Below, piece by piece: positions 1 through 64,000 of a stretch of DNA of 64,000 bases (the stretch's first letter is position 1; each line of letters begins with the position of its first letter). The DNA comes from Sulfurovum sp. AR (lineage in GTDB: Bacteria > Campylobacterota > Campylobacteria > Campylobacterales > Sulfurovaceae). The position numbers and the translations under genes were made by a program. A model generated the notes under the pieces. That model saw nothing but the letters and a program-made list of their open reading frames with translations, ran no database searches and was not told the origin of the DNA. Location: contig NZ_AJLE01000002.1 of the NCBI RefSeq assembly GCF_000296775.1, positions 186,001 through 250,000 of the forward strand, read 5' to 3'.

Positions 1-31
1 CCAATAGTCCAATCATTATTATATTTTTCAT
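1..31 (-). CDS. Start of an unidentified gene cut by the window edge
   Basis: Reading leftwards, an ATG at 31-29 follows an AAAGGA ribosome-binding site about 7 bases upstream. The ten visible codons are hydrophobic (M-K-N-I-I-M-I-G-L-L), which fits either an export signal or the first strand of a Rossmann fold. The body of the gene lies outside the window, so no function can be given. It is divergent from the flavoprotein gene at 180, and the roughly 150 bp between them must carry both promoters. Confidence 0.4.
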   Translation of the reverse strand, partial: MKNIIMIGLL

Positions 32-179
32 TTATTTGTTCCTTTCATTCCTTGGGTTTGTTTTTTTCTATTAGAATGTGACAATATTGTACTCTATTTT
101 ATATGTATTATTTGTGAAATTGATGAGGGGTTTATGCGATTTTTTGTTATGATGTTGATTATTTTAGAAGGAATCTTCA

Positions 180-1415
180 GTGTCAAAGTATGATCTCATC
201 GTAGTAGGTTCCGGGGCAGCAGGTATGATGGCTGCCATTACTGCTGCACGTGCAGGCAACTCTGTACTGCTTTTGGAAAAACTCTCCAAGATAGGCGCAA
301 AACTCAAAGCCACAGGTGGTGGACGCTGCAACCTGACCAACACACTTTCAAATGAAGATTTTATGGCACGTTTTGGACGGGACGGACGTTTTATGACCCC
401 CGCTCTGGAAGCTTTGGACCATAAAGCACTGATGACATTTTTTAAAGAGATTGGTGTGGAGAGCCATGCTCCCGATGGATATAGGGTTTTCCCTGTAACC
501 CATAGCTCTTCTACGATCATACATGCAATGGAAAAGGAGATGCAACACCTTGGTGTAAAAGTATTGTGCTCACAAAAAGTTGAGACATTGGAGCATGATG
601 GTGAGAAGGTTACCGGTGTTAAGACAGTTACAGATACATTCATAGGTGATAATATTGTGATCGCTACAGGCGGGTTGGGTTATCCTGTATTGGGAGCTGA
701 GGGTGACGGTTACCCCATAGCAAAATCTGTAGGACATAAAGTAACCGATCTCTACCCTGCTATGATGCCACTTAAAACAAAAGAGACCTGGGTAGAAAAC
801 TGTAGGGCAGATACCATTGCAAAGGTCGCTATGCATGTTAATATGAAAAAATATAAAAGACTCTCTGCCAAAGGAGATCTCATCTTTACCAAAGGTGGTA
901 TACGCGGTCCGGTGGTCCTTGATTTCTCCAGAGAGATCACTCCTCTTTTGAGTAAATTTGATGAAGTGCCTATACTCGCAAACTTTACCAAAGGGATGAA
1001 TGAAGAGCAGATCCGTGACCATTTCAAGCAGGAACTGCTCAAAGATCCTCACCGTAACACACTACAACTGCTTCAAACCCTCCTTCCTGAGTCTGTCAGT
1101 TTGGAACTCTGCAAACTTGCTGAAGTTGACCCTGCTCTGGCTTTGGGTAAGCAGGCGGGTTCGGCAAGAGATAGACTCATCAGACTTCTGGCATGGACGC
1201 CGCTTACCATAAATGGACATGATGGTTTTAAAATGGCTATGATCACCCGTGGGGGCATCCATCTCAAGGAGATTGATCCTTATACCATGCAAAGTAAGAA
1301 AATAAAGGGACTCTATTTCTGCGGGGAGATCATGAATCTTGATGGCCCCTGCGGCGGATATAATCTACAATGGTCATTTGCCAGTGGATATTTGGCAGGT
1401 ATGTTAAGATCATAG
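180..1415 (+). CDS. BaiN/HI0933-type NAD(P)/FAD-dependent oxidoreductase
   Basis: This 411-residue flavoprotein belongs to the HI0933/BaiN family (often annotated as aminoacetone oxidase family). The N-terminus has the FAD-binding dinucleotide fold G-S-G-A-A-G around residues 11-16, followed by the family segment A-T-G-G-G-R-C-N-L near 43-51. The C-terminus has the second FAD contact, F-C-G-E-I-M-N-L-D-G-P-C-G-G-Y. The start is GTG at 180, chosen because AAGGA at 168-172 sits 7 bases upstream and homologues begin just before the dinucleotide fold. The substrate in vivo is not known for most of the family. The gene stands alone and ends at a strong hairpin (1463-1496). Confidence 0.9.
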   Translation: MSKYDLIVVGSGAAGMMAAITAARAGNSVLLLEKLSKIGAKLKATGGGRCNLTNTLSNEDFMARFGRDGRFMTPALEALDHKALMTFFKEIGVESHAPDGYRVFPVTHSSSTIIHAMEKEMQHLGVKVLCSQKVETLEHDGEKVTGVKTVTDTFIGDNIVIATGGLGYPVLGAEGDGYPIAKSVGHKVTDLYPAMMPLKTKETWVENCRADTIAKVAMHVNMKKYKRLSAKGDLIFTKGGIRGPVVLDFSREITPLLSKFDEVPILANFTKGMNEEQIRDHFKQELLKDPHRNTLQLLQTLLPESVSLELCKLAEVDPALALGKQAGSARDRLIRLLAWTPLTINGHDGFKMAMITRGGIHLKEIDPYTMQSKKIKGLYFCGEIMNLDGPCGGYNLQWSFASGYLAGMLRS

Positions 1416-1462
1416 AACATTAAAATGTCTCAATGTGTAAGCCTCTCCAAGAAGAAAATAGG

Positions 1463-1496
1463 AAACCTTATAAAATTATATATTTTATAAGGTTTT
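1463..1496 (+). terminator. Hairpin terminator after the BaiN-type gene
   Basis: A perfect 14-bp stem (AAACCTTATAAAAT with its complement) closes a 5-base loop and ends in a short T run. It lies about 50 bases after the flavoprotein stop and about 160 bases before the end of the opposing DUF2254 gene, so it may serve both convergent units. Confidence 0.75.
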
Positions 1497-1656
1497 GAAA
1501 ATAAGACTATTAGAAGAAGTCTTAAATTATCTCTAAATTCTGGTTTATATAGATTACAGTTTCTGCTTTGAACTGTAATGTCCACACTGAAATTTGCTAA
1601 ATGGGCTTTACGTGGCAGTTTCCTGTTCGGTATCACAACACTATTCTTTCTCTTCC

Positions 1657-3162
1657 TCAACGCTCAAAGAAAGCGGCTTTGAGTGCTTCGCGCACCTCCG
1701 ACAGCCGCCTTGCGAACCGATCGCGATCATGTTTGGATTCGATGCTGCGATCGGCCAGATCGGCAATATACTGCACCTGTTCGTCGAGTGCGCGTAAGTG
1801 ACTCAGTCTAACCGTGCGACTGGCGATGGTACCGATGGCGCTGAGCATTCGCGCCATAATGGCGACGTTGCCTGTGGCACTAGCCCGAATCTGATCGAAC
1901 GCCTCAGCCAACATACCCTCAAAGGTTGGAACGATGGCGATCAGGCGCAACGTTTCTCCCTCGTAACGGTTCGATGGCGGGAATTGCCGACAAGATAGCG
2001 AGGTCAGAATCGCTGTCAAATAATCCACACACATCACCGCCGTCGAGGTGTCATTAACACCGGGCGAAAGTGCCTTTAAGGCCATATCCACAATTTGCCT
2101 GATACCGAAAGCAGGATCTTGTTCAACCGTACGATGACGATTAATACTATAAGCCTCATTCAGGGTAGCAATCGTCTCCTGATCTGGTGGGTACGTCAGG
2201 GCGAGTGATACCAGTGCAGTATCTTGCACAACGAACGCTCCGATGCCGTGCTCCATCCGCACAATAGTTCTCCTGTCCTTCGCCAGGCTCAGGATAGCGT
2301 CATGATCTACGTTTTGTATATAGCCGCTCACCTTTGCCGGGACCGCGTACCAGGTTTTCTCATCCAGAGATGGAAGGAGTCGCTCGTTTTTTTCATCCTC
2401 GGCTTTATCGGCGGTGGTGTCCCGTTTTTCCGGGAACAACCGACTAATGGATGCGTTGGTTTCATGCGCAACAGAGGCTATAATGCTGGAAGCCTGAATC
2501 GACGAGGCGATGTGATGAATGAAAAAAATGAGGACGGCAATGCCAGAAAACACCAGAACAAATGCGAAAAATACCGCTAGGCTAGGCACAAATGGCGCAT
2601 CGCCAGTGCGTATAGCGTGCATCACAATCAAACAATAGACAAAAATTCCTGCAAAGGTCCCCAGCGTGACCTGTGTGACATGACTGCGCATGAAGTTCCG
2701 CAGAATGCGAGAGGTGTATTGGCTCGAAGCCAGCGCAAGTGCCAGCAGAGTCATGGAGAACGTGATGCCCATAACGGTCATCATCGAACCGGCAAGCGTT
2801 GATAACATATCGCGCGCGCCATCCGCCCCGACCCCAAATATCCGTGGCCACTGGGACAGCCATTGGTCACTCACGGAGTAGTCTATTTGAATCAACACTA
2901 CCGCGTAAACAACGCTGCTTAGGACGATCAAAAAAGGTAAAAACCAGAAGCTCGATCGTAGATTAGCCCAAAACTGTATTAACTTATTCATGATAAGGTA
3001 TGTGCCAACAACAAAACTGACAGCGCCAGTAATGTAGAATGTCATTATCTTCTCTGTATCTGAACCTGTCGTTATTTGTGAACCGACAAAACCAGATAAT
3101 TGATACCCCCATAATGCAAGGCCAAGACCTATAGCCACTAGACCAATACCAATAATTTTCAT
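1657..3162 (-). CDS. DUF3185-like domain fused to a DUF2254 membrane protein
   Basis: This 501-residue integral membrane protein has two parts. Residues 1 to about 60 form two transmembrane helices and read like a complete DUF3185 protein (start M-K-I-I-G-I-G, then the D-x-x-x-I-M-T-F-Y-I-T-G-A pattern). From about residue 64 a full DUF2254 protein follows, with further membrane helices to about residue 230 and a soluble C-terminal domain containing S-P-G-V-N-D-T-S-T-A. ATG 3162 is preferred over ATG 3180 because AGGA lies 6 bases before it and it matches the DUF3185 start. Base composition changes at the junction: the first about 200 bases are AT-rich like the neighbours, while the DUF2254 part is visibly GC-rich (for example 1680-1740). 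This suggests a horizontally acquired DUF2254 gene joined to a resident small gene. The function of both domains is unknown. Confidence 0.85.
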   Translation of the reverse strand: MKIIGIGLVAIGLGLALWGYQLSGFVGSQITTGSDTEKIMTFYITGAVSFVVGTYLIMNKLIQFWANLRSSFWFLPFLIVLSSVVYAVVLIQIDYSVSDQWLSQWPRIFGVGADGARDMLSTLAGSMMTVMGITFSMTLLALALASSQYTSRILRNFMRSHVTQVTLGTFAGIFVYCLIVMHAIRTGDAPFVPSLAVFFAFVLVFSGIAVLIFFIHHIASSIQASSIIASVAHETNASISRLFPEKRDTTADKAEDEKNERLLPSLDEKTWYAVPAKVSGYIQNVDHDAILSLAKDRRTIVRMEHGIGAFVVQDTALVSLALTYPPDQETIATLNEAYSINRHRTVEQDPAFGIRQIVDMALKALSPGVNDTSTAVMCVDYLTAILTSLSCRQFPPSNRYEGETLRLIAIVPTFEGMLAEAFDQIRASATGNVAIMARMLSAIGTIASRTVRLSHLRALDEQVQYIADLADRSIESKHDRDRFARRLSEVREALKAAFFER

Positions 3163-3180
3163 TGTAGTTCCTGAAGCCAT

Positions 3181-3508
3181 TGTTATGTTAAACCCCCATC
3201 GTTGAAAGAGACTAAATATTTTTATATCGTAGCTAACAGTTTAATTAACGAGACCCATTGTCTCATAATACATTCTTATACCTATAGTGTACCTAAAAAT
3301 TTACTTGTTATTAAGATCACCATCTCTTATCTTTTGTGTTGAATATGTAAACATAAGCTACTCAAATATGACGTAATGTTCTATTCACAATAAAAAAGAT
3401 TTGATTTAAAAATTTAAGTAGATCGTATTGTAGAGTAATTCTATTATGCGTTAGATCGGAGAACTTGGATTAGAATCTAGTTCTCCTGATTGTTAAAAGG
3501 GTGTTTAT
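3181..3508. other. Intergenic region between the DUF2254 and glycine-zipper genes
   Basis: About 330 AT-rich bases with no coding sequence I can support. It should hold the promoter of the DUF2254 gene. Near its right end is a hairpin (3458-3486) described separately. Confidence 0.5.
3458..3486 (-). terminator. Possible terminator of the glycine-zipper lipoprotein gene
   Basis: GGAGAACT (3458-3465) pairs with AGTTCTCC (3479-3486) around a 13-base loop, just past the end of the minus-strand lipoprotein gene. There is no clear T run, so the terminator role is inferred from position and stem strength. Confidence 0.4.
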
Positions 3509-3730
3509 CTATTTTGTGTCTTCGTAATATCCAACACCCGCACCTATAGCTGTACCAACGGCTGCTGATTTAAGTACTGAACGTCCAGATACGGCACCAA
3601 CTACTGCTCCAGTACCGGCTCCGATCAGAGCACCTTTTTGTGTTTTTGGGCCAGGCTGAGCACATCCCGACATCAATCCTACAACTGAAACAGCAACTAA
3701 CATCTTTTTAAAGTTTATACTTTTCATCAT
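3509..3730 (-). CDS. Small glycine-zipper lipoprotein
   Basis: This 73-residue protein has a short signal peptide ending in a lipobox-like L-M-S-G-C (acylated Cys about residue 23). A glycine-zipper region follows (G-A-L-I-G-A-G-T-G-A-V-V-G-A and A-V-G-T-A-I-G-A-G-V-G), typical of YMGG/Gly-zipper 2TM envelope proteins such as osmotically inducible lipoproteins. It probably sits in the envelope with the glycine helices packed in a membrane. Two Met codons begin the ORF, with GGAGAA directly upstream. It is one of five small or membrane genes on this strand between 1.6 and 5.1 kb. No enzymatic role is expected. Confidence 0.8.
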   Translation of the reverse strand: MMKSINFKKMLVAVSVVGLMSGCAQPGPKTQKGALIGAGTGAVVGAVSGRSVLKSAAVGTAIGAGVGYYEDTK

Positions 3731-3880
3731 TGTTCTCCTATTAGTTTAGATTAACTTATTATATCATTAATTTTTCTTCATTATCAAATCTTGAGTAAGT
3801 TATGTAGTCAGTCTTTAATTTCATTTTGGCTAACTATCAAATGAATGCCTGATCTACCTACTTATTCAAAAATACTCTAT

Positions 3881-4102
3881 TTAGCTTCGTCTGTTTCCAA
3901 AAAGCAAGATCAATCCACCTAATACTATGGCACCAGCACCAGCCCAAACTGGAATCTGTACCGTCTGTTTTTCTTCTACCGTCATCTCGACTGGTCCTAC
4001 CTTGATCGCATCTGTATCCTTAGTGTAGCTGAAACTGCTGTACGCTAAACCTAATGCACCGGCTATGATCAGTATGATCCCAAAAATTTTGATTGCATTC
4101 AT
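3881..4102 (-). CDS. Small two-helix membrane protein
   Basis: A 73-residue protein with transmembrane helices at about residues 5-24 and 50-68, joined by a 25-residue polar segment containing K-V-G-P-V-E-M-T-V-E-E-K. It ends in basic residues (N-R-R-S), placing that end in the cytoplasm by the positive-inside rule. I have seen similar short proteins in many proteobacteria, sometimes labelled DUF3185-like, but I cannot name the family with certainty. AGGAAG precedes the ATG at 4102. It neighbours the lmo0937-type gene and the glycine-zipper lipoprotein, which suggests a shared envelope-stress context. Confidence 0.75.
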   Translation of the reverse strand: MNAIKIFGIILIIAGALGLAYSSFSYTKDTDAIKVGPVEMTVEEKQTVQIPVWAGAGAIVLGGLILLFGNRRS

Positions 4103-4191
4103 TTTACTTCCTTTTTGATTTGATTCCCTGCCAGATACAAGTAACTAAAAAATAGAAACCAGGTGTTCTGTGCAGAGCTATTTTTGACTCT

Positions 4192-4341
4192 TTAGAGTAT
4201 ACGACGACCTTGAATAACACGAATCACAATCACCACAATTGCGATGACTAGAAGAATATGGATGAATCCGCCCATAGTATATGAGCTGACAAGCCCAAGA
4301 GCCCAAAGTATAATTAGAATAATTGCAATCGTTTCAAGCAT
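4192..4341 (-). CDS. lmo0937-family (DUF5670) small membrane protein
   Basis: A 49-residue ORF shorter than usual gene-finding limits. It reads M-L-E-T-I-A-I-I-L-I-I-L-W-A-L-G-L-V-S-S, a polar turn with Y-T-M-G-G, then a second hydrophobic helix and a basic end (R-V-I-Q-G-R-R). This two-helix layout, with W-A-L-G-L followed by G-G-F-I-H, is characteristic of the lmo0937/DUF5670 family. An AAAGGA site lies 6-7 bases before the ATG at 4341. Members often occur near stress-response genes. Their function is unknown. Confidence 0.8.
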   Translation of the reverse strand: MLETIAIILIILWALGLVSSYTMGGFIHILLVIAIVVIVIRVIQGRRIL

Positions 4342-4647
4342 TTTATTTTCCTTTTTTTATAGAATATTATGAAAGTGTGTATTGCCTGTGTAGTGAATTC
4401 TAGTGAGTAAACTAGATGAGTCGTAGTATAGGCGTAGCAAGACGAAATAATTTTGCTCAGACCGTTGGTTAGGGTTTTGTTTTTTATGGCTGTCTTCCTA
4501 GATCAGTTAACTTTGGTTCACATTTCTAGTATATGACCAATAATACCTTTAAAAAAAACACCAAAATCTTTCTCTGAGGGGGTTGACCTTATTTTTTAGA
4601 AGAGTTAATATAACTCCTGGTTGCCAATAATAGTTTAACAGCTGTTA
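4342..4647. other. Intergenic region
   Basis: About 306 bases between two minus-strand membrane-protein genes. Apart from the ribosome-binding site of the small gene at 4341 and a short palindrome (AACAGCTGTT near 4635), I see no gene or clear promoter. Confidence 0.45.
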
Positions 4648-5103
4648 TCATTTTTCTTCTTGTGTCATTTTCTGGTAAGCACCCAAACCGATGACTAGCA
4701 TCACAGCAGTTAATAGTAAAAAGGTTGGATACACCAATAAACTGATATCTTTTTTCGCTGCGGAAAAAACGAATACCAAAGCCTCAAGCGTGACGGCGAT
4801 AATAATAATGATAAGAAATTTGACTAAGATCACTCTCTGTTTCTGAACCGTCTCTTCGCCATGGACTTTGAACACTTCCTCCTCCATCAAAAATCTCGAC
4901 ACATCAAAGATGGCTGTTCCAATCACAATGAAGCCGACTGCATCTAGAAGGGCTTTGGTAAGTAACATTTTCTCGTGCAGTGAAGCCCAAATATCATAGA
5001 GCGCATAAACAATCATCGTGAGGCTGATAATTCCAAGTGATAAACTGATAAGACCATACACGGTTCGACTAATTCTTTCAGTAATAAGTTTTGAGGTATT
5101 CAT
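4648..5103 (-). CDS. Four-helix membrane protein, PsiE-like
   Basis: This 151-residue protein has four predicted transmembrane segments at about residues 15-38, 48-66, 92-112 and 122-142. Between helices 2 and 3 lies a charged stretch with E-E-E-V-F-K-V-H-G-E-E. The arrangement and size resemble the phosphate-starvation-inducible PsiE family, and similar sequences are sometimes mislabelled as GNAT acetyltransferases. No acetyltransferase motif is visible. The assignment is by general resemblance only. AGGAG lies just before the ATG. It is the first gene of the minus-strand membrane-protein set. Confidence 0.7.
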   Translation of the reverse strand: MNTSKLITERISRTVYGLISLSLGIISLTMIVYALYDIWASLHEKMLLTKALLDAVGFIVIGTAIFDVSRFLMEEEVFKVHGEETVQKQRVILVKFLIIIIIAVTLEALVFVFSAAKKDISLLVYPTFLLLTAVMLVIGLGAYQKMTQEEK

Positions 5104-5488
5104 AATGACTCCTTGGTCTTGATTTGTATCTTAACTCATCATTATTTATTAACGGAATACAATGTCTGATTATAACGTAATATTTGCATTAGGAGTCAAT
5201 TAAAAGTGCTCCCTAATTTATCAAATAAACCATCAAAAGGAAAATTACTCCTTCCATTGAAGAGTTAAAAATATGTAAATAAATATATTTCTAAAATGGT
5301 TAACTGATTCAAAACGTTATAATCTAACATATTTTATAACGTTTCTCGCTGTAGCGACGTTTGCAAGGTAAAATATTTTTCCCTCCAATAGAAAACCTTA
5401 TAAAAAGTTCTAAAATGTGATGTTTTATAATGAAAATCATACAAAAAACCATATAGTGTAATTTCCAATAAAAGTGTATACTTCCATC
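5104..5488. other. Divergent intergenic region with an inverted repeat
   Basis: About 385 AT-rich bases between divergently transcribed genes. AAACGTTATAA (5312-5322) and its exact complement TTATAACGTTT (5334-5344) form an 11-bp inverted repeat with an 11-base spacer. It has no T run and lies upstream of both genes, so an operator is as likely as a terminator. No coding sequence is supported. Confidence 0.5.
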
Positions 5489-6493
5489 ATGAAACTTAGA
5501 GTAGGTACCTTTAACCTTTATCAATTTGTCGAGCCGCCTTTTGCATGCTATACACGCAAAGGCAAGTACAACCAAAGACAGTGGCTTGAAAAAACGTTGT
5601 GGATAAAAAAGCAAATACTTCGTATGGATTGTGACATCATAGGGTTTCAAGAGGTCTTCTCTAAAAAGGTCTTGGAGACACTTGTAAAAGAGTTGGGCTT
5701 TGAGTACTTTGCAACCGTCGATGATGCTAAGCTAAGTGAAACAACACCACATAAATACACAACTACCACCGTTGCCATAGCCTCCAAACACCCTATATCA
5801 AACATACAAGGTGTTAATCTACATGCTCCCAGTCTGGAAAAGCACCATTTTAAAGATGAGTTTGCATTTTCCAGAGTCCCCATAAAAGCAACGCTCTCAC
5901 TGCCAAACGGGCAAGCGCTTTTGGTCTACGTATGCCATCTTAAATCAAACAGGCTAAACGCGTTTGAATATGTTTTTAAAAAAGAGGATACCTTGGCACA
6001 GAAAAAAGAGCGTGTCTTTAAACTATTGGAAGAGAAGCGATCTAGCGCCCTAAAGCAGAGATTGTGTGAGGCATCTTCACTGTTCTATGACATTCAAAGT
6101 TCACGACATACACCTGCCCTGCTCTTGTGTGACCTGAACGATAAGGAGTATTCCCTGACCATTGAAGCACTCACCAACCCGTCCTACCATGATGATACAA
6201 GTGAGGATACTCCTCTTTTATATGATGCAAGTTACCAATACAAAGAAAAGGTATATAACCCTCACCCGGAACAAAAAAAGCCAAAACGAACACCTACGAG
6301 TTACTTTAAAAACAAGGGGAATGTGCTTGATTATATTTTTATTTCAGAGCATTTTCACAAAGAGAACTCACAAAAGGTAGGAACAGTCACCGACTACCAT
6401 GTTTTGGATGCGCACTTACAAACATATAAAGATGGCTCCCTCATCCAAAGTGACCATGCACAGGTGGTGTGTGAGTTGACTTTGGATGCCTAA
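5489..6493 (+). CDS. Endonuclease/exonuclease/phosphatase-fold protein
   Basis: A 334-residue member of the EEP (DNase I-like) superfamily. Seen in order: R-V-G-T-F-N-L-Y-Q-F at the N-terminus (first strand, metal-site Asn), D-I-I-G-F-Q-E-V-F with the metal-binding Glu near residue 53, C-H-L-K-S-N near 150, L-C-D-L-N-D near 210 and S-D-H-A-Q-V-V near 323, the catalytic Asp-His. These cover the usual EEP catalytic set, so it should be active on a phosphodiester or phosphomonoester. The substrate cannot be told from sequence. ATG 5489 is used rather than GTG 5474 because the fold begins immediately after it. No signal peptide is seen. Confidence 0.85.
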   Translation: MKLRVGTFNLYQFVEPPFACYTRKGKYNQRQWLEKTLWIKKQILRMDCDIIGFQEVFSKKVLETLVKELGFEYFATVDDAKLSETTPHKYTTTTVAIASKHPISNIQGVNLHAPSLEKHHFKDEFAFSRVPIKATLSLPNGQALLVYVCHLKSNRLNAFEYVFKKEDTLAQKKERVFKLLEEKRSSALKQRLCEASSLFYDIQSSRHTPALLLCDLNDKEYSLTIEALTNPSYHDDTSEDTPLLYDASYQYKEKVYNPHPEQKKPKRTPTSYFKNKGNVLDYIFISEHFHKENSQKVGTVTDYHVLDAHLQTYKDGSLIQSDHAQVVCELTLDA

Positions 6494-6508
6494 ATGTAGT
6501 TCCTAAGT

Positions 6509-7186
6509 CTATAGATGTTTGTTTAAAATATCGATATAGTGGTCGATATACTTCTGCTTTTCTTTACGTCTATACTGCATGACCCATCTTGGATGGGGCA
6601 CTACTTCTATACTTTCAAAACATCGGTGCATTTTGTTAAACGCTTCAAGATACTTGAGGTTTTTGCCTGTGCCTACGCAGATGATCTTTGGCTTGGCTTG
6701 AGGAATGGAGATCTGTTGTAAAAGTGTTTGGGTAATGTAGGGCTCGAGGCTTGCGAGGGTCTCTTTATCATCATAGTAGTTATAGTTCTTCCCCTCTTTG
6801 AGCAGACCAAGAGGCATCGTGGTCGTAAAGAAAAAATCACCGTAAAACTTCTCTACACCGCCATAGGCTTCTATGACCTCGAACATAAAAGCTGCACTCA
6901 GTTCTATACGTTTATCAAAATCATTGGCTATATCGCATATCTGCTCTAAATGATAGGCATCACTGAACCCTACTCCCGTCACACCTGAACCTAGCCTGCC
7001 CGGGTTAATACCTATGAGATAGGTACGCGGATTTGTATCGTTGTAGTATTTGTTAAAAAAAGTCTCCATCATCTCTCTGGTTTGCGGGTTATCGAAAGGA
7101 TAGATCAACTCTATCCCTTTGGGAAGAGAGGGTTCTTTTGACAAGGTAAAATAAAAATCTAGTATCTGTTGGGCAAACGTATACAT
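6509..7186 (-). CDS. SMUG2-like (DUF4918) DNA glycosylase
   Basis: This 225-residue protein matches the DUF4918/SMUG2 branch of the uracil-DNA glycosylase superfamily. It contains L-I-G-I-N-P-G-R-L-G-S-G-V-T-G-V-G-F (the superfamily motif 1, residues about 56-73) and V-V-P-H-P-R-W-V-M-Q-Y near the C-terminus, the H-P-R leucine-loop equivalent. Proteins of this type remove damaged bases in the cytoplasm. Substrate preference is inferred, not shown. The gene is convergent with the EEP gene, the two stops lying about 15 bases apart. Confidence 0.8.
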   Translation of the reverse strand: MYTFAQQILDFYFTLSKEPSLPKGIELIYPFDNPQTREMMETFFNKYYNDTNPRTYLIGINPGRLGSGVTGVGFSDAYHLEQICDIANDFDKRIELSAAFMFEVIEAYGGVEKFYGDFFFTTTMPLGLLKEGKNYNYYDDKETLASLEPYITQTLLQQISIPQAKPKIICVGTGKNLKYLEAFNKMHRCFESIEVVPHPRWVMQYRRKEKQKYIDHYIDILNKHL

Positions 7187-7333
7187 ATTTGAGCCTTACT
7201 TTTATAAAAATTATAGCTTTGAATACATAAAGAAACAACGCTTTTATTTTAAGATTCAACCATTATGCACTTCATTAGGACATTCTAGACTATTATGGTA
7301 AAATTCCGACCATAATTAAAGCAAGGAATTGAT

Positions 7334-8917
7334 GTGTTTAACATTCAAAACTATTCGAAACAAAACATTAAAAATGACATTCTTTCGGGTGCATTGGTCG
7401 CTGTTGCCCTTGTACCTGAAGCGATAGCATTTTCATTTATTGCCGGTGTCTCTCCGGTGGTCGGGCTTTACGGCGCATTTATCATCGGGCTTATTACTGC
7501 ACTTCTTGGGGGTAAGCCGGGAATGATCTCTGGTGCTACAGGTTCTGTGGCAGTGGTATTTGTAGGACTCGGTCTTTCTGTTAGATCTATGTACCCTGAG
7601 CTTGATACGGAAGCTTTTAGCATGATGGTACTGCATTACATCCTATTGACATCCATTATAGCTGGACTCATACAGATAGCGATCGGTGTATTGAAGATGG
7701 GTAAGTTCATTCGTCTTGTGCCGCAGCCTGCCCTCTTTGGTTTTGTGAATGGTCTTGCTATTGTTATAGCCATGGCACAGCTTCCTTTCCTTGCACCTCA
7801 AAATATGGAACAATATACCAACTGGATAGATATCGTCTTTGCAAGTTTTACAGAAAACTATGTAATGTATATGATTGTGGCTGTGACAATGCTAACAATG
7901 CATTTTTTACCTAAGTTCAGTAAAGCTGTCCCTGCAGGACTTGTAGCGATCGTTGTACTGACGCTGATCACGTATTTTATGCACATCGATACGAAAGTGG
8001 TTGGTAACCTTGCAGACCTTTCCAATGTTTCTCTGCCTTCGTTCGTAATGCCTCTCACTGAACTCTTTACATGGGAATCCATGGCTGTGATCTTGCCAAC
8101 TGCACTGATTGTTGCACTGGTCGGACTTATAGAGTCTTTATTGACCCTCTCTGTACTCGATGAGATGGGTGGAGAGCGTGGTTCAGGAAACAAAGAGTGT
8201 ATCGCTCTTGGTATCGGGAACTCTACTTCGGGACTCTTTGGGGGTATGGCAGGATGTGCGATGATAGGCCAATCGGTCATCAACTTTACCTCTGGTGGTC
8301 TGGGCCGTCTTTCTTCCTTTACTGCAGCTGTACTGCTTATCATTCTTGTGGTGAGTTTTTCGCATATCATTGCAGTTATCCCTATAGCAGTGCTTGTGGG
8401 TATCATGTTTATGGTAAGTATTGGTACTTTTGAGTTCTCTTCTATTAAACGTATCACGCATATGCCTCGTTCAGATGCATTTGTATTGATTGTAGTGACC
8501 ATCATCACGGTACTTGAGGATCTTGCAGTAGCAGTGATCGCAGGTATTATTATCTCTGCACTGGTATTTGCATGGGAACATGCCAAGATCTTTGCACGTA
8601 CTTCTACCGATGATAAGGGTAAAAAGATCTACACACTTGAGGGACCGCTATTCTTTGCTTCGGTGACTTCATTTAATGAACAGTTTGATATAGAAAATGA
8701 TCCAGACACTGTTGTTATAGACTTCAAGGATGCCAGAGTTATGGATAGTTCCGGTGCAGAAGCCATAGATAGCATCACGGACAAATACAAACAAGCAGGA
8801 AAAAAACTTACACTTAGACACCTTTCCAAAGACTGTAAAAGTTTGTTAAAAACGGCTGGACCTTTCTGTACCTATGAAGAGGATGACCCGACCTATAAAG
8901 TCGCAGCCAATATATAA
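7334..8917 (+). CDS. SulP-family inorganic anion transporter
   Basis: A 527-residue SLC26/SulP permease. The membrane domain (residues about 15-410) begins with the family signature (I-L-S-G-A-L-V-A-V-A-L-V-P-E-A-I-A-F-S). A cytoplasmic STAS domain (about 430-520) contains V-I-D-F-K-D-A-R-V-M-D-S-S-G-A-E-A. Family members carry sulfate, bicarbonate or other anions with Na+ or H+; in an autotroph bicarbonate uptake is plausible but not shown. Start is GTG at 7334 with AAGGA 6 bases upstream. A strong terminator follows at 8931. Confidence 0.9.
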   Translation: MFNIQNYSKQNIKNDILSGALVAVALVPEAIAFSFIAGVSPVVGLYGAFIIGLITALLGGKPGMISGATGSVAVVFVGLGLSVRSMYPELDTEAFSMMVLHYILLTSIIAGLIQIAIGVLKMGKFIRLVPQPALFGFVNGLAIVIAMAQLPFLAPQNMEQYTNWIDIVFASFTENYVMYMIVAVTMLTMHFLPKFSKAVPAGLVAIVVLTLITYFMHIDTKVVGNLADLSNVSLPSFVMPLTELFTWESMAVILPTALIVALVGLIESLLTLSVLDEMGGERGSGNKECIALGIGNSTSGLFGGMAGCAMIGQSVINFTSGGLGRLSSFTAAVLLIILVVSFSHIIAVIPIAVLVGIMFMVSIGTFEFSSIKRITHMPRSDAFVLIVVTIITVLEDLAVAVIAGIIISALVFAWEHAKIFARTSTDDKGKKIYTLEGPLFFASVTSFNEQFDIENDPDTVVIDFKDARVMDSSGAEAIDSITDKYKQAGKKLTLRHLSKDCKSLLKTAGPFCTYEEDDPTYKVAANI

Positions 8918-8930
8918 ATGATCTTATGAC

Positions 8931-8975
8931 ATGCCAGCATCTTTCAAGAGATAGAAAATGCTGGCATCTTTTTTT
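8931..8975 (+). terminator. Rho-independent terminator of the SulP gene
   Basis: ATGCCAGCAT (8931-8940) pairs with ATGCTGGCAT (8958-8967), the stem being extended by CTTT/GAAA, and is followed by a run of seven T. It is one of the clearest terminators in the window. Confidence 0.9.
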
Positions 8976-9040
8976 GCGTTACACACTCTTTCCATACTCT
9001 CTATACTATTATATAGCATTATCAGTACTAAAGGAAAAGG

Positions 9041-9733
9041 ATGTTTTATAAATACTGTACATTTGTATTAGTGATTAGCTCTCTCCTCTTGGCAGAAGAG
9101 ATTGGACTGGAGTATGAAGGTATACCAGTAAAAACCATGGATGCAGCAGGTAAGAATGTATACACCGTTGTAAAACGTGAGATCCCGGAAGCGTGTAAAA
9201 AAATACCTATCAATAATATAATGCTATGGACAGGAAACTACGCCCATCCTAATGTACCTGAAGTATGCAAATCTACTTTCGTACATACTGTTGGTGGTCA
9301 TATATACCCTATGTATCTAGATACAGATATCACTACCTATGGTGAACTGGAAGTGTTGGCTTTTGTCAAACAGATGCAGACAGATGATTCACTGATGCTT
9401 ATAGACGTTTGTAAAAAAGAGTTCTATCATTATCGGACCATCCCCGGAGCAGTCAATATGCCTTTTAATCACTTTAAAGATCCAACAAACTATGTGTTTG
9501 AATTTGAACAGCATATGAAAGATCTAGGCGTTTCTGTGAATGATGAAAATGATAGTTTGGACTTTACTCATGCCAAAACGATCACTCTCTTTTGTAATGG
9601 ACCCTGGTGCAGCCTATCTGTAACAGCAATTCTGGCTTTACTTGATATAGGGTATCCTCCTGAAAAGATTAAGTGGTACCGTGGAGGATTGCAGGAATGG
9701 TTGGCAGCAGGCATGACTTCTACAAGAAAATGA
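9041..9733 (+). CDS. Exported rhodanese-like protein, tandem copy 1
   Basis: A 230-residue exported protein: signal peptide about residues 1-18, then a family-specific N-terminal region (W-T-G-N-Y-A-H-P-N-V-P-E-V-C-K-S-T), then a rhodanese-like domain from about 100. The active loop reads L-F-C-N-G-P-W-C-S, with two Cys spaced C-x4-C, followed by K-I-K-W-Y-R-G-G-L-Q-E-W. The usual Asp-x-Arg of rhodanese is D-V-C here, so the Arg present in copies 2 and 3 is lost and an extra Cys gained. It is the first of three tandem paralogs; AAGGA precedes the ATG. Likely a periplasmic sulfur-transfer or thiol-binding protein. The actual substrate is unknown. Confidence 0.85.
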   Translation: MFYKYCTFVLVISSLLLAEEIGLEYEGIPVKTMDAAGKNVYTVVKREIPEACKKIPINNIMLWTGNYAHPNVPEVCKSTFVHTVGGHIYPMYLDTDITTYGELEVLAFVKQMQTDDSLMLIDVCKKEFYHYRTIPGAVNMPFNHFKDPTNYVFEFEQHMKDLGVSVNDENDSLDFTHAKTITLFCNGPWCSLSVTAILALLDIGYPPEKIKWYRGGLQEWLAAGMTSTRK

Positions 9734-9814
9734 TTTTACAAAGTGTAGCCTTAGACTTCATTACACACATTTTCTACACACACTATGTTATGGTCATTCA
9801 AAAAAGGATGTATC

Positions 9815-10501
9815 ATGTTTTATAAAATGACAATCATCTCATTACTTTTAACTTCTTCCATAATGGCTGGAAATAATGGTTTTGAATATGAGGGAATACC
9901 TGTAAAAATGGTCGATATAAACGGTAAGATAAAAGAGTTTATTGTAAAACGTGATATTCCCGAAGAGTGCATAAAAGTGCCTATCACGAATAAGATGTTA
10001 TGGACCGGAAACTATGCCAATGCAAAAGTACCTGAAGCATGTAAATCTACCTATGTGAGTACGAAAGGTAAGATCCTTCCTATGCAGTTGCATGAAGATA
10101 TAGATACCTATGGAGAATTAGAAGTTTTGGCCTTTATGAAAGAGATGCAAGAAAATGATTCGATGATGCTAATAGATGGCCGTAAACAGGTATGGTATGA
10201 TTATCGTACAATTCCGGGTGCTATCAATATGCCTTTTCATCATTTCAAAGAACGAAAAAGTTTCGAATTCGAATTTGAACATGAAATAAGGAGATTGGGT
10301 GTAAAGATAAATGAGGATGATACATTTGACTTTACAAAAGCAAAAACCATTACAATATTTTGTAATGGCCCATGGTGCAGCCAATCCGTCGCAATGATCA
10401 TAGCCCTTCTTGACATAGGATATCCGCCTGAAAAGATCAAGTGGTACCGCGGGGGTATGCAAACATGGTTAGCTGCAGGTATGACCTCCACAAGGGATTA
10501 G
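9815..10501 (+). CDS. Exported rhodanese-like protein, tandem copy 2
   Basis: A 228-residue paralog of the preceding gene, sharing the N-terminal block (W-T-G-N-Y-A-N-A-K-V-P-E-A-C-K-S-T), the R-T-I-P-G-A-I-N-M-P-F segment, the C-N-G-P-W-C-S loop and the C-terminal W-Y-R-G-G-M. A signal peptide ends at about residue 18 (S-I-M-A). The start at 9815 is chosen because it gives that signal peptide and has AAAGGA about 10 bases upstream; an in-frame ATG at 9785 would add a non-signal-like extension. It keeps D-G-R where copy 1 has D-V-C. An 80-bp spacer separates it from copy 1, so each copy may have its own promoter. Confidence 0.85.
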   Translation: MFYKMTIISLLLTSSIMAGNNGFEYEGIPVKMVDINGKIKEFIVKRDIPEECIKVPITNKMLWTGNYANAKVPEACKSTYVSTKGKILPMQLHEDIDTYGELEVLAFMKEMQENDSMMLIDGRKQVWYDYRTIPGAINMPFHHFKERKSFEFEFEHEIRRLGVKINEDDTFDFTKAKTITIFCNGPWCSQSVAMIIALLDIGYPPEKIKWYRGGMQTWLAAGMTSTRD

Positions 10502-10645
10502 AAACCTTTTCAGAGAATGATTCTCTAAGATATAATTATAAAATAAACTTATTTAATATTATAAACTACACATATAATACACACTCATTTCCTATACTTC
10601 ATGTAAAACTCACAAATGAAAATCATAAATAAAAAAGGAAAAAAT

Positions 10646-11344
10646 ATGTTTAAAACCATTCTTTTATGTATTGTCTTGATCTCTTTTTCCAAAGGAGATG
10701 ATAGCACCTTACAACTTAATCGTGTAGTTACTGAGCATATCAATAATAAAGGTGAGAGAAAACCTATTATAGTCAAGCGTGATATTGACCCTATATGTAA
10801 AAATATCCATATAAGTAATGAAGTGATTTGGCAGGGAAACTATGCTAATTCTAAAGTTCCTGAAGCATGTAAGTCTACTTTTGTTACCTGTGCCGGACAA
10901 ACAATATTTCCAATGCAGTTACATAAAAAGATAGAAACCTATGGGGAAGTAGAAGTGATGGAGTTTATCAAACAAATGCAAGAGAGTGAGTCTATGCTTT
11001 TGATTGACACACGTGCTGGAAAGTGGTATACATATCGTACCATACCAGGCGCGATCAATATCTATTATAAATATATCATGAAGCCCCATATTTTTCAGGA
11101 TGACTATGAAGCATCCATGGATATGCTCGGTGTTATTGGCAATAAAAAGCCTTTTGATTTTTCCAAGGCCAAAACAATTTTACTATTTTGTAACGGGGCA
11201 TGGTGTAGCCAATCTCCCAAAATGGTCAAATCCTTGCTGGCTCTGGGCTATCCTCCAGAAAAGATCAAATGGTACAGAGGCGGCATGGAGGACTGGCTGG
11301 GGTTAAGTATGAGCACTACCAACAAGTATAAAGCAAGACTTTAG
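10646..11344 (+). CDS. Exported rhodanese-like protein, tandem copy 3
   Basis: A 232-residue third paralog and the most divergent one. It has a signal peptide (about residues 1-17), W-Q-G-N-Y-A-N-S-K-V-P-E-A-C-K-S-T, D-T-R, R-T-I-P-G-A-I-N and the loop C-N-G-A-W-C-S-Q-S-P. An M-K-P-H-I-F segment replaces the acidic region of the others. The start at 10646 follows AAAGGA and gives a proper signal peptide, unlike ATG 10616. The last residues carry an extra basic tail (Y-K-A-R-L). A GC-rich inverted repeat lies directly after the stop (11345-11375) but has no T run. Rhodanese fold is certain from the loop. The biological role is not. Confidence 0.85.
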   Translation: MFKTILLCIVLISFSKGDDSTLQLNRVVTEHINNKGERKPIIVKRDIDPICKNIHISNEVIWQGNYANSKVPEACKSTFVTCAGQTIFPMQLHKKIETYGEVEVMEFIKQMQESESMLLIDTRAGKWYTYRTIPGAINIYYKYIMKPHIFQDDYEASMDMLGVIGNKKPFDFSKAKTILLFCNGAWCSQSPKMVKSLLALGYPPEKIKWYRGGMEDWLGLSMSTTNKYKARL

Positions 11345-11353
11345 TGCAGGGAT

Positions 11354-11503
11354 TTAAAGAAAGAATATCCCTGCAATCAGAAATAAAAAGGGTAGAATCC
11401 CTAACAAAAAGATCTTTTTTTGGGTTTTAACTGTTTTAAAGATACCCCAGAAAAAAAGGATCACACTTAAGACAAAGAGTATGAGAATGATACTGTTTGT
11501 CAT
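11354..11503 (-). CDS. 49-residue two-helix membrane protein
   Basis: An ORF below normal size limits, starting at ATG 11503 only two bases past the stop of the preceding minus-strand gene. It encodes two hydrophobic stretches (residues about 4-22 and 31-49) separated by a basic turn (K-T-V-K-T-Q-K-K). The tight spacing suggests coupled translation with the gene at 11506-11715, though the ribosome-binding site is weak (AAGAAGAG about 12 bases upstream). The stop codon lies inside the hairpin that follows the rhodanese cluster. I do not recognise a family. Confidence 0.5.
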   Translation of the reverse strand: MTNSIILILFVLSVILFFWGIFKTVKTQKKIFLLGILPFLFLIAGIFFL

Positions 11504-11505
11504 GT

Positions 11506-11715
11506 TTATTTATCTAACTCTTCTTTCCCCAGTTTATCTACCATCTTGATACTATCTAAAGCATTATTGAGTATCTTTTTCGTTGATGTTAGAGGTTTCA
11601 TATGAAGGTTTGTCTGTTTTTTATCGAGACTTTCATCCATGAGTACATCCATGACCTCTTTTTCAAGCTCTTTGATGATCTCATTGATCTTATTTTCTAT
11701 AAAATCTATATTCAT
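11506..11715 (-). CDS. Hypothetical 69-residue helical protein
   Basis: A small acidic/basic protein with no signal peptide or membrane segment. Residues 1-30 read as an amphipathic helix (I-N-E-I-I-K-E-L-E-K-E-V-M-D-V-L) and a second helix follows around 42-65. No family recognised. It lies 16 bases after the mog stop and ahead of the 49-residue membrane protein, so the three are probably co-transcribed leftwards. Confidence 0.6.
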   Translation of the reverse strand: MNIDFIENKINEIIKELEKEVMDVLMDESLDKKQTNLHMKPLTSTKKILNNALDSIKMVDKLGKEELDK

Positions 11716-11731
11716 ATTATTTAGTATGTCC

Positions 11732-12265
11732 TTATTTTGCTTTCGGTCTGAAGATCTTTATAACGTCTTCATTTGCTTCTATGAAAGAGCCTCCGATAAG
11801 GTCTATACAGTATGGAACAGCAGGGAAAACAGCATCCAAACACTCACGGATAGACTTTGGTTTTCCCGGTAGATTAATGATCAGTGAACTGTGGCAGATA
11901 CCAGCCGTCTGGCGTGAAAGTATGGCTGTTGGGACATACTGTAGACTCACTGCTCTCATCTGTTCTCCAAATCCAGGAAGAAGTTTTTGACAGACATTTT
12001 CTGTCGCTTCGGTCGTCACATCTCTCTTGGCTGGGCCTGTTCCGCCGGTAGTCACGATTAGATCACACTTTTTATCCCTTGCAAGTTCTATCAGTGTTGT
12101 CTCGATAAGGCTCTGTTCATCAGGTATACATCTGTATTCATACTCACATTCATTGAGCAAGTACTCTTTCATTGTATCCATGATAGCCACCCCTGAGATA
12201 TCTTCATAGATACCTTGTGACGCTCTGTCGCTTGTAGTAACAACACCTATTTTTATCTTATCCAT
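11732..12265 (-). CDS. mog: Molybdopterin adenylyltransferase
   Basis: A 177-residue MoaB/Mog-family protein that adenylates molybdopterin before molybdenum insertion. Seen: G-V-V-T-T-S-D-R-A-S-Q-G at the N-terminus, T-T-G-G-T-G-P-A-K-R-D-V-T at about 75-87 (MPT-binding loop) and L-P-G-K-P-K-S-I-R-E-C near 135. These define a full-length Mog. The start is taken at ATG 12265 (M-D-K-I-K-I) rather than 12271, since it is nearer the first strand. Its presence implies Mo/W enzymes elsewhere in the genome; none is encoded in this window. Confidence 0.9.
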   Translation of the reverse strand: MDKIKIGVVTTSDRASQGIYEDISGVAIMDTMKEYLLNECEYEYRCIPDEQSLIETTLIELARDKKCDLIVTTGGTGPAKRDVTTEATENVCQKLLPGFGEQMRAVSLQYVPTAILSRQTAGICHSSLIINLPGKPKSIRECLDAVFPAVPYCIDLIGGSFIEANEDVIKIFRPKAK

Positions 12266-12339
12266 ATACAATCCTATTGTTTTATTACGCAGATTATAGC
12301 AAAACTCTTTTAATACAATTTTGGTGCTTCTTCTTAGCG

Positions 12340-13158
12340 CTAATCGATCTTCATCAAGAGTTTGTCTAGGTATGAAGTACTTAGGATGCGTTTGATATAG
12401 CCTAGAAGATATGTGGCTTTTGTAATATAGTAACGGGGTTTTGGACGGTCTGCCAATATAATTTTGTGGACCACTGCAGCAACCGACTCAGGCCCCTCTT
12501 TAAACGGTACTTTCTGTTGTGTTCTCTCTTTAAGACTGCGATGGTATTTCTCCTTGAAGACGGAATGTTCTATATCAACATTCTCTGCAAGTTTTTCTAC
12601 GGCTGTTTGTCTAAAATGGCTTATGATGGGGCCAGTATTAAGAAGTACAGGATAGATGTTCGTATCCTGAAGTTCAAGTCGAAGCGTATCTGTAAGCCCC
12701 TCTATGGCGTATTTACTTGCATTGTAGGCACCTCGCCCAAAAAGAGAGATGATGCCGAGTACAGAACTGTGCTGAATGATCTTCCCATACCCCTGCTTTC
12801 TCATTACAGGAATGATCTGTCTTGTACATTCATGCAACCCAAACACATTGGTTTCAAACTGTTCTCGCAGTACAGGGACTGTAATGTCTTCTACCGCACC
12901 TGGTTGCCCATAGCCGGCATTGTTGAACCAGACATCTATCTTTCCATCTAGTTCAAGTACTTTGTTGATCACTGCTGTGATCTCATCAGGGTGTCTGACA
13001 TCCAGTTGCATGGCATGTTCAAAGCCCAGTGCTTTTAACATCTCTACATCTTTTGTATCTCTTGCGGTAGGATATACTTTGATAAATTTGTCTTGGAGAT
13101 ATTTTGCAGTTTCAAGTCCGATACCTGTACTGCATCCTGTGATGACGATATTGGTCAC
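12340..13158 (-). CDS. Short-chain dehydrogenase/reductase
   Basis: A 272-residue classical SDR. The NAD(P)-binding motif T-G-C-S-T-G-I-G is at residues 7-14, N-N-A-G at about 84-87, the catalytic Ser in H-S-S-V-L-G near 136 and Y-N-A-S-K near 149-153. Arg at the end of strand 2 (P-T-A-R-D) suggests NADP(H) preference. The substrate is unknown; the C-terminal extension (P-R-Y-Y-I-T-K-A-T-Y-L) is typical of the YbbO/retinol-dehydrogenase-like branch. It starts 4 bases after the magIII stop, so they share an operon. Confidence 0.85.
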   Translation of the reverse strand: MTNIVITGCSTGIGLETAKYLQDKFIKVYPTARDTKDVEMLKALGFEHAMQLDVRHPDEITAVINKVLELDGKIDVWFNNAGYGQPGAVEDITVPVLREQFETNVFGLHECTRQIIPVMRKQGYGKIIQHSSVLGIISLFGRGAYNASKYAIEGLTDTLRLELQDTNIYPVLLNTGPIISHFRQTAVEKLAENVDIEHSVFKEKYHRSLKERTQQKVPFKEGPESVAAVVHKIILADRPKPRYYITKATYLLGYIKRILSTSYLDKLLMKID

Positions 13159-13162
13159 TGTT

Positions 13163-13840
13163 TTATCCTTCTATATACTTTTTGAGTATTTCGGTATTGA
13201 CGTTCTGACCCCGTATGTGCTCTTTGGCAAACTCTACGATCATCCCATGAAAACGTGCATAAAGGGTATGTCGTGTCAATGCCTTGCCAAACATTTGGGT
13301 TATTTTATCAAAGTTTGCTTCGATCCCCTCTTGCATCCATGCCTGTATTTGCATATAGTTCTCAAAACTGTAGCCCAAAGCATTAAGGAGTCTGGCTGTA
13401 TAGCTGTCGACAACAAAAACTTCACGTCCGCATCCGTAACAAAGGATGGAATCCGCACTCTCCATGCCTATCCCTTTTTGTTCAAGCAGCCATTCCCTGC
13501 TTACTTCATTTTGAAATTTTTCAAAGGTATGAAAGTCATGGAGTATATTTTGACAAAGTTGTTGAAGCCTCTGGGCTTTGGTATTGTAAAAACCACTGGG
13601 TTTTATGAGTGTAGAGATCTGCCCTGATTCTGCTTTACTAAGTGCTTCCAGTGACATCAGACCAGCTTCTTTTAAATTGGCCAGTGATGCCTCTACCTTC
13701 TCCCATTTTGTCTGCTGCGTCAAGATCGCACCGATAATGACTTCAAAGGTACAGCTTTTGGGCCACCAGAGGGGATCTCTGTTCGTTTTGGGATAGCCCA
13801 TGTTTTGAAGGGCACACAGCAGATCATAACTACTTTGCAA
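13163..13840 (-). CDS. magIII: 3-methyladenine DNA glycosylase MagIII
   Basis: A 225-residue HhH-GPD base-excision glycosylase. It shows G-A-I-L-T-Q-Q-T-K-W near residues 37-46, the helix-hairpin-helix L-E-Q-K-G-I-G-M-E-S-A-D-S-I near 120-133 and the catalytic Asp in V-V-D-S-Y-T-A-R near 144-151. The four C-terminal Cys of the EndoIII iron-sulfur cluster are absent, as in H. pylori MagIII, which excises 3-methyladenine. Length and motif order match that family. It follows the Nudix gene by 9 bases on the same strand. Confidence 0.85.
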   Translation of the reverse strand: MQSSYDLLCALQNMGYPKTNRDPLWWPKSCTFEVIIGAILTQQTKWEKVEASLANLKEAGLMSLEALSKAESGQISTLIKPSGFYNTKAQRLQQLCQNILHDFHTFEKFQNEVSREWLLEQKGIGMESADSILCYGCGREVFVVDSYTARLLNALGYSFENYMQIQAWMQEGIEANFDKITQMFGKALTRHTLYARFHGMIVEFAKEHIRGQNVNTEILKKYIEG

Positions 13841-13849
13841 ACGATACCC

Positions 13850-14662
13850 TTACTTGTCTGTAGAGCGCTGTTGTAGATAATCTTTCAAGATCACACTGTG
13901 GTCAAAGACCAATTGATCCATGGGTATCTCTTCCAATGCGTAAACTTTTGCCTCTTTGGCATCATCTCCGCCTTTGGGTTGACCTTGAGACTTTGTTATG
14001 AAAACAATACTTGCCGTATGAAACCTTGGGTCACGATCAGGATCAGAATAGACACCAAGCAGTTTGCTTATCTCTACCTCCAGGTTGGTTTCCTCTTGCA
14101 TCTCCCGCCATAAAGCATCTTCTACACGCTCACCCACATCCACAAAACCACCAGGCAGAGCCAACCCCCTTGGATCATTTTTACGCTCAATAAGTATAAT
14201 ACCCTTAAATCTATCTCCCTCATACAACTCTATAATACCATCCGTAGTAAGATGGGGTGTTTTAGGCGTAAAAGGCATAGAAGGTGATTGTTGTATCTTA
14301 AGCAGTGCAACAGCTTGTGCCAGAGAAAGAAAAAACGTAGCAGTAAGAAGTCCAAGAGAAACGGCTGACCTGAAGGCTTCACTGGCTTGCAGCAGAAAAT
14401 ACGAGTGTATCATTACAGCGAAGAGTCCACCAGCAACCAATAACCATGAAAAAACAATACCGACTGCACGTCCTTGTAAGAGTGCCAGATAACCATAGAG
14501 AACCAACCCTACTAAGAGTAAATTGAGGATCAGAAATAACTGAATGCCACCCGGCATCCCGAACAGTTCCCACTCATGCCAGTAAGCAGAGTCAATCTCA
14601 TGGGTAATGAGAACAGCTGCATTCAGAAGGTAGAGCCATATAATAATGGGCTTTACTTTCAT
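13850..14662 (-). CDS. Nudix hydrolase with an N-terminal membrane domain
   Basis: A 270-residue two-part protein. Residues about 1-120 contain four hydrophobic helices (about 5-20, 33-62, 68-90, 98-122). A cytoplasmic Nudix domain follows, with the box G-G-F-V-D-V-G-E ... R-E-M-Q-E-E-T at about 170-194, matching G-x5-E-x7-R-E-x2-E-E. Nudix enzymes cleave nucleoside diphosphates linked to another group; the substrate is not predictable. The membrane domain resembles small four-helix proteins seen alone in other bacteria. AAGGAGAATG gives a clear ribosome-binding site at the start. First gene of the leftward Nudix-magIII-SDR operon. Confidence 0.85.
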   Translation of the reverse strand: MKVKPIIIWLYLLNAAVLITHEIDSAYWHEWELFGMPGGIQLFLILNLLLVGLVLYGYLALLQGRAVGIVFSWLLVAGGLFAVMIHSYFLLQASEAFRSAVSLGLLTATFFLSLAQAVALLKIQQSPSMPFTPKTPHLTTDGIIELYEGDRFKGIILIERKNDPRGLALPGGFVDVGERVEDALWREMQEETNLEVEISKLLGVYSDPDRDPRFHTASIVFITKSQGQPKGGDDAKEAKVYALEEIPMDQLVFDHSVILKDYLQQRSTDK

Positions 14663-14974
14663 TCATTCTCCTTTTAATCTACTTTTTCTTTTGTAATTTT
14701 TGCCTTTACCTCGTTCCACCTCTCCGCAGATGGAATACATAGGTAATTTTAACATAATCCTCACATAATAAGTCTACCAAAACCTATTAATTTCTATTAA
14801 CCACTTTCCCTCATTATAATCTCTGGTACTAGAATATATCTTCTTTTACATAGACACGTAATACACTCTGCATTAATTTACCAACTGGATATATTCTTTA
14901 TGGACACGGGTTATGCGGGGCACTTGAATTATGATATAATTTATTGATCCTTTAGTAAAGAAAGTAGGTAAAAA
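14663..14974. promoter_or_regulatory. Divergent promoter region with TATAAT at 14935-14940
   Basis: About 310 AT-rich bases between the leftward Nudix gene and the rightward DUF2391 gene. A consensus TATAAT at 14935-14940, preceded by ATG-A, lies 35 bases before the DUF2391 start and fits the Campylobacterota pattern of a strong -10 without a clear -35. No coding sequence is supported. Confidence 0.55.
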
Positions 14975-15370
14975 ATGAAGCTTCGTATCAATACTGAAGA
15001 TATCATTCAAATAGCTATAGGTGCATTTGCCCTTGCCGTGCCGATCTCTTTTACAGAAGAAGCATGGAAGATGAGTGTGACTTTACCATTTTATAACCTC
15101 TTGTTGGTTTTTATACTTTCTGTGACTTTTTTAGGATTTTATGCCTACTACAGTGTCTTCCAAAAGCAGGTATCAAAGCGCTACGATATATTCATCTTAC
15201 GTATTTTTATTGCCTACTTTATCTCTGCCCTGGTAGTAGTTTTAGTTTTACTGGCTTTAAATAAGTTACCCGTTATAGATGAGCCCCTCATAGCGTTAAA
15301 AAGATTAATATTAATTACTATGCCTGCATCAATGGGCGCCATTGTTGTAGACAGTTTCAATAAGGAATGA
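14975..15370 (+). CDS. DUF2391-family membrane protein
   Basis: A 131-residue protein with four predicted transmembrane helices (about 10-28, 38-60, 72-98, 106-125). It resembles the first half of DUF2391/TIGR02587 proteins, including A-L-A-V-P-I-S-F-T-E-E-A-W, P-F-Y-N-L-L-L-V-F and the terminal M-P-A-S-M-G-A-I-V-V-D. TIGR02587 members I recall are about twice as long, so this may be a half-size form. It opens the rightward run that continues into the antiporter. The function of the family is unknown. Confidence 0.75.
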   Translation: MKLRINTEDIIQIAIGAFALAVPISFTEEAWKMSVTLPFYNLLLVFILSVTFLGFYAYYSVFQKQVSKRYDIFILRIFIAYFISALVVVLVLLALNKLPVIDEPLIALKRLILITMPASMGAIVVDSFNKE

Positions 15371-15389
15371 TCTAAAAAGGAGAAAGTAT

Positions 15390-15515
15390 ATGGAACGGGA
15401 TCTTACGATTGAAAACTCTATGCTATCTGATAGAGTATTAGGCTTTTCTATAGGTATCGGGCCTTTATTTATTACGGATTTTCGGCAATTTCAGGGATCG
15501 GTAGTTTCAATATGA
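15390..15515 (+). CDS. 41-residue coupled leader ORF before the antiporter
   Basis: ATG 15390 has an excellent ribosome-binding site (AAAAAGGAG ending 7 bases before it). The ORF encodes 41 residues and its TGA overlaps the antiporter ATG as ATGA at 15512-15515, the usual sign of translational coupling. The antiporter has no strong site of its own (the upstream bases are AT-rich). The peptide contains a hydrophobic stretch (V-L-G-F-S-I-G-I-G-P-L-F-I) but no family is recognised. It could be a small membrane subunit, a regulatory leader, or the decayed second half of the DUF2391 gene. Confidence 0.55.
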   Translation: MERDLTIENSMLSDRVLGFSIGIGPLFITDFRQFQGSVVSI

Positions 15516-17308
15516 CAGAACATATACTCCTTACATTAGCATTGGTCAGCTTTTTTGGTATCTTGAGCCAGTGGCTCTCCTGGTACATTAAACAGCCATC
15601 GATCATTTTTCTGCTTCTGTTTGGTATAGTGATTGGACCGGTGGCAGGACTGTTTGATCCGGATGCAGTGTTGGGTGAACTTCTTTTCCCTTTTGTCTCT
15701 ATGGGAGTTGCTATTATACTTTTTGAAGGTGGCTTGACACTTCGTTTTCATGAGATCAAAGGTTTGACCAGACCGCTTTATATGCTTCTTACAGTTGGTT
15801 TGGTAGTCACATGGGCCATAGTGGCTCTGGCTACACATCTATTGGTAGGACTTTCATGGGAAATCTCCATACTCTTTGGTGCACTGATGACGGTAACAGG
15901 ACCAACGGTCATTAAGCCGCTGCTCAGAACGGTACGTCCTTATGCCGACCTTGCCAATATCCTTCACTGGGAAGGTGTGATCCTGGATGTAGCTGTAGCG
16001 ATCCTGATAGTCCTTGTCTATAAGACTATTACCCTGCAGCATTCTGGAACAATGATTCCACTTTCCCTGGCTTATATTGTTGCTACAGGTATGATCAGCG
16101 GTACAATAGGGGCTCTCTTGCTTGCATTTTTATTACGTCGATACCTTCTACCCCATTTTTTGCACCATGTATTTACTTTAACCCTGGTATTGATGATCTT
16201 TACACTCTCTAATGCGATCGCACATGAATCAGGATTATTAGCGGTGACGCTCATGGGTATGATGCTGGCAAATATGAAAAATGTAGATATAGAAGAGATA
16301 CTCTTTTTTAAAGAGAGCTTGAGTCTTCTACTTATCTCCGTACTTTTTATCATTCTTTCTGCACGTTTGGATCTTTCAGCGCTGATTGACATAGGCTGGT
16401 CTGCATTGGGACTGTTGGGGATCATCCTCTTTATTGCACGCCCTCTTTCTGTGATGGTATCAACACTCTTTTCTGACCTTACACTACGTGCCAGGATATT
16501 TTTGAGCTGGATCGCTCCTCGCGGTATCATCGCTGCTGCTGTTTCGGCACTTTTTGCTATACGCTTGGAGGAATTTGGATATGTGGAAGCAAAACTGCTG
16601 GTGCCACTGACATTCATGGTCATTATTGGTACGATATTGCTACAGGGGTTGAGTGCAAAACCACTGGCCAAACGCTTAAACCTGCAAGAAGCAGAGCCCT
16701 CCGGTATGCTTATCCTTGGAGCCAACAGGGTCTCTCGTGAGATCGCTAGATCACTGAAGGAACAAGGGGTTGCTGTAAAGTTGGCAGATACAGATTGGGA
16801 GAATATCAGTCATGCAAGAATGGAGGGGTTTGATACCTATTATGGACGTGTCATATCTGATCATGCAGATCGCAATATGGAACTGGCAGGCATAGGAGGT
16901 CTGTTGGCCATAAGTCCCCATGCTACACTGAATGCTTTGGCATCTGTACGGTTCAAGTCCGAGTTTGGCACTGAAAATATCTATTACCTTCAGAACGCTG
17001 AGGGTCGGAAACTTGAAAAGAGCAAAGCATCACACTCTACGATTGTAGGGCGTCAACTCTTCACGGAAGATGTGACCTTTACTAAACTATCTTCTTTGTT
17101 GCATGGTGAAGGAGAGATCAAGACAACCACCTTGTCTGAGAAGTTCGATATAGAGGCCTATAAAAAAGCACATGAGAGTAAGGTTATTCCATTATACTTG
17201 ATAGATACAGACGGGAAATTACATTTCTTTACCACAGATCATGAGCTCAAGCCAAAAGAAGGATGGAAGATCACAAGTTTGATATACAAGCATAAGGAAA
17301 AACAATGA
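15512..17308 (+). CDS. CPA1-type cation:proton antiporter with TrkA-N-like tail
   Basis: A 598-residue protein. About 12 transmembrane helices (residues 1-395) form an NhaP/CPA1 exchanger, with L-F-E-G-G-L near 70 and M-T-V-T-G-P-T-V-I-K-P-L near 128-139, a site usually bearing transport residues. The cytoplasmic tail has a Rossmann-like RCK/TrkA-N region (M-L-I-L-G-A-N-R-V-S-R-E-I-A near 402-415) that in relatives senses nucleotides. It should exchange Na+ or K+ for H+ across the inner membrane. Its start overlaps the leader ORF and its stop overlaps the next gene (ATGA at 17305). Confidence 0.9.
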   Translation: MTEHILLTLALVSFFGILSQWLSWYIKQPSIIFLLLFGIVIGPVAGLFDPDAVLGELLFPFVSMGVAIILFEGGLTLRFHEIKGLTRPLYMLLTVGLVVTWAIVALATHLLVGLSWEISILFGALMTVTGPTVIKPLLRTVRPYADLANILHWEGVILDVAVAILIVLVYKTITLQHSGTMIPLSLAYIVATGMISGTIGALLLAFLLRRYLLPHFLHHVFTLTLVLMIFTLSNAIAHESGLLAVTLMGMMLANMKNVDIEEILFFKESLSLLLISVLFIILSARLDLSALIDIGWSALGLLGIILFIARPLSVMVSTLFSDLTLRARIFLSWIAPRGIIAAAVSALFAIRLEEFGYVEAKLLVPLTFMVIIGTILLQGLSAKPLAKRLNLQEAEPSGMLILGANRVSREIARSLKEQGVAVKLADTDWENISHARMEGFDTYYGRVISDHADRNMELAGIGGLLAISPHATLNALASVRFKSEFGTENIYYLQNAEGRKLEKSKASHSTIVGRQLFTEDVTFTKLSSLLHGEGEIKTTTLSEKFDIEAYKKAHESKVIPLYLIDTDGKLHFFTTDHELKPKEGWKITSLIYKHKEKQ

Positions 17309-18369
17309 AAAACGAGATAGCCAATAAATTTCAGCAAGGTTTTGTTCTGCTCCTGCTCTTTATAGCTCTGACGGGATTCATCGGGATGATCCATGAATTT
17401 TTGATCGCACTGATCCTGGCTGCGATCTTTTCGGGACTGCTTTATCCTTTTTACCGTAAACTTTTTGACTATTTCAAAAAAAGATCTGCTCTGGCAGCGA
17501 GTACTACACTGATCGTCACTGCGTTGACTTTTGGTTTGCCGCTGGCCACTTTTACAGGTATGGTAACAGGTGAAGCCATAGAGATCACTAAAAAGGCACG
17601 TCCTATAGTCAAAGAAGTTTTGGACAATAATCTCTCTTTAGGTGAACATTTACCTGAATGGTTACCTTTTAAAGAGAAACTTGAACCTTTTCATGAGACT
17701 ATTATCAAGAAAGCCTCTGAGGCAGCCAGTGCGATGGGAAGTTGGCTGGTTTCAAGTCTGTCAAGTGCTACCAAAGGTACAGTGGGATTTTTTATCGGTC
17801 TGTTCATTATGTTTTATGCTATGTTCCATTTCTTGATACATGGACCGCAACTACTCCGTACACTCTCTTCTTTGCTGCCTCTTTCGGAAGAGGATCGGAC
17901 TGAAGTGATGAGCCGCGGCTTGATGGTGACCAGGGCATCTCTGAAAGGCATCATCATTGTAGGGTTCGTTGAGGGTGTATTGGTCGGTCTGGGCTTATGG
18001 ATGGCCGGTATCGAAGGTTCAGCATTTTGGGGGAGTATTGTTTTTCTTCTAGCTGCTATTCCAGGATTAGGGGCATCCTTGATCTGGTTGCCGGCAGCAC
18101 TCTATTTACTATTTACAGGCAGTACCGGATGGGGTATAGCTCTCGTGGTTTGGGGTGTATTGGTAGTAGGAATGGTGGATAATATCTTGCGTCCATGGAT
18201 CGTTGGGAATGATGCAAAATTGCCTGACCTGGTCATACTCATATCGATCTTTGGAGGTATACTCTCCTTTGGTCCTCTGGGAATCATTATTGGTCCAGTG
18301 ATCGCAGCTCTTTTGGACACGATTTTAAACATTTACAAAAGGACGTTTCAGCATCTGTTGACTTCCTGA
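17305..18369 (+). CDS. AI-2E/PerM-family transporter
   Basis: A 354-residue AI-2E (PerM/TqsA) family membrane protein with about eight helices. Family features include the N-terminal F-V-L-L-L-L-F-I-A-L helix, a hydrophilic region at 100-150 and the conserved C-terminal part I-P-G-L-G-A-S-L-I-W-L-P and D-N-I-L-R-P. Members export AI-2 or act as Na+(Li+)/H+ antiporters; the second is attractive here because the gene overlaps the antiporter by 4 bases, but the sequence does not decide it. Confidence 0.88.
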   Translation: MKNEIANKFQQGFVLLLLFIALTGFIGMIHEFLIALILAAIFSGLLYPFYRKLFDYFKKRSALAASTTLIVTALTFGLPLATFTGMVTGEAIEITKKARPIVKEVLDNNLSLGEHLPEWLPFKEKLEPFHETIIKKASEAASAMGSWLVSSLSSATKGTVGFFIGLFIMFYAMFHFLIHGPQLLRTLSSLLPLSEEDRTEVMSRGLMVTRASLKGIIIVGFVEGVLVGLGLWMAGIEGSAFWGSIVFLLAAIPGLGASLIWLPAALYLLFTGSTGWGIALVVWGVLVVGMVDNILRPWIVGNDAKLPDLVILISIFGGILSFGPLGIIIGPVIAALLDTILNIYKRTFQHLLTS

Positions 18370-18407
18370 ACTAAGGCATAGAAAATAATGTATAAGGCTG
18401 ACTGAAC

Positions 18408-19391
18408 ATGATAAAGCAGATTTTTTTACAGATAGTATTGATGCTATTGCTGCCACTTCTACTTTTTGCAGACAGTCAACAGATAAAAAAGGATAGTAAT
18501 ATGCAAAAAGATAATAAAACTGTCTCCTTGGTCCTTGGCAGCGGAGGAGCCAGAGGATATGCACATATTGGTGTCATAGAAACGCTTGAAAAGAAAGGAT
18601 ATACGATCAAATCTATTTCGGGATCTTCTATGGGTGCACTGATAGGAGGACTTTATGCGGCAGGAAAACTGGATGCATATAAAAAGTGGGTACTCTCTCT
18701 TGATTTTATAGACACGCTTAAGCTGATTGACATCTCACTAGCTCATGGAGGTATAGTTAATATCGACTCTGTGTATCAAAAAATAGAACAGATGATAGGT
18801 GATATTACCATAGAAGATCTGCCTATCACCTATATGGCGGTGGCATCAGATATCAAAAATCGTAAAAAAGTATGCTTCAGGGAAGGAAAGCTTATTGATG
18901 CTATAAGAGCTTCTATCGCCATACCTACCGTGTTTACACCAGTCATTGAAAATGATATGATCCTTGTAGATGGAGGTGTATTGGAGCCCTTACCCATAGC
19001 CTCCGTCTTATCCGATGATACGGATATTATTATTGCAGTGAACCTGAATGCGAATATACAAAATACCTATCATATAGAGAGACTAGAAAAAGAGAAAAAA
19101 GCAGAAAATAGATTGTATAAAAAGACTCTAGAGCTAGTAGATAAAGCCAAGGAGGCCATAGGTAAGGATAGCTCTAAAGAAAAGCCTCCGATAGATATTT
19201 TGTATATACTGAACAAAAGTCTAGATGCCACACAAAGTCTCATAATAGAGAATACCCTCAAGGAATATGAACCTGATCTAATGATAGAGATACCTAGAGA
19301 TGCTTGTGAAGCTTATGAGTTTGACAAAGCCTATGAGATGATAGAGATAGGTATAAGAGCTACACAAAAAAGTTTAGAAACTGTAAAATAA
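18408..19391 (+). CDS. Exported patatin-like phospholipase
   Basis: A 327-residue patatin-family lipid acyl hydrolase. A hydrophobic signal peptide covers residues 1-21. The oxyanion motif G-S-G-G-A-R-G is at 44-50, the nucleophile elbow G-S-S-M-G at 72-76 (Ser74), and the dyad Asp in V-D-G-G near 188. It has the full Ser-Asp dyad, so an active periplasmic or envelope (lyso)phospholipase or thioesterase is likely. The C-terminal 90 residues are charged and helical. It lies 38 bases after the AI-2E gene and is probably co-transcribed. Confidence 0.88.
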   Translation: MIKQIFLQIVLMLLLPLLLFADSQQIKKDSNMQKDNKTVSLVLGSGGARGYAHIGVIETLEKKGYTIKSISGSSMGALIGGLYAAGKLDAYKKWVLSLDFIDTLKLIDISLAHGGIVNIDSVYQKIEQMIGDITIEDLPITYMAVASDIKNRKKVCFREGKLIDAIRASIAIPTVFTPVIENDMILVDGGVLEPLPIASVLSDDTDIIIAVNLNANIQNTYHIERLEKEKKAENRLYKKTLELVDKAKEAIGKDSSKEKPPIDILYILNKSLDATQSLIIENTLKEYEPDLMIEIPRDACEAYEFDKAYEMIEIGIRATQKSLETVK

Positions 19392-19437
19392 TTAGGTTAT
19401 GAGTAGATTATTCTACCCCTTTACGGATGTCTAGTAT

Positions 19438-19950
19438 TTAGTCTTTGAGTAGATGTCCTGCATTTTTCATGAAATAGGTAGTAGTCAAAGGTTTGAAGAA
19501 TTCAAATGCCTTTTGTGCATCTATGATCTTGTCCTTTTCTCCCAGAAAGACTTCTATGGTAGTACCTCTATCAAGGACTTTCTGTATCTTTTCATTCTCC
19601 CAAGTGTAGCTAAGCAGTGCTTCAAGCTCTTTTTTGGTTCCAACATTCAAATAGTCTGAAAGATTGAAGTTTGAAGGATAAGCAGCATTTTCCAGGAACT
19701 GTTTCACGTACGCTTCCTGCCCAGCTTCAAAGTAACGCAGCTGTGTACGTATAAAACTTGGTTTTTCTGTTTGAAAAAAAGCCGGTGAGAGAAGTATCAG
19801 CCTGTCTATACGCTCTGTAGAGTTATATACATACTCAAATGCCTGTTGTGCCCCATAGGAAAAACCGGCAACACCATATTTGCTTGGTGTCATATAGGGA
19901 ATGAAGAGTTCCTTTTCATTTTGAAGCGAAAATCCATTAAAGTATTTCAT
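19438..19950 (-). CDS. bioV: Pimeloyl-ACP methyl ester esterase BioV
   Basis: A short (170-residue) alpha/beta hydrolase. The nucleophile elbow is G-F-S-Y-G (Ser31), the Asp is near 140 (L-G-E-K-D) and the His near 166 (N-A-G-H-L-L). The N-terminal G-F-S-L-Q-N-E-K-E-L-F and the segment S-T-E-R-I-D-R-L-I-L-L-S-P-A-F-F match BioV of Helicobacter/Campylobacter relatives, which releases pimeloyl-ACP from its methyl ester in biotin synthesis. BioV is restricted to this lineage as far as I know. It lies 16 bases downstream of the FtsH-like gene. Confidence 0.85.
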   Translation of the reverse strand: MKYFNGFSLQNEKELFIPYMTPSKYGVAGFSYGAQQAFEYVYNSTERIDRLILLSPAFFQTEKPSFIRTQLRYFEAGQEAYVKQFLENAAYPSNFNLSDYLNVGTKKELEALLSYTWENEKIQKVLDRGTTIEVFLGEKDKIIDAQKAFEFFKPLTTTYFMKNAGHLLKD

Positions 19951-19966
19951 TAGAAGGCACTCCTCT

Positions 19967-21643
19967 CTAAAAGATCTTACGTAAGATCACACGGCACTCT
20001 TCAGGCGTGATATTTTCATGTGCCAAGAGGAAAGCAGTGACTTCACTCAGTGCTTGATCCAGGGTAGTTAAAAGTTTTGTGATCTCTGAAACAGAGTCAC
20101 GTAGAAGTTCCTCTTCCTGCTGTGTGGTTACGATGAAGTTGTCACTCATCACATACTCATACACCACTTTTCTAACGATCTCTTTTGCCTGAGCAATGTC
20201 AGTACTTGCATTGGTGAATTGTTCATTATAGTGTATCTTTGTAGCGATGCTGCCTGCAAGATAGACTTTAATACGTGAAAGCAGCTGGCTTTTGGAGAGT
20301 ATCTCATGTTCCTGGTTGAGAAGCCTTGTGTTGACGATACCGATTTTTTCATATTCCACATCCAGCCAGGTAGCGATAACAGCTTTTGCGGCCTGATAAA
20401 CGGCTTGAATCTCTCTCTCCTCTTCGGTAAAAGAGAGTATTTTTCGTTTTCCCAGTAAAACTTTCTCTTTGACTGCTTCAAAATCTGAAGTTTCTACGAC
20501 ACTACGCCCTTCTCTCATCGCATAGATAGCGGCTTCGTTGGTCAGTGTATCCAATGCTGCAGAGTTGAAACCGACGGTCATACGTGCCACAAGATCGATG
20601 TCTACATTGTTTGGTTTGTGTGCAAGATAGAGCTCAAGTGTTTTGGCCCTGTCTTCCAGGTCTGGCAGTGAAATATGTATACGTCTATCAAAACGCCCTG
20701 CTCTTAGCAGTGCTTCATCGAGCATCTCTATTTTATTGGTCGCACCGATGACGATGACACCTGAACTCTCTTCAAAACCATCCATTTCCGTGAGCAGTTG
20801 ATTAAGTGTGGCTTCTCTCTCATCATTTCTGAATTCACCGCGGCTTTTACCTACAGCATCGATCTCATCGATAAAAACAATACTCGGTGCCATCTGTTTG
20901 GCTTTTTTAAAGAGTTCAGAAACCCTTTTTGCACCCATGCCTACATAGATATGGACAAAAGAAGCCCCACTTTGGTAAAAGAAAGGTACATTGGCTTCAC
21001 CCGCGACGGCTTTGGAGATAAGTGTTTTACCTACACCGGGAGGACCTACAAGGAGCACACCTTTGGGTAGACGAATGTCCAAGTCACGATATTTCTGCGG
21101 TGCTTTGAGAAAATCAATGATTTCTTCAAGCTCCTCTTTCACATCTTTTATCCCTGCGACATCTGCAAAAGTGATAGTGGATGTCAATGCCTGTACTGGA
21201 GCATTGACAGGTGTATCATCGTCTTTAGAGGCTGCACGTATATGTTTGAGTTGTTGCAGTCTGTTCTGCTGCATTAATCTATATAAAAAACCAAATGCCG
21301 CGATAATGATAAGAAAGGAAAGAAGATCATAGATGTCACTATTGTCCTGACGTACTTCAACAGGGTATTTGGTGAAAAAAGCTGTTTTGTTCACTGCATC
21401 TTTGTAGATCTTATAGGTGTCTGTATCAGTCTTTAGTCGTATGAGATCACCATCTATAATGACTTTTTGTATTTTGTTTTCAGTGTAGAGAGCATTGGCC
21501 TGATCGTGGGTAATGAGTGTATCTGTATCCCTAAGAATAGCAAATGAAAGTAAGAACACCAACAGTACAAGCAGTCCTACAATCACTTTTACATTCGAGG
21601 GATTCAGCATTGATGGATCAAACTTTGGCTTTATTGCCTTCAT
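19967..21643 (-). CDS. FtsH-like membrane AAA+ ATPase lacking the zinc protease motif
   Basis: A 558-residue protein with FtsH architecture: two transmembrane helices (about 20-37, 106-122) flanking a periplasmic domain, then an AAA+ module with Walker A G-P-P-G-V-G-K-T (200-207), pore loop F-V-H-I-Y-V-G, Walker B I-V-F-I-D-E-I-D (255-262) and arginine fingers R-A-G-R-F-D-R-R. The C-terminal domain aligns with the FtsH peptidase, but H-E-x-G-H is replaced by Y-Q-A-A-K (416-420), so zinc cannot be bound in the usual way and proteolysis is unlikely. It may be an unfoldase or a partner for the true FtsH. The start overlaps the ancestral 3' end of mtaB. Confidence 0.9.
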   Translation of the reverse strand: MKAIKPKFDPSMLNPSNVKVIVGLLVLLVFLLSFAILRDTDTLITHDQANALYTENKIQKVIIDGDLIRLKTDTDTYKIYKDAVNKTAFFTKYPVEVRQDNSDIYDLLSFLIIIAAFGFLYRLMQQNRLQQLKHIRAASKDDDTPVNAPVQALTSTITFADVAGIKDVKEELEEIIDFLKAPQKYRDLDIRLPKGVLLVGPPGVGKTLISKAVAGEANVPFFYQSGASFVHIYVGMGAKRVSELFKKAKQMAPSIVFIDEIDAVGKSRGEFRNDEREATLNQLLTEMDGFEESSGVIVIGATNKIEMLDEALLRAGRFDRRIHISLPDLEDRAKTLELYLAHKPNNVDIDLVARMTVGFNSAALDTLTNEAAIYAMREGRSVVETSDFEAVKEKVLLGKRKILSFTEEEREIQAVYQAAKAVIATWLDVEYEKIGIVNTRLLNQEHEILSKSQLLSRIKVYLAGSIATKIHYNEQFTNASTDIAQAKEIVRKVVYEYVMSDNFIVTTQQEEELLRDSVSEITKLLTTLDQALSEVTAFLLAHENITPEECRVILRKIF

Positions 21644-21752
21644 TGCTTACCTCCACATCATTTAGCAGGACCCAGTTTGAAGTGAGGTCTTCATCACTTG
21701 TTACAGATACTTTATTAAAATATTGGTCAAAGCCTTGATAGACACCATCTTA
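21618..21752 (-). pseudogene. Stranded 3' end of mtaB beyond an in-frame TAA
   Basis: After the TAA at 21752-21750 the same frame stays open for 43 more codons (D-G-V-Y-Q-G-F-D-Q-Y-F-N-K-V and on to W-V-L-L-N-D-V-E-V) and ends at TGA 21620-21618, inside the start of the FtsH-like gene. This reads like the normal C-terminal tail of Campylobacterota MtaB. Restoring one codon gives a protein of about 417 residues, the size expected for the family. Confidence 0.75.
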
Positions 21753-22871
21753 ACCACTCTCTAGGAGTACTTCAAGGTTTTGTGTATGCTCCCGTCTGAA
21801 CGCAAAGTTCTTTGCTTTTATGATAGCTGTAAGTTCACGATGACGCTCTTTGGCTATGTTGCCCCTTACTTCTGGTTTCATGGTTGCTGAAGGGGTATTG
21901 TCCCGCTTTGAATAGGAGAAAGCATGTACATGGGTCAAAGGTAATTCTTTCACTCTGGAGATCGCCTCAGACCACTCTTTTTCATCTTCACCTGGATGTC
22001 CTACGATGTAGTCCGTCCCCAATGCATAGCCCTGGTCGGCAATTTTTCTGAAAAGTGCCAGATCGCTCTTAAACTCATTTCTTCTGTTCATCAGTTTGAG
22101 CATTTTATCGCTGGTATGCTGCAGGGCAATGTGCATATGTTTTGCCATCCAAGGTTCATTGAGAAGCTCCAAGAATTCATCGTCGATCTGTATAGGCTCC
22201 ATACTTCCTATACGTATACGTCGAACACCACGGATCATACTCATCTTTTTAAGCAGTTTGGCCATGGAGGTGTTGTGATCCTGTCCGTAACTTCCTACAT
22301 TGGTTCCTGTAAGGATAAATTCTCCAAATCCATTGGCTGCAAGTTTGTTGATCTGCTCTAAAATAGTCTCTTCTTTATGGGAGCGTGCATCACCACGTAC
22401 TGCAGGTATGATACAGTAGGAACATCTAAAGTCACACCCCTCCTGGATCTTGATAAAAGCACGGCTTTTACCTACAAACTCTTCAACAATAGTCGAATCA
22501 ATATGCTCAAGATCACCGATCTGATAAAATGGGTTTTCATTTTTAAGTATAGCGTTGATGTTCTCTTTTTCAGAATGACCTATGACACCAAATACTTTTT
22601 TGTCTTCAAAGAGTGATTCACCTTTTGAGTGTGATCCACAGCCTGCTAGAATCACTTTTGCATCCGGATTTTTACGCTGCATAGAGGAGATATAGTTACG
22701 GACAGAAGAGTCTGCACCATTGGTCACGGTACAGGAGTTCACAACGATGATATCAGAGCTCAGCTCATTATCTGTCAGTTCATAATCTTTCAGTTTTGAC
22801 ATCATGACCTGTGTATCAAACTGGTTCGTACGACATCCAAAGGTTTTAAAATAGACTTTTTTCATCATCAA
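21750..22871 (-). CDS. mtaB: tRNA t6A37 methylthiotransferase MtaB, truncated by TAA
   Basis: A radical-SAM methylthiotransferase that converts t6A to ms2t6A at position 37 of tRNAs. Visible: N-terminal UPF0004 domain with cluster Cys in F-G-C-R-T-N-Q, V-N-S-C-T-V-T and A-G-C-G; radical SAM C-x3-C-x2-C as G-C-D-F-R-C-S-Y-C; then R-I-G-S-M-E-P. The ORF stops at 373 residues, about 45 short of the family, because of a TAA within an otherwise intact frame (see 21618-21752). The radical SAM core is complete, so activity may survive, but the RNA-binding TRAM-like end would be missing. Overlaps mscS by 4 bases. Confidence 0.85.
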   Translation of the reverse strand: MMMKKVYFKTFGCRTNQFDTQVMMSKLKDYELTDNELSSDIIVVNSCTVTNGADSSVRNYISSMQRKNPDAKVILAGCGSHSKGESLFEDKKVFGVIGHSEKENINAILKNENPFYQIGDLEHIDSTIVEEFVGKSRAFIKIQEGCDFRCSYCIIPAVRGDARSHKEETILEQINKLAANGFGEFILTGTNVGSYGQDHNTSMAKLLKKMSMIRGVRRIRIGSMEPIQIDDEFLELLNEPWMAKHMHIALQHTSDKMLKLMNRRNEFKSDLALFRKIADQGYALGTDYIVGHPGEDEKEWSEAISRVKELPLTHVHAFSYSKRDNTPSATMKPEVRGNIAKERHRELTAIIKAKNFAFRREHTQNLEVLLESG

Positions 22872-24535
22872 AGTCCTTGAGGAGGATTGATCGTATCTAA
22901 TCCTATTTCCGGTTTAGGTACATTTTTATCCACATAAATAGATTGTGTAGGGAATGCAAGTTGTATCTTCTCTTCTTCTTGAATACGTGCGATGATCTCA
23001 ATGGAAATAGTACTTCTCAGAGTCATCGTCGCATAAGAGTTTGTCAGATACCATGCAGATATTTTTAAACCGTAAGGTTCAATATGTGTAAAGATACGAG
23101 GCTCAACATTGGTGTTTCTCATACCATATTTACTTCTTAGTTTGTTCAGTTGTTTTCTTGTGATCTCTGTATACCCTTTTGAGTATTTTTTGGTGATCTC
23201 TTTAGCGATCTGTGTAGCTTTATTTGCATCAGAATCAAAAGTAATGACAAAGTCTATCCCATCCCATACTGTTTTGAGTCCAGAGTGAGAGTAATTTGCG
23301 ATCATATCAGTAAATATGAAGTTGTTTGGAATGAAGATCATACGTCCTGCTCTTCGGTTGGTCATGTAAGAAGTGAGGTTGACATCCTCATGCATGGTCA
23401 TACGGAGCATGGAGATATCTACGATATCCCCTACATACTCTACACCTTCACGTACAAATCGAACCCTGTCACCTACATGGATAGCACCGCCAAGTACGAT
23501 GGTCGCCCACCCCATAAGGGACATAAACCAGTCTTTCATCGCAATAGCAATACCCGCTGAGGCAAAACCAAGGATCGTGACCAGATAACTCACGTTCTCT
23601 ATATAGGCAAGGAGTAAGGTTAAGATCAAAATACTCACAAAAGAGATGTTGAGTGCTTTGTTGATGGCATAAAAGCGTTCATCTTCTGACATATATTTTT
23701 TAACGAAATGTTTAATGAAGAAGAGAATGAAAAGAAAGAACAGGATGATCCCACCGATCGTCATCGTTCTTTGTATCTCTCTTTGAATATCATTTTTGAG
23801 CTTGAGCTCGATCTCATCGATTTTTTTACTGTACACATTCTTGGTGGTTTTAAATATTTCCAGGACAGGAATAAATGTTTTAATTTGATCTATCGTGTCC
23901 TGCTGCTCATTGATGAACTCTATGTTCAGAGGGTCCAACTTTAAAAGTTTTTTAAGAAGAAGCTGTTTCTCTTTAAACTTTTCAACGATATGATAGAGAG
24001 ATTCATAGCGGTTGTTGTACTCTTCCATATCGGATTGGAGTTTTTCTCTATACGATACTGCAGAGATAAGAGCAAAAGGACTATCTACTTTAGGTACAGC
24101 AGTGATCTCAGGCGGGGTAAGAAACTTTTTAAATGGGTCTTTTTCATACTCTTCTAGCAGTTGAAGTTTGCCAAGAAGTGTGATCTTGGTGTCTTGAGCA
24201 TTTTGATACTCTTCTTTTTGAGCTTGTGTTTTTCGTTTGATTTTTTCCAAGCGTGCAATGTTTTCATCCAGTACAATCTGTTGTTTTTCAAGTTCTTTGT
24301 AGGTATGGTAATTACTATAGATCTTTGACCAGATATTGTTATCACTCAGTTCTTTTTGCAGTGTTTCTTTTTGCACAAGAAGCTGATCTATTCTCTGTAC
24401 ATCCAAAGGCAGTTTTTCTGTTTTATTGGCCTCTATGATCGTTTCTGTAGTAGTATTTTGCTCTAAGGCAGGTTCAGCAAAGGCTGGAACAGAAGATAAA
24501 AGAGAAAAAGCTATAAGAATGTTTTTAAAACTCAT
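22868..24535 (-). CDS. MscS-family mechanosensitive channel with large periplasmic domain
   Basis: A 555-residue exported membrane protein. A signal peptide (1-20, ends P-A-F-A) precedes a coiled-coil-rich periplasmic region (about 45-250). Helices follow at about 260-280, 295-315 and 320-345. The pore region G-F-A-S-A-G-I-A-I-A-M-K-D-W and the beta domain I-H-V-G-D-R-V are classical MscS. It would open under membrane tension to release solutes on osmotic downshock. It overlaps aroB and mtaB by 4 bases each, in the operon conserved in Helicobacter. Confidence 0.9.
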   Translation of the reverse strand: MSFKNILIAFSLLSSVPAFAEPALEQNTTTETIIEANKTEKLPLDVQRIDQLLVQKETLQKELSDNNIWSKIYSNYHTYKELEKQQIVLDENIARLEKIKRKTQAQKEEYQNAQDTKITLLGKLQLLEEYEKDPFKKFLTPPEITAVPKVDSPFALISAVSYREKLQSDMEEYNNRYESLYHIVEKFKEKQLLLKKLLKLDPLNIEFINEQQDTIDQIKTFIPVLEIFKTTKNVYSKKIDEIELKLKNDIQREIQRTMTIGGIILFFLFILFFIKHFVKKYMSEDERFYAINKALNISFVSILILTLLLAYIENVSYLVTILGFASAGIAIAMKDWFMSLMGWATIVLGGAIHVGDRVRFVREGVEYVGDIVDISMLRMTMHEDVNLTSYMTNRRAGRMIFIPNNFIFTDMIANYSHSGLKTVWDGIDFVITFDSDANKATQIAKEITKKYSKGYTEITRKQLNKLRSKYGMRNTNVEPRIFTHIEPYGLKISAWYLTNSYATMTLRSTISIEIIARIQEEEKIQLAFPTQSIYVDKNVPKPEIGLDTINPPQGL

Positions 24536-25584
24536 TTCTTTTCTCCAAAGCTTTGAAGTACTTTTTTTACTACACTTTCATCAATATCGGATGCCATTTT
24601 ATAGTTACCCATTCCATTAGGTAAGATAAATTTGATACTCCCTTTCGCACTTTTTTTGTCTAAAAAGAAATGCTCATAAAAGTCATCTACATCTTTGATC
24701 ACATAGTCGGTAGGCAAAGAGGCATTTTCCAAAAGTGTTTTGACCGCATCGGCCTCATCTTGTGTAAACAGGCCAAGTTCTACTGCCAAAGCGTTGGCCA
24801 TGACCATACCTATAGCGACTGCTTCTCCATGTAAATAAGTCGTATAGTTGGTTTCATTTTCAACAACATGACCAAAGGTATGCCCGTAGTTCAGTACAGC
24901 ACGTATACCTGCTTCTTTTTCATCCTGATTGACCACCCATGCCTTAAGTTCGACACTCTTCTTGATCACCTCTTTAAGTGTTTCAGTGTCACTGAAATCC
25001 GATTTTTGCAGGAACTCAAAATAGTTTTTGTCAAACATGACTGCCATTTTGACTATCTCCGCGATACCTGCAGCAAACTCTCTTGGAGGCAGTGTTTTTA
25101 AAAATGCAGGGTCTATGTAGACAGCTTTTGGCTGATAAAATGCACCTATGAGATTTTTCCCATATTTGTTATTGACCCCTGTTTTACCTCCTACACTCGC
25201 ATCCACTTGACTCAGTAGTGTGGTAGGTATCTGGATAAAGTCTATCCCTCTTTGATAAATGCTTGCAGTAAATCCTGTCATATCTCCTATCACACCCCCA
25301 CCAAAGGCGATAAGCAGTGATTTTCTATCGAGCTTATGTTCAAAACATTCATTCAGTATATTTTCAACGGTTTCCAGGGTCTTGTACCCTTCCCCATCAG
25401 GGATCGTCACAACATTGAGTTTTGTGGCATGTATGTGAGAAAGAAGTGTTTCAAGATGGTACCCCGCAACTGTCGGGTTTGTCACTACAACAACATTGGT
25501 GTCAAAAGTAAGTTGGGGTAATGCATCAATAGTAATATCATAAGTGATGTTTTGAGCATGAGCTAATTCGATAGGGACGATCAT
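24532..25584 (-). CDS. aroB: 3-dehydroquinate synthase
   Basis: A 350-residue AroB, which converts DAHP to 3-dehydroquinate in the shikimate pathway using NAD+ and a divalent metal. Visible: I-P-D-G-E-G-Y-K (about 61-68), A-F-G-G-G-V-I-G-D-M-T-G-F-T-A near 92-106, the substrate loop T-T-L-L-S-Q-V-D-A-S-V-G-G-K-T-G-V-N and the metal His in N-Y-G-H-T-F-G-H (about 228-235). Full length. The stop overlaps the mscS start; the upstream COG3400 gene ends about 90 bases before it. Confidence 0.93.
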   Translation of the reverse strand: MIVPIELAHAQNITYDITIDALPQLTFDTNVVVVTNPTVAGYHLETLLSHIHATKLNVVTIPDGEGYKTLETVENILNECFEHKLDRKSLLIAFGGGVIGDMTGFTASIYQRGIDFIQIPTTLLSQVDASVGGKTGVNNKYGKNLIGAFYQPKAVYIDPAFLKTLPPREFAAGIAEIVKMAVMFDKNYFEFLQKSDFSDTETLKEVIKKSVELKAWVVNQDEKEAGIRAVLNYGHTFGHVVENETNYTTYLHGEAVAIGMVMANALAVELGLFTQDEADAVKTLLENASLPTDYVIKDVDDFYEHFFLDKKSAKGSIKFILPNGMGNYKMASDIDESVVKKVLQSFGEKK

Positions 25585-25675
25585 ATTGGTAAAACCTTGC
25601 GCGTTATTATTGGCTCTATTTTATCTTATTTGTGATTAAGTATCGTTTTAAAGGATTTTAGACCCCATAGAGCCT

Positions 25676-28369
<2,694 letters not shown>

Positions 28370-28420
28370 TATTTAACGACTTTAATACTAAGAAATATTA
28401 TTAAATTATATTAAATACTA

Positions 28421-29311
28421 TTATCGTCTATACGGGACTTTGGCAGAAGGGGTCTCTTTGGATGTATGCTCTAAATGTGTATCCTGATCATCAAAAAATA
28501 TATCTGCACCGAATGCTTTCACAACCTCATATTTTTGTACACCGCCCTGGAAAAAGGCTTCATCTACACGAACACCCCACCCCTCTAAGGTTCCTAATAC
28601 TCTTTCATGTGTGGAAAAGTTTCTTGCCGTTACCAGTGCTGTACGTATAGGTGATTTTTCCATGGGAAACTTGTCCTGTATCTCTGATATCGTTTTAAGG
28701 AACTTGAAAAATGGTCCTTGACTCAACGGATTCTTGGCATTTTCACGTTCGTGTTCTATGAACGCTTCCAGACCTTTTTCCTGATAGACTCTCTCACTCT
28801 CGTCTCCAAAGAGGACAGCATCCCCATCGAAGGCTATTTTTACCATATCACTCTCCTCAGAGGTGATAGGTGTATGAGGAAGTATGGTTGCAGCAGCCAC
28901 CCCCGAGTTGACGGCTTCTTCAACATCCGGGGAGTGTACAGAAAGGAACAAGTCTACTTTAAACGCTTCAAGATATCTACTTACAGGCGTACCAGCAGTC
29001 CATCCGGTACGTTCTATATCTAGATTATAGTGTTCTATAGATCGTCCTATACGTAAACCAGTTGCAGCATTATTGCGAGAAAGGATGATCACTTCTATCA
29101 GTTTGTTATCAAATTTTTTGTTAATAGCAAGCAGGTTCTGTACAAATTTAAATGCAGAACCTTTGGATAAAGGGTCATCCAAATGAGACAGTTGATAATC
29201 ATAATATGCTTCGAGTCCTTCTTTATCAAAGATACTGTTTTCTTCCTCAAGGCTAAAGAGTGCACGGGATGAGATCGCAATGACAAGTTTGTCTTTTAAG
29301 TCATACGCCAT
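28421..29311 (-). CDS. Cytosolic 5'-nucleotidase (NT5C1-like)
   Basis: A 296-residue member of the PF06189 5'-nucleotidase family. Features seen: L-V-I-A-I-S-S-R-A-L-F-S-L at the start, I-L-S-R-N-N-A-A-T-G-L-R, V-D-L-F-L-S, I-A-F-D-G-D-A-V-L-F-G-D-E-S-E near 175-190 and F-F-D-D-Q at the end of the HAD-like core. Predicted to dephosphorylate nucleoside monophosphates. ATG 29311 has AAGGAAA just upstream and is preferred over 29347. It is convergent with tgt. Confidence 0.85.
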   Translation of the reverse strand: MAYDLKDKLVIAISSRALFSLEEENSIFDKEGLEAYYDYQLSHLDDPLSKGSAFKFVQNLLAINKKFDNKLIEVIILSRNNAATGLRIGRSIEHYNLDIERTGWTAGTPVSRYLEAFKVDLFLSVHSPDVEEAVNSGVAAATILPHTPITSEESDMVKIAFDGDAVLFGDESERVYQEKGLEAFIEHERENAKNPLSQGPFFKFLKTISEIQDKFPMEKSPIRTALVTARNFSTHERVLGTLEGWGVRVDEAFFQGGVQKYEVVKAFGADIFFDDQDTHLEHTSKETPSAKVPYRR

Positions 29312-29426
29312 AGGTTTCCTTATAGATGTTTGTCGTATTGTAGTCAATTTTTCTTTAGGGGGCAGAGAGAAGAGTTTACCAAATAAAACCTGTGCTAGAA
29401 TTCTTTTACCAAATCAAAGGTTGAAA

Positions 29427-29774
29427 ATGGAAACACTGTTTGTCTATGGCACGCTGATGCCAAATTGCCCCAATGGCCATGTACTGGAAAATATCACAGG
29501 TAAATTTGTCCCCTCAACCGTACGAGGAAACCTTATCGGTGCCGGTTGGTCAGCCTCAATGGGATATCCGGGCATTAAACTCGACCCTGATGGTGATACG
29601 GTACATGGTTACCTGTTTTACTCACGGAATCTTGATGAGCATTGGGAGTATCTCGATGAATTTGAAGGAGATGAGTTTGTACGTACTGCTGTGAGTGTAG
29701 AGAGATATGATGAACTTGATGTCGATACTTTTATCTATGTCCTCAAGGAAGAGAAAGAACATTTAGAAGAGTAG
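29427..29774 (+). CDS. Gamma-glutamylcyclotransferase-family protein
   Basis: A 115-residue AIG2/GGCT-like protein. It opens with L-F-V-Y-G-T-L-M, the ligand-binding loop of the family, and has the presumed catalytic Glu in D-E-F-E-G-D-E-F at about 80. Members cleave gamma-glutamyl amines or glutathione-derived compounds to 5-oxoproline; small bacterial forms are seldom characterised. ATG 29427 is chosen (AAAGG 6 bases upstream) because the fold begins there; the open frame upstream is probably non-coding. Confidence 0.8.
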   Translation: METLFVYGTLMPNCPNGHVLENITGKFVPSTVRGNLIGAGWSASMGYPGIKLDPDGDTVHGYLFYSRNLDEHWEYLDEFEGDEFVRTAVSVERYDELDVDTFIYVLKEEKEHLEE

Positions 29775-29789
29775 AAAAGTATCTTTGGT

Positions 29790-29795
29790 TATAAT
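29790..29795 (+). promoter_or_regulatory. -10 element upstream of lemA
   Basis: A consensus TATAAT 30 bases before the LemA ATG, in an AT-rich stretch, with AAAGGAAG at the ribosome-binding position. Confidence 0.5.
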
Positions 29796-29824
29796 AAAGC
29801 TATACAACACTTAAAGGAAGAGAA

Positions 29825-30388
29825 ATGAGTTTTGGAAATATTGTTTTACTGATCATTGTAGCTGTCGCTGCGTATCTTGTTGTTATTTATAACAGGTTTA
29901 TATCATTGCGTACGGGTATCGATGCATCATGGTCTGATATCGATGTGCAGTTGAAGCGTCGCTATGATCTTATCCCGGCACTGGTGGATACAGTCAAAGG
30001 CTATAAGGATTATGAAGCAGAGACACTTGAAAAAGTGATACAGGCACGTCAGCAGGGATTGGATGCAGGAAGCATCGATGAAAAGGCTGCCGCAGCCAAT
30101 ATGATCTCCGGGGCCCTGGGTAAACTCTTTGCTCTGGCTGAAGCCTACCCGGATCTTAAGGCGAACACTACCTTTATGAAACTGCAAAATGAGCTGTCAA
30201 GCATAGAAGATGCGCTCCAAAATGCAAGACGTTACTATAATGCCATCGTAAGAGATTATAACTATAGACTTGATGCTTTTCCTGATCTTTACGTGGCAAA
30301 AAAGTTTAACTTTACTCCTCGCGAGTATTTTGAGCTTGATGAGAGTGAAGCCGAAGCTGCGAAAAAGATGCCTAAAATAGACTTTTGA
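29825..30388 (+). CDS. lemA: LemA family protein
   Basis: A 187-residue LemA protein. One N-terminal transmembrane helix (residues 4-24) anchors a helical bundle containing the signature R-T-G-I-D-A-S-W-S-D-I-D-V-Q-L-K-R-R-Y-D-L-I-P-A-L-V (in shorter segments at about 30-55) and N-A-R-R-Y-Y-N-A-I-V-R-D-Y-N near 137-150. LemA proteins are membrane-associated and of unclear function, often paired with DUF2207 or TPM-domain proteins, as here where the next gene starts 4 bases later. Confidence 0.92.
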   Translation: MSFGNIVLLIIVAVAAYLVVIYNRFISLRTGIDASWSDIDVQLKRRYDLIPALVDTVKGYKDYEAETLEKVIQARQQGLDAGSIDEKAAAANMISGALGKLFALAEAYPDLKANTTFMKLQNELSSIEDALQNARRYYNAIVRDYNYRLDAFPDLYVAKKFNFTPREYFELDESEAEAAKKMPKIDF

Positions 30389-30392
30389 TCTG

Positions 30393-32264
30393 ATGAAAAC
30401 ACTACTCATCCTCGCCCTCCTTTTTTGGGGCTTGAATACCTCTGCTTATGCTGAAAAGATCTCAAATTATAAGATAGATGTTACGGTAGAACAGAGTGGT
30501 GAACTCTCTATCGTAGAGTCTATCACCTATGACTTTGAAGGTTTAAGAAAGCACGGGATCTTCCGTGATATACCTTACACCATCAAAAGAAACAACCTTA
30601 TAAAAGATCTGGGGCTCTATGACTTTTCGGTGCAGCTTGATGGGGGTATCATAGAGTGGCAGCAGTCCACTCTTGCTTCTACGCAGGCAGGAGATGTCAT
30701 ACGTTTGAAGATTGGTTCAGCTCATACCTATATTACTGGAAAACACCTCTATAAGATCGCTTACCGTGTAAAAAAAGGTGTGCTTCCGGCTGCTCAAAAT
30801 GAAGAAGATGATGCCATACGTTGGAATGTTATCGGTACAGGTTGGCAGATCCCTATTCATAATGTTGAAGCAAATTTCTTCCTGCCCTCCTCTCTGAGTC
30901 AATATGACATCGTACTCTCAACGTCTACAGGTCGTTATGGTTCAAAGGCTTCTTCCGCTAAAAGCGTGTGGATTGATCCAAGACAACTGCAAGTAAAAGT
31001 AGTAAAACTGTATCCCCATGAAGGAGCAACGGTCGAGCTAGCTTATCCGGCCGATCTTTTAGATCAAAATGGACTGGAGAATGTCAAAGCCACTTTTGTG
31101 GAGTGGTTTTTAGCCCATATCCACTGGGCTGCATTGATTGGTTTTTTGCTCTATTTTTATCATACCTACACCAAGAACAGAGGATTTGTTGACAAACGGT
31201 CTATCGCAGTACAATATGAACCTCCAAAAGGGCTCAGTCTGTTAGAATCAGGACTTGTTCTGGACAAGTTCACTGACAATAAAGACTTTGCAGCAGCTGT
31301 CCTTGAACTGGCACACTTGGGACACCTTGAGATAGACCAAAGAGAGAAGAAACTTGATCCTCTTTTGATACGTAAAGAGAGTAATACAGCAAATTTAAGA
31401 ATGGACCAGAAGTATCTACTTGATCATGTACTTTTTAAAGGAAAAAACAGTTTTATGCTCTCCTCTGGATCCGAAGAAAAAGCATCAGCACTGCAAAAAG
31501 GATTCAAATATATCAACGATAACCTTTACACCTGGTCGGTGGCAGATGGATATATGGTAGAGAATCCACAAAGGGTACGTAAAAACTTTTTAGCCAAGAG
31601 TATTCTACTTTTATTGCCTGTTGTAGGATTGGTGCTTTACAACCTCTATCTGCAGTTTGGAGAAGAGGTGATCTTTCTTCTTATCTTTCCTCTTGTCTTT
31701 GGTGGTGTAGGTCTAAATATTATGACGCTGAATAAAAACTGGTTCTCTAAAATAACAGGTCTTATCTTTGCTATAGCAGGAATGATGCCTTTTCTTGCCA
31801 TACACAAGGAAGGGATACACTTCCATGAATTGATACTAGGTCCTTTGGGGGTTTTGATCGTACTGGTGGCATCTTTGGTTTTTACCTATAGGAAAATAGG
31901 AAAATTTACACAAAAAGGTGCTTATGCATCGAAACATCTACTGGGATTGAAAGAGTTTATCAAACGGGTAAAGCAAGATGAAATAAAAAGACGTTTAGCG
32001 ATGGACCCGCTTTACCTGGAAAAAATGTTGCCGTATGCCGTTCTTTTTGATGAATCGGACCATTGGCTCACCTTTTATGATATTCTACATGTAGACACGC
32101 CATATTGGTATCATGGAAATGTTTCAGGTCTGGGTCGATTCTCCTCTTCTCTCAGTGCAGCATCTACTTCGCCTTCCAAGAGTTCTAACGGCGGTAGCGG
32201 CTTCTCAGGTGGAGGTGGCTTCTCCGGCGGCGGCGGTGGCGGCGGCGGCGGTGGCAGTTGGTAA
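30393..32264 (+). CDS. DUF2207 membrane protein with glycine-rich tail
   Basis: A 623-residue protein. Signal peptide (1-20), an extracytoplasmic DUF2207 domain (about 21-235) with G-I-F-R-D-I-P-Y and R-W-N-V-I-G-T-G-W-Q-I-P-I, a helix at about 243-257, a cytoplasmic part, paired helices around 403-445 and 460-495, and a C-terminal G-G-G-G-F-S-G-G-G repeat ending in G-S-W. The same layout occurs in other DUF2207 proteins paired with LemA. The tail resembles the Gly-rich end of TPM-domain proteins. Function unknown; probably a membrane complex with LemA. Confidence 0.9.
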   Translation: MKTLLILALLFWGLNTSAYAEKISNYKIDVTVEQSGELSIVESITYDFEGLRKHGIFRDIPYTIKRNNLIKDLGLYDFSVQLDGGIIEWQQSTLASTQAGDVIRLKIGSAHTYITGKHLYKIAYRVKKGVLPAAQNEEDDAIRWNVIGTGWQIPIHNVEANFFLPSSLSQYDIVLSTSTGRYGSKASSAKSVWIDPRQLQVKVVKLYPHEGATVELAYPADLLDQNGLENVKATFVEWFLAHIHWAALIGFLLYFYHTYTKNRGFVDKRSIAVQYEPPKGLSLLESGLVLDKFTDNKDFAAAVLELAHLGHLEIDQREKKLDPLLIRKESNTANLRMDQKYLLDHVLFKGKNSFMLSSGSEEKASALQKGFKYINDNLYTWSVADGYMVENPQRVRKNFLAKSILLLLPVVGLVLYNLYLQFGEEVIFLLIFPLVFGGVGLNIMTLNKNWFSKITGLIFAIAGMMPFLAIHKEGIHFHELILGPLGVLIVLVASLVFTYRKIGKFTQKGAYASKHLLGLKEFIKRVKQDEIKRRLAMDPLYLEKMLPYAVLFDESDHWLTFYDILHVDTPYWYHGNVSGLGRFSSSLSAASTSPSKSSNGGSGFSGGGGFSGGGGGGGGGGSW

Positions 32265-32366
32265 CTGAACTTATAGGATCTATGAAACCATAAAAGTCTA
32301 TCCTATACTGAGCATCAGCGCCTCTTTATGTAATCCAGTCACTAAAGCATATTCTTGAGCATTTTA

Positions 32367-32978
32367 TCACGTGATGAGTTTCTTTGCGATCTCTGCGACA
32401 TATGCTCCCTGGTATCGTGCTCCGGAAAGCTCATTTTTACTTGGGAACCGACTGCCATCACCACCAGCGATCGTTGATGCACCATATGGAGAACAACCAC
32501 TGATCTCTTCCATCATCATTTGTCCCTGGAACGTATAAGGCAAACCTGCAATGATCATACCGTGATGCAAGAGTGTAACATGGAAGGTCAATATCGTGGA
32601 TTCCTGTCCACCATGCTGGGTACTTGAACTCGTAATAACACTTCCTACTTTGCCTACCAACGATCCTTCCATCCATAGTTTCCCGGTACTATCAAGAAAT
32701 TGTCGCATCTGTCCACACATATTTCCAAATCGGGTAGGTGTTCCGAAAATGATCGCATCAGCCTCACTCAGCTCCTTTACCGTGCATATAGGTATATGAG
32801 ACTGCTGTTTCTGGGCTTCAGTCGCACCCATTTTTTCTAATATTCCCTCGGACAAAGTCTCTGGAACTCGGCGAATGATAGCTTCTGCATTTGCAACAGA
32901 TCGTACGCCTTCAGCAGCTTCTTCTGCCAGCCTGTAGATATACCCGTACATTGAATAGTAAACGATCAATACCTTCAT
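32367..32978 (-). CDS. wrbA: NAD(P)H:quinone oxidoreductase WrbA
   Basis: A 203-residue type IV flavodoxin-like quinone reductase. The FMN phosphate loop is S-M-Y-G-Y-I-Y-R at residues 9-16; G-T-P-T-R-F-G-N-M near 80 and [10 protein letters not shown] near 117 are WrbA signatures, as is the terminal G-A-R-Y-Q-G. It reduces quinones by two electrons, avoiding semiquinone radicals. The start has no strong ribosome-binding site. A perfect inverted repeat (33066-33088) lies about 90 bases upstream and might regulate it. Confidence 0.92.
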
Positions 32979-33065
32979 CTTAACACCCTATTTTTTATAT
33001 CACTATAGTTAAAATTTGTGTACTTTCTATGTAGCAGTTACATAATTCATAGTGTGAAAGCTTAA

Positions 33066-33088
33066 AAATATGTCAATTTGACATATTT
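33066..33088. promoter_or_regulatory. Inverted-repeat operator candidate, copy A
   Basis: AAATATGTCA and its exact complement TGACATATTT flank a 3-base centre (ATT). The right half contains TTGACA, a -35 match for rightward transcription. The central 17 bases recur with one change upstream of the gene at 62528. It lies between divergent wrbA and the frameshifted small gene. Confidence 0.6.
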
Positions 33089-33125
33089 GTAGCTTTTCTA
33101 GGATCCTTTACCCTACAATGTCGTC

Positions 33126-33466
33126 ATGTATAACAAAAAAAAGAAAGACTCTATATCTGTGACCTACTGGACAACCCTGCTGTTCCCTATCCATCTTACT
33201 ATGTATTAAGCTGTGCTATGCATAGTAATGAGATGTTGCAAACGGCTCTGATAGCCCTGCATAGTTTTGATTTCAGCTATTATGAAACGGCCAAAAGCTA
33301 TGAAGATATCTTTGCCATGTTCCACTCAGGAACCTTCCCTATCTATAAAGAAAAATACATTGTTGGATATTTTGGAAATAAAATGATGTATCTGGAATCA
33401 AATGGATGGAAAGGAATGCCTGCAACAGAGGAGATATTTAAGATAGAAAATTGGCTTGTGTGTTAG
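33126..33466 (+). pseudogene. Small unknown gene split by a -1 shift at an A8 run
   Basis: From ATG 33126 the frame closes after 27 codons (TAA 33207-33209). Reading shifts to the -1 frame at the heptamer A-AAA-AAG (33137-33143) give one continuous 113-residue protein: M-Y-N-K-K-K-E-R-L-Y-I-C-D-L-L-D-N-P and on through the 82-residue ORF at 33218-33466. The 33218 ATG alone has no ribosome-binding site, and the shifted frame upstream of it is open back to 33134 and reads like protein. I recognise no family. It may be a disrupted gene, a slippage-expressed gene, or a homopolymer sequencing error. Confidence 0.55.
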
Positions 33467-33679
33467 ATTTAAAAAAATAATTTGAACAAATTTTAGTTAT
33501 AAGTTTTAAATTAAGAGTAATTTTATCTTATTTGGTTACAATTCGGTCATATCTTAGGTATGGCAGTTTTTTTTATTCTTCCTCCTTTTAGAAAAACATT
33601 GTTGTCTCGACTACCAACGAAACAAACCCAACCTTGCTGTATCTAAGATAAAATTTCCTTCAATTTACAATTTCAGTAA

Positions 33680-34045
33680 CTATCTATATCTGTGGCGATT
33701 ATCGTATTGTTTTCGATTTTGATAATAACCATATTGACCTACACGTGCACTATAACGGTGTCCATGATGGTATCGATATCCATTATGGTAATAGTGCCCA
33801 TCTCTAAATCTGTAACCTTTATAATAATAAAATCCATCACGATAATATCCACCATAATAATATCTACCGTCGTAATAATAGTATGGACGATCATAATAAT
33901 GTGGGTAACTAAATACGGATGCCGCAACAACACCAACCCCTACACCAGTAGCAAAAGCGCGTTCCTGCGGATTACAAGCATTAAAGATCAATGCTGAAGT
34001 CAGTATGCTTGCTGCACCTATGAGTTTAAGATTCCTTCTTACCAT
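33680..34045 (-). CDS. Exported Tyr-rich YYYGG-repeat protein
   Basis: A 121-residue protein. An N-terminal hydrophobic segment (residues 6-22) ends in a Cys (I-F-N-A-C), possibly a lipoprotein though the lipobox is imperfect. The second half is extraordinarily rich in Tyr, Gly, His and Arg: Y-Y-Y-D-G-R-Y-Y-Y-G-G, F-Y-Y-Y-K-G-Y-R-F-R-D-G-H-Y-Y-H-N-G-Y. The same pattern forms two full repeats in the protein at 60733-61320. ATG 34045 has GGAAAG upstream and gives the signal segment directly. Probably an envelope-located structural or metal-binding protein. No enzyme motif. Confidence 0.75.
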   Translation of the reverse strand: MVRRNLKLIGAASILTSALIFNACNPQERAFATGVGVGVVAASVFSYPHYYDRPYYYYDGRYYYGGYYRDGFYYYKGYRFRDGHYYHNGYRYHHGHRYSARVGQYGYYQNRKQYDNRHRYR

Positions 34046-34140
34046 CCTACTTTCCTTTATAGTGATCATTGAATTAAATGATAAACTAGAAGTATGTAAT
34101 AAGTGTGAAATCATTAAGGCATCTAAAGGATACTTTTGAT

Positions 34141-35208
34141 CTATGCCTCTCCACCTCTCAACACGTCTAATACGTTTGTAGCGTATGAACCTTTAGGCAA
34201 TACAAAATTCAGTTCATAGTGGGCTTTTTCTTCGATATATGTTTTCTTAATATCCGTTACCTGTATCCAGGCATACCTTCTGGCACCATTGAGGTTTATC
34301 TCCTCAGCAAATGGTGATTCTATGAGACCTGCTGTACCTTCTGCTCTCTTTGTTTTTTTACCGGGAAGCAGTCCTGCAGGTGCGATGTCTTTTTCTGCAA
34401 AACGTTTGGCTTCTTCTTCCAGGTTCTCCACCGTAAATAAACGTCCGTAAGGATAGTGCATCATTACATCACCCTCTACCAGTTTGAAGAAGTTTGGCTG
34501 TGACTTTGTACCTTTGAGTGAGCCTTTGGGTAAGTTCAATACCTGCTCCGTTTCAGCTTCAGTGAACTTTTCAAGCAAGTGACTCAGTTCCATACGTTTT
34601 GAGAGCCATTGGTTGAAAAGATAGCTTTGGTAGGCACCCATCAAAAACTCTTTTGTTTTTCTGTCACGTATTTTCAGGCTTCCCTCTATCAGTTTTTTAC
34701 CATCTTCCCAGTTGTTTCCATCTGTCCCGAAACGTTGGTTTCCAAAGTAGTTTGGTACACCATTTTCGTCGATCCACTTCAGTACAGAATCCAGTTTGTC
34801 TTTTTGGACACCAAGCACTTTTTTCAGACGAATTTTGAAACGATTACCTTTCAGATGCCCTACACGTATCTTGTTATTGTGGAGGACCATAGAGAGGATC
34901 TTGATCTTATCATGTGAAAAGGCCTTTAACTTCTCCTCAAATTTCGCTGGCAAAGAGATGTACTGAATCGTCATAGCATGTTTGTCTTTTAACCCTGCAT
35001 ATCCCATGTCACGGCGTCGTATGCCTACATGGTTGGAAATGACATCAAGCATCTCCCATGTCGTCAACTCTTTTTTACGTACTTGAAGTACCAGATGTTC
35101 ACCCTCACCCGTAAACTCATACAGTGGTATCTCTTCAACAGTAAAGTCTCGAGGAGAAGAGTTAAATACAAATTCATTTTTGACGTTCAGTGGGTAGATT
35201 AGCTGCAT
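34141..35208 (-). CDS. truD: tRNA pseudouridine(13) synthase
   Basis: A 355-residue TruD, which isomerises U13 in certain tRNAs. The catalytic motif G-L-K-D-K-H-A is at about 77-83 (Asp80), preceded by R-R-D-M-G-Y-A; P-N-Y-F-G-N-Q-R-F-G near 150 and a TRUD insertion domain follow. Length is normal. The gene starts opposite gph with about 215 bases between them. Confidence 0.92.
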   Translation of the reverse strand: MQLIYPLNVKNEFVFNSSPRDFTVEEIPLYEFTGEGEHLVLQVRKKELTTWEMLDVISNHVGIRRRDMGYAGLKDKHAMTIQYISLPAKFEEKLKAFSHDKIKILSMVLHNNKIRVGHLKGNRFKIRLKKVLGVQKDKLDSVLKWIDENGVPNYFGNQRFGTDGNNWEDGKKLIEGSLKIRDRKTKEFLMGAYQSYLFNQWLSKRMELSHLLEKFTEAETEQVLNLPKGSLKGTKSQPNFFKLVEGDVMMHYPYGRLFTVENLEEEAKRFAEKDIAPAGLLPGKKTKRAEGTAGLIESPFAEEINLNGARRYAWIQVTDIKKTYIEEKAHYELNFVLPKGSYATNVLDVLRGGEA

Positions 35209-35423
35209 GGATTTCTTTCAAAAGTTAATAATTCCAGCATTTTAGCTAAAAAATGTATAATCGCCCAACTAAACATGCACAATACATAAATTATCGGTTA
35301 TTTGTACGAACGAACATAATTCACCTACAAACGGTGTTCTTTTATTTGTACTATAAATGAAAATTTGGTATTGTATATAAAAATTATATTAATTATTCAA
35401 TAACATTATATAAAAGGTAAAAT

Positions 35424-36098
35424 TTGAAATTCACTAATAAAGAAGTCATTTTATTTGATCTGGATGGCACACTGATCGACAGTGTACCGGACTTGGCAAC
35501 CGCAGTAAATCATATGTTAAATGCATTACACCGTGAAACGTTCAGTGAAGATACGATTCGTTACTGGGTGGGGAACGGGGCACAGGTTTTGGTCAAACGT
35601 GCTTTATCAGGACAAACAGAAATAGACGAGAAGCTGGATCCTACTTTGTTTGAAAAGGCTTTAGATATCTTTTTAACGTTCTATGGAGAAAATCTTTGTA
35701 TCGATACGGCGGCGTATCCCAATGTATCAACCACACTGCATACCTTAAAGGAAAAAGGCTACCGTTTGGTGATCGTGACCAATAAACCTTTTGATTTTGT
35801 CGGCCCTATCCTGGAAGCCCTCGGGCTTGATGGCGTGTTTGACTTTTGGTTGGGAGGAGACAGTTTGGAGAAAAAGAAACCAGACCCCCTCCCTTTGCTG
35901 CATGCTTGCGAGCATATGAATGTCAGCATATCGCAATGTGTGATGGTAGGCGATTCTAGAAATGACCTCTTGGCTGCCAAAAACTGTGGTATGCAAAGTG
36001 TTGGTGTAACTTATGGGTATAATTATGGTGAAGAGATAGGAATATACGACCCAACATTTATCATAGATGATTTTTCGGAGTTAAATGCACTGTTATGA
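35424..36098 (+). CDS. gph: Phosphoglycolate phosphatase
   Basis: A 224-residue HAD-superfamily phosphatase. Motif I is F-D-L-D-G-T-L-I-D-S (11-20), motif II V-T-N-K (about 119), and motifs III/IV K-K-P-D-P and M-V-G-D-S-R-N-D. Cap type and similarity fit Gph, which removes 2-phosphoglycolate formed by Rubisco side reactions or DNA repair. Family HAD enzymes overlap in specificity, so the name is likely rather than certain. The TGA overlaps the ATG of the next gene (36095-36098). Confidence 0.88.
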   Translation: MKFTNKEVILFDLDGTLIDSVPDLATAVNHMLNALHRETFSEDTIRYWVGNGAQVLVKRALSGQTEIDEKLDPTLFEKALDIFLTFYGENLCIDTAAYPNVSTTLHTLKEKGYRLVIVTNKPFDFVGPILEALGLDGVFDFWLGGDSLEKKKPDPLPLLHACEHMNVSISQCVMVGDSRNDLLAAKNCGMQSVGVTYGYNYGEEIGIYDPTFIIDDFSELNALL

Positions 36099-37552
36099 GT
36101 ATGATAGAAAAGAGTAAAGTAAAAATTGCCATTATAGGGGGAGGTGCTGCAGGATCAAGTGCAGCACTCTATTTTGGTCAACTTGGTCTAAATGTGACAC
36201 TGTTTGAAAAGAGTGCAAGTTTAGTGAGTGGGCCACCATGGTGTCATTTACATGCAGGGGGCAATCTCTATCGTGAGATCTCTGATGCACAGTGCATTAC
36301 TTTACTAAAACAATCCATAGACTTTTTGCGCTTCTACCCTTTTGTAGTGGACTACAGACCTACGGTCATAGTGTTACCCACTACTGACAGTTCCAATCCT
36401 GAGGCACTACTACCACGCCTTAAGTTACTGACAGAGGAATATAAAGCCCATATCGCCAAAGACCCGAAGAATGAAGTACTGGGAAAACCGGAGAACTATT
36501 ATCGGATCTACACCAAAGAAGAGATACAAGGACTCAGAGAAAAAGCATTGGTCCAAAGACCGAAAACCTCTGATGAATGGATGATACCTGTAGCCAAAAA
36601 TATCGATATGGATAAAGTACAGTTTCCTCTTATTATGGTTCAAGAGTATGGACTAAACCTCTTTAGGCTTGCTGCTGGTGCTGAAATGACCCTTGAAGCA
36701 CTAGAGTGCGTTTCGCTCAATATGAATAGTATCGTTTATAATGTACAGCAAAATTTTGAAACGGAAGGGTGGGATATCAGTTATGTCAAGGATGATATCA
36801 GCCATACAGACTCTTTTGACTATCTCATCAATGCTGCGGGCTTTAGAACAGGAAAGATCGATGATCTTTTGGGTGCACCTTGTAAGTCTATGGTTGAATT
36901 CAAAGCAGCGTATGTGAGTCACTGGGATGGGTGTGAAGGTACACAATTCCCTGAAGTTGTTTTTCATGGAGAGCGTGGTACACCACGAGGTATGGGACAA
37001 TTCACGCCCTACCCCGGCGGGTATTTTCAACTGCATGGCATGACCAAAGATATCACACTCTATGAAGATGGTCTGGTTGCAAATTCTCTTGTCAGTTGCC
37101 AACCCAGACTGGGTCAGGATTTTATAGACAAAATAGAAAAGTCCTGGACACAAGAAGAGACCCAAAAACGTACAAAGGCGGCTATCGAACATCTCTCTCA
37201 GTACATACCGTCCTTCAAGAGTGCTACTGTAGGAAGCAAACCTCTTTTTGGTGCACAGCAGATCCCTGGAGATGACCCGACTTTACGTGTAGCAGAAGTC
37301 TCTTTTCCTCGAGAACGTTATGCCAGATGTGAGATCGTCAAAGTTTCTTCAGTCTTGGATATGATAGATGCCATGACACAACAATTTATTGACTTAGGCT
37401 ATCTAGAAGCCAATATTTTAGGTAAGCGTGACTTTACTCATGCCACAGACTTGGATGAAACCGCATTAAAACAAAGAGCTGAATCTATAGCAGTAAAACG
37501 TGACTATCCACGTGCTTTAGCCAACAGAAATATTTCAAAGCAGGTCTCATGA
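36095..37552 (+). CDS. FAD-dependent oxidoreductase of unknown substrate
   Basis: A 485-residue flavoprotein. The FAD-binding G-G-G-A-A-G motif is at about 14-19, with the ribose-binding Glu in L-F-E-K near 37. A P-P-W-C-H-L-H-A-G-G-N-L-Y segment follows and the C-terminal part has G-A-Q-Q-I-P-G-D-D. It looks like a DAO-type oxidoreductase but is not D-amino-acid oxidase, Mqo or GlpD by its motifs. Overlaps of 4 bases at both ends place it in a tight operon with gph and an exported protein, suggesting a shared, unidentified pathway. Confidence 0.8.
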   Translation: MSMIEKSKVKIAIIGGGAAGSSAALYFGQLGLNVTLFEKSASLVSGPPWCHLHAGGNLYREISDAQCITLLKQSIDFLRFYPFVVDYRPTVIVLPTTDSSNPEALLPRLKLLTEEYKAHIAKDPKNEVLGKPENYYRIYTKEEIQGLREKALVQRPKTSDEWMIPVAKNIDMDKVQFPLIMVQEYGLNLFRLAAGAEMTLEALECVSLNMNSIVYNVQQNFETEGWDISYVKDDISHTDSFDYLINAAGFRTGKIDDLLGAPCKSMVEFKAAYVSHWDGCEGTQFPEVVFHGERGTPRGMGQFTPYPGGYFQLHGMTKDITLYEDGLVANSLVSCQPRLGQDFIDKIEKSWTQEETQKRTKAAIEHLSQYIPSFKSATVGSKPLFGAQQIPGDDPTLRVAEVSFPRERYARCEIVKVSSVLDMIDAMTQQFIDLGYLEANILGKRDFTHATDLDETALKQRAESIAVKRDYPRALANRNISKQVS

Positions 37553-38160
37553 AAATCTTTTCTCTTATACTATTTACGTTAAACATCCTCTTCGCTACGG
37601 CAGAGCTTGAACATGTCACACTGGGAAATCAGGACTTTTCCATAGTCACGGAGGCTTATGATATCTATGACTCTAAAGGTGAAGTAATGAAGTTCTATAA
37701 AGAAGAACGCAATAACGATCTTACCTTTGTATTGAGTCTGATCTTGAAAGACAAAACAGGTACCTGTGCAGATAAAAGTACGCAAGAAGGTGCCTATGAG
37801 ATAAACGGTACGACTATCACGCTCTACAGTTTTTGGGACAGAAAAGGAAAAGTGTATGACAGCCCTTATGGGGCAAGGATACAGCAGTATGAAATGCTCC
37901 CGGATCATACGGTAGTATTGAGATCAAGTAAAGTTTATATAGAAACAGCAAGAAAAAGTTATGACAAAGAGAGTGGGATGCAATACCTTTTTACCCCGCC
38001 AAAAACAGCGTTGGAAAAAGAGGCACTTCAAGCCTATGTGCAGTCTGTAGAGAAAGAGTATAAAGGCGTCTTTGTCTTTGGAGAAGAAGCAAAAATGCTT
38101 TTAGACGAAGTGCATGAAGCATTTAGGCGAAAGATGAAGTCTGCATGGCAAGGTAATTAA
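37549..38160 (+). CDS. Exported protein of unknown function
   Basis: A 203-residue protein with a signal peptide (residues 1-18, ends L-F-A-T-A). The mature part is mostly beta-rich with alternating charged residues, including T-C-A-D-K-S-T and Y-L-F-T-P-P-K-T-A-L-E-K-E, then a C-terminal helix. One Cys only. No family recognised. The ATG overlaps the oxidoreductase stop, so the three-gene operon is clear. The thiL gene converges with a 2-base gap. Confidence 0.75.
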   Translation: MKIFSLILFTLNILFATAELEHVTLGNQDFSIVTEAYDIYDSKGEVMKFYKEERNNDLTFVLSLILKDKTGTCADKSTQEGAYEINGTTITLYSFWDRKGKVYDSPYGARIQQYEMLPDHTVVLRSSKVYIETARKSYDKESGMQYLFTPPKTALEKEALQAYVQSVEKEYKGVFVFGEEAKMLLDEVHEAFRRKMKSAWQGN

Positions 38161-38162
38161 CC

Positions 38163-39005
38163 TTACTCTGTACTATTTTGAAAATGCTGGCTTTTACATG
38201 GATATCTGTCACTGTTTTTAGCCACTTTTGCAAAGACACTTAAAGGGGTATTGGTCTCTTCTGCTATTTTCATAACATCACTATAATGTTCAGGAGCGAA
38301 GCTTACAAGCATTTCATACTCTTCCCCGCTGTGCCCTATTTCAGGCGAAATTTCTTCAAATATATCAAATCCATATTTATTAATATCTAATAGTTTGTTC
38401 GTGTCACAATAGAGTCCGTCTGAAATGTCCATGCCCGTACGTAAAAAAGGTCTTGCACTCGCTATAAAGTCTGCCCTTAATGTAGGCTCGAAAAAGCGTG
38501 CATCATTGGCTATCTTTTCCCCTCTGAAAAGTGCATCAAGATTACGTTTGCTCTCTCCCAATGTTCCTGTATAGGCCAAGAGGTCCCCTACTTGTAAACC
38601 TGTACGCAGAAGCGGTGTATCGCTTTTGGAAATGATCGTAATAGAGAGATGTAGTTTGTCACCACCAATGGTATCTCCACCAATGATCTCGCAGTGGTAC
38701 TCTTTCGCTGTACTTTCCATACTCTGTATCAATTCATCTATCTCTGATTCTGTCATCGTCTTAGGGATAGAGACAGTGACGAGTGCAAACTGTGGCCGTG
38801 CATTCATAGCAATGGCATCAGAGAGATTGATAAGCATCGCTTTTCGACCTATCTGAGCGATGCTCATCCATTCACGCTTGAAATGTGTATCTTCAAAGAA
38901 GGCATCCATACTATAGAGTGTATCACCTATCACTGCAGCATCATCACCGATGTATTTTGAACTTAAAGAGTGAATAAGGTAGTGTTCTTTATCTTGTTTA
39001 GGCAT
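38163..39005 (-). CDS. thiL: Thiamine-monophosphate kinase
   Basis: A 280-residue ThiL (AIR-synthase-related fold), which makes thiamine diphosphate from thiamine monophosphate and ATP. Motifs: Y-I-G-D-D-A-A-V-I (18-26), M-D-A-F-F-E-D-T-H-F near 34-43, N-L-S-D-A-I-A-M-N-A and I-I-G-G-D-T-I-G-G, then G-M-D-I-S-D-G-L. Slightly shorter than the E. coli enzyme. ATG 39005 is preferred over 39089, since the upstream codons are not conserved-looking. No TPP riboswitch is seen. Confidence 0.9.
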   Translation of the reverse strand: MPKQDKEHYLIHSLSSKYIGDDAAVIGDTLYSMDAFFEDTHFKREWMSIAQIGRKAMLINLSDAIAMNARPQFALVTVSIPKTMTESEIDELIQSMESTAKEYHCEIIGGDTIGGDKLHLSITIISKSDTPLLRTGLQVGDLLAYTGTLGESKRNLDALFRGEKIANDARFFEPTLRADFIASARPFLRTGMDISDGLYCDTNKLLDINKYGFDIFEEISPEIGHSGEEYEMLVSFAPEHYSDVMKIAEETNTPLSVFAKVAKNSDRYPCKSQHFQNSTE

Positions 39006-39147
39006 AGTTTCTGTCCTTTGAGCACTTAAATCTTTAGAATTGGTAGAATTGTAACATAGTTCAAGTGTTTTAGCTTTAGTAAGAGTCAAATTGTCTCATT
39101 CATAGTTCTATAAGTTATACTAAACAATCTTTATTAAGGAAATACCT

Positions 39148-40206
39148 ATGTCATATAAACTTGAAATAAGAGCATTCTTTTTTAATGCTAAAACAGACTA
39201 TCTGCCTTACTACAAAAACTTCACTATCCATGTGAATGATGATGCAACAGCCAAAGACCTGCTGGTAAAGATACAAGAAGAGAACGAGAACTTCAGTTTT
39301 CCGAAACAAAAACTTCTTATGAAGATTAATGGTCTTGTTGTCGAGGCGAAGCAACCTGTTTCAGCTCTGGTGGAAAGACTTGGAACCTCTTTACAAATAG
39401 ATCCGGTAAACAGCTATCGTTCTAACGATGGACTGAAGATCAATGACAGTGACTTTATGAATAGTTTTGAACTTTTGGCTCCCTATGCTTCGGAATCAGA
39501 TCTAAAATACTACAAAACATTGTATGCACTTCACTATGCATCAGAAACAGAAAACTTTGACCGTGAGTACATCGGTGATGCAATACTCGTTCTGGCACAT
39601 AAAATGATCACAGAAGGCTCAGAGCATAAAGAAGCCATACTTGAAGCGGTCACTTCTGTGAACTCTGGACTCTTTGACTGTGAATATGAAAATAACCTCT
39701 TTAATGCGCAAGACCACAGTGCTGCGATCAATACGCTCAAAGCGATGGTCAAACCAGAAGAAGGCCCTTCTCTCTGTGCAAGACTTATGGCACGCTTTTC
39801 TAAAAAAGAGGTTGAAGTTTCTGTACCAAAAAGAGCAGCAGAGACGATTGAAAACCTGGAAGAGAAGCAGATTGCACATTATCATGGTCCAGCTTCCCAT
39901 GATACTATGCATAAGTTGATCGCTGACAGAGGTATGAAAGGTGTACACTTTTCAAGATCAGGAAAGCTTGCCGGACTCGGGATACTGGAAGAGAACAAAG
40001 ATCTCGCATTCAAAAAAGCAGGTGCCATACTTTTAGATGCCTATGACCATGGTGCAGAAGTGCTTGTTGTTGAAGATATTGACGTAATGGACATGTTCAA
40101 GAAAAACTTTTCTGCTATAGAAAGAACGATAGGTAGAAAGATGATAGGTCTAGAACTTATCTCTGCAAATGATTTTGTTTCGCAACTGAATTCTATCGCA
40201 GCATGA
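39148..40206 (+). CDS. DUF5644 protein: cluster-less SdhB-SdhE look-alike
   Basis: A 352-residue protein immediately before sdhA. Its first 200 residues follow SdhB from this locus: E-I-R-A-F-F-F-N-A-K-T-D-Y-L-P-Y matches I-K-A-F-R-F-N-A-E-T-D-Y-L-P-Y, and S-D-L-K-Y-Y-K-T-L-Y-A-L-H-Y matches S-D-L-C-I-Q-C-G-A-C-H-Y. Its last about 75 residues follow the SdhE end: A-G-A-I-L-L-D-A-Y-D-H-G-A-E-V-L-V matches A-G-N-A-L-L-D-A-M-D-N-N-A-D-L-M-V. Nearly all cluster Cys are replaced, so it cannot hold the usual iron-sulfur centres. A structural, assembly or regulatory partner of the complex is inferred. AAGGAAA lies upstream of the start. Confidence 0.85.
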   Translation: MSYKLEIRAFFFNAKTDYLPYYKNFTIHVNDDATAKDLLVKIQEENENFSFPKQKLLMKINGLVVEAKQPVSALVERLGTSLQIDPVNSYRSNDGLKINDSDFMNSFELLAPYASESDLKYYKTLYALHYASETENFDREYIGDAILVLAHKMITEGSEHKEAILEAVTSVNSGLFDCEYENNLFNAQDHSAAINTLKAMVKPEEGPSLCARLMARFSKKEVEVSVPKRAAETIENLEEKQIAHYHGPASHDTMHKLIADRGMKGVHFSRSGKLAGLGILEENKDLAFKKAGAILLDAYDHGAEVLVVEDIDVMDMFKKNFSAIERTIGRKMIGLELISANDFVSQLNSIAA

Positions 40207-40306
40207 TCAAAAGTAGCGTTGGCTGAATTGCCACGCTACGAAACACTACACCTCCCCAAATTTCATCACTTATACCAATTTCTAACGAAAATTAATGCTA
40301 AGAAGA

Positions 40307-40312
40307 TATAAT
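40307..40312 (+). promoter_or_regulatory. -10 element upstream of sdhA
   Basis: TATAAT in AGAAGATATAATAAAG, about 38 bases before the sdhA start and about 100 bases after the DUF5644 stop, so the sdhABE genes can be transcribed independently. Confidence 0.5.
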
Positions 40313-40345
40313 AAAGCCAAATTGTAACAAAAGGATATGGATACT

Positions 40346-42073
40346 ATGAGCAAAAACTCAGATATTAAAATCTACGAATATGACGCAGTCATCGTTGGTT
40401 CTGGACTCGCTGGACTTGCAGCAGCGAAAGAGTTGACAGAAGCAGGGAAAAAGACAGCGGTCATTACAAAACTTCACCCATTAAGATCTCACTCAGGTGC
40501 AGCACAAGGTGGAATCAACGCTGCTCTTGGTAAAGATGATTCTACAGAACTTCATGAGTTTGACACGGTGAAAGGTTCTGACTATCTTGCAGACCAGGAT
40601 TGCGTTGAATTGATGTGTACAAAAGCTCCTGAGACTATCAGATGGGCAGAGAGAATGGGAGCTGTATTCTCAAGAAATGAAGAAGGTAATATTGCTATCA
40701 GACCTTTTGGTGGACAGTCTCAACCTAGAGCATGTTATGCAAAAGACAGAACAGGACTTACACTGCTTCAGACTATTTATGAACAGGCATTCCGTGCAGG
40801 TGTAGAGATATTTGATGAGTGGTATGCTGCTGATCTTCTTTATGAAGATGGAAAAGTATCTGGTGTTGCTGCGTATAATATCCGTAACTCAGAACCGGCT
40901 ATATTCAATGCAAAGGTGACGATGTTCGCTACAGGTGGTCATGCCAGAGCCTATAGATTTAACTCAAATGCACATGCAAATACAGGTGACTCACTTTCTA
41001 TCGTAGCACGTCACGGTCTTCCTCTAGAAGATATGGAATTTGTTCAGTTCCACCCAAGTGGACTTGGTGGTTCAGGTGTACTTATCTCAGAAGCGGCGCG
41101 TGGTGAAGGTGGTCGTCTTTTTAACTCTGAAGGTGAAAGATTTATGAGCAAGTATGCACCAAACGCTATGGAACTTGCTTCACGTGACGTTGTATCCAGA
41201 GCTATTATGGAAGAGGTACGTCAAGGTAGAGGTGTAGGTAAAGATGGTCAGTCAGTGAACATTGACCTTACGCATCTTGATCCTGAGATCATCTTGACAC
41301 GTCTTCCGGAGCTACGTGAACTTGCTATTGCCTTCCAAGGGCAGGATATGCTTAAAGAGCCTATTCATATCTCGGCAACAGCACACTACTCTATGGGTGG
41401 TATTCCTGTAAATATCAACTGTCAGGTTCGTAAAAATCCAAGAGAATTGGTAGAAGGTTTCTATGCGGCCGGTGAGTGTTCATGTGTATCGGTGCATGGA
41501 GCGAATCGTTTGGGTGCAAACTCAGTGCTTGAAGCCCTACTTTTTGGTCGTCATGCAGGTGAAAACATGATCAAGGCACTTGATGAAGGTATAGAGTTAC
41601 GTAAAGCCTCTGCTTCAGATGCAAACAGAATGATCGAAGAGATGCACAAGATCAAAACTTCAAACGGTATTGAAACAGTTCCTGGACTCAGAACTGAACT
41701 TCAAAACGGGATGACTGCAGATGCAGGTGTATTTAGAAGCAAAGAGTCTTTAGAGAGACAAATAGCACTTATCGATAACTTGTTGGAAAGATTTAATAAT
41801 ATTCGTATTGATGACAAGTCAGATACCTATAATACAGACCTTCAAGAAGCTTTAGAACTTGGACATATGTTAGAGTTCTCCAAGTTCATTGTTGTGGGAG
41901 CACTTAACAGAGAAGAGAGCCGTGGCGGACACTACCGTGAAGACTTCCCTAAGAGAGATGATGAAAGATTCCTCAAACATACCTATGCATATATGGATAA
42001 AGATTTTAACATTACTCAAGAATGGGGTGATGTAGTGCTTGGTAAGTTTGAGCCTAAAGAAAGAACATATTAA
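40346..42073 (+). CDS. sdhA: Succinate dehydrogenase/fumarate reductase flavoprotein
   Basis: A 575-residue flavoprotein subunit interconverting succinate and fumarate. FAD motif [10 protein letters not shown] near residues 19-28; the covalent-FAD His in [11 protein letters not shown]; substrate-site A-R-G-E-G-G-R-L-F and [10 protein letters not shown]-terminal [13 protein letters not shown] 40346 is chosen because AAGGA then lies 10 bases away, against 1 base for 40337. There is no twin-arginine signal, so unlike periplasmic MfrA of relatives it should face the cytoplasm. In an autotroph it may run as fumarate reductase in the reductive TCA cycle. Confidence 0.9.
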
Positions 42074-42083
42074 GGAGGTCATG

Positions 42084-43073
42084 ATGAGTGAAACAAGAAA
42101 AGTAACAATAAAAGCATTCAGATTTAATGCTGAAACAGACTATCTTCCATATACAAAACAGTATGAAATGGAAGTAGGAAAAGATGATTTGATCCTTGAC
42201 CTTATGAACAGAATTAAATGGGAACATGATGGAAGTTTCTCTTATAGACGTTCTTGCCGTCATGGTATCTGTGGTGCCTGTGCCATTAAGGTTAATGGTA
42301 AAGCAGTGCTTGCTTGTAAACAAAATGCGATTGAACTCTTAGACCTTTTTGATAATGATATTACACTTGAGCCAAGTTCGAAGAAACGTGCGATCAAAGA
42401 TATGATCATTGACAAATCAGATTTCTGGGAAAAACATGCGGCGATCAAGCCTTATGTCGTTGCAGATGTTGAGCCTCATCCAACACATGAGACAAAACAG
42501 TCTATTTCTGAGTTCAATAACTTCTTGGATTCAGATCTTTGTATCCAATGTGGTGCGTGTCACTACTCTTGTCCTGCACTTGAAGTGAACCCGGACTTCT
42601 TCGGACCGGCTGCCTTTGCTGCGGCATATAGATTTACTGTAGATACCAGAGACACTGCTGGTGCAGAACGTCTGGAGTTGACGGCACAACCAAGTCAAGG
42701 TGTCTGGGACTGTGTGAAATGTTATGAATGTGCAGAAGCATGTCCAAAAGAGATCAATCCTATAGAGAAGATCGGAAAACTTCACAATATGCAGTTTGAA
42801 CAGGGTATCGCTGAGAGTAACGTTGCAACACGTCACGCAGAAGGCTTCCTTAGAGGTATGAAAAAATATGGTTATCTTGATGAGGCAGATATTGTTACCT
42901 ATTCTGAAGGCTTACTTGGTGCAGCTAAACACATAGGTACAGCAATGAAAATGATGAAAAGCGGTAAAATTCATTGGCATTCAGGAGTACCGTTCATAGA
43001 CAGTATTCCTAAGATCAAAAACCTAGATGAAGTTCAAAAACTGATTGAAATTTCACAAACAAATAAACTGTAA
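42084..43073 (+). CDS. sdhB: Succinate dehydrogenase/fumarate reductase iron-sulfur subunit
   Basis: A 329-residue electron-transfer subunit. The [2Fe-2S] domain has Y-R-R-S-C-R-H-G-I-C-G-A-C and a later Cys (V-L-A-C-K). The second domain has C-I-Q-C-G-A-C-H-Y-S-C-P and C-V-K-C-Y-E-C-A-E-A-C-P, ligands for two further clusters. It is longer than E. coli SdhB, as in SdhE-type complexes. ATG 42084 follows AAGGAGGT at 4 bases; 42081 would be too close. It begins 11 bases after sdhA. Confidence 0.92.
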   Translation: MSETRKVTIKAFRFNAETDYLPYTKQYEMEVGKDDLILDLMNRIKWEHDGSFSYRRSCRHGICGACAIKVNGKAVLACKQNAIELLDLFDNDITLEPSSKKRAIKDMIIDKSDFWEKHAAIKPYVVADVEPHPTHETKQSISEFNNFLDSDLCIQCGACHYSCPALEVNPDFFGPAAFAAAYRFTVDTRDTAGAERLELTAQPSQGVWDCVKCYECAEACPKEINPIEKIGKLHNMQFEQGIAESNVATRHAEGFLRGMKKYGYLDEADIVTYSEGLLGAAKHIGTAMKMMKSGKIHWHSGVPFIDSIPKIKNLDEVQKLIEISQTNKL

Positions 43074-43082
43074 GGAGAAAAG

Positions 43083-43976
43083 ATGAGCGAACAATTACAC
43101 TATGCATTATTTACAGGATGTACTGCTAAGCAATCTACACCTGAGTTACTTTCATCTACACTTGCAGTAGCTGATAAGTTGGGTATCAAGATCACTATAT
43201 TGGAAGAAGCGAGTTGTTGTGGTGCGAGTCACTTGCAAGATTTCGATGAGTTCCTGGCCCATGTACTGAACGCTAGAAACATCTGTTATGCAGAAAAACT
43301 GGGTCTTACGATGATCACTATCTGTAATACATGTCAGCTAAACTCTGCAATGACAAAACATGCACTTGACACTGACCCGGAACTTAAAGCTAGAGTCAAC
43401 GAAAAACTTGCAGAAGTTGGACTTGAGTACAAAGGTACATCTGAGATCAAACACTTCCTCTATACACTGATCGATGAGTATGGTTTAGAAAATGTTAAAG
43501 ATAAGGTACAAGTACCACTTAGTCACTTAAACATAGCACCATTCTATGGTTGTCATAATATCAGACCATCTGAACTTCATGAAGAAGCTAATGGACATGA
43601 AAACCCATATAACCCTACTTCACTTGATAGTTTGATAGATGCATTAGAGGGTAACCCGGTGAATTATGAGAGTAAGAACAAGTGTTGTGGTTTCCACGTA
43701 GAACTTCAAGCAAACCATACTTCTGAAGTATTGGCCGGTAATGCCCTACTGGATGCTATGGATAACAATGCAGACCTCATGGTTACACCATGTCCACTCT
43801 GTCACTTAAAGATGGATACTTATCAAGACAGTATAGGGAAAGTGATGGGTCGTGACGTAGAACTTCCAGTACTACATATGCCTCAAATGGTTGCTTTGGC
43901 TCTTGGATGTACAGAAAAAGAGATCGGACTTAATTTCCACGTTCAAAAAGCGAAACACCTTTATACCGCTTCATAG
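43083..43976 (+). CDS. sdhE: SdhE-type membrane-associating subunit with two CCG domains
   Basis: A 297-residue protein of the heterodisulfide-reductase subunit B family. Two cysteine-rich CCG domains are visible: E-A-S-C-C-G-A ... C-N-T-C-Q in the first half and K-N-K-C-C-G-F ... P-C-P-L-C-H in the second, which bind cubane clusters in relatives. In SdhABE complexes this subunit replaces the transmembrane SdhC/D anchor and passes electrons to or from the quinone. It starts 10 bases after sdhB with AAGGAG upstream. Confidence 0.9.
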   Translation: MSEQLHYALFTGCTAKQSTPELLSSTLAVADKLGIKITILEEASCCGASHLQDFDEFLAHVLNARNICYAEKLGLTMITICNTCQLNSAMTKHALDTDPELKARVNEKLAEVGLEYKGTSEIKHFLYTLIDEYGLENVKDKVQVPLSHLNIAPFYGCHNIRPSELHEEANGHENPYNPTSLDSLIDALEGNPVNYESKNKCCGFHVELQANHTSEVLAGNALLDAMDNNADLMVTPCPLCHLKMDTYQDSIGKVMGRDVELPVLHMPQMVALALGCTEKEIGLNFHVQKAKHLYTAS

Positions 43977-43988
43977 ACAACTACTTTT

Positions 43989-44025
43989 TTAGACCATTCA
44001 AACACCAATGTTAAGAATGGTCTAA
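43989..44025 (+). terminator. Hairpin after the sdhABE genes
   Basis: TTAGACCATTC (43989-43999) pairs with GAATGGTCTAA (44015-44025) around a 15-base loop, 13 bases past the sdhE stop. No T run follows, so it may be an RNA-stabilising or weak termination structure. Confidence 0.5.
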
Positions 44026-44163
44026 CAATACCTTCTTTCCCATAAAAAACTATTCATCCTTTTATTATAGACATTTTTGATTCTTTTTTGATTTCTATTT
44101 CGGACATTATTATAAAAATTAAACAAATAAGACAATTTTTATCCTAATTAATTTTATTTGTGC

Positions 44164-44169
44164 TATAAT
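44164..44169 (+). promoter_or_regulatory. Extended -10 promoter of the superoxide reductase gene
   Basis: TGC-TATAAT lies 32 bases before the start, behind a very AT-rich tract with regularly spaced T runs (44090-44160), the typical strong Campylobacterota promoter form. AAAAAAGGAAA provides the ribosome-binding site. Confidence 0.65.
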
Positions 44170-44200
44170 ATTTGCACAAAAACAAAAAAAAGGAAACAAT

Positions 44201-44587
44201 ATGCCAAAAATCAACAAATACCAAGACATTTCAGAAATCGATAGAGAAGCGAAAAAAGACCTTATCGACAGACACTCTCCATTCATTCACTGTGCAGATA
44301 CTGCAAAAGCTGGTGAGCCGTTTGAAGTAACAGTAAAAATGGGTAACGAGTATACTCACCCAGATGACTTTGATCACTTTATCGAGTCTGTAACACTTTT
44401 CGATGGTGATACACAACTTGCAAAAGCTACATATGTACCAGGAACTCTTGGTAACACAAAAGCGCACAACACAACTACATTCACTATCATCCCAACAGGT
44501 AAAAAACTTAAGCTTAACGCTCACGGTTACTGTACTAAACACGGTATCTGGGAAGGTACTGAAAAAGAAGTAACAGTAGAAGCGTAA
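44201..44587 (+). CDS. Superoxide reductase (class II, neelaredoxin-like)
   Basis: A 128-residue cytoplasmic protein that reduces superoxide to peroxide at a non-haem iron. All centre ligands are visible: His in D-R-H-S-P-F-I (about 26), two His in Y-T-H-P-D-D-F-D-H-F-I (about 51 and 57), and Cys-His in G-Y-C-T-K-H-G-I-W (about 112-115). The N-terminal desulforedoxin Cys4 domain is absent, making it class II. It has its own strong promoter and terminator directly after the oxygen-sensitive SdhABE genes. Codon use is very regular, suggesting high expression. Confidence 0.92.
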   Translation: MPKINKYQDISEIDREAKKDLIDRHSPFIHCADTAKAGEPFEVTVKMGNEYTHPDDFDHFIESVTLFDGDTQLAKATYVPGTLGNTKAHNTTTFTIIPTGKKLKLNAHGYCTKHGIWEGTEKEVTVEA

Positions 44588-44603
44588 GCAACTGCCCTAC
44601 TTC

Positions 44604-44645
44604 ATAAGCTTTAAAGCCCTATTTTAGGGCTTTAGCTTATATTTT
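44604..44645 (+). terminator. Rho-independent terminator of the superoxide reductase gene
   Basis: ATAAGCT-TT-AAAGCCCT pairs with AGGGCTTTAGCTTAT (15 pairs with a 2-base bulge, 5-base loop), followed by ATTTTATT. Confidence 0.85.
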
Positions 44646-44734
44646 ATTCTATTCCTTATACCTACCAACCTACTTTCATATACAATATACCTACAACCAA
44701 TAGTCAAATCTCTTATTATTCTCTCAACTTTTGT

Positions 44735-44740
44735 TATAAT
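44735..44740 (+). promoter_or_regulatory. -10 element of the small lipoprotein gene
   Basis: TATAAT in TTTTGTTATAATCC, about 70 bases before the TTG start at 44809. The spacing leaves an untranslated leader of roughly 60 bases. Confidence 0.5.
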
Positions 44741-44808
44741 CCTCTATGCAAAAAATATGAATAATGAATTTATCTGTCCATTAAATAAATTACATCAAAA
44801 GGAACGAC

Positions 44809-45063
44809 TTGAAAAAACGATATTTGATCATCACGGTACTCATCCTGCTATTAAGCGGATGTAACAAAGTTACGAAAGAGAATTACGACAAAATTGAGAG
44901 TGGTATGAGCTACAATGAAGTGGTCGAGGTTCTAGGTAAACCTAAAGGGTGTTCTGAAACGCTTGGAATAAGTAACTGTGAATGGAAAAATGATGATGCA
45001 ATGATCGCTATCACCTTTATTTCAAATCAAGTGACAATTGCAGTTGCACATGGTCTTAAATAA
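44809..45063 (+). CDS. Small BamE/SmpA-like lipoprotein
   Basis: An 84-residue lipoprotein with signal peptide and lipobox L-L-S-G-C (Cys18). The mature part has the SmpA/OmlA-like pattern Y-D-K-I-E-S-G-M-S-Y-N-E-V-V-E-V-L-G-K-P, then C-E-W-K and two short strands. Similar DUF3862-type proteins occur widely and are not the essential BamE itself. Start is TTG at 44809 with AAAAGGAA about 6 bases upstream. It lies 240 bases ahead of the metal-efflux locus and is probably unrelated to it. Confidence 0.8.
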   Translation: MKKRYLIITVLILLLSGCNKVTKENYDKIESGMSYNEVVEVLGKPKGCSETLGISNCEWKNDDAMIAITFISNQVTIAVAHGLK

Positions 45064-45304
45064 GACCATGTGTTACTTTTAAGCTTTATCTATTGATAAG
45101 ATTACTTTTCTAACGCTTTTTTCATAGATACACGTTGAAACTCCATCTCTTCTTTATCCAACACATTACCATAAATACTTTCTCTAAGTAACAATTTTTA
45201 TTATCTGCATATAATGCAAATTTCTGTAAACTTCTAAAAACAGGCAATAGGCGGTGTATAAAAGCTACATAGCGCCTGTTAAAATAATAAGGGAGTGTGT
45301 AATA

Positions 45305-45607
45305 ATGCGATCAAAGATTATATTTGTACTGTTATTCATGCTTGCTTTTACGCTTTTGCATGACTCCTTTTTCTCTCTTATAGAAAAAAATGATAATGTC
45401 AGTGTCGTACATAACATAGATGATAAATCATTATCTTCGGAATGTATTGAATTCAACAAAATACATGCTATGTTCCATTTTATTGCTATTGTCGTACCTT
45501 ATAGTAATCGTCAGATGCTGTTTGCTAAAAAAGAGCACATACCACATCACTTGGTACAGTACACCCCTCCCCTTGTAAAAACCTCACACAAACCACCAAT
45601 AGTATAA
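45305..45607 (+). CDS. Unknown exported or membrane-tethered protein before the efflux operon
   Basis: A 100-residue protein. Residues 4-24 form a signal or anchor helix (I-I-F-V-L-L-F-M-L-A-F). The rest contains M-H-A-M-F-H-F-I-A-I-V-like hydrophobic residues and a Pro/His/Lys-rich end (H-I-P-H-H-L-V-Q-Y-T-P-P). ATG 45305 has GGGAGTG upstream. It is 120 bases before the TolC gene on the same strand. His and Met residues would suit metal contact, but this is only an inference from context. Confidence 0.6.
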   Translation: MRSKIIFVLLFMLAFTLLHDSFFSLIEKNDNVSVVHNIDDKSLSSECIEFNKIHAMFHFIAIVVPYSNRQMLFAKKEHIPHHLVQYTPPLVKTSHKPPIV

Positions 45608-45726
45608 AATTTAAATATAACATTACTGTTGATACTGTCGTATACTCTAGTATATCGGCATATTTCCACTATAGCCATGATGATGGCCTATTATTACGTA
45701 CACTATAGAGAAAGAGAAAAATTTTT

Positions 45727-46926
45727 ATGAAACAGATTATACTATTTGTGTTATTGATACAGTTGCCGTACGCTTCAACATTGACTTTAAAAGAAGTGTT
45801 GGAATCAGCAAAGAAGCATCAGACACTTACACAGGCACTCGATCAGGAGCGTCTTTTCCTCGAAGCAAAAAACCTTGCAGAGACATCTTTGGATCCTATG
45901 GAGCTTTACGGTTCTGGGACAAAAGCCTATCCAATTGATGGTAGAAAAAATGGATACGAATACTCCGTCGGTATTTCTAAGACACTTCCTTTGGGCAATA
46001 CTCAGGAACAGGATGAAATGATCAACCGTCTGAATAATGAAGCCTATCTTTTAGAAGAAGAGAGAAAGATCTTGAGTTTTGAAAACAACCTGAAGAGTCT
46101 TTATCATCAACATTGTTTGGATTATAAGAGCTACCACAGTTTCAATCAAAACTATCAGGAGTTTGAAACACTCTATAAAAAGAAAGAAAAGGCGTACAGA
46201 TATCAAGAGATATCGAAGACTGAACTTATGCAGCTGGAGATCGAAAAGCACAGACTCTATGCAATACTCCAGGAGATGAAGACGATACAAAGCATATCAA
46301 AGCAAAAACTTTTTATTTTGGGACGTATCAACCATTCTGAAAAGACGGTATTGTCCTGTAGTGATATGTACCCGATCAGAGAATCTGTGAAACTTAAAGA
46401 ACGTCCCTTTATGCTTTCTAAGGCAGCCTATGAAAAGCGTATACATAGCACAGAGATAGCATTGGAGAGATATGCAAGACCATTGGACTCCGTCAGCCTT
46501 TCACTACAGTATGAACAGGAGATAGATATCGATAAATACAGTGTGGGCATATCTGTTCCCCTCTCTTTTAGTGGACGTAGATCAGAAAAAGAGCGTGCCG
46601 CGGCTATGCATAAAAATTCGGCTATAGAGTTTCAGTATGAAAATATGATGGCTGAGAAAGAAAGTATGTACTTATCATTGACAAGTACATTGAAAAGCAG
46701 TGCCTTGATGGTCAGGTCATTGAAGCATGATCTAAATAATTATAAAAAGAACCTTTTACCTCTTATCAGGAAGAGTTACGATCTTGGTGAAAGTTCCGTC
46801 ATAGAATATTTATTGAACAGGCAGAATTACCATCAGCTCACGCAAGAGCTTTTTGCAACACAAAAAGCCTATTATCATACACTCTTTACGCTCTTTACAT
46901 TTATTGAATCAAAGGATAACCAATGA
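45727..46926 (+). CDS. TolC-family outer-membrane efflux protein
   Basis: A 399-residue protein with a signal peptide (1-18) and the long helical hairpins of TolC/CusC proteins (L-K-E-V-L-E-S-A-K at the start; repeated Glu/Lys-rich helices; S-Y-D-L-G-E-S-S-V-I-E-Y-L-L-N-R-Q near the end, a conserved family feature). It would form the outer-membrane channel of the tripartite pump. Its stop overlaps the adaptor start (46923-46926). Confidence 0.88.
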   Translation: MKQIILFVLLIQLPYASTLTLKEVLESAKKHQTLTQALDQERLFLEAKNLAETSLDPMELYGSGTKAYPIDGRKNGYEYSVGISKTLPLGNTQEQDEMINRLNNEAYLLEEERKILSFENNLKSLYHQHCLDYKSYHSFNQNYQEFETLYKKKEKAYRYQEISKTELMQLEIEKHRLYAILQEMKTIQSISKQKLFILGRINHSEKTVLSCSDMYPIRESVKLKERPFMLSKAAYEKRIHSTEIALERYARPLDSVSLSLQYEQEIDIDKYSVGISVPLSFSGRRSEKERAAAMHKNSAIEFQYENMMAEKESMYLSLTSTLKSSALMVRSLKHDLNNYKKNLLPLIRKSYDLGESSVIEYLLNRQNYHQLTQELFATQKAYYHTLFTLFTFIESKDNQ

Positions 46927-47996
46927 AAAAACAACTGATCTTTTTAGCACTATTTCTATGCTCTTTAAATGCAGAGACAATTACGCTTACACCGGAACAA
47001 GAAGCAAACTGGAAGATCAAAACTGAAATACCGAAAAGCTCAGATAGATTGCCATTAGGTGAATTTATCGTTGAAGTTGTGACGCCACCTTCACTCTTAC
47101 ATACGGTCTCCTTGCCATTTGAAGCAAATGTGCAGATACTGAATGTAGCCAGGTATGAAAAAGTGGACAAAGGAGGTATACTGGCCGAAGTTACAGGGAC
47201 AGAATGGATAGAGACACAACAAAAAGCCATAGCTGAAGTCATAGAGTTTCGTCATCATCAACATTTGACTGAGCGTAAGAATCTACTCTGTAAAGAAGAG
47301 ATCATTCCTCAAAAAGAGTGTATGATTGCAAATGCAGAACTTAAAACAGACAGGATCAAAGTCTTTGCATCCAAAGCCATGCTGAAAAGTTACGGTGCAA
47401 GCGATGAGATGATTGATAAACTTTTGAAAGACCTTACATTGTTCCCAACCATAGAGATAAAAAGCAGTGTCAAGGGAAGTGTAGTTCAACTGCTAGCTGC
47501 ACCAGGGAAAAGTATCAGTCCTACAGAAGCACTGTTTGTCATTCAACAAGATGGCCCTTTATGGATTGAAAGTTCTATAGAAGCATACAGAGCAGAAGTA
47601 CTGAGAGAAGCACAAAAGGTAGAGATAGTTCTTGAAAATCATACTTTTGATAGCTCGATTTTGCAGATTTCTCCAGTGATCAATCATGAGAATCAGACTA
47701 GAGAGATACGTTTTCTGGTACCTTCGGATATTAAGATTTTTCCCGGACTTCGTAACAGTGCAAAGATCATACTTTTAGAACAGTGCATTAAGATAAGAAA
47801 AGATTCTGTGATCAAGGTAGGTGAAGCACAAGTAGTTTTTTATAAAAACAAGCATGGCTACACTCCATTGCCTGTAGATATAGTGTTTGAAGATAATCAA
47901 TACTACTTTGTCAAACCATCCCCACTGTTAAAAAACAAGATAGCTATCAGCTCTGTGGCTATCCTCAAAAGTATGCTGGGAAACGAAGATGAATAA
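46923..47996 (+). CDS. RND efflux periplasmic adaptor
   Basis: A 357-residue membrane-fusion protein with a signal peptide (1-18). A barrel-sandwich part is split by a short hairpin (T-G-T-E-W-I-E-T-Q-Q-K-A-I-A-E-V and later S-S-V-K-G-S-V-V-Q-L-L-A-A-P-G-K-S-I). A beta-barrel follows. Related to CusB/CzcB adaptors but short and without an N-terminal metal-binding Met cluster I can identify. Overlaps both neighbours (4 and 8 bases), so the three pump genes are one operon. Confidence 0.85.
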   Translation: MKKQLIFLALFLCSLNAETITLTPEQEANWKIKTEIPKSSDRLPLGEFIVEVVTPPSLLHTVSLPFEANVQILNVARYEKVDKGGILAEVTGTEWIETQQKAIAEVIEFRHHQHLTERKNLLCKEEIIPQKECMIANAELKTDRIKVFASKAMLKSYGASDEMIDKLLKDLTLFPTIEIKSSVKGSVVQLLAAPGKSISPTEALFVIQQDGPLWIESSIEAYRAEVLREAQKVEIVLENHTFDSSILQISPVINHENQTREIRFLVPSDIKIFPGLRNSAKIILLEQCIKIRKDSVIKVGEAQVVFYKNKHGYTPLPVDIVFEDNQYYFVKPSPLLKNKIAISSVAILKSMLGNEDE

Positions 47997-50900
47997 GTTG
48001 ATCAGTTTTGCCCTTGCACAAAGGCTTTTCTTATCCTTGTTGGCGCTCGTGGTGCTTGGTTTCGGTATCAAGGCTTATAAGGAATTACCTATCGATGCAT
48101 TTCCGGATATCTCCCCTACTCAGGTAAAGATCATCCTAAAGTCAAGCGGAATGACACCTTCTGAGATAGAGTCACGGATTATCGTTCCCCTCGAGATGCA
48201 AATGGTCGGTATACCGCATGAAACAATGTTACGCTCCATTTCTAAATATGGTCTGTGTGATATCACCATTGACTTTGAAGATGGAACAGATATCTATTGG
48301 GCCAGACAGCAGGTCAATGAAAGGCTTTCTGACATCAGAGACGATCTTCCTGCAAATCTTGAAGGGGGGCTTGCGCCTATCTCTACACCTTTAAGCGAGA
48401 TATTAATGTTCACGATCGAATCCAATACCCTTTCACTTGAAGAAAAAAGAACGATTTTGGATTGGGTTATCACTCCCAAGATACGTGCTATCAGTGGTGT
48501 TGCAGAAGTGAGCCCTCTGGGAGGGAAGGTAAAAACCTATGAAGTGGTACCTGATATGAACAAAATGAGAAGTATGAAAGTGACACTCTCCCAGATATTT
48601 AAAGCACTTGAAAAGAACAATCAAAACGATGGTGCAGGACGTGTTTCACAAGGGGTAGAGAGCATCTTGGTAAGAAGTGTTGGTCGTTTAAAAAACCTGC
48701 ATGATATCCGTACATTGCCTGTTGGAAAACGTGGAGAGAAGATCATCACCATAGGTGATGTGGCTGGCGTGAGGTATGGATATATCACACGTTCAGGTTT
48801 CGTCAGTAAAAATGGAGAAGGAGAAGCTGTACAGGGTCTGGTTCTCGGACTTAAAGGGGCAAATACGGCTTTGGTCCTTGATAAAGTAAAAACAGAACTT
48901 AATAAACTTGACTTGATGCTGCCGGAAGATACAAAGATAGATATATTTTATGACCGTTCGGACCTTGTCAATCTTGCGACTGATACGGTAAAAAACGCAC
49001 TCTATGAAGCTGTCATACTCATTATGGTCATTCTACTGCTTATGTTGGGAAATCTTGCTTCTGCACTGAGTGTTGCACTTATTCTTCCTTTTGCACTGCT
49101 GATGAGTTTCATCGCGATGCAATATTTTGGTCTGACAGCCAACCTGATGAGCCTTGGTGGACTTGCCATAGCTATAGGTATCCTTGTAGATTCTGCGGTC
49201 GTGGTGGTAGAGCACATTACTGCAGAGCTTGGAAATCCTAAGCACACAAAACAGAACAAGCTGCACATCATCTATGCAGCAACGACTGAAATGGCTCCCT
49301 CCATTATCACAGGGGTACTCATCATTATCATTGTGTTCATGCCGCTTCTTACCCTTGAAGGTCTTGAAGGAAAGCTATTCCGACCTGTAGCACTGAGTAT
49401 AATTTTTGCACTATTCTCTTCACTTGTGCTGGCATTGACGCTTATACCGGTGCTTAGTTCATTTATTCTAAGCAAAAGACCCGACAGAGAATCAGCCCTT
49501 ATTCAGTATGTGACAAAAAAGTACAGGCCTGTGCTGCTTTTAGCATTAAACCATATTAAGGGCACTGTGATGGCGGTGCTTGTGCTTTTTGCCGGCTCTC
49601 TTTTTCTAGCATCAAAAACAGGAAAGACATTTATGCCTACAATGGATGAAGGAAGCATCATTATTGGGATAGAAATGCTACCTTCTATTTCTCTCAAGGA
49701 AAGTTTGGCACTGAACCTGAAATTGCAAAAAAAACTTTTGGAAAAAGTACCTGAGATAAAGGAGATCATAGCAAGAACTGGAAGTGATGAACTTGGTCTC
49801 GATCCCATGAGTCTGAACGATACAGATACCTTTCTGGTTCTTAAGGACAAAGAAACGTGGCGGGAGCCCTCGAAAGAATTTGTTATGAATGAGATCAGAA
49901 ATGTACTAGATGCGTTTGTCGGGATAGAGTATAGCTTCACACAGCCTATAGAGATGAGGGTATCTGAAATGCTTACGGGAGTCAGGGGTGATCTTGCTAT
50001 CGATATCTTTGGGACTGACAATAACACACTTGAAGAGATCGCCGTAAAGATCAAAGAGATACTCGAAGTTATAGAAGGAAGCAGAGATGTCTACAAAAAA
50101 GCCAATGAAGGTGTGGAGTATTTTGAACTGAAATTCAACCAGAAAGCTATGGCATATCATGGTATCAGTCAGCTGGAGATCAATCATTTTCTCAAAGTAA
50201 TGGTCACAGGTATGCAAGTAGGTATTATTCAGGAAGATATGCGTCGTATAGATCTTATCGTAAAAGGAGATGAGAGTCTGCAAAATTCACTTGATAAGAT
50301 AGAAAAACTCTACTATCCGCTGGAAAATGGGAATGCGGTTCCTCTAAGTAATTTCGTAAAGTTCGTCTCCAACGAAGGACCTGTACAGATAGAGCATGAA
50401 CATGGGTACAGAAAAACAATCGTACAAACGAATGTTGAAGGTAGAGACCTTGTCAGTTTTGTAGAAGAAGCTAAGAAAAGGATCGAAAAAGAGGTTAAAC
50501 TTCCTGCAGGCTATTATCTTGCGTTTGGAGGAGAGTTTGAAAATCAGCAAAGGGCTGCAGATAGATTGGCGATCATCATACCTTTGGCTCTTTTTTTGGT
50601 CTTTATCCTTCTCTTTGTCTCTTTTGGGTCTTTAAGACAAGCTGCTATGGTGCTGATCAACGTGCCTTTGGCTTTGATCGGTGGCTTTATCGGGCTCTAT
50701 GTGAGCGGGGAATATATGTCCGTGCCAGCATCGGTCGGATTCATCGCCCTGCTTGGGATCGCTGTTCTGAACGGTGTGGTACTGGTGAATTATTTCAACT
50801 ATCTAATGTTGAATGGAAGGACGCTGAAAGATGCGGTGGTAGAGGGATCCATCAAAAGACTCAGACCTGTACTGATGACTGCGACCATTGCGGCATTTGG

Positions 50901-51057
50901 TCTTCTCCCTTTACTTTTTGCTACAGGACCGGGTTCTGAGATACAAAGACCTCTGGCGATCGTTGTGATCAATGGTCTTTTCTCTTCGACACTGCTTACC
51001 CTTATCATTCTTCCTATACTCTATTTGAAGTTTTCAAAGAAAAGTGATGAGAAATAA
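47989..51057 (+). CDS. Heavy-metal RND efflux pump (CusA/CzcA family)
   Basis: A 1022-residue inner-membrane proton-driven pump with 12 helices and two large periplasmic loops. Features: Y-K-E-L-P-I-D-A-F-P-D-I-S-P near the N-terminus, L-G-G-L-A-I-A-I-G-I-L-V-D-S-A-V in TM4, and P-I-E-M-R-V-S-E-M-L-T-G-V-R-G-D in the porter domain. TM4 has A-I-G-x3-D-S-A rather than the D-F-G-x3-D-G-A of divalent-metal CzcA pumps, which brings it closer to the Cu/Ag type, but the H instead of N after V-E is unusual. Exact metal cannot be settled by reading. Confidence 0.9.
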   Translation: MNKLISFALAQRLFLSLLALVVLGFGIKAYKELPIDAFPDISPTQVKIILKSSGMTPSEIESRIIVPLEMQMVGIPHETMLRSISKYGLCDITIDFEDGTDIYWARQQVNERLSDIRDDLPANLEGGLAPISTPLSEILMFTIESNTLSLEEKRTILDWVITPKIRAISGVAEVSPLGGKVKTYEVVPDMNKMRSMKVTLSQIFKALEKNNQNDGAGRVSQGVESILVRSVGRLKNLHDIRTLPVGKRGEKIITIGDVAGVRYGYITRSGFVSKNGEGEAVQGLVLGLKGANTALVLDKVKTELNKLDLMLPEDTKIDIFYDRSDLVNLATDTVKNALYEAVILIMVILLLMLGNLASALSVALILPFALLMSFIAMQYFGLTANLMSLGGLAIAIGILVDSAVVVVEHITAELGNPKHTKQNKLHIIYAATTEMAPSIITGVLIIIIVFMPLLTLEGLEGKLFRPVALSIIFALFSSLVLALTLIPVLSSFILSKRPDRESALIQYVTKKYRPVLLLALNHIKGTVMAVLVLFAGSLFLASKTGKTFMPTMDEGSIIIGIEMLPSISLKESLALNLKLQKKLLEKVPEIKEIIARTGSDELGLDPMSLNDTDTFLVLKDKETWREPSKEFVMNEIRNVLDAFVGIEYSFTQPIEMRVSEMLTGVRGDLAIDIFGTDNNTLEEIAVKIKEILEVIEGSRDVYKKANEGVEYFELKFNQKAMAYHGISQLEINHFLKVMVTGMQVGIIQEDMRRIDLIVKGDESLQNSLDKIEKLYYPLENGNAVPLSNFVKFVSNEGPVQIEHEHGYRKTIVQTNVEGRDLVSFVEEAKKRIEKEVKLPAGYYLAFGGEFENQQRAADRLAIIIPLALFLVFILLFVSFGSLRQAAMVLINVPLALIGGFIGLYVSGEYMSVPASVGFIALLGIAVLNGVVLVNYFNYLMLNGRTLKDAVVEGSIKRLRPVLMTATIAAFGLLPLLFATGPGSEIQRPLAIVVINGLFSSTLLTLIILPILYLKFSKKSDEK

Positions 51058-51205
51058 ATAGCTTCTTGAACCAATATAAGGCAGGTAACTACTCCTGCCC
51101 CCCATATTACTCTCTTTTTCACTAAACCTATGTGACCCAAAATATCTATTTATACCTTTATCTATCTTCTGCTACACTACGTTCATAAAAGACTAAGGGT
51201 TAAAA

Positions 51206-51463
51206 ATGAATATGCAAGAGATAGCAGATAAGTGTGAAAAAAAGTTTCTAGAAAAAATCGAAGAGAAAATGGGTGACAGTTCAGTAGTACCGTTGCCTGT
51301 GATTAAAAGATACTGTCGAATGCTGACGATCTATTGTGACTCAGAAGGTAAAGTAACGGAAAGCTTTATAAAATCGATGGAAAAATGTATTGAAGAGATA
51401 AAATCTATAGAGGGTATGGATGAAATCTTCGATGAATGCAATCAATGCCCTGAAGAGTCATAG
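51206..51463 (+). CDS. Hypothetical 85-residue Cys-containing protein
   Basis: A small acidic protein without signal peptide. It has six Cys, including K-C-E-K-K near residue 9, R-Y-C-R-M-L-T-I-Y-C-D, and E-C-N-Q-C-P at the C-terminus. The spacing is not a standard cluster or zinc motif, though a metal site is conceivable. The start has a poor ribosome-binding site (AAGGGTTAAAA). It has its own terminator and is convergent with the nifU-like gene. No family recognised. Confidence 0.65.
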   Translation: MNMQEIADKCEKKFLEKIEEKMGDSSVVPLPVIKRYCRMLTIYCDSEGKVTESFIKSMEKCIEEIKSIEGMDEIFDECNQCPEES

Positions 51464-51485
51464 AAACGGGTCTAAAAAATAAACA

Positions 51486-51510
51486 AAGCCATGCAATGAT
51501 GCATGGCCTT
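51486..51510. terminator. Bidirectional hairpin between convergent genes
   Basis: AAGCCATGCA (51486-51495) pairs with TGCATGGC (51500-51507) around a 4-base loop, followed by CTTTAAAA rightwards and preceded by A-rich sequence, so it can terminate transcription from either side. Confidence 0.75.
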
Positions 51511-51538
51511 TAAAAGATCTGGATCTTCCTTTTAATCA

Positions 51539-52459
51539 TTAAATAGCAATAACATAGATATTTGGATCGAGTTTATCTCTTAGCGCATTTTGAATGGCTT
51601 GGAGTGTACCCGTACCTGAACTGGAACAGTCACTACATGCACCAAGATAACTAATGTAAACCTCAAATATCTCACCATTTTCTTTGACATTAAGCACATC
51701 GATGTCTCCACCATCCATAATAAGAAACTGTCTTACAGTGTTATCAATCGCAGTTTCAACTGCCATGACTCTATACTCTGGGCTTAATTCTCTAAAAGGT
51801 ATAGCAGCCAGAGCCTTCTCTGCTTCTTCTTCCTCTGCCAATATTTTTTGGTGTGCTTCAATGAATGCAGAAAGGTTTTCTTTGCAATCAGTGTCTGAGG
51901 ATCCAGCTTTTGTGTACTCTACAAGACCTTCAAGTGTATCAATGTTATGTAACTCGATAGACTCTTTTATAGAGGCAATGCTCATTGGGCTATCTTTACA
52001 AGGAACGGTTTTCTCCTCATGGTTTAATGGCTTATGAATATACTCTTTGACAGCCAGTTTTGCAGCATCAATCGCAAACGTGATCGTATAGCGTTCAGAA
52101 GAAGGAAGTGCTTCCATAGTAGGATTGTCACGTAGCAAGCGTTCCAAGGCTTTGTAAGTGATATCATTGATCTGTGGTATACTTTTATTCGTAGATATGA
52201 GTGCTAGCATATGATTGACTGCTATACCAGAGGCTATCCCTTCATAGGTATAACGTGCTAGGACAATGCTGTCTTCACGTGTGTTTATAGCCCAATATAG
52301 TGTAAGTTTGTATCCAAGTGCTTCATCGCCATAGGTATAGCTAAAAAGTGATGCACCCAGTTCTTCGGCTTCTTCTTCAGAGATAGTCCCCAAATATTTA
52401 GGTTCGTTTATAAACATTGCAACCTTGATACCATACTCATCGTTTGTTTCTTGATCCAT
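51539..52459 (-). CDS. Degenerate NifU-like Fe-S scaffold paralog
   Basis: A 306-residue protein with the three-part NifU layout of Campylobacterota. The IscU-like N-terminal domain lacks all three scaffold Cys (C-G-D has become Y-G-D-E-A-L-G-Y; the F-G-C-G region reads Y-E-G-I-A; the H-C site reads E-R-Y-T-I). The middle BFD-like domain keeps two of four Cys (V-P-C-K-D and S-D-T-D-C). The C-terminal Nfu domain is intact, with C-S-D-C near 275-278. It can therefore act at most as an Nfu-type carrier. ATG 52459 has AAAGGAAAAAA upstream. A functional NifU must exist elsewhere. Confidence 0.85.
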   Translation of the reverse strand: MDQETNDEYGIKVAMFINEPKYLGTISEEEAEELGASLFSYTYGDEALGYKLTLYWAINTREDSIVLARYTYEGIASGIAVNHMLALISTNKSIPQINDITYKALERLLRDNPTMEALPSSERYTITFAIDAAKLAVKEYIHKPLNHEEKTVPCKDSPMSIASIKESIELHNIDTLEGLVEYTKAGSSDTDCKENLSAFIEAHQKILAEEEEAEKALAAIPFRELSPEYRVMAVETAIDNTVRQFLIMDGGDIDVLNVKENGEIFEVYISYLGACSDCSSSGTGTLQAIQNALRDKLDPNIYVIAI

Positions 52460-52709
52460 TTTTTTTCCTTTAGGAGATAATGTGCACTTTAGCAAGCTAA
52501 CCTAAAAATAGGCTAAAATAATGTCTAAAATATTTTTAATTTTTTCATTTCGGTAAATTACATTCCTTATAGTATTATTATTTGTATTTAGAAGGAAGAT
52601 GAAAGAACAAATAATCATGTTTTTTACGATATGAACTTCATGAGGTACACCGTATAAGTCAAATACTATTCAGAGAACATATTAAGATGTTTGGGAGTAT
52701 AATATTCTC

Positions 52710-53375
52710 ATGAAAAACCTCCGAAATGCACTTTTACTTAAACAACTGTATCAACTCAAACAGCTGGGCTACAAATATACATCCGTCACACCATACAAAG
52801 AAGATGAGCAGCACCTAAGACTTCCTAACACATTGGATTCACTGAAAAAGCAAGCCATGGAGTGTCATTTGTGCGAGCTTAGCAAAAGTCGCCAGAAAGT
52901 GGTCTTTGGAGAGGGTGATCCACAAGCAGATATCCTTTTTATCGGTGAGGGGCCAGGTACGATGGAAGATAGCTCCGGTAAACCTTTTGTCGGTAGATCA
53001 GGTGAACTACTCACAAAGATGATAGAGAATGTATTATTGATCTCCAGATCTGAGGTTTATATCACAAATATCGTGAAGTGCCGTCCCCCCAATAATGCAA
53101 CACCTACACCGACCCAGGCACATACTTGTCAACCTTATCTCTTGAAGCAGATTGAACTCATACGGCCAAAGATCATAGTCACATTGGGTGTAACTGCTTA
53201 TCATTATCTTACAGGTGATGATACAGAGATAAGTAAAGTGAGGGGTACCCTACACAAACAAAATGATTATACGGTCATCCCTACCTATCATCCAAGTTAT
53301 TTACTGAGAAATCCAAGCGCTAAAAAAGAAGTGTTTGAAGACCTGTTGAAGGTCAAAGAGTTGATGGGGAAATAA
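52710..53375 (+). CDS. Family 4 uracil-DNA glycosylase
   Basis: A 221-residue iron-sulfur UDG. Visible: E-C-H-L-C-E-L-S-K-S-R (two cluster Cys), F-I-G-E-G-P-G-T-M-E-D (motif 1), T-N-I-V-K-C-R-P-P-N-N (third Cys and Asn), a fourth Cys in H-T-C-Q-P-Y-L and the H-P-S-Y-L-L-R loop near 195. These are the full family-4 set, removing uracil from DNA. It is on the opposite strand from its neighbours and has its own promoter region. The about 40 N-terminal residues are an extra helical part. Confidence 0.9.
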   Translation: MKNLRNALLLKQLYQLKQLGYKYTSVTPYKEDEQHLRLPNTLDSLKKQAMECHLCELSKSRQKVVFGEGDPQADILFIGEGPGTMEDSSGKPFVGRSGELLTKMIENVLLISRSEVYITNIVKCRPPNNATPTPTQAHTCQPYLLKQIELIRPKIIVTLGVTAYHYLTGDDTEISKVRGTLHKQNDYTVIPTYHPSYLLRNPSAKKEVFEDLLKVKELMGK

Positions 53376-53421
53376 TCATAGGAGTTCCCCAAGAATACTG
53401 GGGAATGACAAAGAGAAGTGT

Positions 53422-55365
53422 TTAGGCTTCTCTTGCTTTTGTGACCAACTGTTCAACGATAGATGGATCTTCAAGTGTGGATATATCCTGTGTGATCTCT
53501 TCGTGTTTTGCGATAGAACGTAAAATTCTTCTCATGATCTTACCGGAACGTGTTTTAGGCAATCCCGGTACTTCAATGATATGGTCTGCTATGGCAATGT
53601 TACCTATTTCTGCTGCAAGCAATGCATTGATATGGTTCTTGATATCTTTGTTGATGTGCCCCTCTTTGAGTACAATATAGATGAAAATCGATTCACCTTT
53701 AATATCGTGAGGACGTCCTACTACCGCAACCTCTGCTACCGAATCATCTTTTTTTACTGCTGCTTCTATTTCCGCAGTTCCCATACGGTGTCCAGAAACA
53801 TTGATCACATCATCTACACGACCGGTGATCGTAATGTAGCCTTCTTCATCAACGACTGCACCATCCCCGGAGAAATACACAGGTTTTCCATTTTTAACTG
53901 CGTCTCCAAAGTATGCTTTTTCATAACGTTTTGGATCTCCCCAAATATTTCTGATCATACTTGGCCACGGTTTTGTAATACAAAGGAGTCCTGTCTCCCC
54001 TATTTCTTTAGGCGTGCCATCAGGATCAATGACCTCTGCTATGATTCCTGGAAGTGCAAACGTGGCACATGCCGGTTTGATAGGTGTAGCACCAGGAAGC
54101 GGAGAGATCATATGTCCACCTGTTTCTGTCTGCCACCATGTATCAACAATGGCACATTTCGAGTTACCTACGGTTTCATAATACCATTTCCATGCCGGTG
54201 GATCTATAGGTTCTCCTACAGTTCCAAGTACCTTTAAACTTGATAGATCGTATTTCTCAGGCTCATGTTCACCCATTTTATGAAGTACACGGATCGCAGT
54301 CGGTGCTGTATAGAATTGGTTGATCTTATGGTCTTGAACCATTTTCCATGCACGTCCTGCATCAGGGTATGTCGGTACACCTTCAAACATGATAGTTGTT
54401 GTCCCCGCAGCCAAAGGTCCGTAGATAATATACGTATGCCCAGTGATCCAACCGATATCTGCGGTACACCAGTAGACATCATCCTCTTTAATATCAAAGA
54501 CCCATTCCATCGTCATTTGTGCCCAAAGGATGTATCCTGCAGTTGCATGTTGTACGCCTTTTGGTTTACCCGTACTTCCTGAGGTATAGAGTAAGAAGAG
54601 CGGGTCTTCACTGTCCATCAGTTCAAAAGGGCATTTTGCATGTTGAGATGTGATCAGTTCGTTGTAATCATGGTCTCTACCCTCTACCCATGTGATCTCT
54701 TCATTGTTTCTTTTTACGACAAGTACCGCTTCAACACTCTTGCCACCTTGTGAGAGTGCATCATCGACAACATGTTTAAGCATATAAGGCTTCCCTTTTC
54801 TATACGCACCATCTGCAGTGATGACAAGCTTCGCTTCTGCATCTTCGATACGGTCTTTCAGTGCTTCTGCAGAGAATCCGCCAAAAACGATGGAGTGGAT
54901 TGCACCGATACGTGCACATGCAAGCATTGCATAGGCAGCTTCAGGGATCATAGGCATATAGAGTACCACTCTGTCGCCTTTTCCTACACCAAATTCATCT
55001 CTAAGTAAATTTGCCATTCTGTTCACACGTAGGGAGAGCTGCGCATAAGAGATCTTTTCTACATCACCTCTATCACCCTCAAATAAGATAGCGGTTTTGT
55101 CTGCTTTGTCTGCAAGGTGTCTGTCGATACACTGGTTGGAAACATTGAGCTTACCGTTGATGAACCATTTGTAAAATGGTGCATTACTCTCATCCAGTAC
55201 CTGATCATAAGGAGCTAACCAGTCGATCTTTTCGTCAGCATACTCTCTCCAAAAACCTTCATAGTCTTCTAAAGCCTTATTCTGTAACGTCCAATACTCA
55301 TCCATGTTTTTAATAGCAGCATTTGCAGCGAGTTCCGGATTTGGGTTAAAAGTCTCTTTTATCAT
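53422..55365 (-). CDS. acs: Acetyl-CoA synthetase
   Basis: A 647-residue acetate:CoA ligase (AMP-forming). Motifs: [11 protein letters not shown] (about 263-273), [21 protein letters not shown] (about 410-419) and the C-terminal [11 protein letters not shown] with the catalytic, acetylation-prone Lys. Full length. Start ATG 55365 follows AAAGGA with 6 bases spacing. It supplies acetyl-CoA from acetate in the cytoplasm, linking to the TCA or reductive TCA cycle. Confidence 0.95.
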
Positions 55366-55475
55366 TAACAATCCTTTGGTATGTATAGTAGAAAATCATT
55401 TTAACATAGAATTAAGAAAGAAAGTTTAAATAGGAGTATTAACTCCTATTTGTTGGATCTGGTGGTCAATTTGTA

Positions 55476-56510
55476 TTATATGATCTCAATTTTTTCTATG
55501 ACATCCAGACCAAAACCTGCCAGTCCGACAAATTCCGTATCTTTATTTGTGGTAAGCAGATTGATATTTTTAATGCCAAGGTCTTTAAGTATCTGAGCAC
55601 CCACACCAAACTCTTTGGCTTGTTCGTGAGAGATCACTTTTGTATCAAGGAAGATCAGTGTGCCTCCATTGAGTTTTAAGTACTCTATAGAGTTGTTAAG
55701 TGCATTAAAACGTTTATCGTCAAGTACGAGTCCTATGTCTGAACCTATATTATGAAACTTCACATTGGCAGTTTCATGAGGTTTGTAAAACTGTATCACC
55801 GTATGTGTTCTATCGAGGTGGTCACAGTATGTGATCTTCTCAACTTTGATACCTCTGAGTTCACAATCCTCTTCTTTGACACGTTTGATCAATTTTTCAT
55901 GAGCCAAACGGTACTCAACGATATCTGAAATGTACACAATGGAGAGATCATGTTTTTTTGAAAAGAGTTTAAGGTCATCCATACGTGCCATCTTTCCGTC
56001 ATCCTTGATGATCTCACAGATCACAGCAGCAGGAGCCAGTCCAGCCAACTTACAAAGATCTACCGAACCTTCTGTATGTCCTGTTCTTACCAAAACACCA
56101 CCATCTTTGGCGATCAATGGAAAGATATGCCCCGGACGTACAAAGTCTTCACTGACTGTTTGAGGATTTGCCAACTTGGAGATACAGTCATCTCTCTCAG
56201 CAGCTGAGATACCTGTTTCTGCGTTTGCTGAGTCTATGGAGACAGTGAATGCTGTTTCATGAGCAGATACATTATTACTTACCATGGGTACAAGATCAAG
56301 CTTGGAAGCGATCTCATTGGTGATAGGAGTACAGATCAATCCCCTGGCTTCTTTTGCCATGAAGTTAACCATATCCGGTGTAGAGAAAGTTGCTGCATAA
56401 ACAAGGTCACCTTCGTTTTCACGATCTTCATCATCCATCATGATGACCATTTTTCCATGTTTTATATCTTCTATCGCTTTTTCTACTCTTTTAATCGCTT
56501 CAATTGACAT
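55476..56510 (-). CDS. ribBA: RibBA-type DHBP synthase with degenerate cyclohydrolase II domain
   Basis: A 344-residue riboflavin-pathway protein. The N-terminal domain (1-200) is a complete 3,4-dihydroxy-2-butanone 4-phosphate synthase: M-M-D-D-E-D-R-E-N-E-G-D-L, G-H-T-E-G-S-V-D-L. The C-terminal half keeps the cyclohydrolase II frame (F-G-V-G-A-Q-I-L-K-D-L-G) but the zinc ligands (normally H-S-E-C ... C-D-C) are missing, replaced by F-H-N-I-G-S-D-I-G-L. It should therefore make only DHBP. H. pylori has the same arrangement, with a separate RibA, as I recall. Confidence 0.9.
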   Translation of the reverse strand: MSIEAIKRVEKAIEDIKHGKMVIMMDDEDRENEGDLVYAATFSTPDMVNFMAKEARGLICTPITNEIASKLDLVPMVSNNVSAHETAFTVSIDSANAETGISAAERDDCISKLANPQTVSEDFVRPGHIFPLIAKDGGVLVRTGHTEGSVDLCKLAGLAPAAVICEIIKDDGKMARMDDLKLFSKKHDLSIVYISDIVEYRLAHEKLIKRVKEEDCELRGIKVEKITYCDHLDRTHTVIQFYKPHETANVKFHNIGSDIGLVLDDKRFNALNNSIEYLKLNGGTLIFLDTKVISHEQAKEFGVGAQILKDLGIKNINLLTTNKDTEFVGLAGFGLDVIEKIEII

Positions 56511-56614
56511 TCATATTCTCCAAAAACTTTTATACAGTATATATAGTATTAATCGTATTATACCTATCTGGTACTTCACTTTAGAAACTTTTTTAAACTT
56601 TTCTTTCAAACCCC

Positions 56615-56643
56615 TTGACATGTGAAGCATATGGTGCTATAAT
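56615..56643 (+). promoter_or_regulatory. Consensus sigma-70 promoter of the tRNA pair
   Basis: TTGACA (56615-56620) and TATAAT (56638-56643) are separated by exactly 17 bases, both perfect. It is the only textbook promoter in the window and lies about 26 bases before the tRNA start. Confidence 0.9.
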
Positions 56644-56675
56644 GCCGTCCACATAAGCAGTTAGCTTATATCGAT

Positions 56676-56750
56676 TGGGGTATCGCCAAGCGGTAAGGCA
56701 ACGGTTTTTGGTACCGTTATTCGGGGGTTCGAATCCCTCTACCCCATCCA
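56676..56750 (+). tRNA. tRNA-Gln (UUG)
   Basis: A complete cloverleaf: 7-bp acceptor TGGGGTA/TACCCCA, anticodon stem ACGGT/ACCGT with loop TTTTGGT giving anticodon TTG, T arm GGGGGTTCGAATCCCTC, discriminator T and encoded CCA. Reads CAA and CAG. Confidence 0.95.
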
Positions 56751-56826
56751 TAAGATTTAATCTTGGTTTTATTAAATCAAGATACAATCTCACTTCATTT
56801 AAATCGAAAGATTTATAATTTCCTGT

Positions 56827-56903
<77 letters not shown>

Positions 56904-57244
56904 ATTATAAATATCGGTATCATCGTTAATACAAGACAATCAATCAAAATAATATTTACTACGAATTTTAGTCAAGGTACACACTTTATTTTCTTAAGCT
57001 ACTTTATTTAGATTACTTTTTTAAAAAATATCTCAATACACAAATACCCTCCCCCTACTTCAAAACATCCAATGGTAGATAATACATATAGTGGTCAGAT
57101 AAATTTTTGAAAAATATGGCCTAATTAAATCCCCCATACTAGGACATCGTTTTCTTCCTTACGTCCAAACTCTTCATTGCCATTTTTTCAACAATTTTTG
57201 AACATTTTAGTGATATGCTTTAGCATTAGAGTGAAAGGTTTACA
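56904..57244. other. Intergenic region after the tRNAs
   Basis: About 340 AT-rich bases. It ends with AAAGG before the lipoprotein ATG. I see no gene, clear terminator or repeat in it. Confidence 0.5.
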
Positions 57245-57991
57245 ATGAAATTGAAGTTAATGCTAAGTGGTCTGATTACATTAATCGCTCTTCTTTTAGT
57301 CGGATGTGGCAACAATAATGGTAACACTGCCATGGATGTCTCAGTAAGAGGCTTTCAGGGAATAGTTGAAGAACATCTTGCAGGCATTTTGAATGCAGAA
57401 CGAGCGATCGCTGCGAGTGTAGAGGCGCAATCAGGCGATTGGGATACGGTCAAGCCTATATTGGCACAATTCGCTGATGACTTGAGCACCGATGCTGCCG
57501 TTTGGTACGTCTTTTCGGATGGGCATTACTACACTGTCGAAAAAGATCTTGTTGATGCAAGTCTCAGTGACCGTGACTATTTTTCATCCTTAATGAGCGG
57601 TGAGGATATCGAAGGCGATCTGGTCATCAGCAAATCAACCGGGAAGCGTTCCATCATTGTCGCTACACAGGTAGGTGGCAACACCAGTGTTGCAATCGGT
57701 GTTTCTGTTGATGCCGAACTGCTTTCTCAACTCGTAACTGAAAGATTGCAGCTGCCGGAAAATATGTATTTTTTTGCTTTGGATCAAGAATTTCAGACAC
57801 CAATACATAGTAATATTGAGCGCATTTTCGCCTATCCTGCTGAATTTGACGAATCTGTAGAGGGTGTGTTTAAATCCATTCAGGGTAATGATCAAGGGGT
57901 TATCACTTATACGTTGAATGGCGATCAGATTACAGCAACCTATCATGCCTCAGAGATACTTGGCTGGCAATTCTTTATTGCGGAGAAGTAA
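57245..57991 (+). CDS. Stand-alone Cache-domain lipoprotein
   Basis: A 248-residue lipoprotein with lipobox L-V-G-C (Cys21). The mature part is a single Cache/PDC-like sensor fold: a long N-terminal helix, W-Y-V-F-S-D-G-H-Y-Y-T, then L-S-D-R-D-Y-F-S-S-L-M-S-G and V-I-S-K-S-T-G-K-R-S-I-I-V-A, the ligand-pocket segments familiar from chemoreceptors and sensor kinases. No transmembrane signalling or cytoplasmic domain follows. It may bind a small molecule and present it to a partner. Base composition is somewhat more GC-rich than the neighbours, so recent acquisition is possible. Confidence 0.8.
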   Translation: MKLKLMLSGLITLIALLLVGCGNNNGNTAMDVSVRGFQGIVEEHLAGILNAERAIAASVEAQSGDWDTVKPILAQFADDLSTDAAVWYVFSDGHYYTVEKDLVDASLSDRDYFSSLMSGEDIEGDLVISKSTGKRSIIVATQVGGNTSVAIGVSVDAELLSQLVTERLQLPENMYFFALDQEFQTPIHSNIERIFAYPAEFDESVEGVFKSIQGNDQGVITYTLNGDQITATYHASEILGWQFFIAEK

Positions 57992-58123
57992 ATAGCTTCA
58001 GTAGATGAAATAGCAAATTGTATTTTATTCCAAAATGGTCAAGACATAATAATTTTCTTTAATATTTCACAGGCTACAAATTGGTGTAACTCTGGTTCTG
58101 TTGCAAGAGTTAAAAGTAAGGTA

Positions 58124-58735
58124 TTATCTTAGGGCTTCAGTTGCTATTAGTTCTAATGTAGATTTATCTGTAATTTGTGGAAATATTATTTTCACTGCAT
58201 CAATTACAGCTTTTTTAAGTTGATTTTTCTTGTAATTCTCTTTGACATATATAGCTATTTTAAGCTCTTTTGGTAGATCTGCTCCCAAAGTCTCAAGTGT
58301 CTCTTTAGTTGCTCTTATCTTGGCATCTGTGATACTATGTGCAGTTTTTATGGTATTTAGAACCATGAAATAATGTAAAACCCTCAAACTAAGTTCATCT
58401 TCTAGCTCGGGTGCATAGAATAAAGGTGTTGTCATCTTGGCTGTCTGTGTATCATTAAGCAGTACATCAAAGATATTCTCTACAGTATACTTAGTGTCTT
58501 GCATATCCTCTTCTAGTATTGCAACTTCTTCTCTTAATAAAGGGTCATTTAAGTATTCTCTATCTGTTTTAGGCTCTTCCCTAGATTTTCTCTTTATGTA
58601 TTTATTATAGAGTGTAAGTGATTCAGGTTTCTCACCAGAGCCTCTCTTGGCTGCCCACTCTATATATTCAAGTTCTTTTTCTTTATTTGCATAGTGCTCT
58701 TTTAATATTTTAGGGTCTAGTTCAAAGTCAAACAT
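58124..58735 (-). CDS. Hypothetical 203-residue soluble protein
   Basis: A charged, largely helical cytoplasmic protein with no signal peptide, membrane segment or Cys. It has L-T-L-Y-N-K-Y-I-K-R-K-S-R near residues 40-52, N-D-P-L-L-R-E-E near 64 and a helical second half (A-H-S-I-T-D-A-K-I-R-A-T-K-E). I recognise no family. AGGTGTAGC lies upstream of the ATG at 58735. It is in a run of minus-strand genes but separated by 50 bases from the FAH gene. Confidence 0.65.
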   Translation of the reverse strand: MFDFELDPKILKEHYANKEKELEYIEWAAKRGSGEKPESLTLYNKYIKRKSREEPKTDREYLNDPLLREEVAILEEDMQDTKYTVENIFDVLLNDTQTAKMTTPLFYAPELEDELSLRVLHYFMVLNTIKTAHSITDAKIRATKETLETLGADLPKELKIAIYVKENYKKNQLKKAVIDAVKIIFPQITDKSTLELIATEALR

Positions 58736-58785
58736 GCTACACCTCCGTCCATTTAGTCTTAGTATCGAAAGTTGTTGGTTTAAAT

Positions 58786-59406
58786 TTAATCTTTTAAACT
58801 CTTAACTATCCATTCTTTTTCAAGTAAAAGTAACTCACCTGAAAATATCTGTCCTACAAATTTATCTCCCAGGCTATAGTTACCTACACCTTTAGGCGTG
58901 CCACTCATGATAATATCGTTATCGTCCAATGTCATAAAACTTTGTATCTCTGAAAGCATAGTATCAGGTTTATACATCATTAAATCGTACGTAGCAAATT
59001 GTACTAGTTTATTATTGATATAGAGCTTCATTTTCAACGTGCTGATATCTACATCAAGATTGATAAATTCACTTAGTACAGCAGAATGATCAAATGCTTT
59101 GGCTCTCTCCCATGGCAAACTTTTGGATTTCAGATGGTTTTGAATATCAGCATGTGTCAGATCAAGTCCAAAGCCTATACCATCGATTTTTGCATCACGG
59201 ATTAAAAAACAGATCTCACCCTCATATCGACAATGTTCTGAAAAGTAGTAAAGTGTGTCACTTATGGCTGAATTTGGTTTGTTGAAAACGACCATACTCG
59301 AAGGGATCTCATTACCCAACTCTTCTATATGTGCGACATAATTTCGACCTATACAGACTACTTTAGATACTTCTAAGTATTGGTTTTTGTATTGAATTGT
59401 TTTCAT
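58786..59406 (-). CDS. Fumarylacetoacetate hydrolase family protein
   Basis: A 206-residue FAH-family enzyme. Characteristic segments: V-C-I-G-R-N-Y-V-A-H, F-N-K-P-N-S-A-I near 42-49, the metal-binding Y-E-G-E-I-C at 61-66, S-L-P-W-E-R-A-K-A-F-D and I-M-S-G-T-P-K-G-V-G near 165-174. Such short FAH proteins act on acylpyruvates or oxaloacetate in other organisms; the substrate here is not determined. The ATG lies immediately against the stop of the gene at 59407. Confidence 0.88.
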   Translation of the reverse strand: MKTIQYKNQYLEVSKVVCIGRNYVAHIEELGNEIPSSMVVFNKPNSAISDTLYYFSEHCRYEGEICFLIRDAKIDGIGFGLDLTHADIQNHLKSKSLPWERAKAFDHSAVLSEFINLDVDISTLKMKLYINNKLVQFATYDLMMYKPDTMLSEIQSFMTLDDNDIIMSGTPKGVGNYSLGDKFVGQIFSGELLLLEKEWIVKSLKD

Positions 59407-59709
59407 TTACTTTGTCAAAGCCTCCATGGCCTTATTTTGTTCTTCGATACGTTTGTTAGCCTTATTCACCGACTTCTTGCTTGACTCTCTCGAATTAACT
59501 CGACTAGTTAGATATGAAGTAGGGTTTTGTAGGGTGTTGGAGATACTAAGCGCTTCAACATTTCTTTTATAGGTATTTGTAGGAGTATCAAGTTCGATTT
59601 TTTTAGGTGGTTCCGTAGTATCTGTATAAGTATTTTGTATTGGATCTTCTTTGGTCATAAATAAAAATAACCCTGCAATAATCAAAATAACGAGCATAAT
59701 GTTTTTCAT
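59407..59709 (-). CDS. Hypothetical membrane-anchored protein
   Basis: A 100-residue protein with one N-terminal membrane helix (residues 3-19) and a hydrophilic remainder rich in Thr, Ser, Asn and Lys, ending in a charged helix (N-K-A-N-K-R-I-E-E-Q-N-K). It is probably a single-pass protein facing the periplasm. Its stop abuts the FAH start, indicating co-transcription. No family recognised. Confidence 0.65.
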   Translation of the reverse strand: MKNIMLVILIIAGLFLFMTKEDPIQNTYTDTTEPPKKIELDTPTNTYKRNVEALSISNTLQNPTSYLTSRVNSRESSKKSVNKANKRIEEQNKAMEALTK

Positions 59710-59800
59710 CTACCACCCTCCTCTTTCATATTTTATAGAGACTAGTATAGCATAACAAAAGGATGAAGAAGTGTTAAAAAAGTTTTTTAGGTCTGAGTAT

Positions 59801-59831
59801 ATCACCCTGACCCTTTTAGGGTCTAGGTGAT
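59801..59831 (-). terminator. Hairpin after the 59866-60279 gene
   Basis: ATCACCCTGACCCT pairs with AGGGTCTAGGTGAT (12 of 14 pairs, 3-base loop) 35 bases past the stop of the minus-strand gene. A CTTTTTT run lies about 15 bases further in the direction of transcription. Confidence 0.55.
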
Positions 59832-59865
59832 GTAAAAACAAGGAAGTTTGATGATTGTTTAATGA

Positions 59866-60279
59866 TTATGCATCAGTAGATAATTGATTCTCAATGGCAT
59901 CTGTAAGTTCATGTAAAACATTATGTACTTTGTTATCTGTTCCCAGTCTACCTGGATTCATTTGGATTTTATCTACAAACTCTACATTGACATTATCATT
60001 TGTATAAGCTACCTTCACATAAACAGTCATTTGTTTGTTCTGATGTCTGTTCTGATATCTGTATGTGAAGTAGTCTTTATTTTTAATTTTCTTTTTAAAA
60101 TAAAGTGTTTGTGATGCATTTTGCATAGCTGGTGTATATTGTGTCCACTCATCATTCATTGCAGCCGTTTGAATGGCATTGATCATTTTATCTTCTTTCA
60201 CTGTCATTTGAGACGCTGCAAATCCGTTTGTACCTAGTAAAAAGCTTGCTATAGTTGTAAGCACTAATAATTTTTTCAT
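59866..60279 (-). CDS. Exported protein of unknown function
   Basis: A 137-residue protein with a clear signal peptide (1-21, G-F-A-A). The mature part holds a helix with A-A-M-N-D-E-W-T-Q-Y and then strands rich in basic and aromatic residues (Y-F-T-Y-R-Y-Q-N-R-H-Q-N-K-Q-M-T-V-Y-V). No Cys. The ribosome-binding site AGGAGAAT precedes the ATG. I recognise no family. Confidence 0.7.
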   Translation of the reverse strand: MKKLLVLTTIASFLLGTNGFAASQMTVKEDKMINAIQTAAMNDEWTQYTPAMQNASQTLYFKKKIKNKDYFTYRYQNRHQNKQMTVYVKVAYTNDNVNVEFVDKIQMNPGRLGTDNKVHNVLHELTDAIENQLSTDA

Positions 60280-60393
60280 GTATATATTCTCCTAATTATG
60301 TATATATTTTAGTTATTTTTGTATTGGTTAAATTTGTATATACGAACAATCACACGAGTACATACCAACAAATGCAGGCAGTGTGATCGCGCT

Positions 60394-60678
60394 TTAAGAG
60401 AATATAGGAGGTTTGAAGATAGTATTGAGATAGAGTTGATCTACGATAGGTGTTGAGAAATCAAAACCAGTAAATGGTTTTGTTTCCTTTGAATAAGGTT
60501 TTGGAACAAAGGCAATTAGCTTTTCATCTAATATTTGTTGTGTCTCTTTCTCTTCCAGTGAAATTTGGATTTTTGTTTCTGATGTACTATCCGCCAATTT
60601 AGGTGAAGAGATGTCAAAAGAGATGGCAGTCAACATAACAATGATAAGCGATACAATATAATGCCTGTTTAGTTTCAT
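60394..60678 (-). CDS. Small exported or anchored protein of unknown function
   Basis: A 94-residue ORF with an N-terminal hydrophobic helix (residues 7-23, I-V-S-L-I-I-V-M-L-T-A). It is followed by a Ser/Glu/Lys-rich segment and a Pro-containing C-terminus (F-V-P-K-P-Y-S-K-E-T-K-P-F). ATG 60678 is chosen since the signal helix begins there; 60714 adds non-signal residues. No family recognised. Confidence 0.5.
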   Translation of the reverse strand: MKLNRHYIVSLIIVMLTAISFDISSPKLADSTSETKIQISLEEKETQQILDEKLIAFVPKPYSKETKPFTGFDFSTPIVDQLYLNTIFKPPIFS

Positions 60679-60732
60679 AAGCTTGATACTACCAAATTTT
60701 GTTAATGATGTCAATATCTTTTAGTGAAGTTA

Positions 60733-61320
60733 TCATTTATTTTTATGACTTTTGTCTTTTTTGTATCTCTTGGATTCTTGACGGTAACGCTTTTCATCAT
60801 AATGATCACGCTGATGTTCACCCAGATAGTGCTTATTGTGTTTATAATAGCCGTTCTTATGGTTTGGATGTTTCTCTTTTCTATACTTTTTTCTATAATG
60901 TTCCTGGTACCCTCTCTCATAGTAATGACCACCCTTTAGTCTTTTACCTTTATAATAGTAGTACCCGTTCCTCCAGTCACCACCATAGTAGTATCTGTTA
61001 TTGTAAAAGTAGTAAGGTCTTTCATCTTGGTAGTGTGGTTTATCATACGCTCGATTATACTGGTCGTAATATCCTTGTGGATAATAGTGTCCACCACTTA
61101 GTCTTCTGCCCTCATAGTAGTAGCTTCCGTTTCTCCAGTCACCACCATAATAGTATTTGTTATTGTAAAAGTAATAAGGTCTGTCATCACGGTACTGCGG
61201 TTTATCATATGTACCTAAGATCACATCTACCACCACTCTTTCCAGTAAAGACTGTGCAGATACTTGTAGAGGCATACATACACTGATGCATACCAAACTG
61301 CTCATGATCATTTTTTTCAT
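60733..61320 (-). CDS. Exported protein with two Tyr-rich YYYGGDWRNG repeats
   Basis: A 195-residue protein with a signal peptide (1-22, V-S-A). Residues about 38-88 and 92-142 are two near-identical repeats: Y-D-K-P-x-Y-x-D-x-R-P-Y-Y-F-Y-N-N, Y-Y-Y-G-G-D-W-R-N-G, Y-Y-Y-x-G-x-R-L, G-G-H-Y-Y. The remaining 50 residues are highly basic (K, R, H, Y). The pattern is shared with the protein at 33680. A role as a structural envelope protein, or binding of metal or polyanion, is inferred from composition only. AGGAGGAACA precedes the start. Confidence 0.8.
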   Translation of the reverse strand: MKKMIMSSLVCISVCMPLQVSAQSLLERVVVDVILGTYDKPQYRDDRPYYFYNNKYYYGGDWRNGSYYYEGRRLSGGHYYPQGYYDQYNRAYDKPHYQDERPYYFYNNRYYYGGDWRNGYYYYKGKRLKGGHYYERGYQEHYRKKYRKEKHPNHKNGYYKHNKHYLGEHQRDHYDEKRYRQESKRYKKDKSHKNK

Positions 61321-61447
61321 TGTTCCTCCTAATTTTGATATATTACAGTATAAAATAAAAATGTGGAGTTATTGTATAAAAACAATTTTATACTCTCTGT
61401 CTATCGACGTTAACTTTTCTTCTATCCTTCCTGTTTAGAGAATGGTC

Positions 61448-61750
61448 TTATTTTACCTTAAGCTTCTCAGCCATTTTACAGCCTTCTTCAGAACCGAGTT
61501 TACAGGCTTTTTCGTAGTATTCAATCGCTTTTGAAATATCTTTTTCCAATACTTCACCCTTCTCATATTTCATTGCGACTGAAAAACATCCATAATAGTC
61601 GCCATGATTATTACAGTCATCTATATAGTCTTGAACGATCTCTCTTTCCGTCAGCTCTTCACCAAGATCATCATCGAACTCATCAGACTCTGCATGTGTA
61701 AAGCTGCTCATACTTAACACAAGTATACTTGCAAGTAGTATTTTTTTCAT
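61448..61750 (-). CDS. Small exported Sel1-like/Hcp-type repeat protein
   Basis: A 100-residue exported protein with a signal peptide (1-20). One complete Sel1-like repeat reads I-S-K-A-I-E-Y-Y-E-K-A-C-K-L-G-S-E-E-G-C, with the C-x7-C spacing of Helicobacter cysteine-rich (Hcp) proteins. A partial repeat precedes it (D-C-N-N-H-G-D-Y-Y-G-C-F-S). Four Cys likely form two disulfides in the periplasm. Such repeats bind proteins or peptidoglycan fragments in relatives. The partner is unknown. Confidence 0.8.
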   Translation of the reverse strand: MKKILLASILVLSMSSFTHAESDEFDDDLGEELTEREIVQDYIDDCNNHGDYYGCFSVAMKYEKGEVLEKDISKAIEYYEKACKLGSEEGCKMAEKLKVK

Positions 61751-61938
61751 TGGTATTCCTTTTTTAGATTATTTTACGTATTTTACTGACAAAATGATTT
61801 ATCTTTGATATTTTTTTTGAAATTATTTTTAATGATGAAACATCATTGACCATTATCAAAGAATCGCCTAATGAAATGAGGTAAAGCAAAGATTCTTATA
61901 TTATTTTTTAACGATATCCCGTCTATGTATCATTTTAC

Positions 61939-62331
61939 TTACGTATCATTCGATATATCATATTTGGATGATCGAATGAAAAGAACAGTCATAAGTATCA
62001 TGCCAATAAATACAGTGATAGAGAATAGTGCCAAAAATGGGTCAATAGTTTCAAGAGAAACAAAATTTCCATAATATAAAAATAAACCAATGACAACGCC
62101 AAGTGTTCCGACTTGATGAATATAAAATTGGGTAACAGATAGTTTTGAGATCAGGTTATTGAGCCAGAGTTTGTGACACAGACCATAGATAAATGAGACA
62201 ACAAAACCAATGAGAAGGATATGCGTATGCGTTACTAAATGACTATGGTCTTTGGATGCTGCCATAAAAATACCAAGTGCCAAGCCAATGATGGCATACA
62301 TGAGACTGATAAATATAAATTTTCTGTCCAT
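61939..62331 (-). CDS. Four-helix membrane protein with conserved-looking His residues
   Basis: A 130-residue membrane protein with four helices (about 4-24, 34-56, 70-90, 97-120). His residues cluster at D-H-S-H-L-V-T-H-T-H (28-37), with others at L-C-H-K-L-W and Y-I-H-Q-V-G. I have seen similar short proteins with this T-H-x-H helix in proteobacteria; the helix resembles haem-binding helices of oxidase subunit I, so haem or metal binding is conceivable. AGGAGAGTAAT precedes the start. Function unknown. Confidence 0.7.
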   Translation of the reverse strand: MDRKFIFISLMYAIIGLALGIFMAASKDHSHLVTHTHILLIGFVVSFIYGLCHKLWLNNLISKLSVTQFYIHQVGTLGVVIGLFLYYGNFVSLETIDPFLALFSITVFIGMILMTVLFIRSSKYDISNDT

Positions 62332-62471
62332 ATTACTCTCCTATTGTGAATATAAGACCCATATTAGGCACTTTCGTCGTTGGAGTTTAGTATCGCATCT
62401 ATACTATTGTAGCACTTTTTTCGTCATTTATTTCTCAAACATAGAATGACGTATTCATGGATATCATTTTC

Positions 62472-62488
62472 TATGACAATTTGACATA
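62472..62488. promoter_or_regulatory. Operator candidate, copy B
   Basis: TATGACAATTTGACATA differs at one position from the core at 33069-33085 (TATGTCAATTTGACATA). Its centre is 48 bases before the ATG at 62528, against 49 bases for ATG 33126. Confidence 0.55.
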
Positions 62489-62527
62489 CTTTCAACTTCT
62501 TTCATCTTTTTCTGTCAGAATACATCT

Positions 62528-62824
62528 ATGAAATCTACATCCAAAGAACTGCTTGAATCGGTCAGTAAGCATTGTTACAATGAATTAACACTCTACAAGT
62601 TCAACAATACGACACTTCACGTAAGTGATAAGTACAGAGAAGGCAGAGTAACTGCATTGGAGTACCTTATTGAACTTACTTACTATTACCTACAAGAAGA
62701 AAAGAAAATAGGAGAAGAGTTTAAGCTGCAGATATCAAAACAGTTAAAGCGTTATGATTGTCTGGATGACACAGAGTATAAACGTGGTCTTTATGATGCA
62801 TTACATGCAGTATCGGGATTGTAG
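62528..62824 (+). CDS. Hypothetical 98-residue helical protein
   Basis: A charged cytoplasmic protein, mostly helical: E-L-L-E-S-V-S-K-H-C-Y-N, then Y-R-E-G-R-V-T-A-L-E-Y-L-I-E-L-T-Y-Y-Y-L and a C-terminal Y-D-A-L-H-A-V. Two Cys (17 and about 80). I recognise no family. No good ribosome-binding site precedes the ATG, which may mean a short leader. Upstream lies a 17-bp element almost identical to that before the gene at 33126, suggesting shared control. Confidence 0.65.
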   Translation: MKSTSKELLESVSKHCYNELTLYKFNNTTLHVSDKYREGRVTALEYLIELTYYYLQEEKKIGEEFKLQISKQLKRYDCLDDTEYKRGLYDALHAVSGL

Positions 62825-62948
62825 TGGTTTCTTTGTAAAGAAGAGTGTTCAGTATGGTGTGTCATAAACACACCCTGTAAGGATATCACAATGTACCTCA
62901 ATGACTTGAAGACCATTCTATTACTGGTTAAGCAATAGGGATAAAAAC

Positions 62949-63416
62949 CTATTCAAAAAATGATAGTAGATCTTTCACATGTGCATTGGTCAGATCTTTT
63001 CCAATACTCTTTCCGAGTTTTTCCTTGGTTTTTGTATCGATCATTTCAGTGAGTTTATTCAAGTTTTCCTGAGGAAAGGCAAGATGCCATTTTGGAGGGT
63101 TGGTTTCAGAGATCAATGCAATGATATCATCAGCGATCTGCTGCATACCGCGACGCTCTGCTTCTAATGAACGGTTATGCTGTTCACCGGTATTGTGCCC
63201 CTGATTTCCCAACTGGTCACTCATGTCATCGGATGTATGGGTATGCGGTTCTATATATTCAAATTTTTTAATTGTGGTTAGGTTTCTTCTCACTTTTTGC
63301 GTGCCGGCACTCACATTTCTTGTCTCTTGGGGATCAATACCTGTGACTGTATCAACCTGATATGCATCAAACCCACCTAAGTTAGCGATAACTATAATAT
63401 TTTCATTAAAATTCAT
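62949..63416 (-). CDS. Host attachment protein family (PF10116-like)
   Basis: A 155-residue soluble protein of the family named for a plant-host attachment factor. It fits the usual pattern: an N-terminal strand I-I-V-I-A-N-L-G-G-F-D-A-Y near 8-20, a variable acidic/His region, then W-H-L-A-F-P-Q-E-N-L-N-K-L and the terminal G-K-D-L-T-N-A-H-V-K-D-L-L. Despite the name, members are widespread in free-living bacteria and related to release-factor-like folds. ATG 63416 is used; AGGAGGT lies 9 bases upstream and the fold begins there. Confidence 0.8.
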   Translation of the reverse strand: MNFNENIIVIANLGGFDAYQVDTVTGIDPQETRNVSAGTQKVRRNLTTIKKFEYIEPHTHTSDDMSDQLGNQGHNTGEQHNRSLEAERRGMQQIADDIIALISETNPPKWHLAFPQENLNKLTEMIDTKTKEKLGKSIGKDLTNAHVKDLLSFFE

Positions 63417-63609
63417 GACTACATTACCTCCTTTGATTTTATTATATTTTATTATAACGACTTTATGCCCTTTACTCAAGTCCTAATAAAATCGTTATTT
63501 AGTTTTTTTGGGAAGATTATAATTTGATTGATGATTGAAATAAGAAGTTACTGGAAAGAGTGGGTAAATACCCACTCTTTATATGATGACAGTTCTTGTT
63601 TATAAAAAT

Positions 63610-64000
63610 TTATGGTTTAGTGATAGCCCAAGTACCATCGCCATTTTCTGCACCTGAGTGCTGAATGTTCACATAAAGTGTTTCTGGATCAGTTGGGCTG
63701 AAGTAGATACCTGTACCTTCTGCACTACCATCAGTCAATGAAGCAAAAAGTTTCACAGATTTAGAAGCACCGAATTCATTAGTTTGAGTTGATGCGAACC
63801 AGATATCTGATGGACTATTGTCTTCAACCATAACCAAGTCACCGTTTGGTGCTTTAGCAAGATTATCTACACTGTCAAAACCAGTCTGATGACCATCTTG
63901 ACCGGGTTTACCAAGTTCAATAGGAGCATTAAGTCCTGCTTTAACAAAGTTAGTCACCTTTATAGTCTCAAGATCGATTGCAAGTACACGACCTTCATAA
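63610..64000 (-). CDS. C-terminal part of a PhoX/DUF839 protein, cut by the window edge
   Basis: The frame is open to the right edge; 129 codons are visible, starting Y-E-G-R-V-L-A-I-D-L. Segments D-N-L-A-K-A-P-N-G-D-L-V-M-V-E-D-N, S-D-I-W-F-A and G-T-G-I-Y-F-S-P-T-D-P-E-T-L-Y-V-N-I-Q-H-S-G match the end of DUF839/PhoX proteins, which include calcium- and iron-dependent periplasmic alkaline phosphatases. The catalytic residues lie mostly upstream, outside the window, so activity cannot be judged. Confidence 0.8.
   Translation of the reverse strand, partial: YEGRVLAIDLETIKVTNFVKAGLNAPIELGKPGQDGHQTGFDSVDNLAKAPNGDLVMVEDNSPSDIWFASTQTNEFGASKSVKLFASLTDGSAEGTGIYFSPTDPETLYVNIQHSGAENGDGTWAITKP

Follow-up and report, generated by a model that had tools for sequence, protein, structure and literature searches.

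The sdhA, sdhB and sdhE genes of Sulfurovum sp. AR are directly preceded by a gene whose product resembles two of the subunits encoded downstream, which raises the question of what this protein is and whether it serves the neighbouring complex. The gene is located in a stretch of 64,000 nucleotides (contig NZ_AJLE01000002.1, positions 186,001 to 250,000), referred to as the window, the relevant features of which are listed in Table 1. A first-pass annotation had read the product as an SdhB mimic devoid of clusters and fused to the terminal part of SdhE, and had proposed that it could represent an assembly template, a regulatory decoy or a pseudo-subunit of SdhABE. Its placement of the four genes, with the mimic immediately ahead of sdhA, was correct.

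Table 1. Features of the window surrounding the gene upstream of sdhA.
Feature	Position	Strand	Remark
truD, tRNA pseudouridine(13) synthase	34141..35208	-	NF002154 above cut-off
thiL, thiamine-phosphate kinase	38163..39089	-	NF004354 above cut-off; divergent neighbour
cluster-free SdhB-SdhE mimic	39148..40206	+	352 aa; residues 1-204 SdhB-like; residues 230-352 like second CCG domain of SdhE/HdrB
hairpin in the mimic-sdhA spacer	40213..40239	+	-16.7 kcal/mol, z -3.8, no T-run
TATAAT	40307..40312	+	25 bases upstream of sdhA start
sdhA, flavoprotein	40337..42073	+	HSGAAQGG motif
sdhB	42084..43073	+	all 12 cluster cysteines
sdhE, HdrB-like	43083..43976	+	two CCG matches
desulfoferrodoxin/superoxide-reductase-type protein	44201..44587	+	PF01880 above gathering

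Domain Composition and Fold of the Mimic

Using BLASTP, the N-terminus of the mimic was matched to the window's own SdhB with 30% identity over 145 amino acids (E 2e-15). No BLASTP match to the window's own SdhE was obtained (best E 2.5), and profile and fold comparisons were needed for this half instead. A profile of true SdhE proteins matched residues 248-308 at E 8e-4 (1.4e-3 with a second sequence set), and a profile deduced from separately encoded pseudo-SdhE genes matched residues 250-338 at E 3e-15. Among 448 other open reading frames at mimic loci, a single one reached E < 0.1 with either profile, and this one represents the real pseudo-SdhE of locus L081. Of the 34 fused proteins, 25 were recognised by the true-SdhE profile alone at E < 1e-3, as were 28 rows of alignment A7 (56 rows in total); judged by sequence, the SdhE part is therefore the weaker half. 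In the window protein it comprises the second CCG-type domain only; a complete SdhE-like part exists in other relatives.

The name DUF5644 (PF18712) given in the first-pass annotation is borne out for several relatives, five of eight with an SdhB-like part passing the gathering threshold (e.g., L095 with a score of 154.5 and L037 with 40.7), but it is marginal for the window protein itself, which scored 14.2 bits against a gathering value of 25. When ten proteins were tested for the SdhB-type domain Fer2_3, L081 alone exceeded the cut-off, and six more gave matches that fell short of it. None of the NCBIfam SdhB/FrdB models was passed by the mimic, the best being NF009051 with 19.9 bits against a cut-off of 333.

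An AlphaFold2 model of the mimic was built from 56 sequences and reached a mean pLDDT of 93.7. Foldseek searches with this model returned 3KWL, a hypothetical protein of Helicobacter pylori, as first match (E 2.5e-14), followed by SdhB/FrdB chains with E-values from 1e-9. The top structural match by VIA-align was also 3KWL (Z 24.1, 4.3 A, 336 aligned residues). Residues 1-204 adopt the two-domain fold of SdhB/FrdB, consisting of a ferredoxin-like and a helical domain, the highest score within this group being that for Wolinella succinogenes FrdB (Z 17.3, 2.7 A, 194 aligned). Residues 230-352 form a single domain with the CCG-domain fold of SdhE/HdrB (Z 12.3-12.7 for HdrB; top match 12.7, 3.0 A, 118 aligned). 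Ubiquitin-like folds also appeared among the VIA-align matches (Z 7-8) and were taken as a common fold. Furthermore, a profile of the SdhB part matched 3KWL at E 7e-55 and Escherichia coli FrdB at E 2.6e-8, and the pseudo-SdhE profile matched HdrB (5ODC) at E 1e-21 and 3KWL at E 4e-17. The proposed resemblance of the N-terminal approximately 200 residues to SdhB and of the C-terminus to the second CCG domain of SdhE was thus borne out by sequence, profile and predicted fold.

Loss of the Cluster Ligands

All 12 ligand cysteines were present in each of 22 true SdhB proteins compared. Among 101 mimics, none of these positions was occupied by cysteine in 35 proteins and one of the 12 in 66. Likewise, 81 of 100 pseudo-SdhE parts retained none and 19 retained one of 12 ligand cysteines; the ligand positions of the first CCG domain, which is absent from most fused forms, were represented by gaps in 72 to 89 of the 100. 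The [2Fe-2S] loop of SdhB faces the flavoprotein. Its four cysteine positions were without cysteine in all 101 mimics, and two of them fall within a stretch deleted in every one; of the eight cysteines of the two C-terminal clusters, no mimic keeps more than one.

The remaining cysteine is mostly the equivalent of SdhB Cys210 (58/101), the position at which Cys178 of the window protein, the single FDC motif mentioned in the first-pass annotation, is located. The 101-row counts are biased toward Sulfurovum by 55 extra rows of alignment A7, which mostly derive from this genus, and the Cys210 equivalent is present in 7 of the 46 sequences left without these rows. Cys153 is replaced by Tyr in 86 of 101 mimics (33/46 without the extra rows) and Cys163 by Ser in 92 of 101 (37/46). 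Such conservation of the replacements at ligand sites fits a repacked core and not decay. As deduced from the sequences, the mimic represents a paralogue of SdhB and SdhE lacking any cluster ligand set, and by established chemistry no electron wiring would be possible through it.

A Family of the Campylobacterales and Its Origin

The window protein is a member of a family of SdhB-SdhE paralogues without clusters that occurs in the Campylobacterales and is here termed pseudo-SdhBE: together with 3KWL-type proteins it forms one clade (support 100/100 in both trees), possesses both halves and has lost the clusters. Among 46 proteins, a set excluding the mimic of locus L097 that was missed in open reading frame selection, 34 are encoded by a fused gene and 12 by two adjacent genes, and the SdhE-like half was found in all 46. 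In the same genus, a copy aligned over 326 residues or more was present in 23 of 36 genomes, many of the 36 being incomplete. The SdhB-like part was detected in 123 of 298 Campylobacterales genomes at E <= 3.4e-44; in the list of matches, which extends to about 1e-36, those with the longer SdhB span begin at 5e-41, and weaker mimics are scored negative, such as that of G038, which is split over two contigs. In a phylum-wide sample overlapping the former, 224 of 377 genomes carried the mimic and all 224 belong to the Campylobacterales, the 153 misses being counted without regard to order. Hence the family is broader than the observation in the window, comprising many species of one order and the H. 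pylori protein.

In the SdhB-part tree, calculated after removal of eight near-duplicate or odd rows from a total of 82, the mimics grouped with SdhB of SdhABE and not with Mfr or Frd proteins (83/64 versus MfrB). In the SdhE-part tree, calculated without three SdhE rows, they grouped with SdhE of SdhABE (100/100 against MfrE), their position inside SdhE being weak (85/74). The exact attachment of the clade is unsure because of its long branches. Most likely, judging from both trees, the mimic is an old duplicate copied from sdhB-sdhE of SdhABE.

Between five close pairs, dN/dS values for the mimic ranged from 0.11 to 0.14 (NG86), and values of 0.12 and 0.05 were obtained by YN00 for two of these pairs, which indicates purifying selection in the pairs tested. 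Among the 12 loci listed, the mimic evolves faster than the sdh genes, with identities to the window of 60-76% versus 82-97% for SdhA, SdhB and SdhE.

Gene Neighbourhood and Transcriptional Context

Within 47 mimic loci, thiL-like and truD-like genes were each recorded as neighbours in 22, SdhA-type genes in 15 and genes for superoxide-reductase-type proteins in nine; the thiL-like neighbours span eight families and the SdhA-type neighbours seven. A recurrent order is truD, thiL, the divergent mimic, sdhA, sdhB, sdhE and the superoxide-reductase-type gene, as seen in locus L090 and also in the window, where truD lies approximately 4 kb off. The mimic adjoins sdhA in five families (f1, f6, f8 with one locus, f14 and f16), overlapping it by one or four bases in the f14 locus L033, depending on the start codon. 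In three of five loci of family f20 (L037, L070, L071), the genes for pseudo-SdhB, pseudo-SdhE and the superoxide-reductase-type protein follow each other without sdhABE between them, and in family f10 thiL is located beside the mimic in six of eight loci, sdhABE being within the stretch in none of the eight. Moreover, thiL lies in several orientations relative to the mimic. Among 63 named loci, mostly labelled Sulfurovum and including short contigs, sdhA was found on the mimic's strand in 45, with a median gap of 160 bases; in three of these it lies upstream, and one gap measures 2544 bases.

An exact TATAAT was found in the final 75 bases of 29 of 39 mimic-sdhA spacers (the window and 38 named loci), compared with a mean of 5.4 and a maximum of 12 in shuffled sequences. 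Because hairpins and this promoter-like site lie between mimic and sdhA, co-transcription of the mimic with sdhABE is doubtful in the window's genus. A consensus promoter scan listed neither the hairpins nor the TATAAT, and it returned fewer promoter-like sites than shuffled sequences did (7 versus 14.5). In the congener G033, only 116 bases separate thiL from sdhA, and thiL and sdhABE are kept without a mimic between them.

Co-occurrence with Complex II

In order to compare the distributions, true SdhE was defined by E <= 3.4e-75, with cut or diverged copies scored as missing, and FrdB was used as a proxy for FrdCAB. Of the 123 mimic genomes, 35 carry true SdhE and 92 carry FrdB: 84 possess FrdB without SdhE, 27 SdhE only, eight both and four neither. 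True SdhE is therefore missing in 88 of 123. Among 175 genomes without the mimic, SdhE was found in 127, FrdB in 55, either of them in 155 and neither in 20, so that 127 of the 162 genomes with true SdhE lack the mimic. By the cut-offs used, both markers are missing in only 24 of 298 genomes; since complex II is near-universal in the Campylobacterales, co-occurrence with the mimic represents weak evidence, and the corresponding Fisher tests ignore kinship. The distribution was dismissed as an argument linking the mimic to SdhABE.

Among the four mimic genomes scored as having neither marker, G136 has sdhB, SdhA and an SdhE that is truncated where its contig stops, G280 has part of SdhA on the contig that bears the mimic, its sdh pieces lying at contig ends, and the completeness of G274 is 65%. 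In G140, reported to be 99% complete in 110 contigs, the mimic pair is intact, and searches for SdhE, SdhB, FrdB and SdhA/FrdA returned only NadB.

Flavin attachment was also considered as a reason for keeping the mimic. The motif HSGAAQGG, the histidine of which we take to be the site of covalent FAD, was present in SdhA of all 20 loci examined, including seven loci of mimic-free genomes. Since SdhA of these seven has the same motif, the mimic is apparently not needed for flavin attachment, and this explanation was discarded. The Pfam family of the Sdh5-type flavinylation factor had no match in the 298 Campylobacterales genomes; in a control, it was found in E. coli and Caulobacter.

Possible Roles of the Mimic

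Based on the above findings, the mimic probably does a job that needs its shape and not electrons, and we infer a role as a non-redox scaffold. Two forms of this reading are considered on a par, each tentative and somewhat short of an even chance. In one of them, the protein would be a stable scaffold that still docks to whichever complex-II-type flavoprotein the cell has, SdhA or FrdA, and is not dedicated to SdhABE; for example, it might hold, mature or protect the free flavoprotein until the real iron-sulfur subunit replaces it. Action on complex-II flavoproteins is suggested by the descent of the mimic, by the position of its gene next to sdhA in five families and by the lack of an Sdh5 match in the 298 genomes. 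A scaffold of this kind is consistent with the homology to 3KWL, SdhB/FrdB and HdrB seen in both fold and profiles, with the cysteine census, the conserved replacements, the presence of both halves in 46/46 proteins of one clade and the low dN/dS, and with the occurrence of FrdB in 92 and SdhE in 35 of the 123 genomes. It is opposed by 155 genomes that possess SdhE or FrdB but no mimic, by deletion of the [2Fe-2S] loop, by G140, in which the pair persists and no complex-II flavoprotein was found, by the limited weight of co-occurrence and by the identical HSGAAQGG motif in mimic-less genomes. A bolder and rather improbable version holds that an electron-dead copy of the whole SdhB+SdhE arm acts as a placeholder that binds free SdhA or FrdA and aids maturation, the known flavinylation factor not having been detected in this order. 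The copy would have originated next to the SdhABE genes and would have been kept when FrdCAB replaced that complex, including in H. pylori.

The equally tentative counterpart is a neofunctionalised scaffold without any link to complex II, in which the SdhB-SdhE duplicate, once devoid of clusters, would have acquired a different binding partner. It would account for retention of the mimic in 88 of 123 genomes without true SdhE and in G140, for thiL-like neighbours outnumbering SdhA-type ones (22 versus 15 of 47 loci) and for the faster evolution of the mimic relative to the sdh genes; however, conserved neighbours may reflect inherited order only, thiL varies in orientation and the G140 assembly is fragmented. 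Clues to such a partner come solely from the recurrent neighbours thiL, truD and the superoxide-reductase-type gene. That the mimic is devoted to the neighbouring SdhABE, be it as pseudo-subunit, decoy or assembly template, as proposed in the first-pass annotation, is considered distinctly unlikely. Both halves do look duplicated from SdhB and SdhE of this very complex, and sdhA and the mimic share a strand in 45 of the 63 named loci, but the SdhE-less distribution, the promoter-like site of sdhA itself and G033 speak against it. Wide occurrence of the mimic without sdhABE, named in that annotation as an observation that would count against its own proposal, is what the genome counts show, and the functional reading is largely refuted, whereas the anatomy it described stands: an SdhB mimic without clusters, fused to the C-terminal part of SdhE and encoded next to sdhA. 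Finally, that the mimic is a decaying remnant without function is very improbable: broken copies exist (two stops in G452, one in G307) and many genomes lack the gene, but 122 of 123 matches, over 10 families, are free of internal stops, the replacements at ligand sites are conserved and dN/dS is low.

Comparison with Known Systems

In our judgement, it is unusual for an electron-transfer pair to lose its cluster ligands and nevertheless remain paired and selected for in a large part of an order. The results provide a structural and evolutionary identity for 3KWL, the H. pylori protein whose structure had been solved without a known function, and turn 'function unknown' into a testable question on complex II; the family may act on flavoproteins of the complex-II type at large. 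What is already known comprises the 3KWL crystal structure and two Pfam domains, DUF5644 and HdrB-like_C, which name pieces of the family. Judging from species, length and the DUF5644 name, 3KWL presumably corresponds to HP0468. HP0468 is a table row among genes kept in sheathed-flagellum Helicobacter (PMC9570263) and a hypothetical gene with an association in a gastric-cancer GWAS, which is said to rise with hydrogen-driven growth (PMC6090961); 3KWL is a row in a table (PMC3397514). As far as the searched literature was accessible, family name and gene are barely mentioned and a description as an SdhB-SdhE copy was not found; further locus-tag searches for the H. pylori gene yielded no additional paper.

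The flavinylation factor Sdh5/SdhE(YgfY) would be a functional analogue of the mimic only if the assembly reading is right, and its family is not among the mimic's Pfam matches. SdhB/FrdB of complex II share the fold of residues 1-204 but carry ligands for three clusters, none of which has a ligand set in the mimic. SdhE/HdrB, to which the full-length pseudo-SdhE profile and residues 230-352 can be aligned, possess CCG cysteines that are gone in the mimics, and their first domain is absent from the window protein. The closest known relative is 3KWL, a member of the same family as shown by both profiles and the model, which was matched end-to-end by the Helicobacter-type member L095 (E 1e-279); it differs in its length of 495 amino acids and its complete SdhE-like part, whereas the window protein has retained the second domain only.

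Spacer between the mimic gene and sdhA

The spacers separating the cluster-free SdhB-SdhE paralogue (mimic) from sdhA, i.e., that of the window and 38 from other loci, contain hairpins whose sequences differ between spacers. In many of them, a TAACA[CAT] box is located approximately 105 bases upstream of sdhA and is followed by TATAAT and then sdhA; in the window's spacer, the box is absent from this position. These elements possibly represent a regulation site of sdhABE.

Features examined
Feature	Location	Remark
Mimic-sdhA spacer	window 40207-40336	examined with 38 spacers of other loci
Lone SdhA-like flavoprotein gene	locus L037, 2306-3994	oriented towards pseudo-SdhB/SdhE pair; TIGR01812, under cut-off
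Desulfoferrodoxin-type gene	window 44201-44587	

Gene neighborhood and sequence integrity

Among the matches listed, comparing rows of the mimic and flavoprotein searches identified 16 genomes of a single genus (L037 and 15 others of f20 g20) in which a lone SdhA-like flavoprotein gene is located 4-6 kb from the pseudo-SdhB/SdhE pair and is oriented towards the pair. These flavoproteins comprise approximately 550-600 aa (TIGR01812 E-values 1e-146 to 1e-152, all under the model's cut-off). Furthermore, a desulfoferrodoxin-type gene repeatedly adjoins the pair or sdhABE (9 of 47 loci, five families).

Internal stop codons interrupt the SdhB-like mimics of G452 (f10 g31; two) and G307 (f20 g36; one), which are therefore likely broken copies or assembly errors.

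Regarding true SdhE, the HdrB-like subunit, the best matching piece in several genomes of f1 g23/g24 and f4 covers residues 4 to approximately 170-176 in the SdhE search, against an open frame of 323-341 aa. Accordingly, these sequences look as if they carried an insertion near residue 170.
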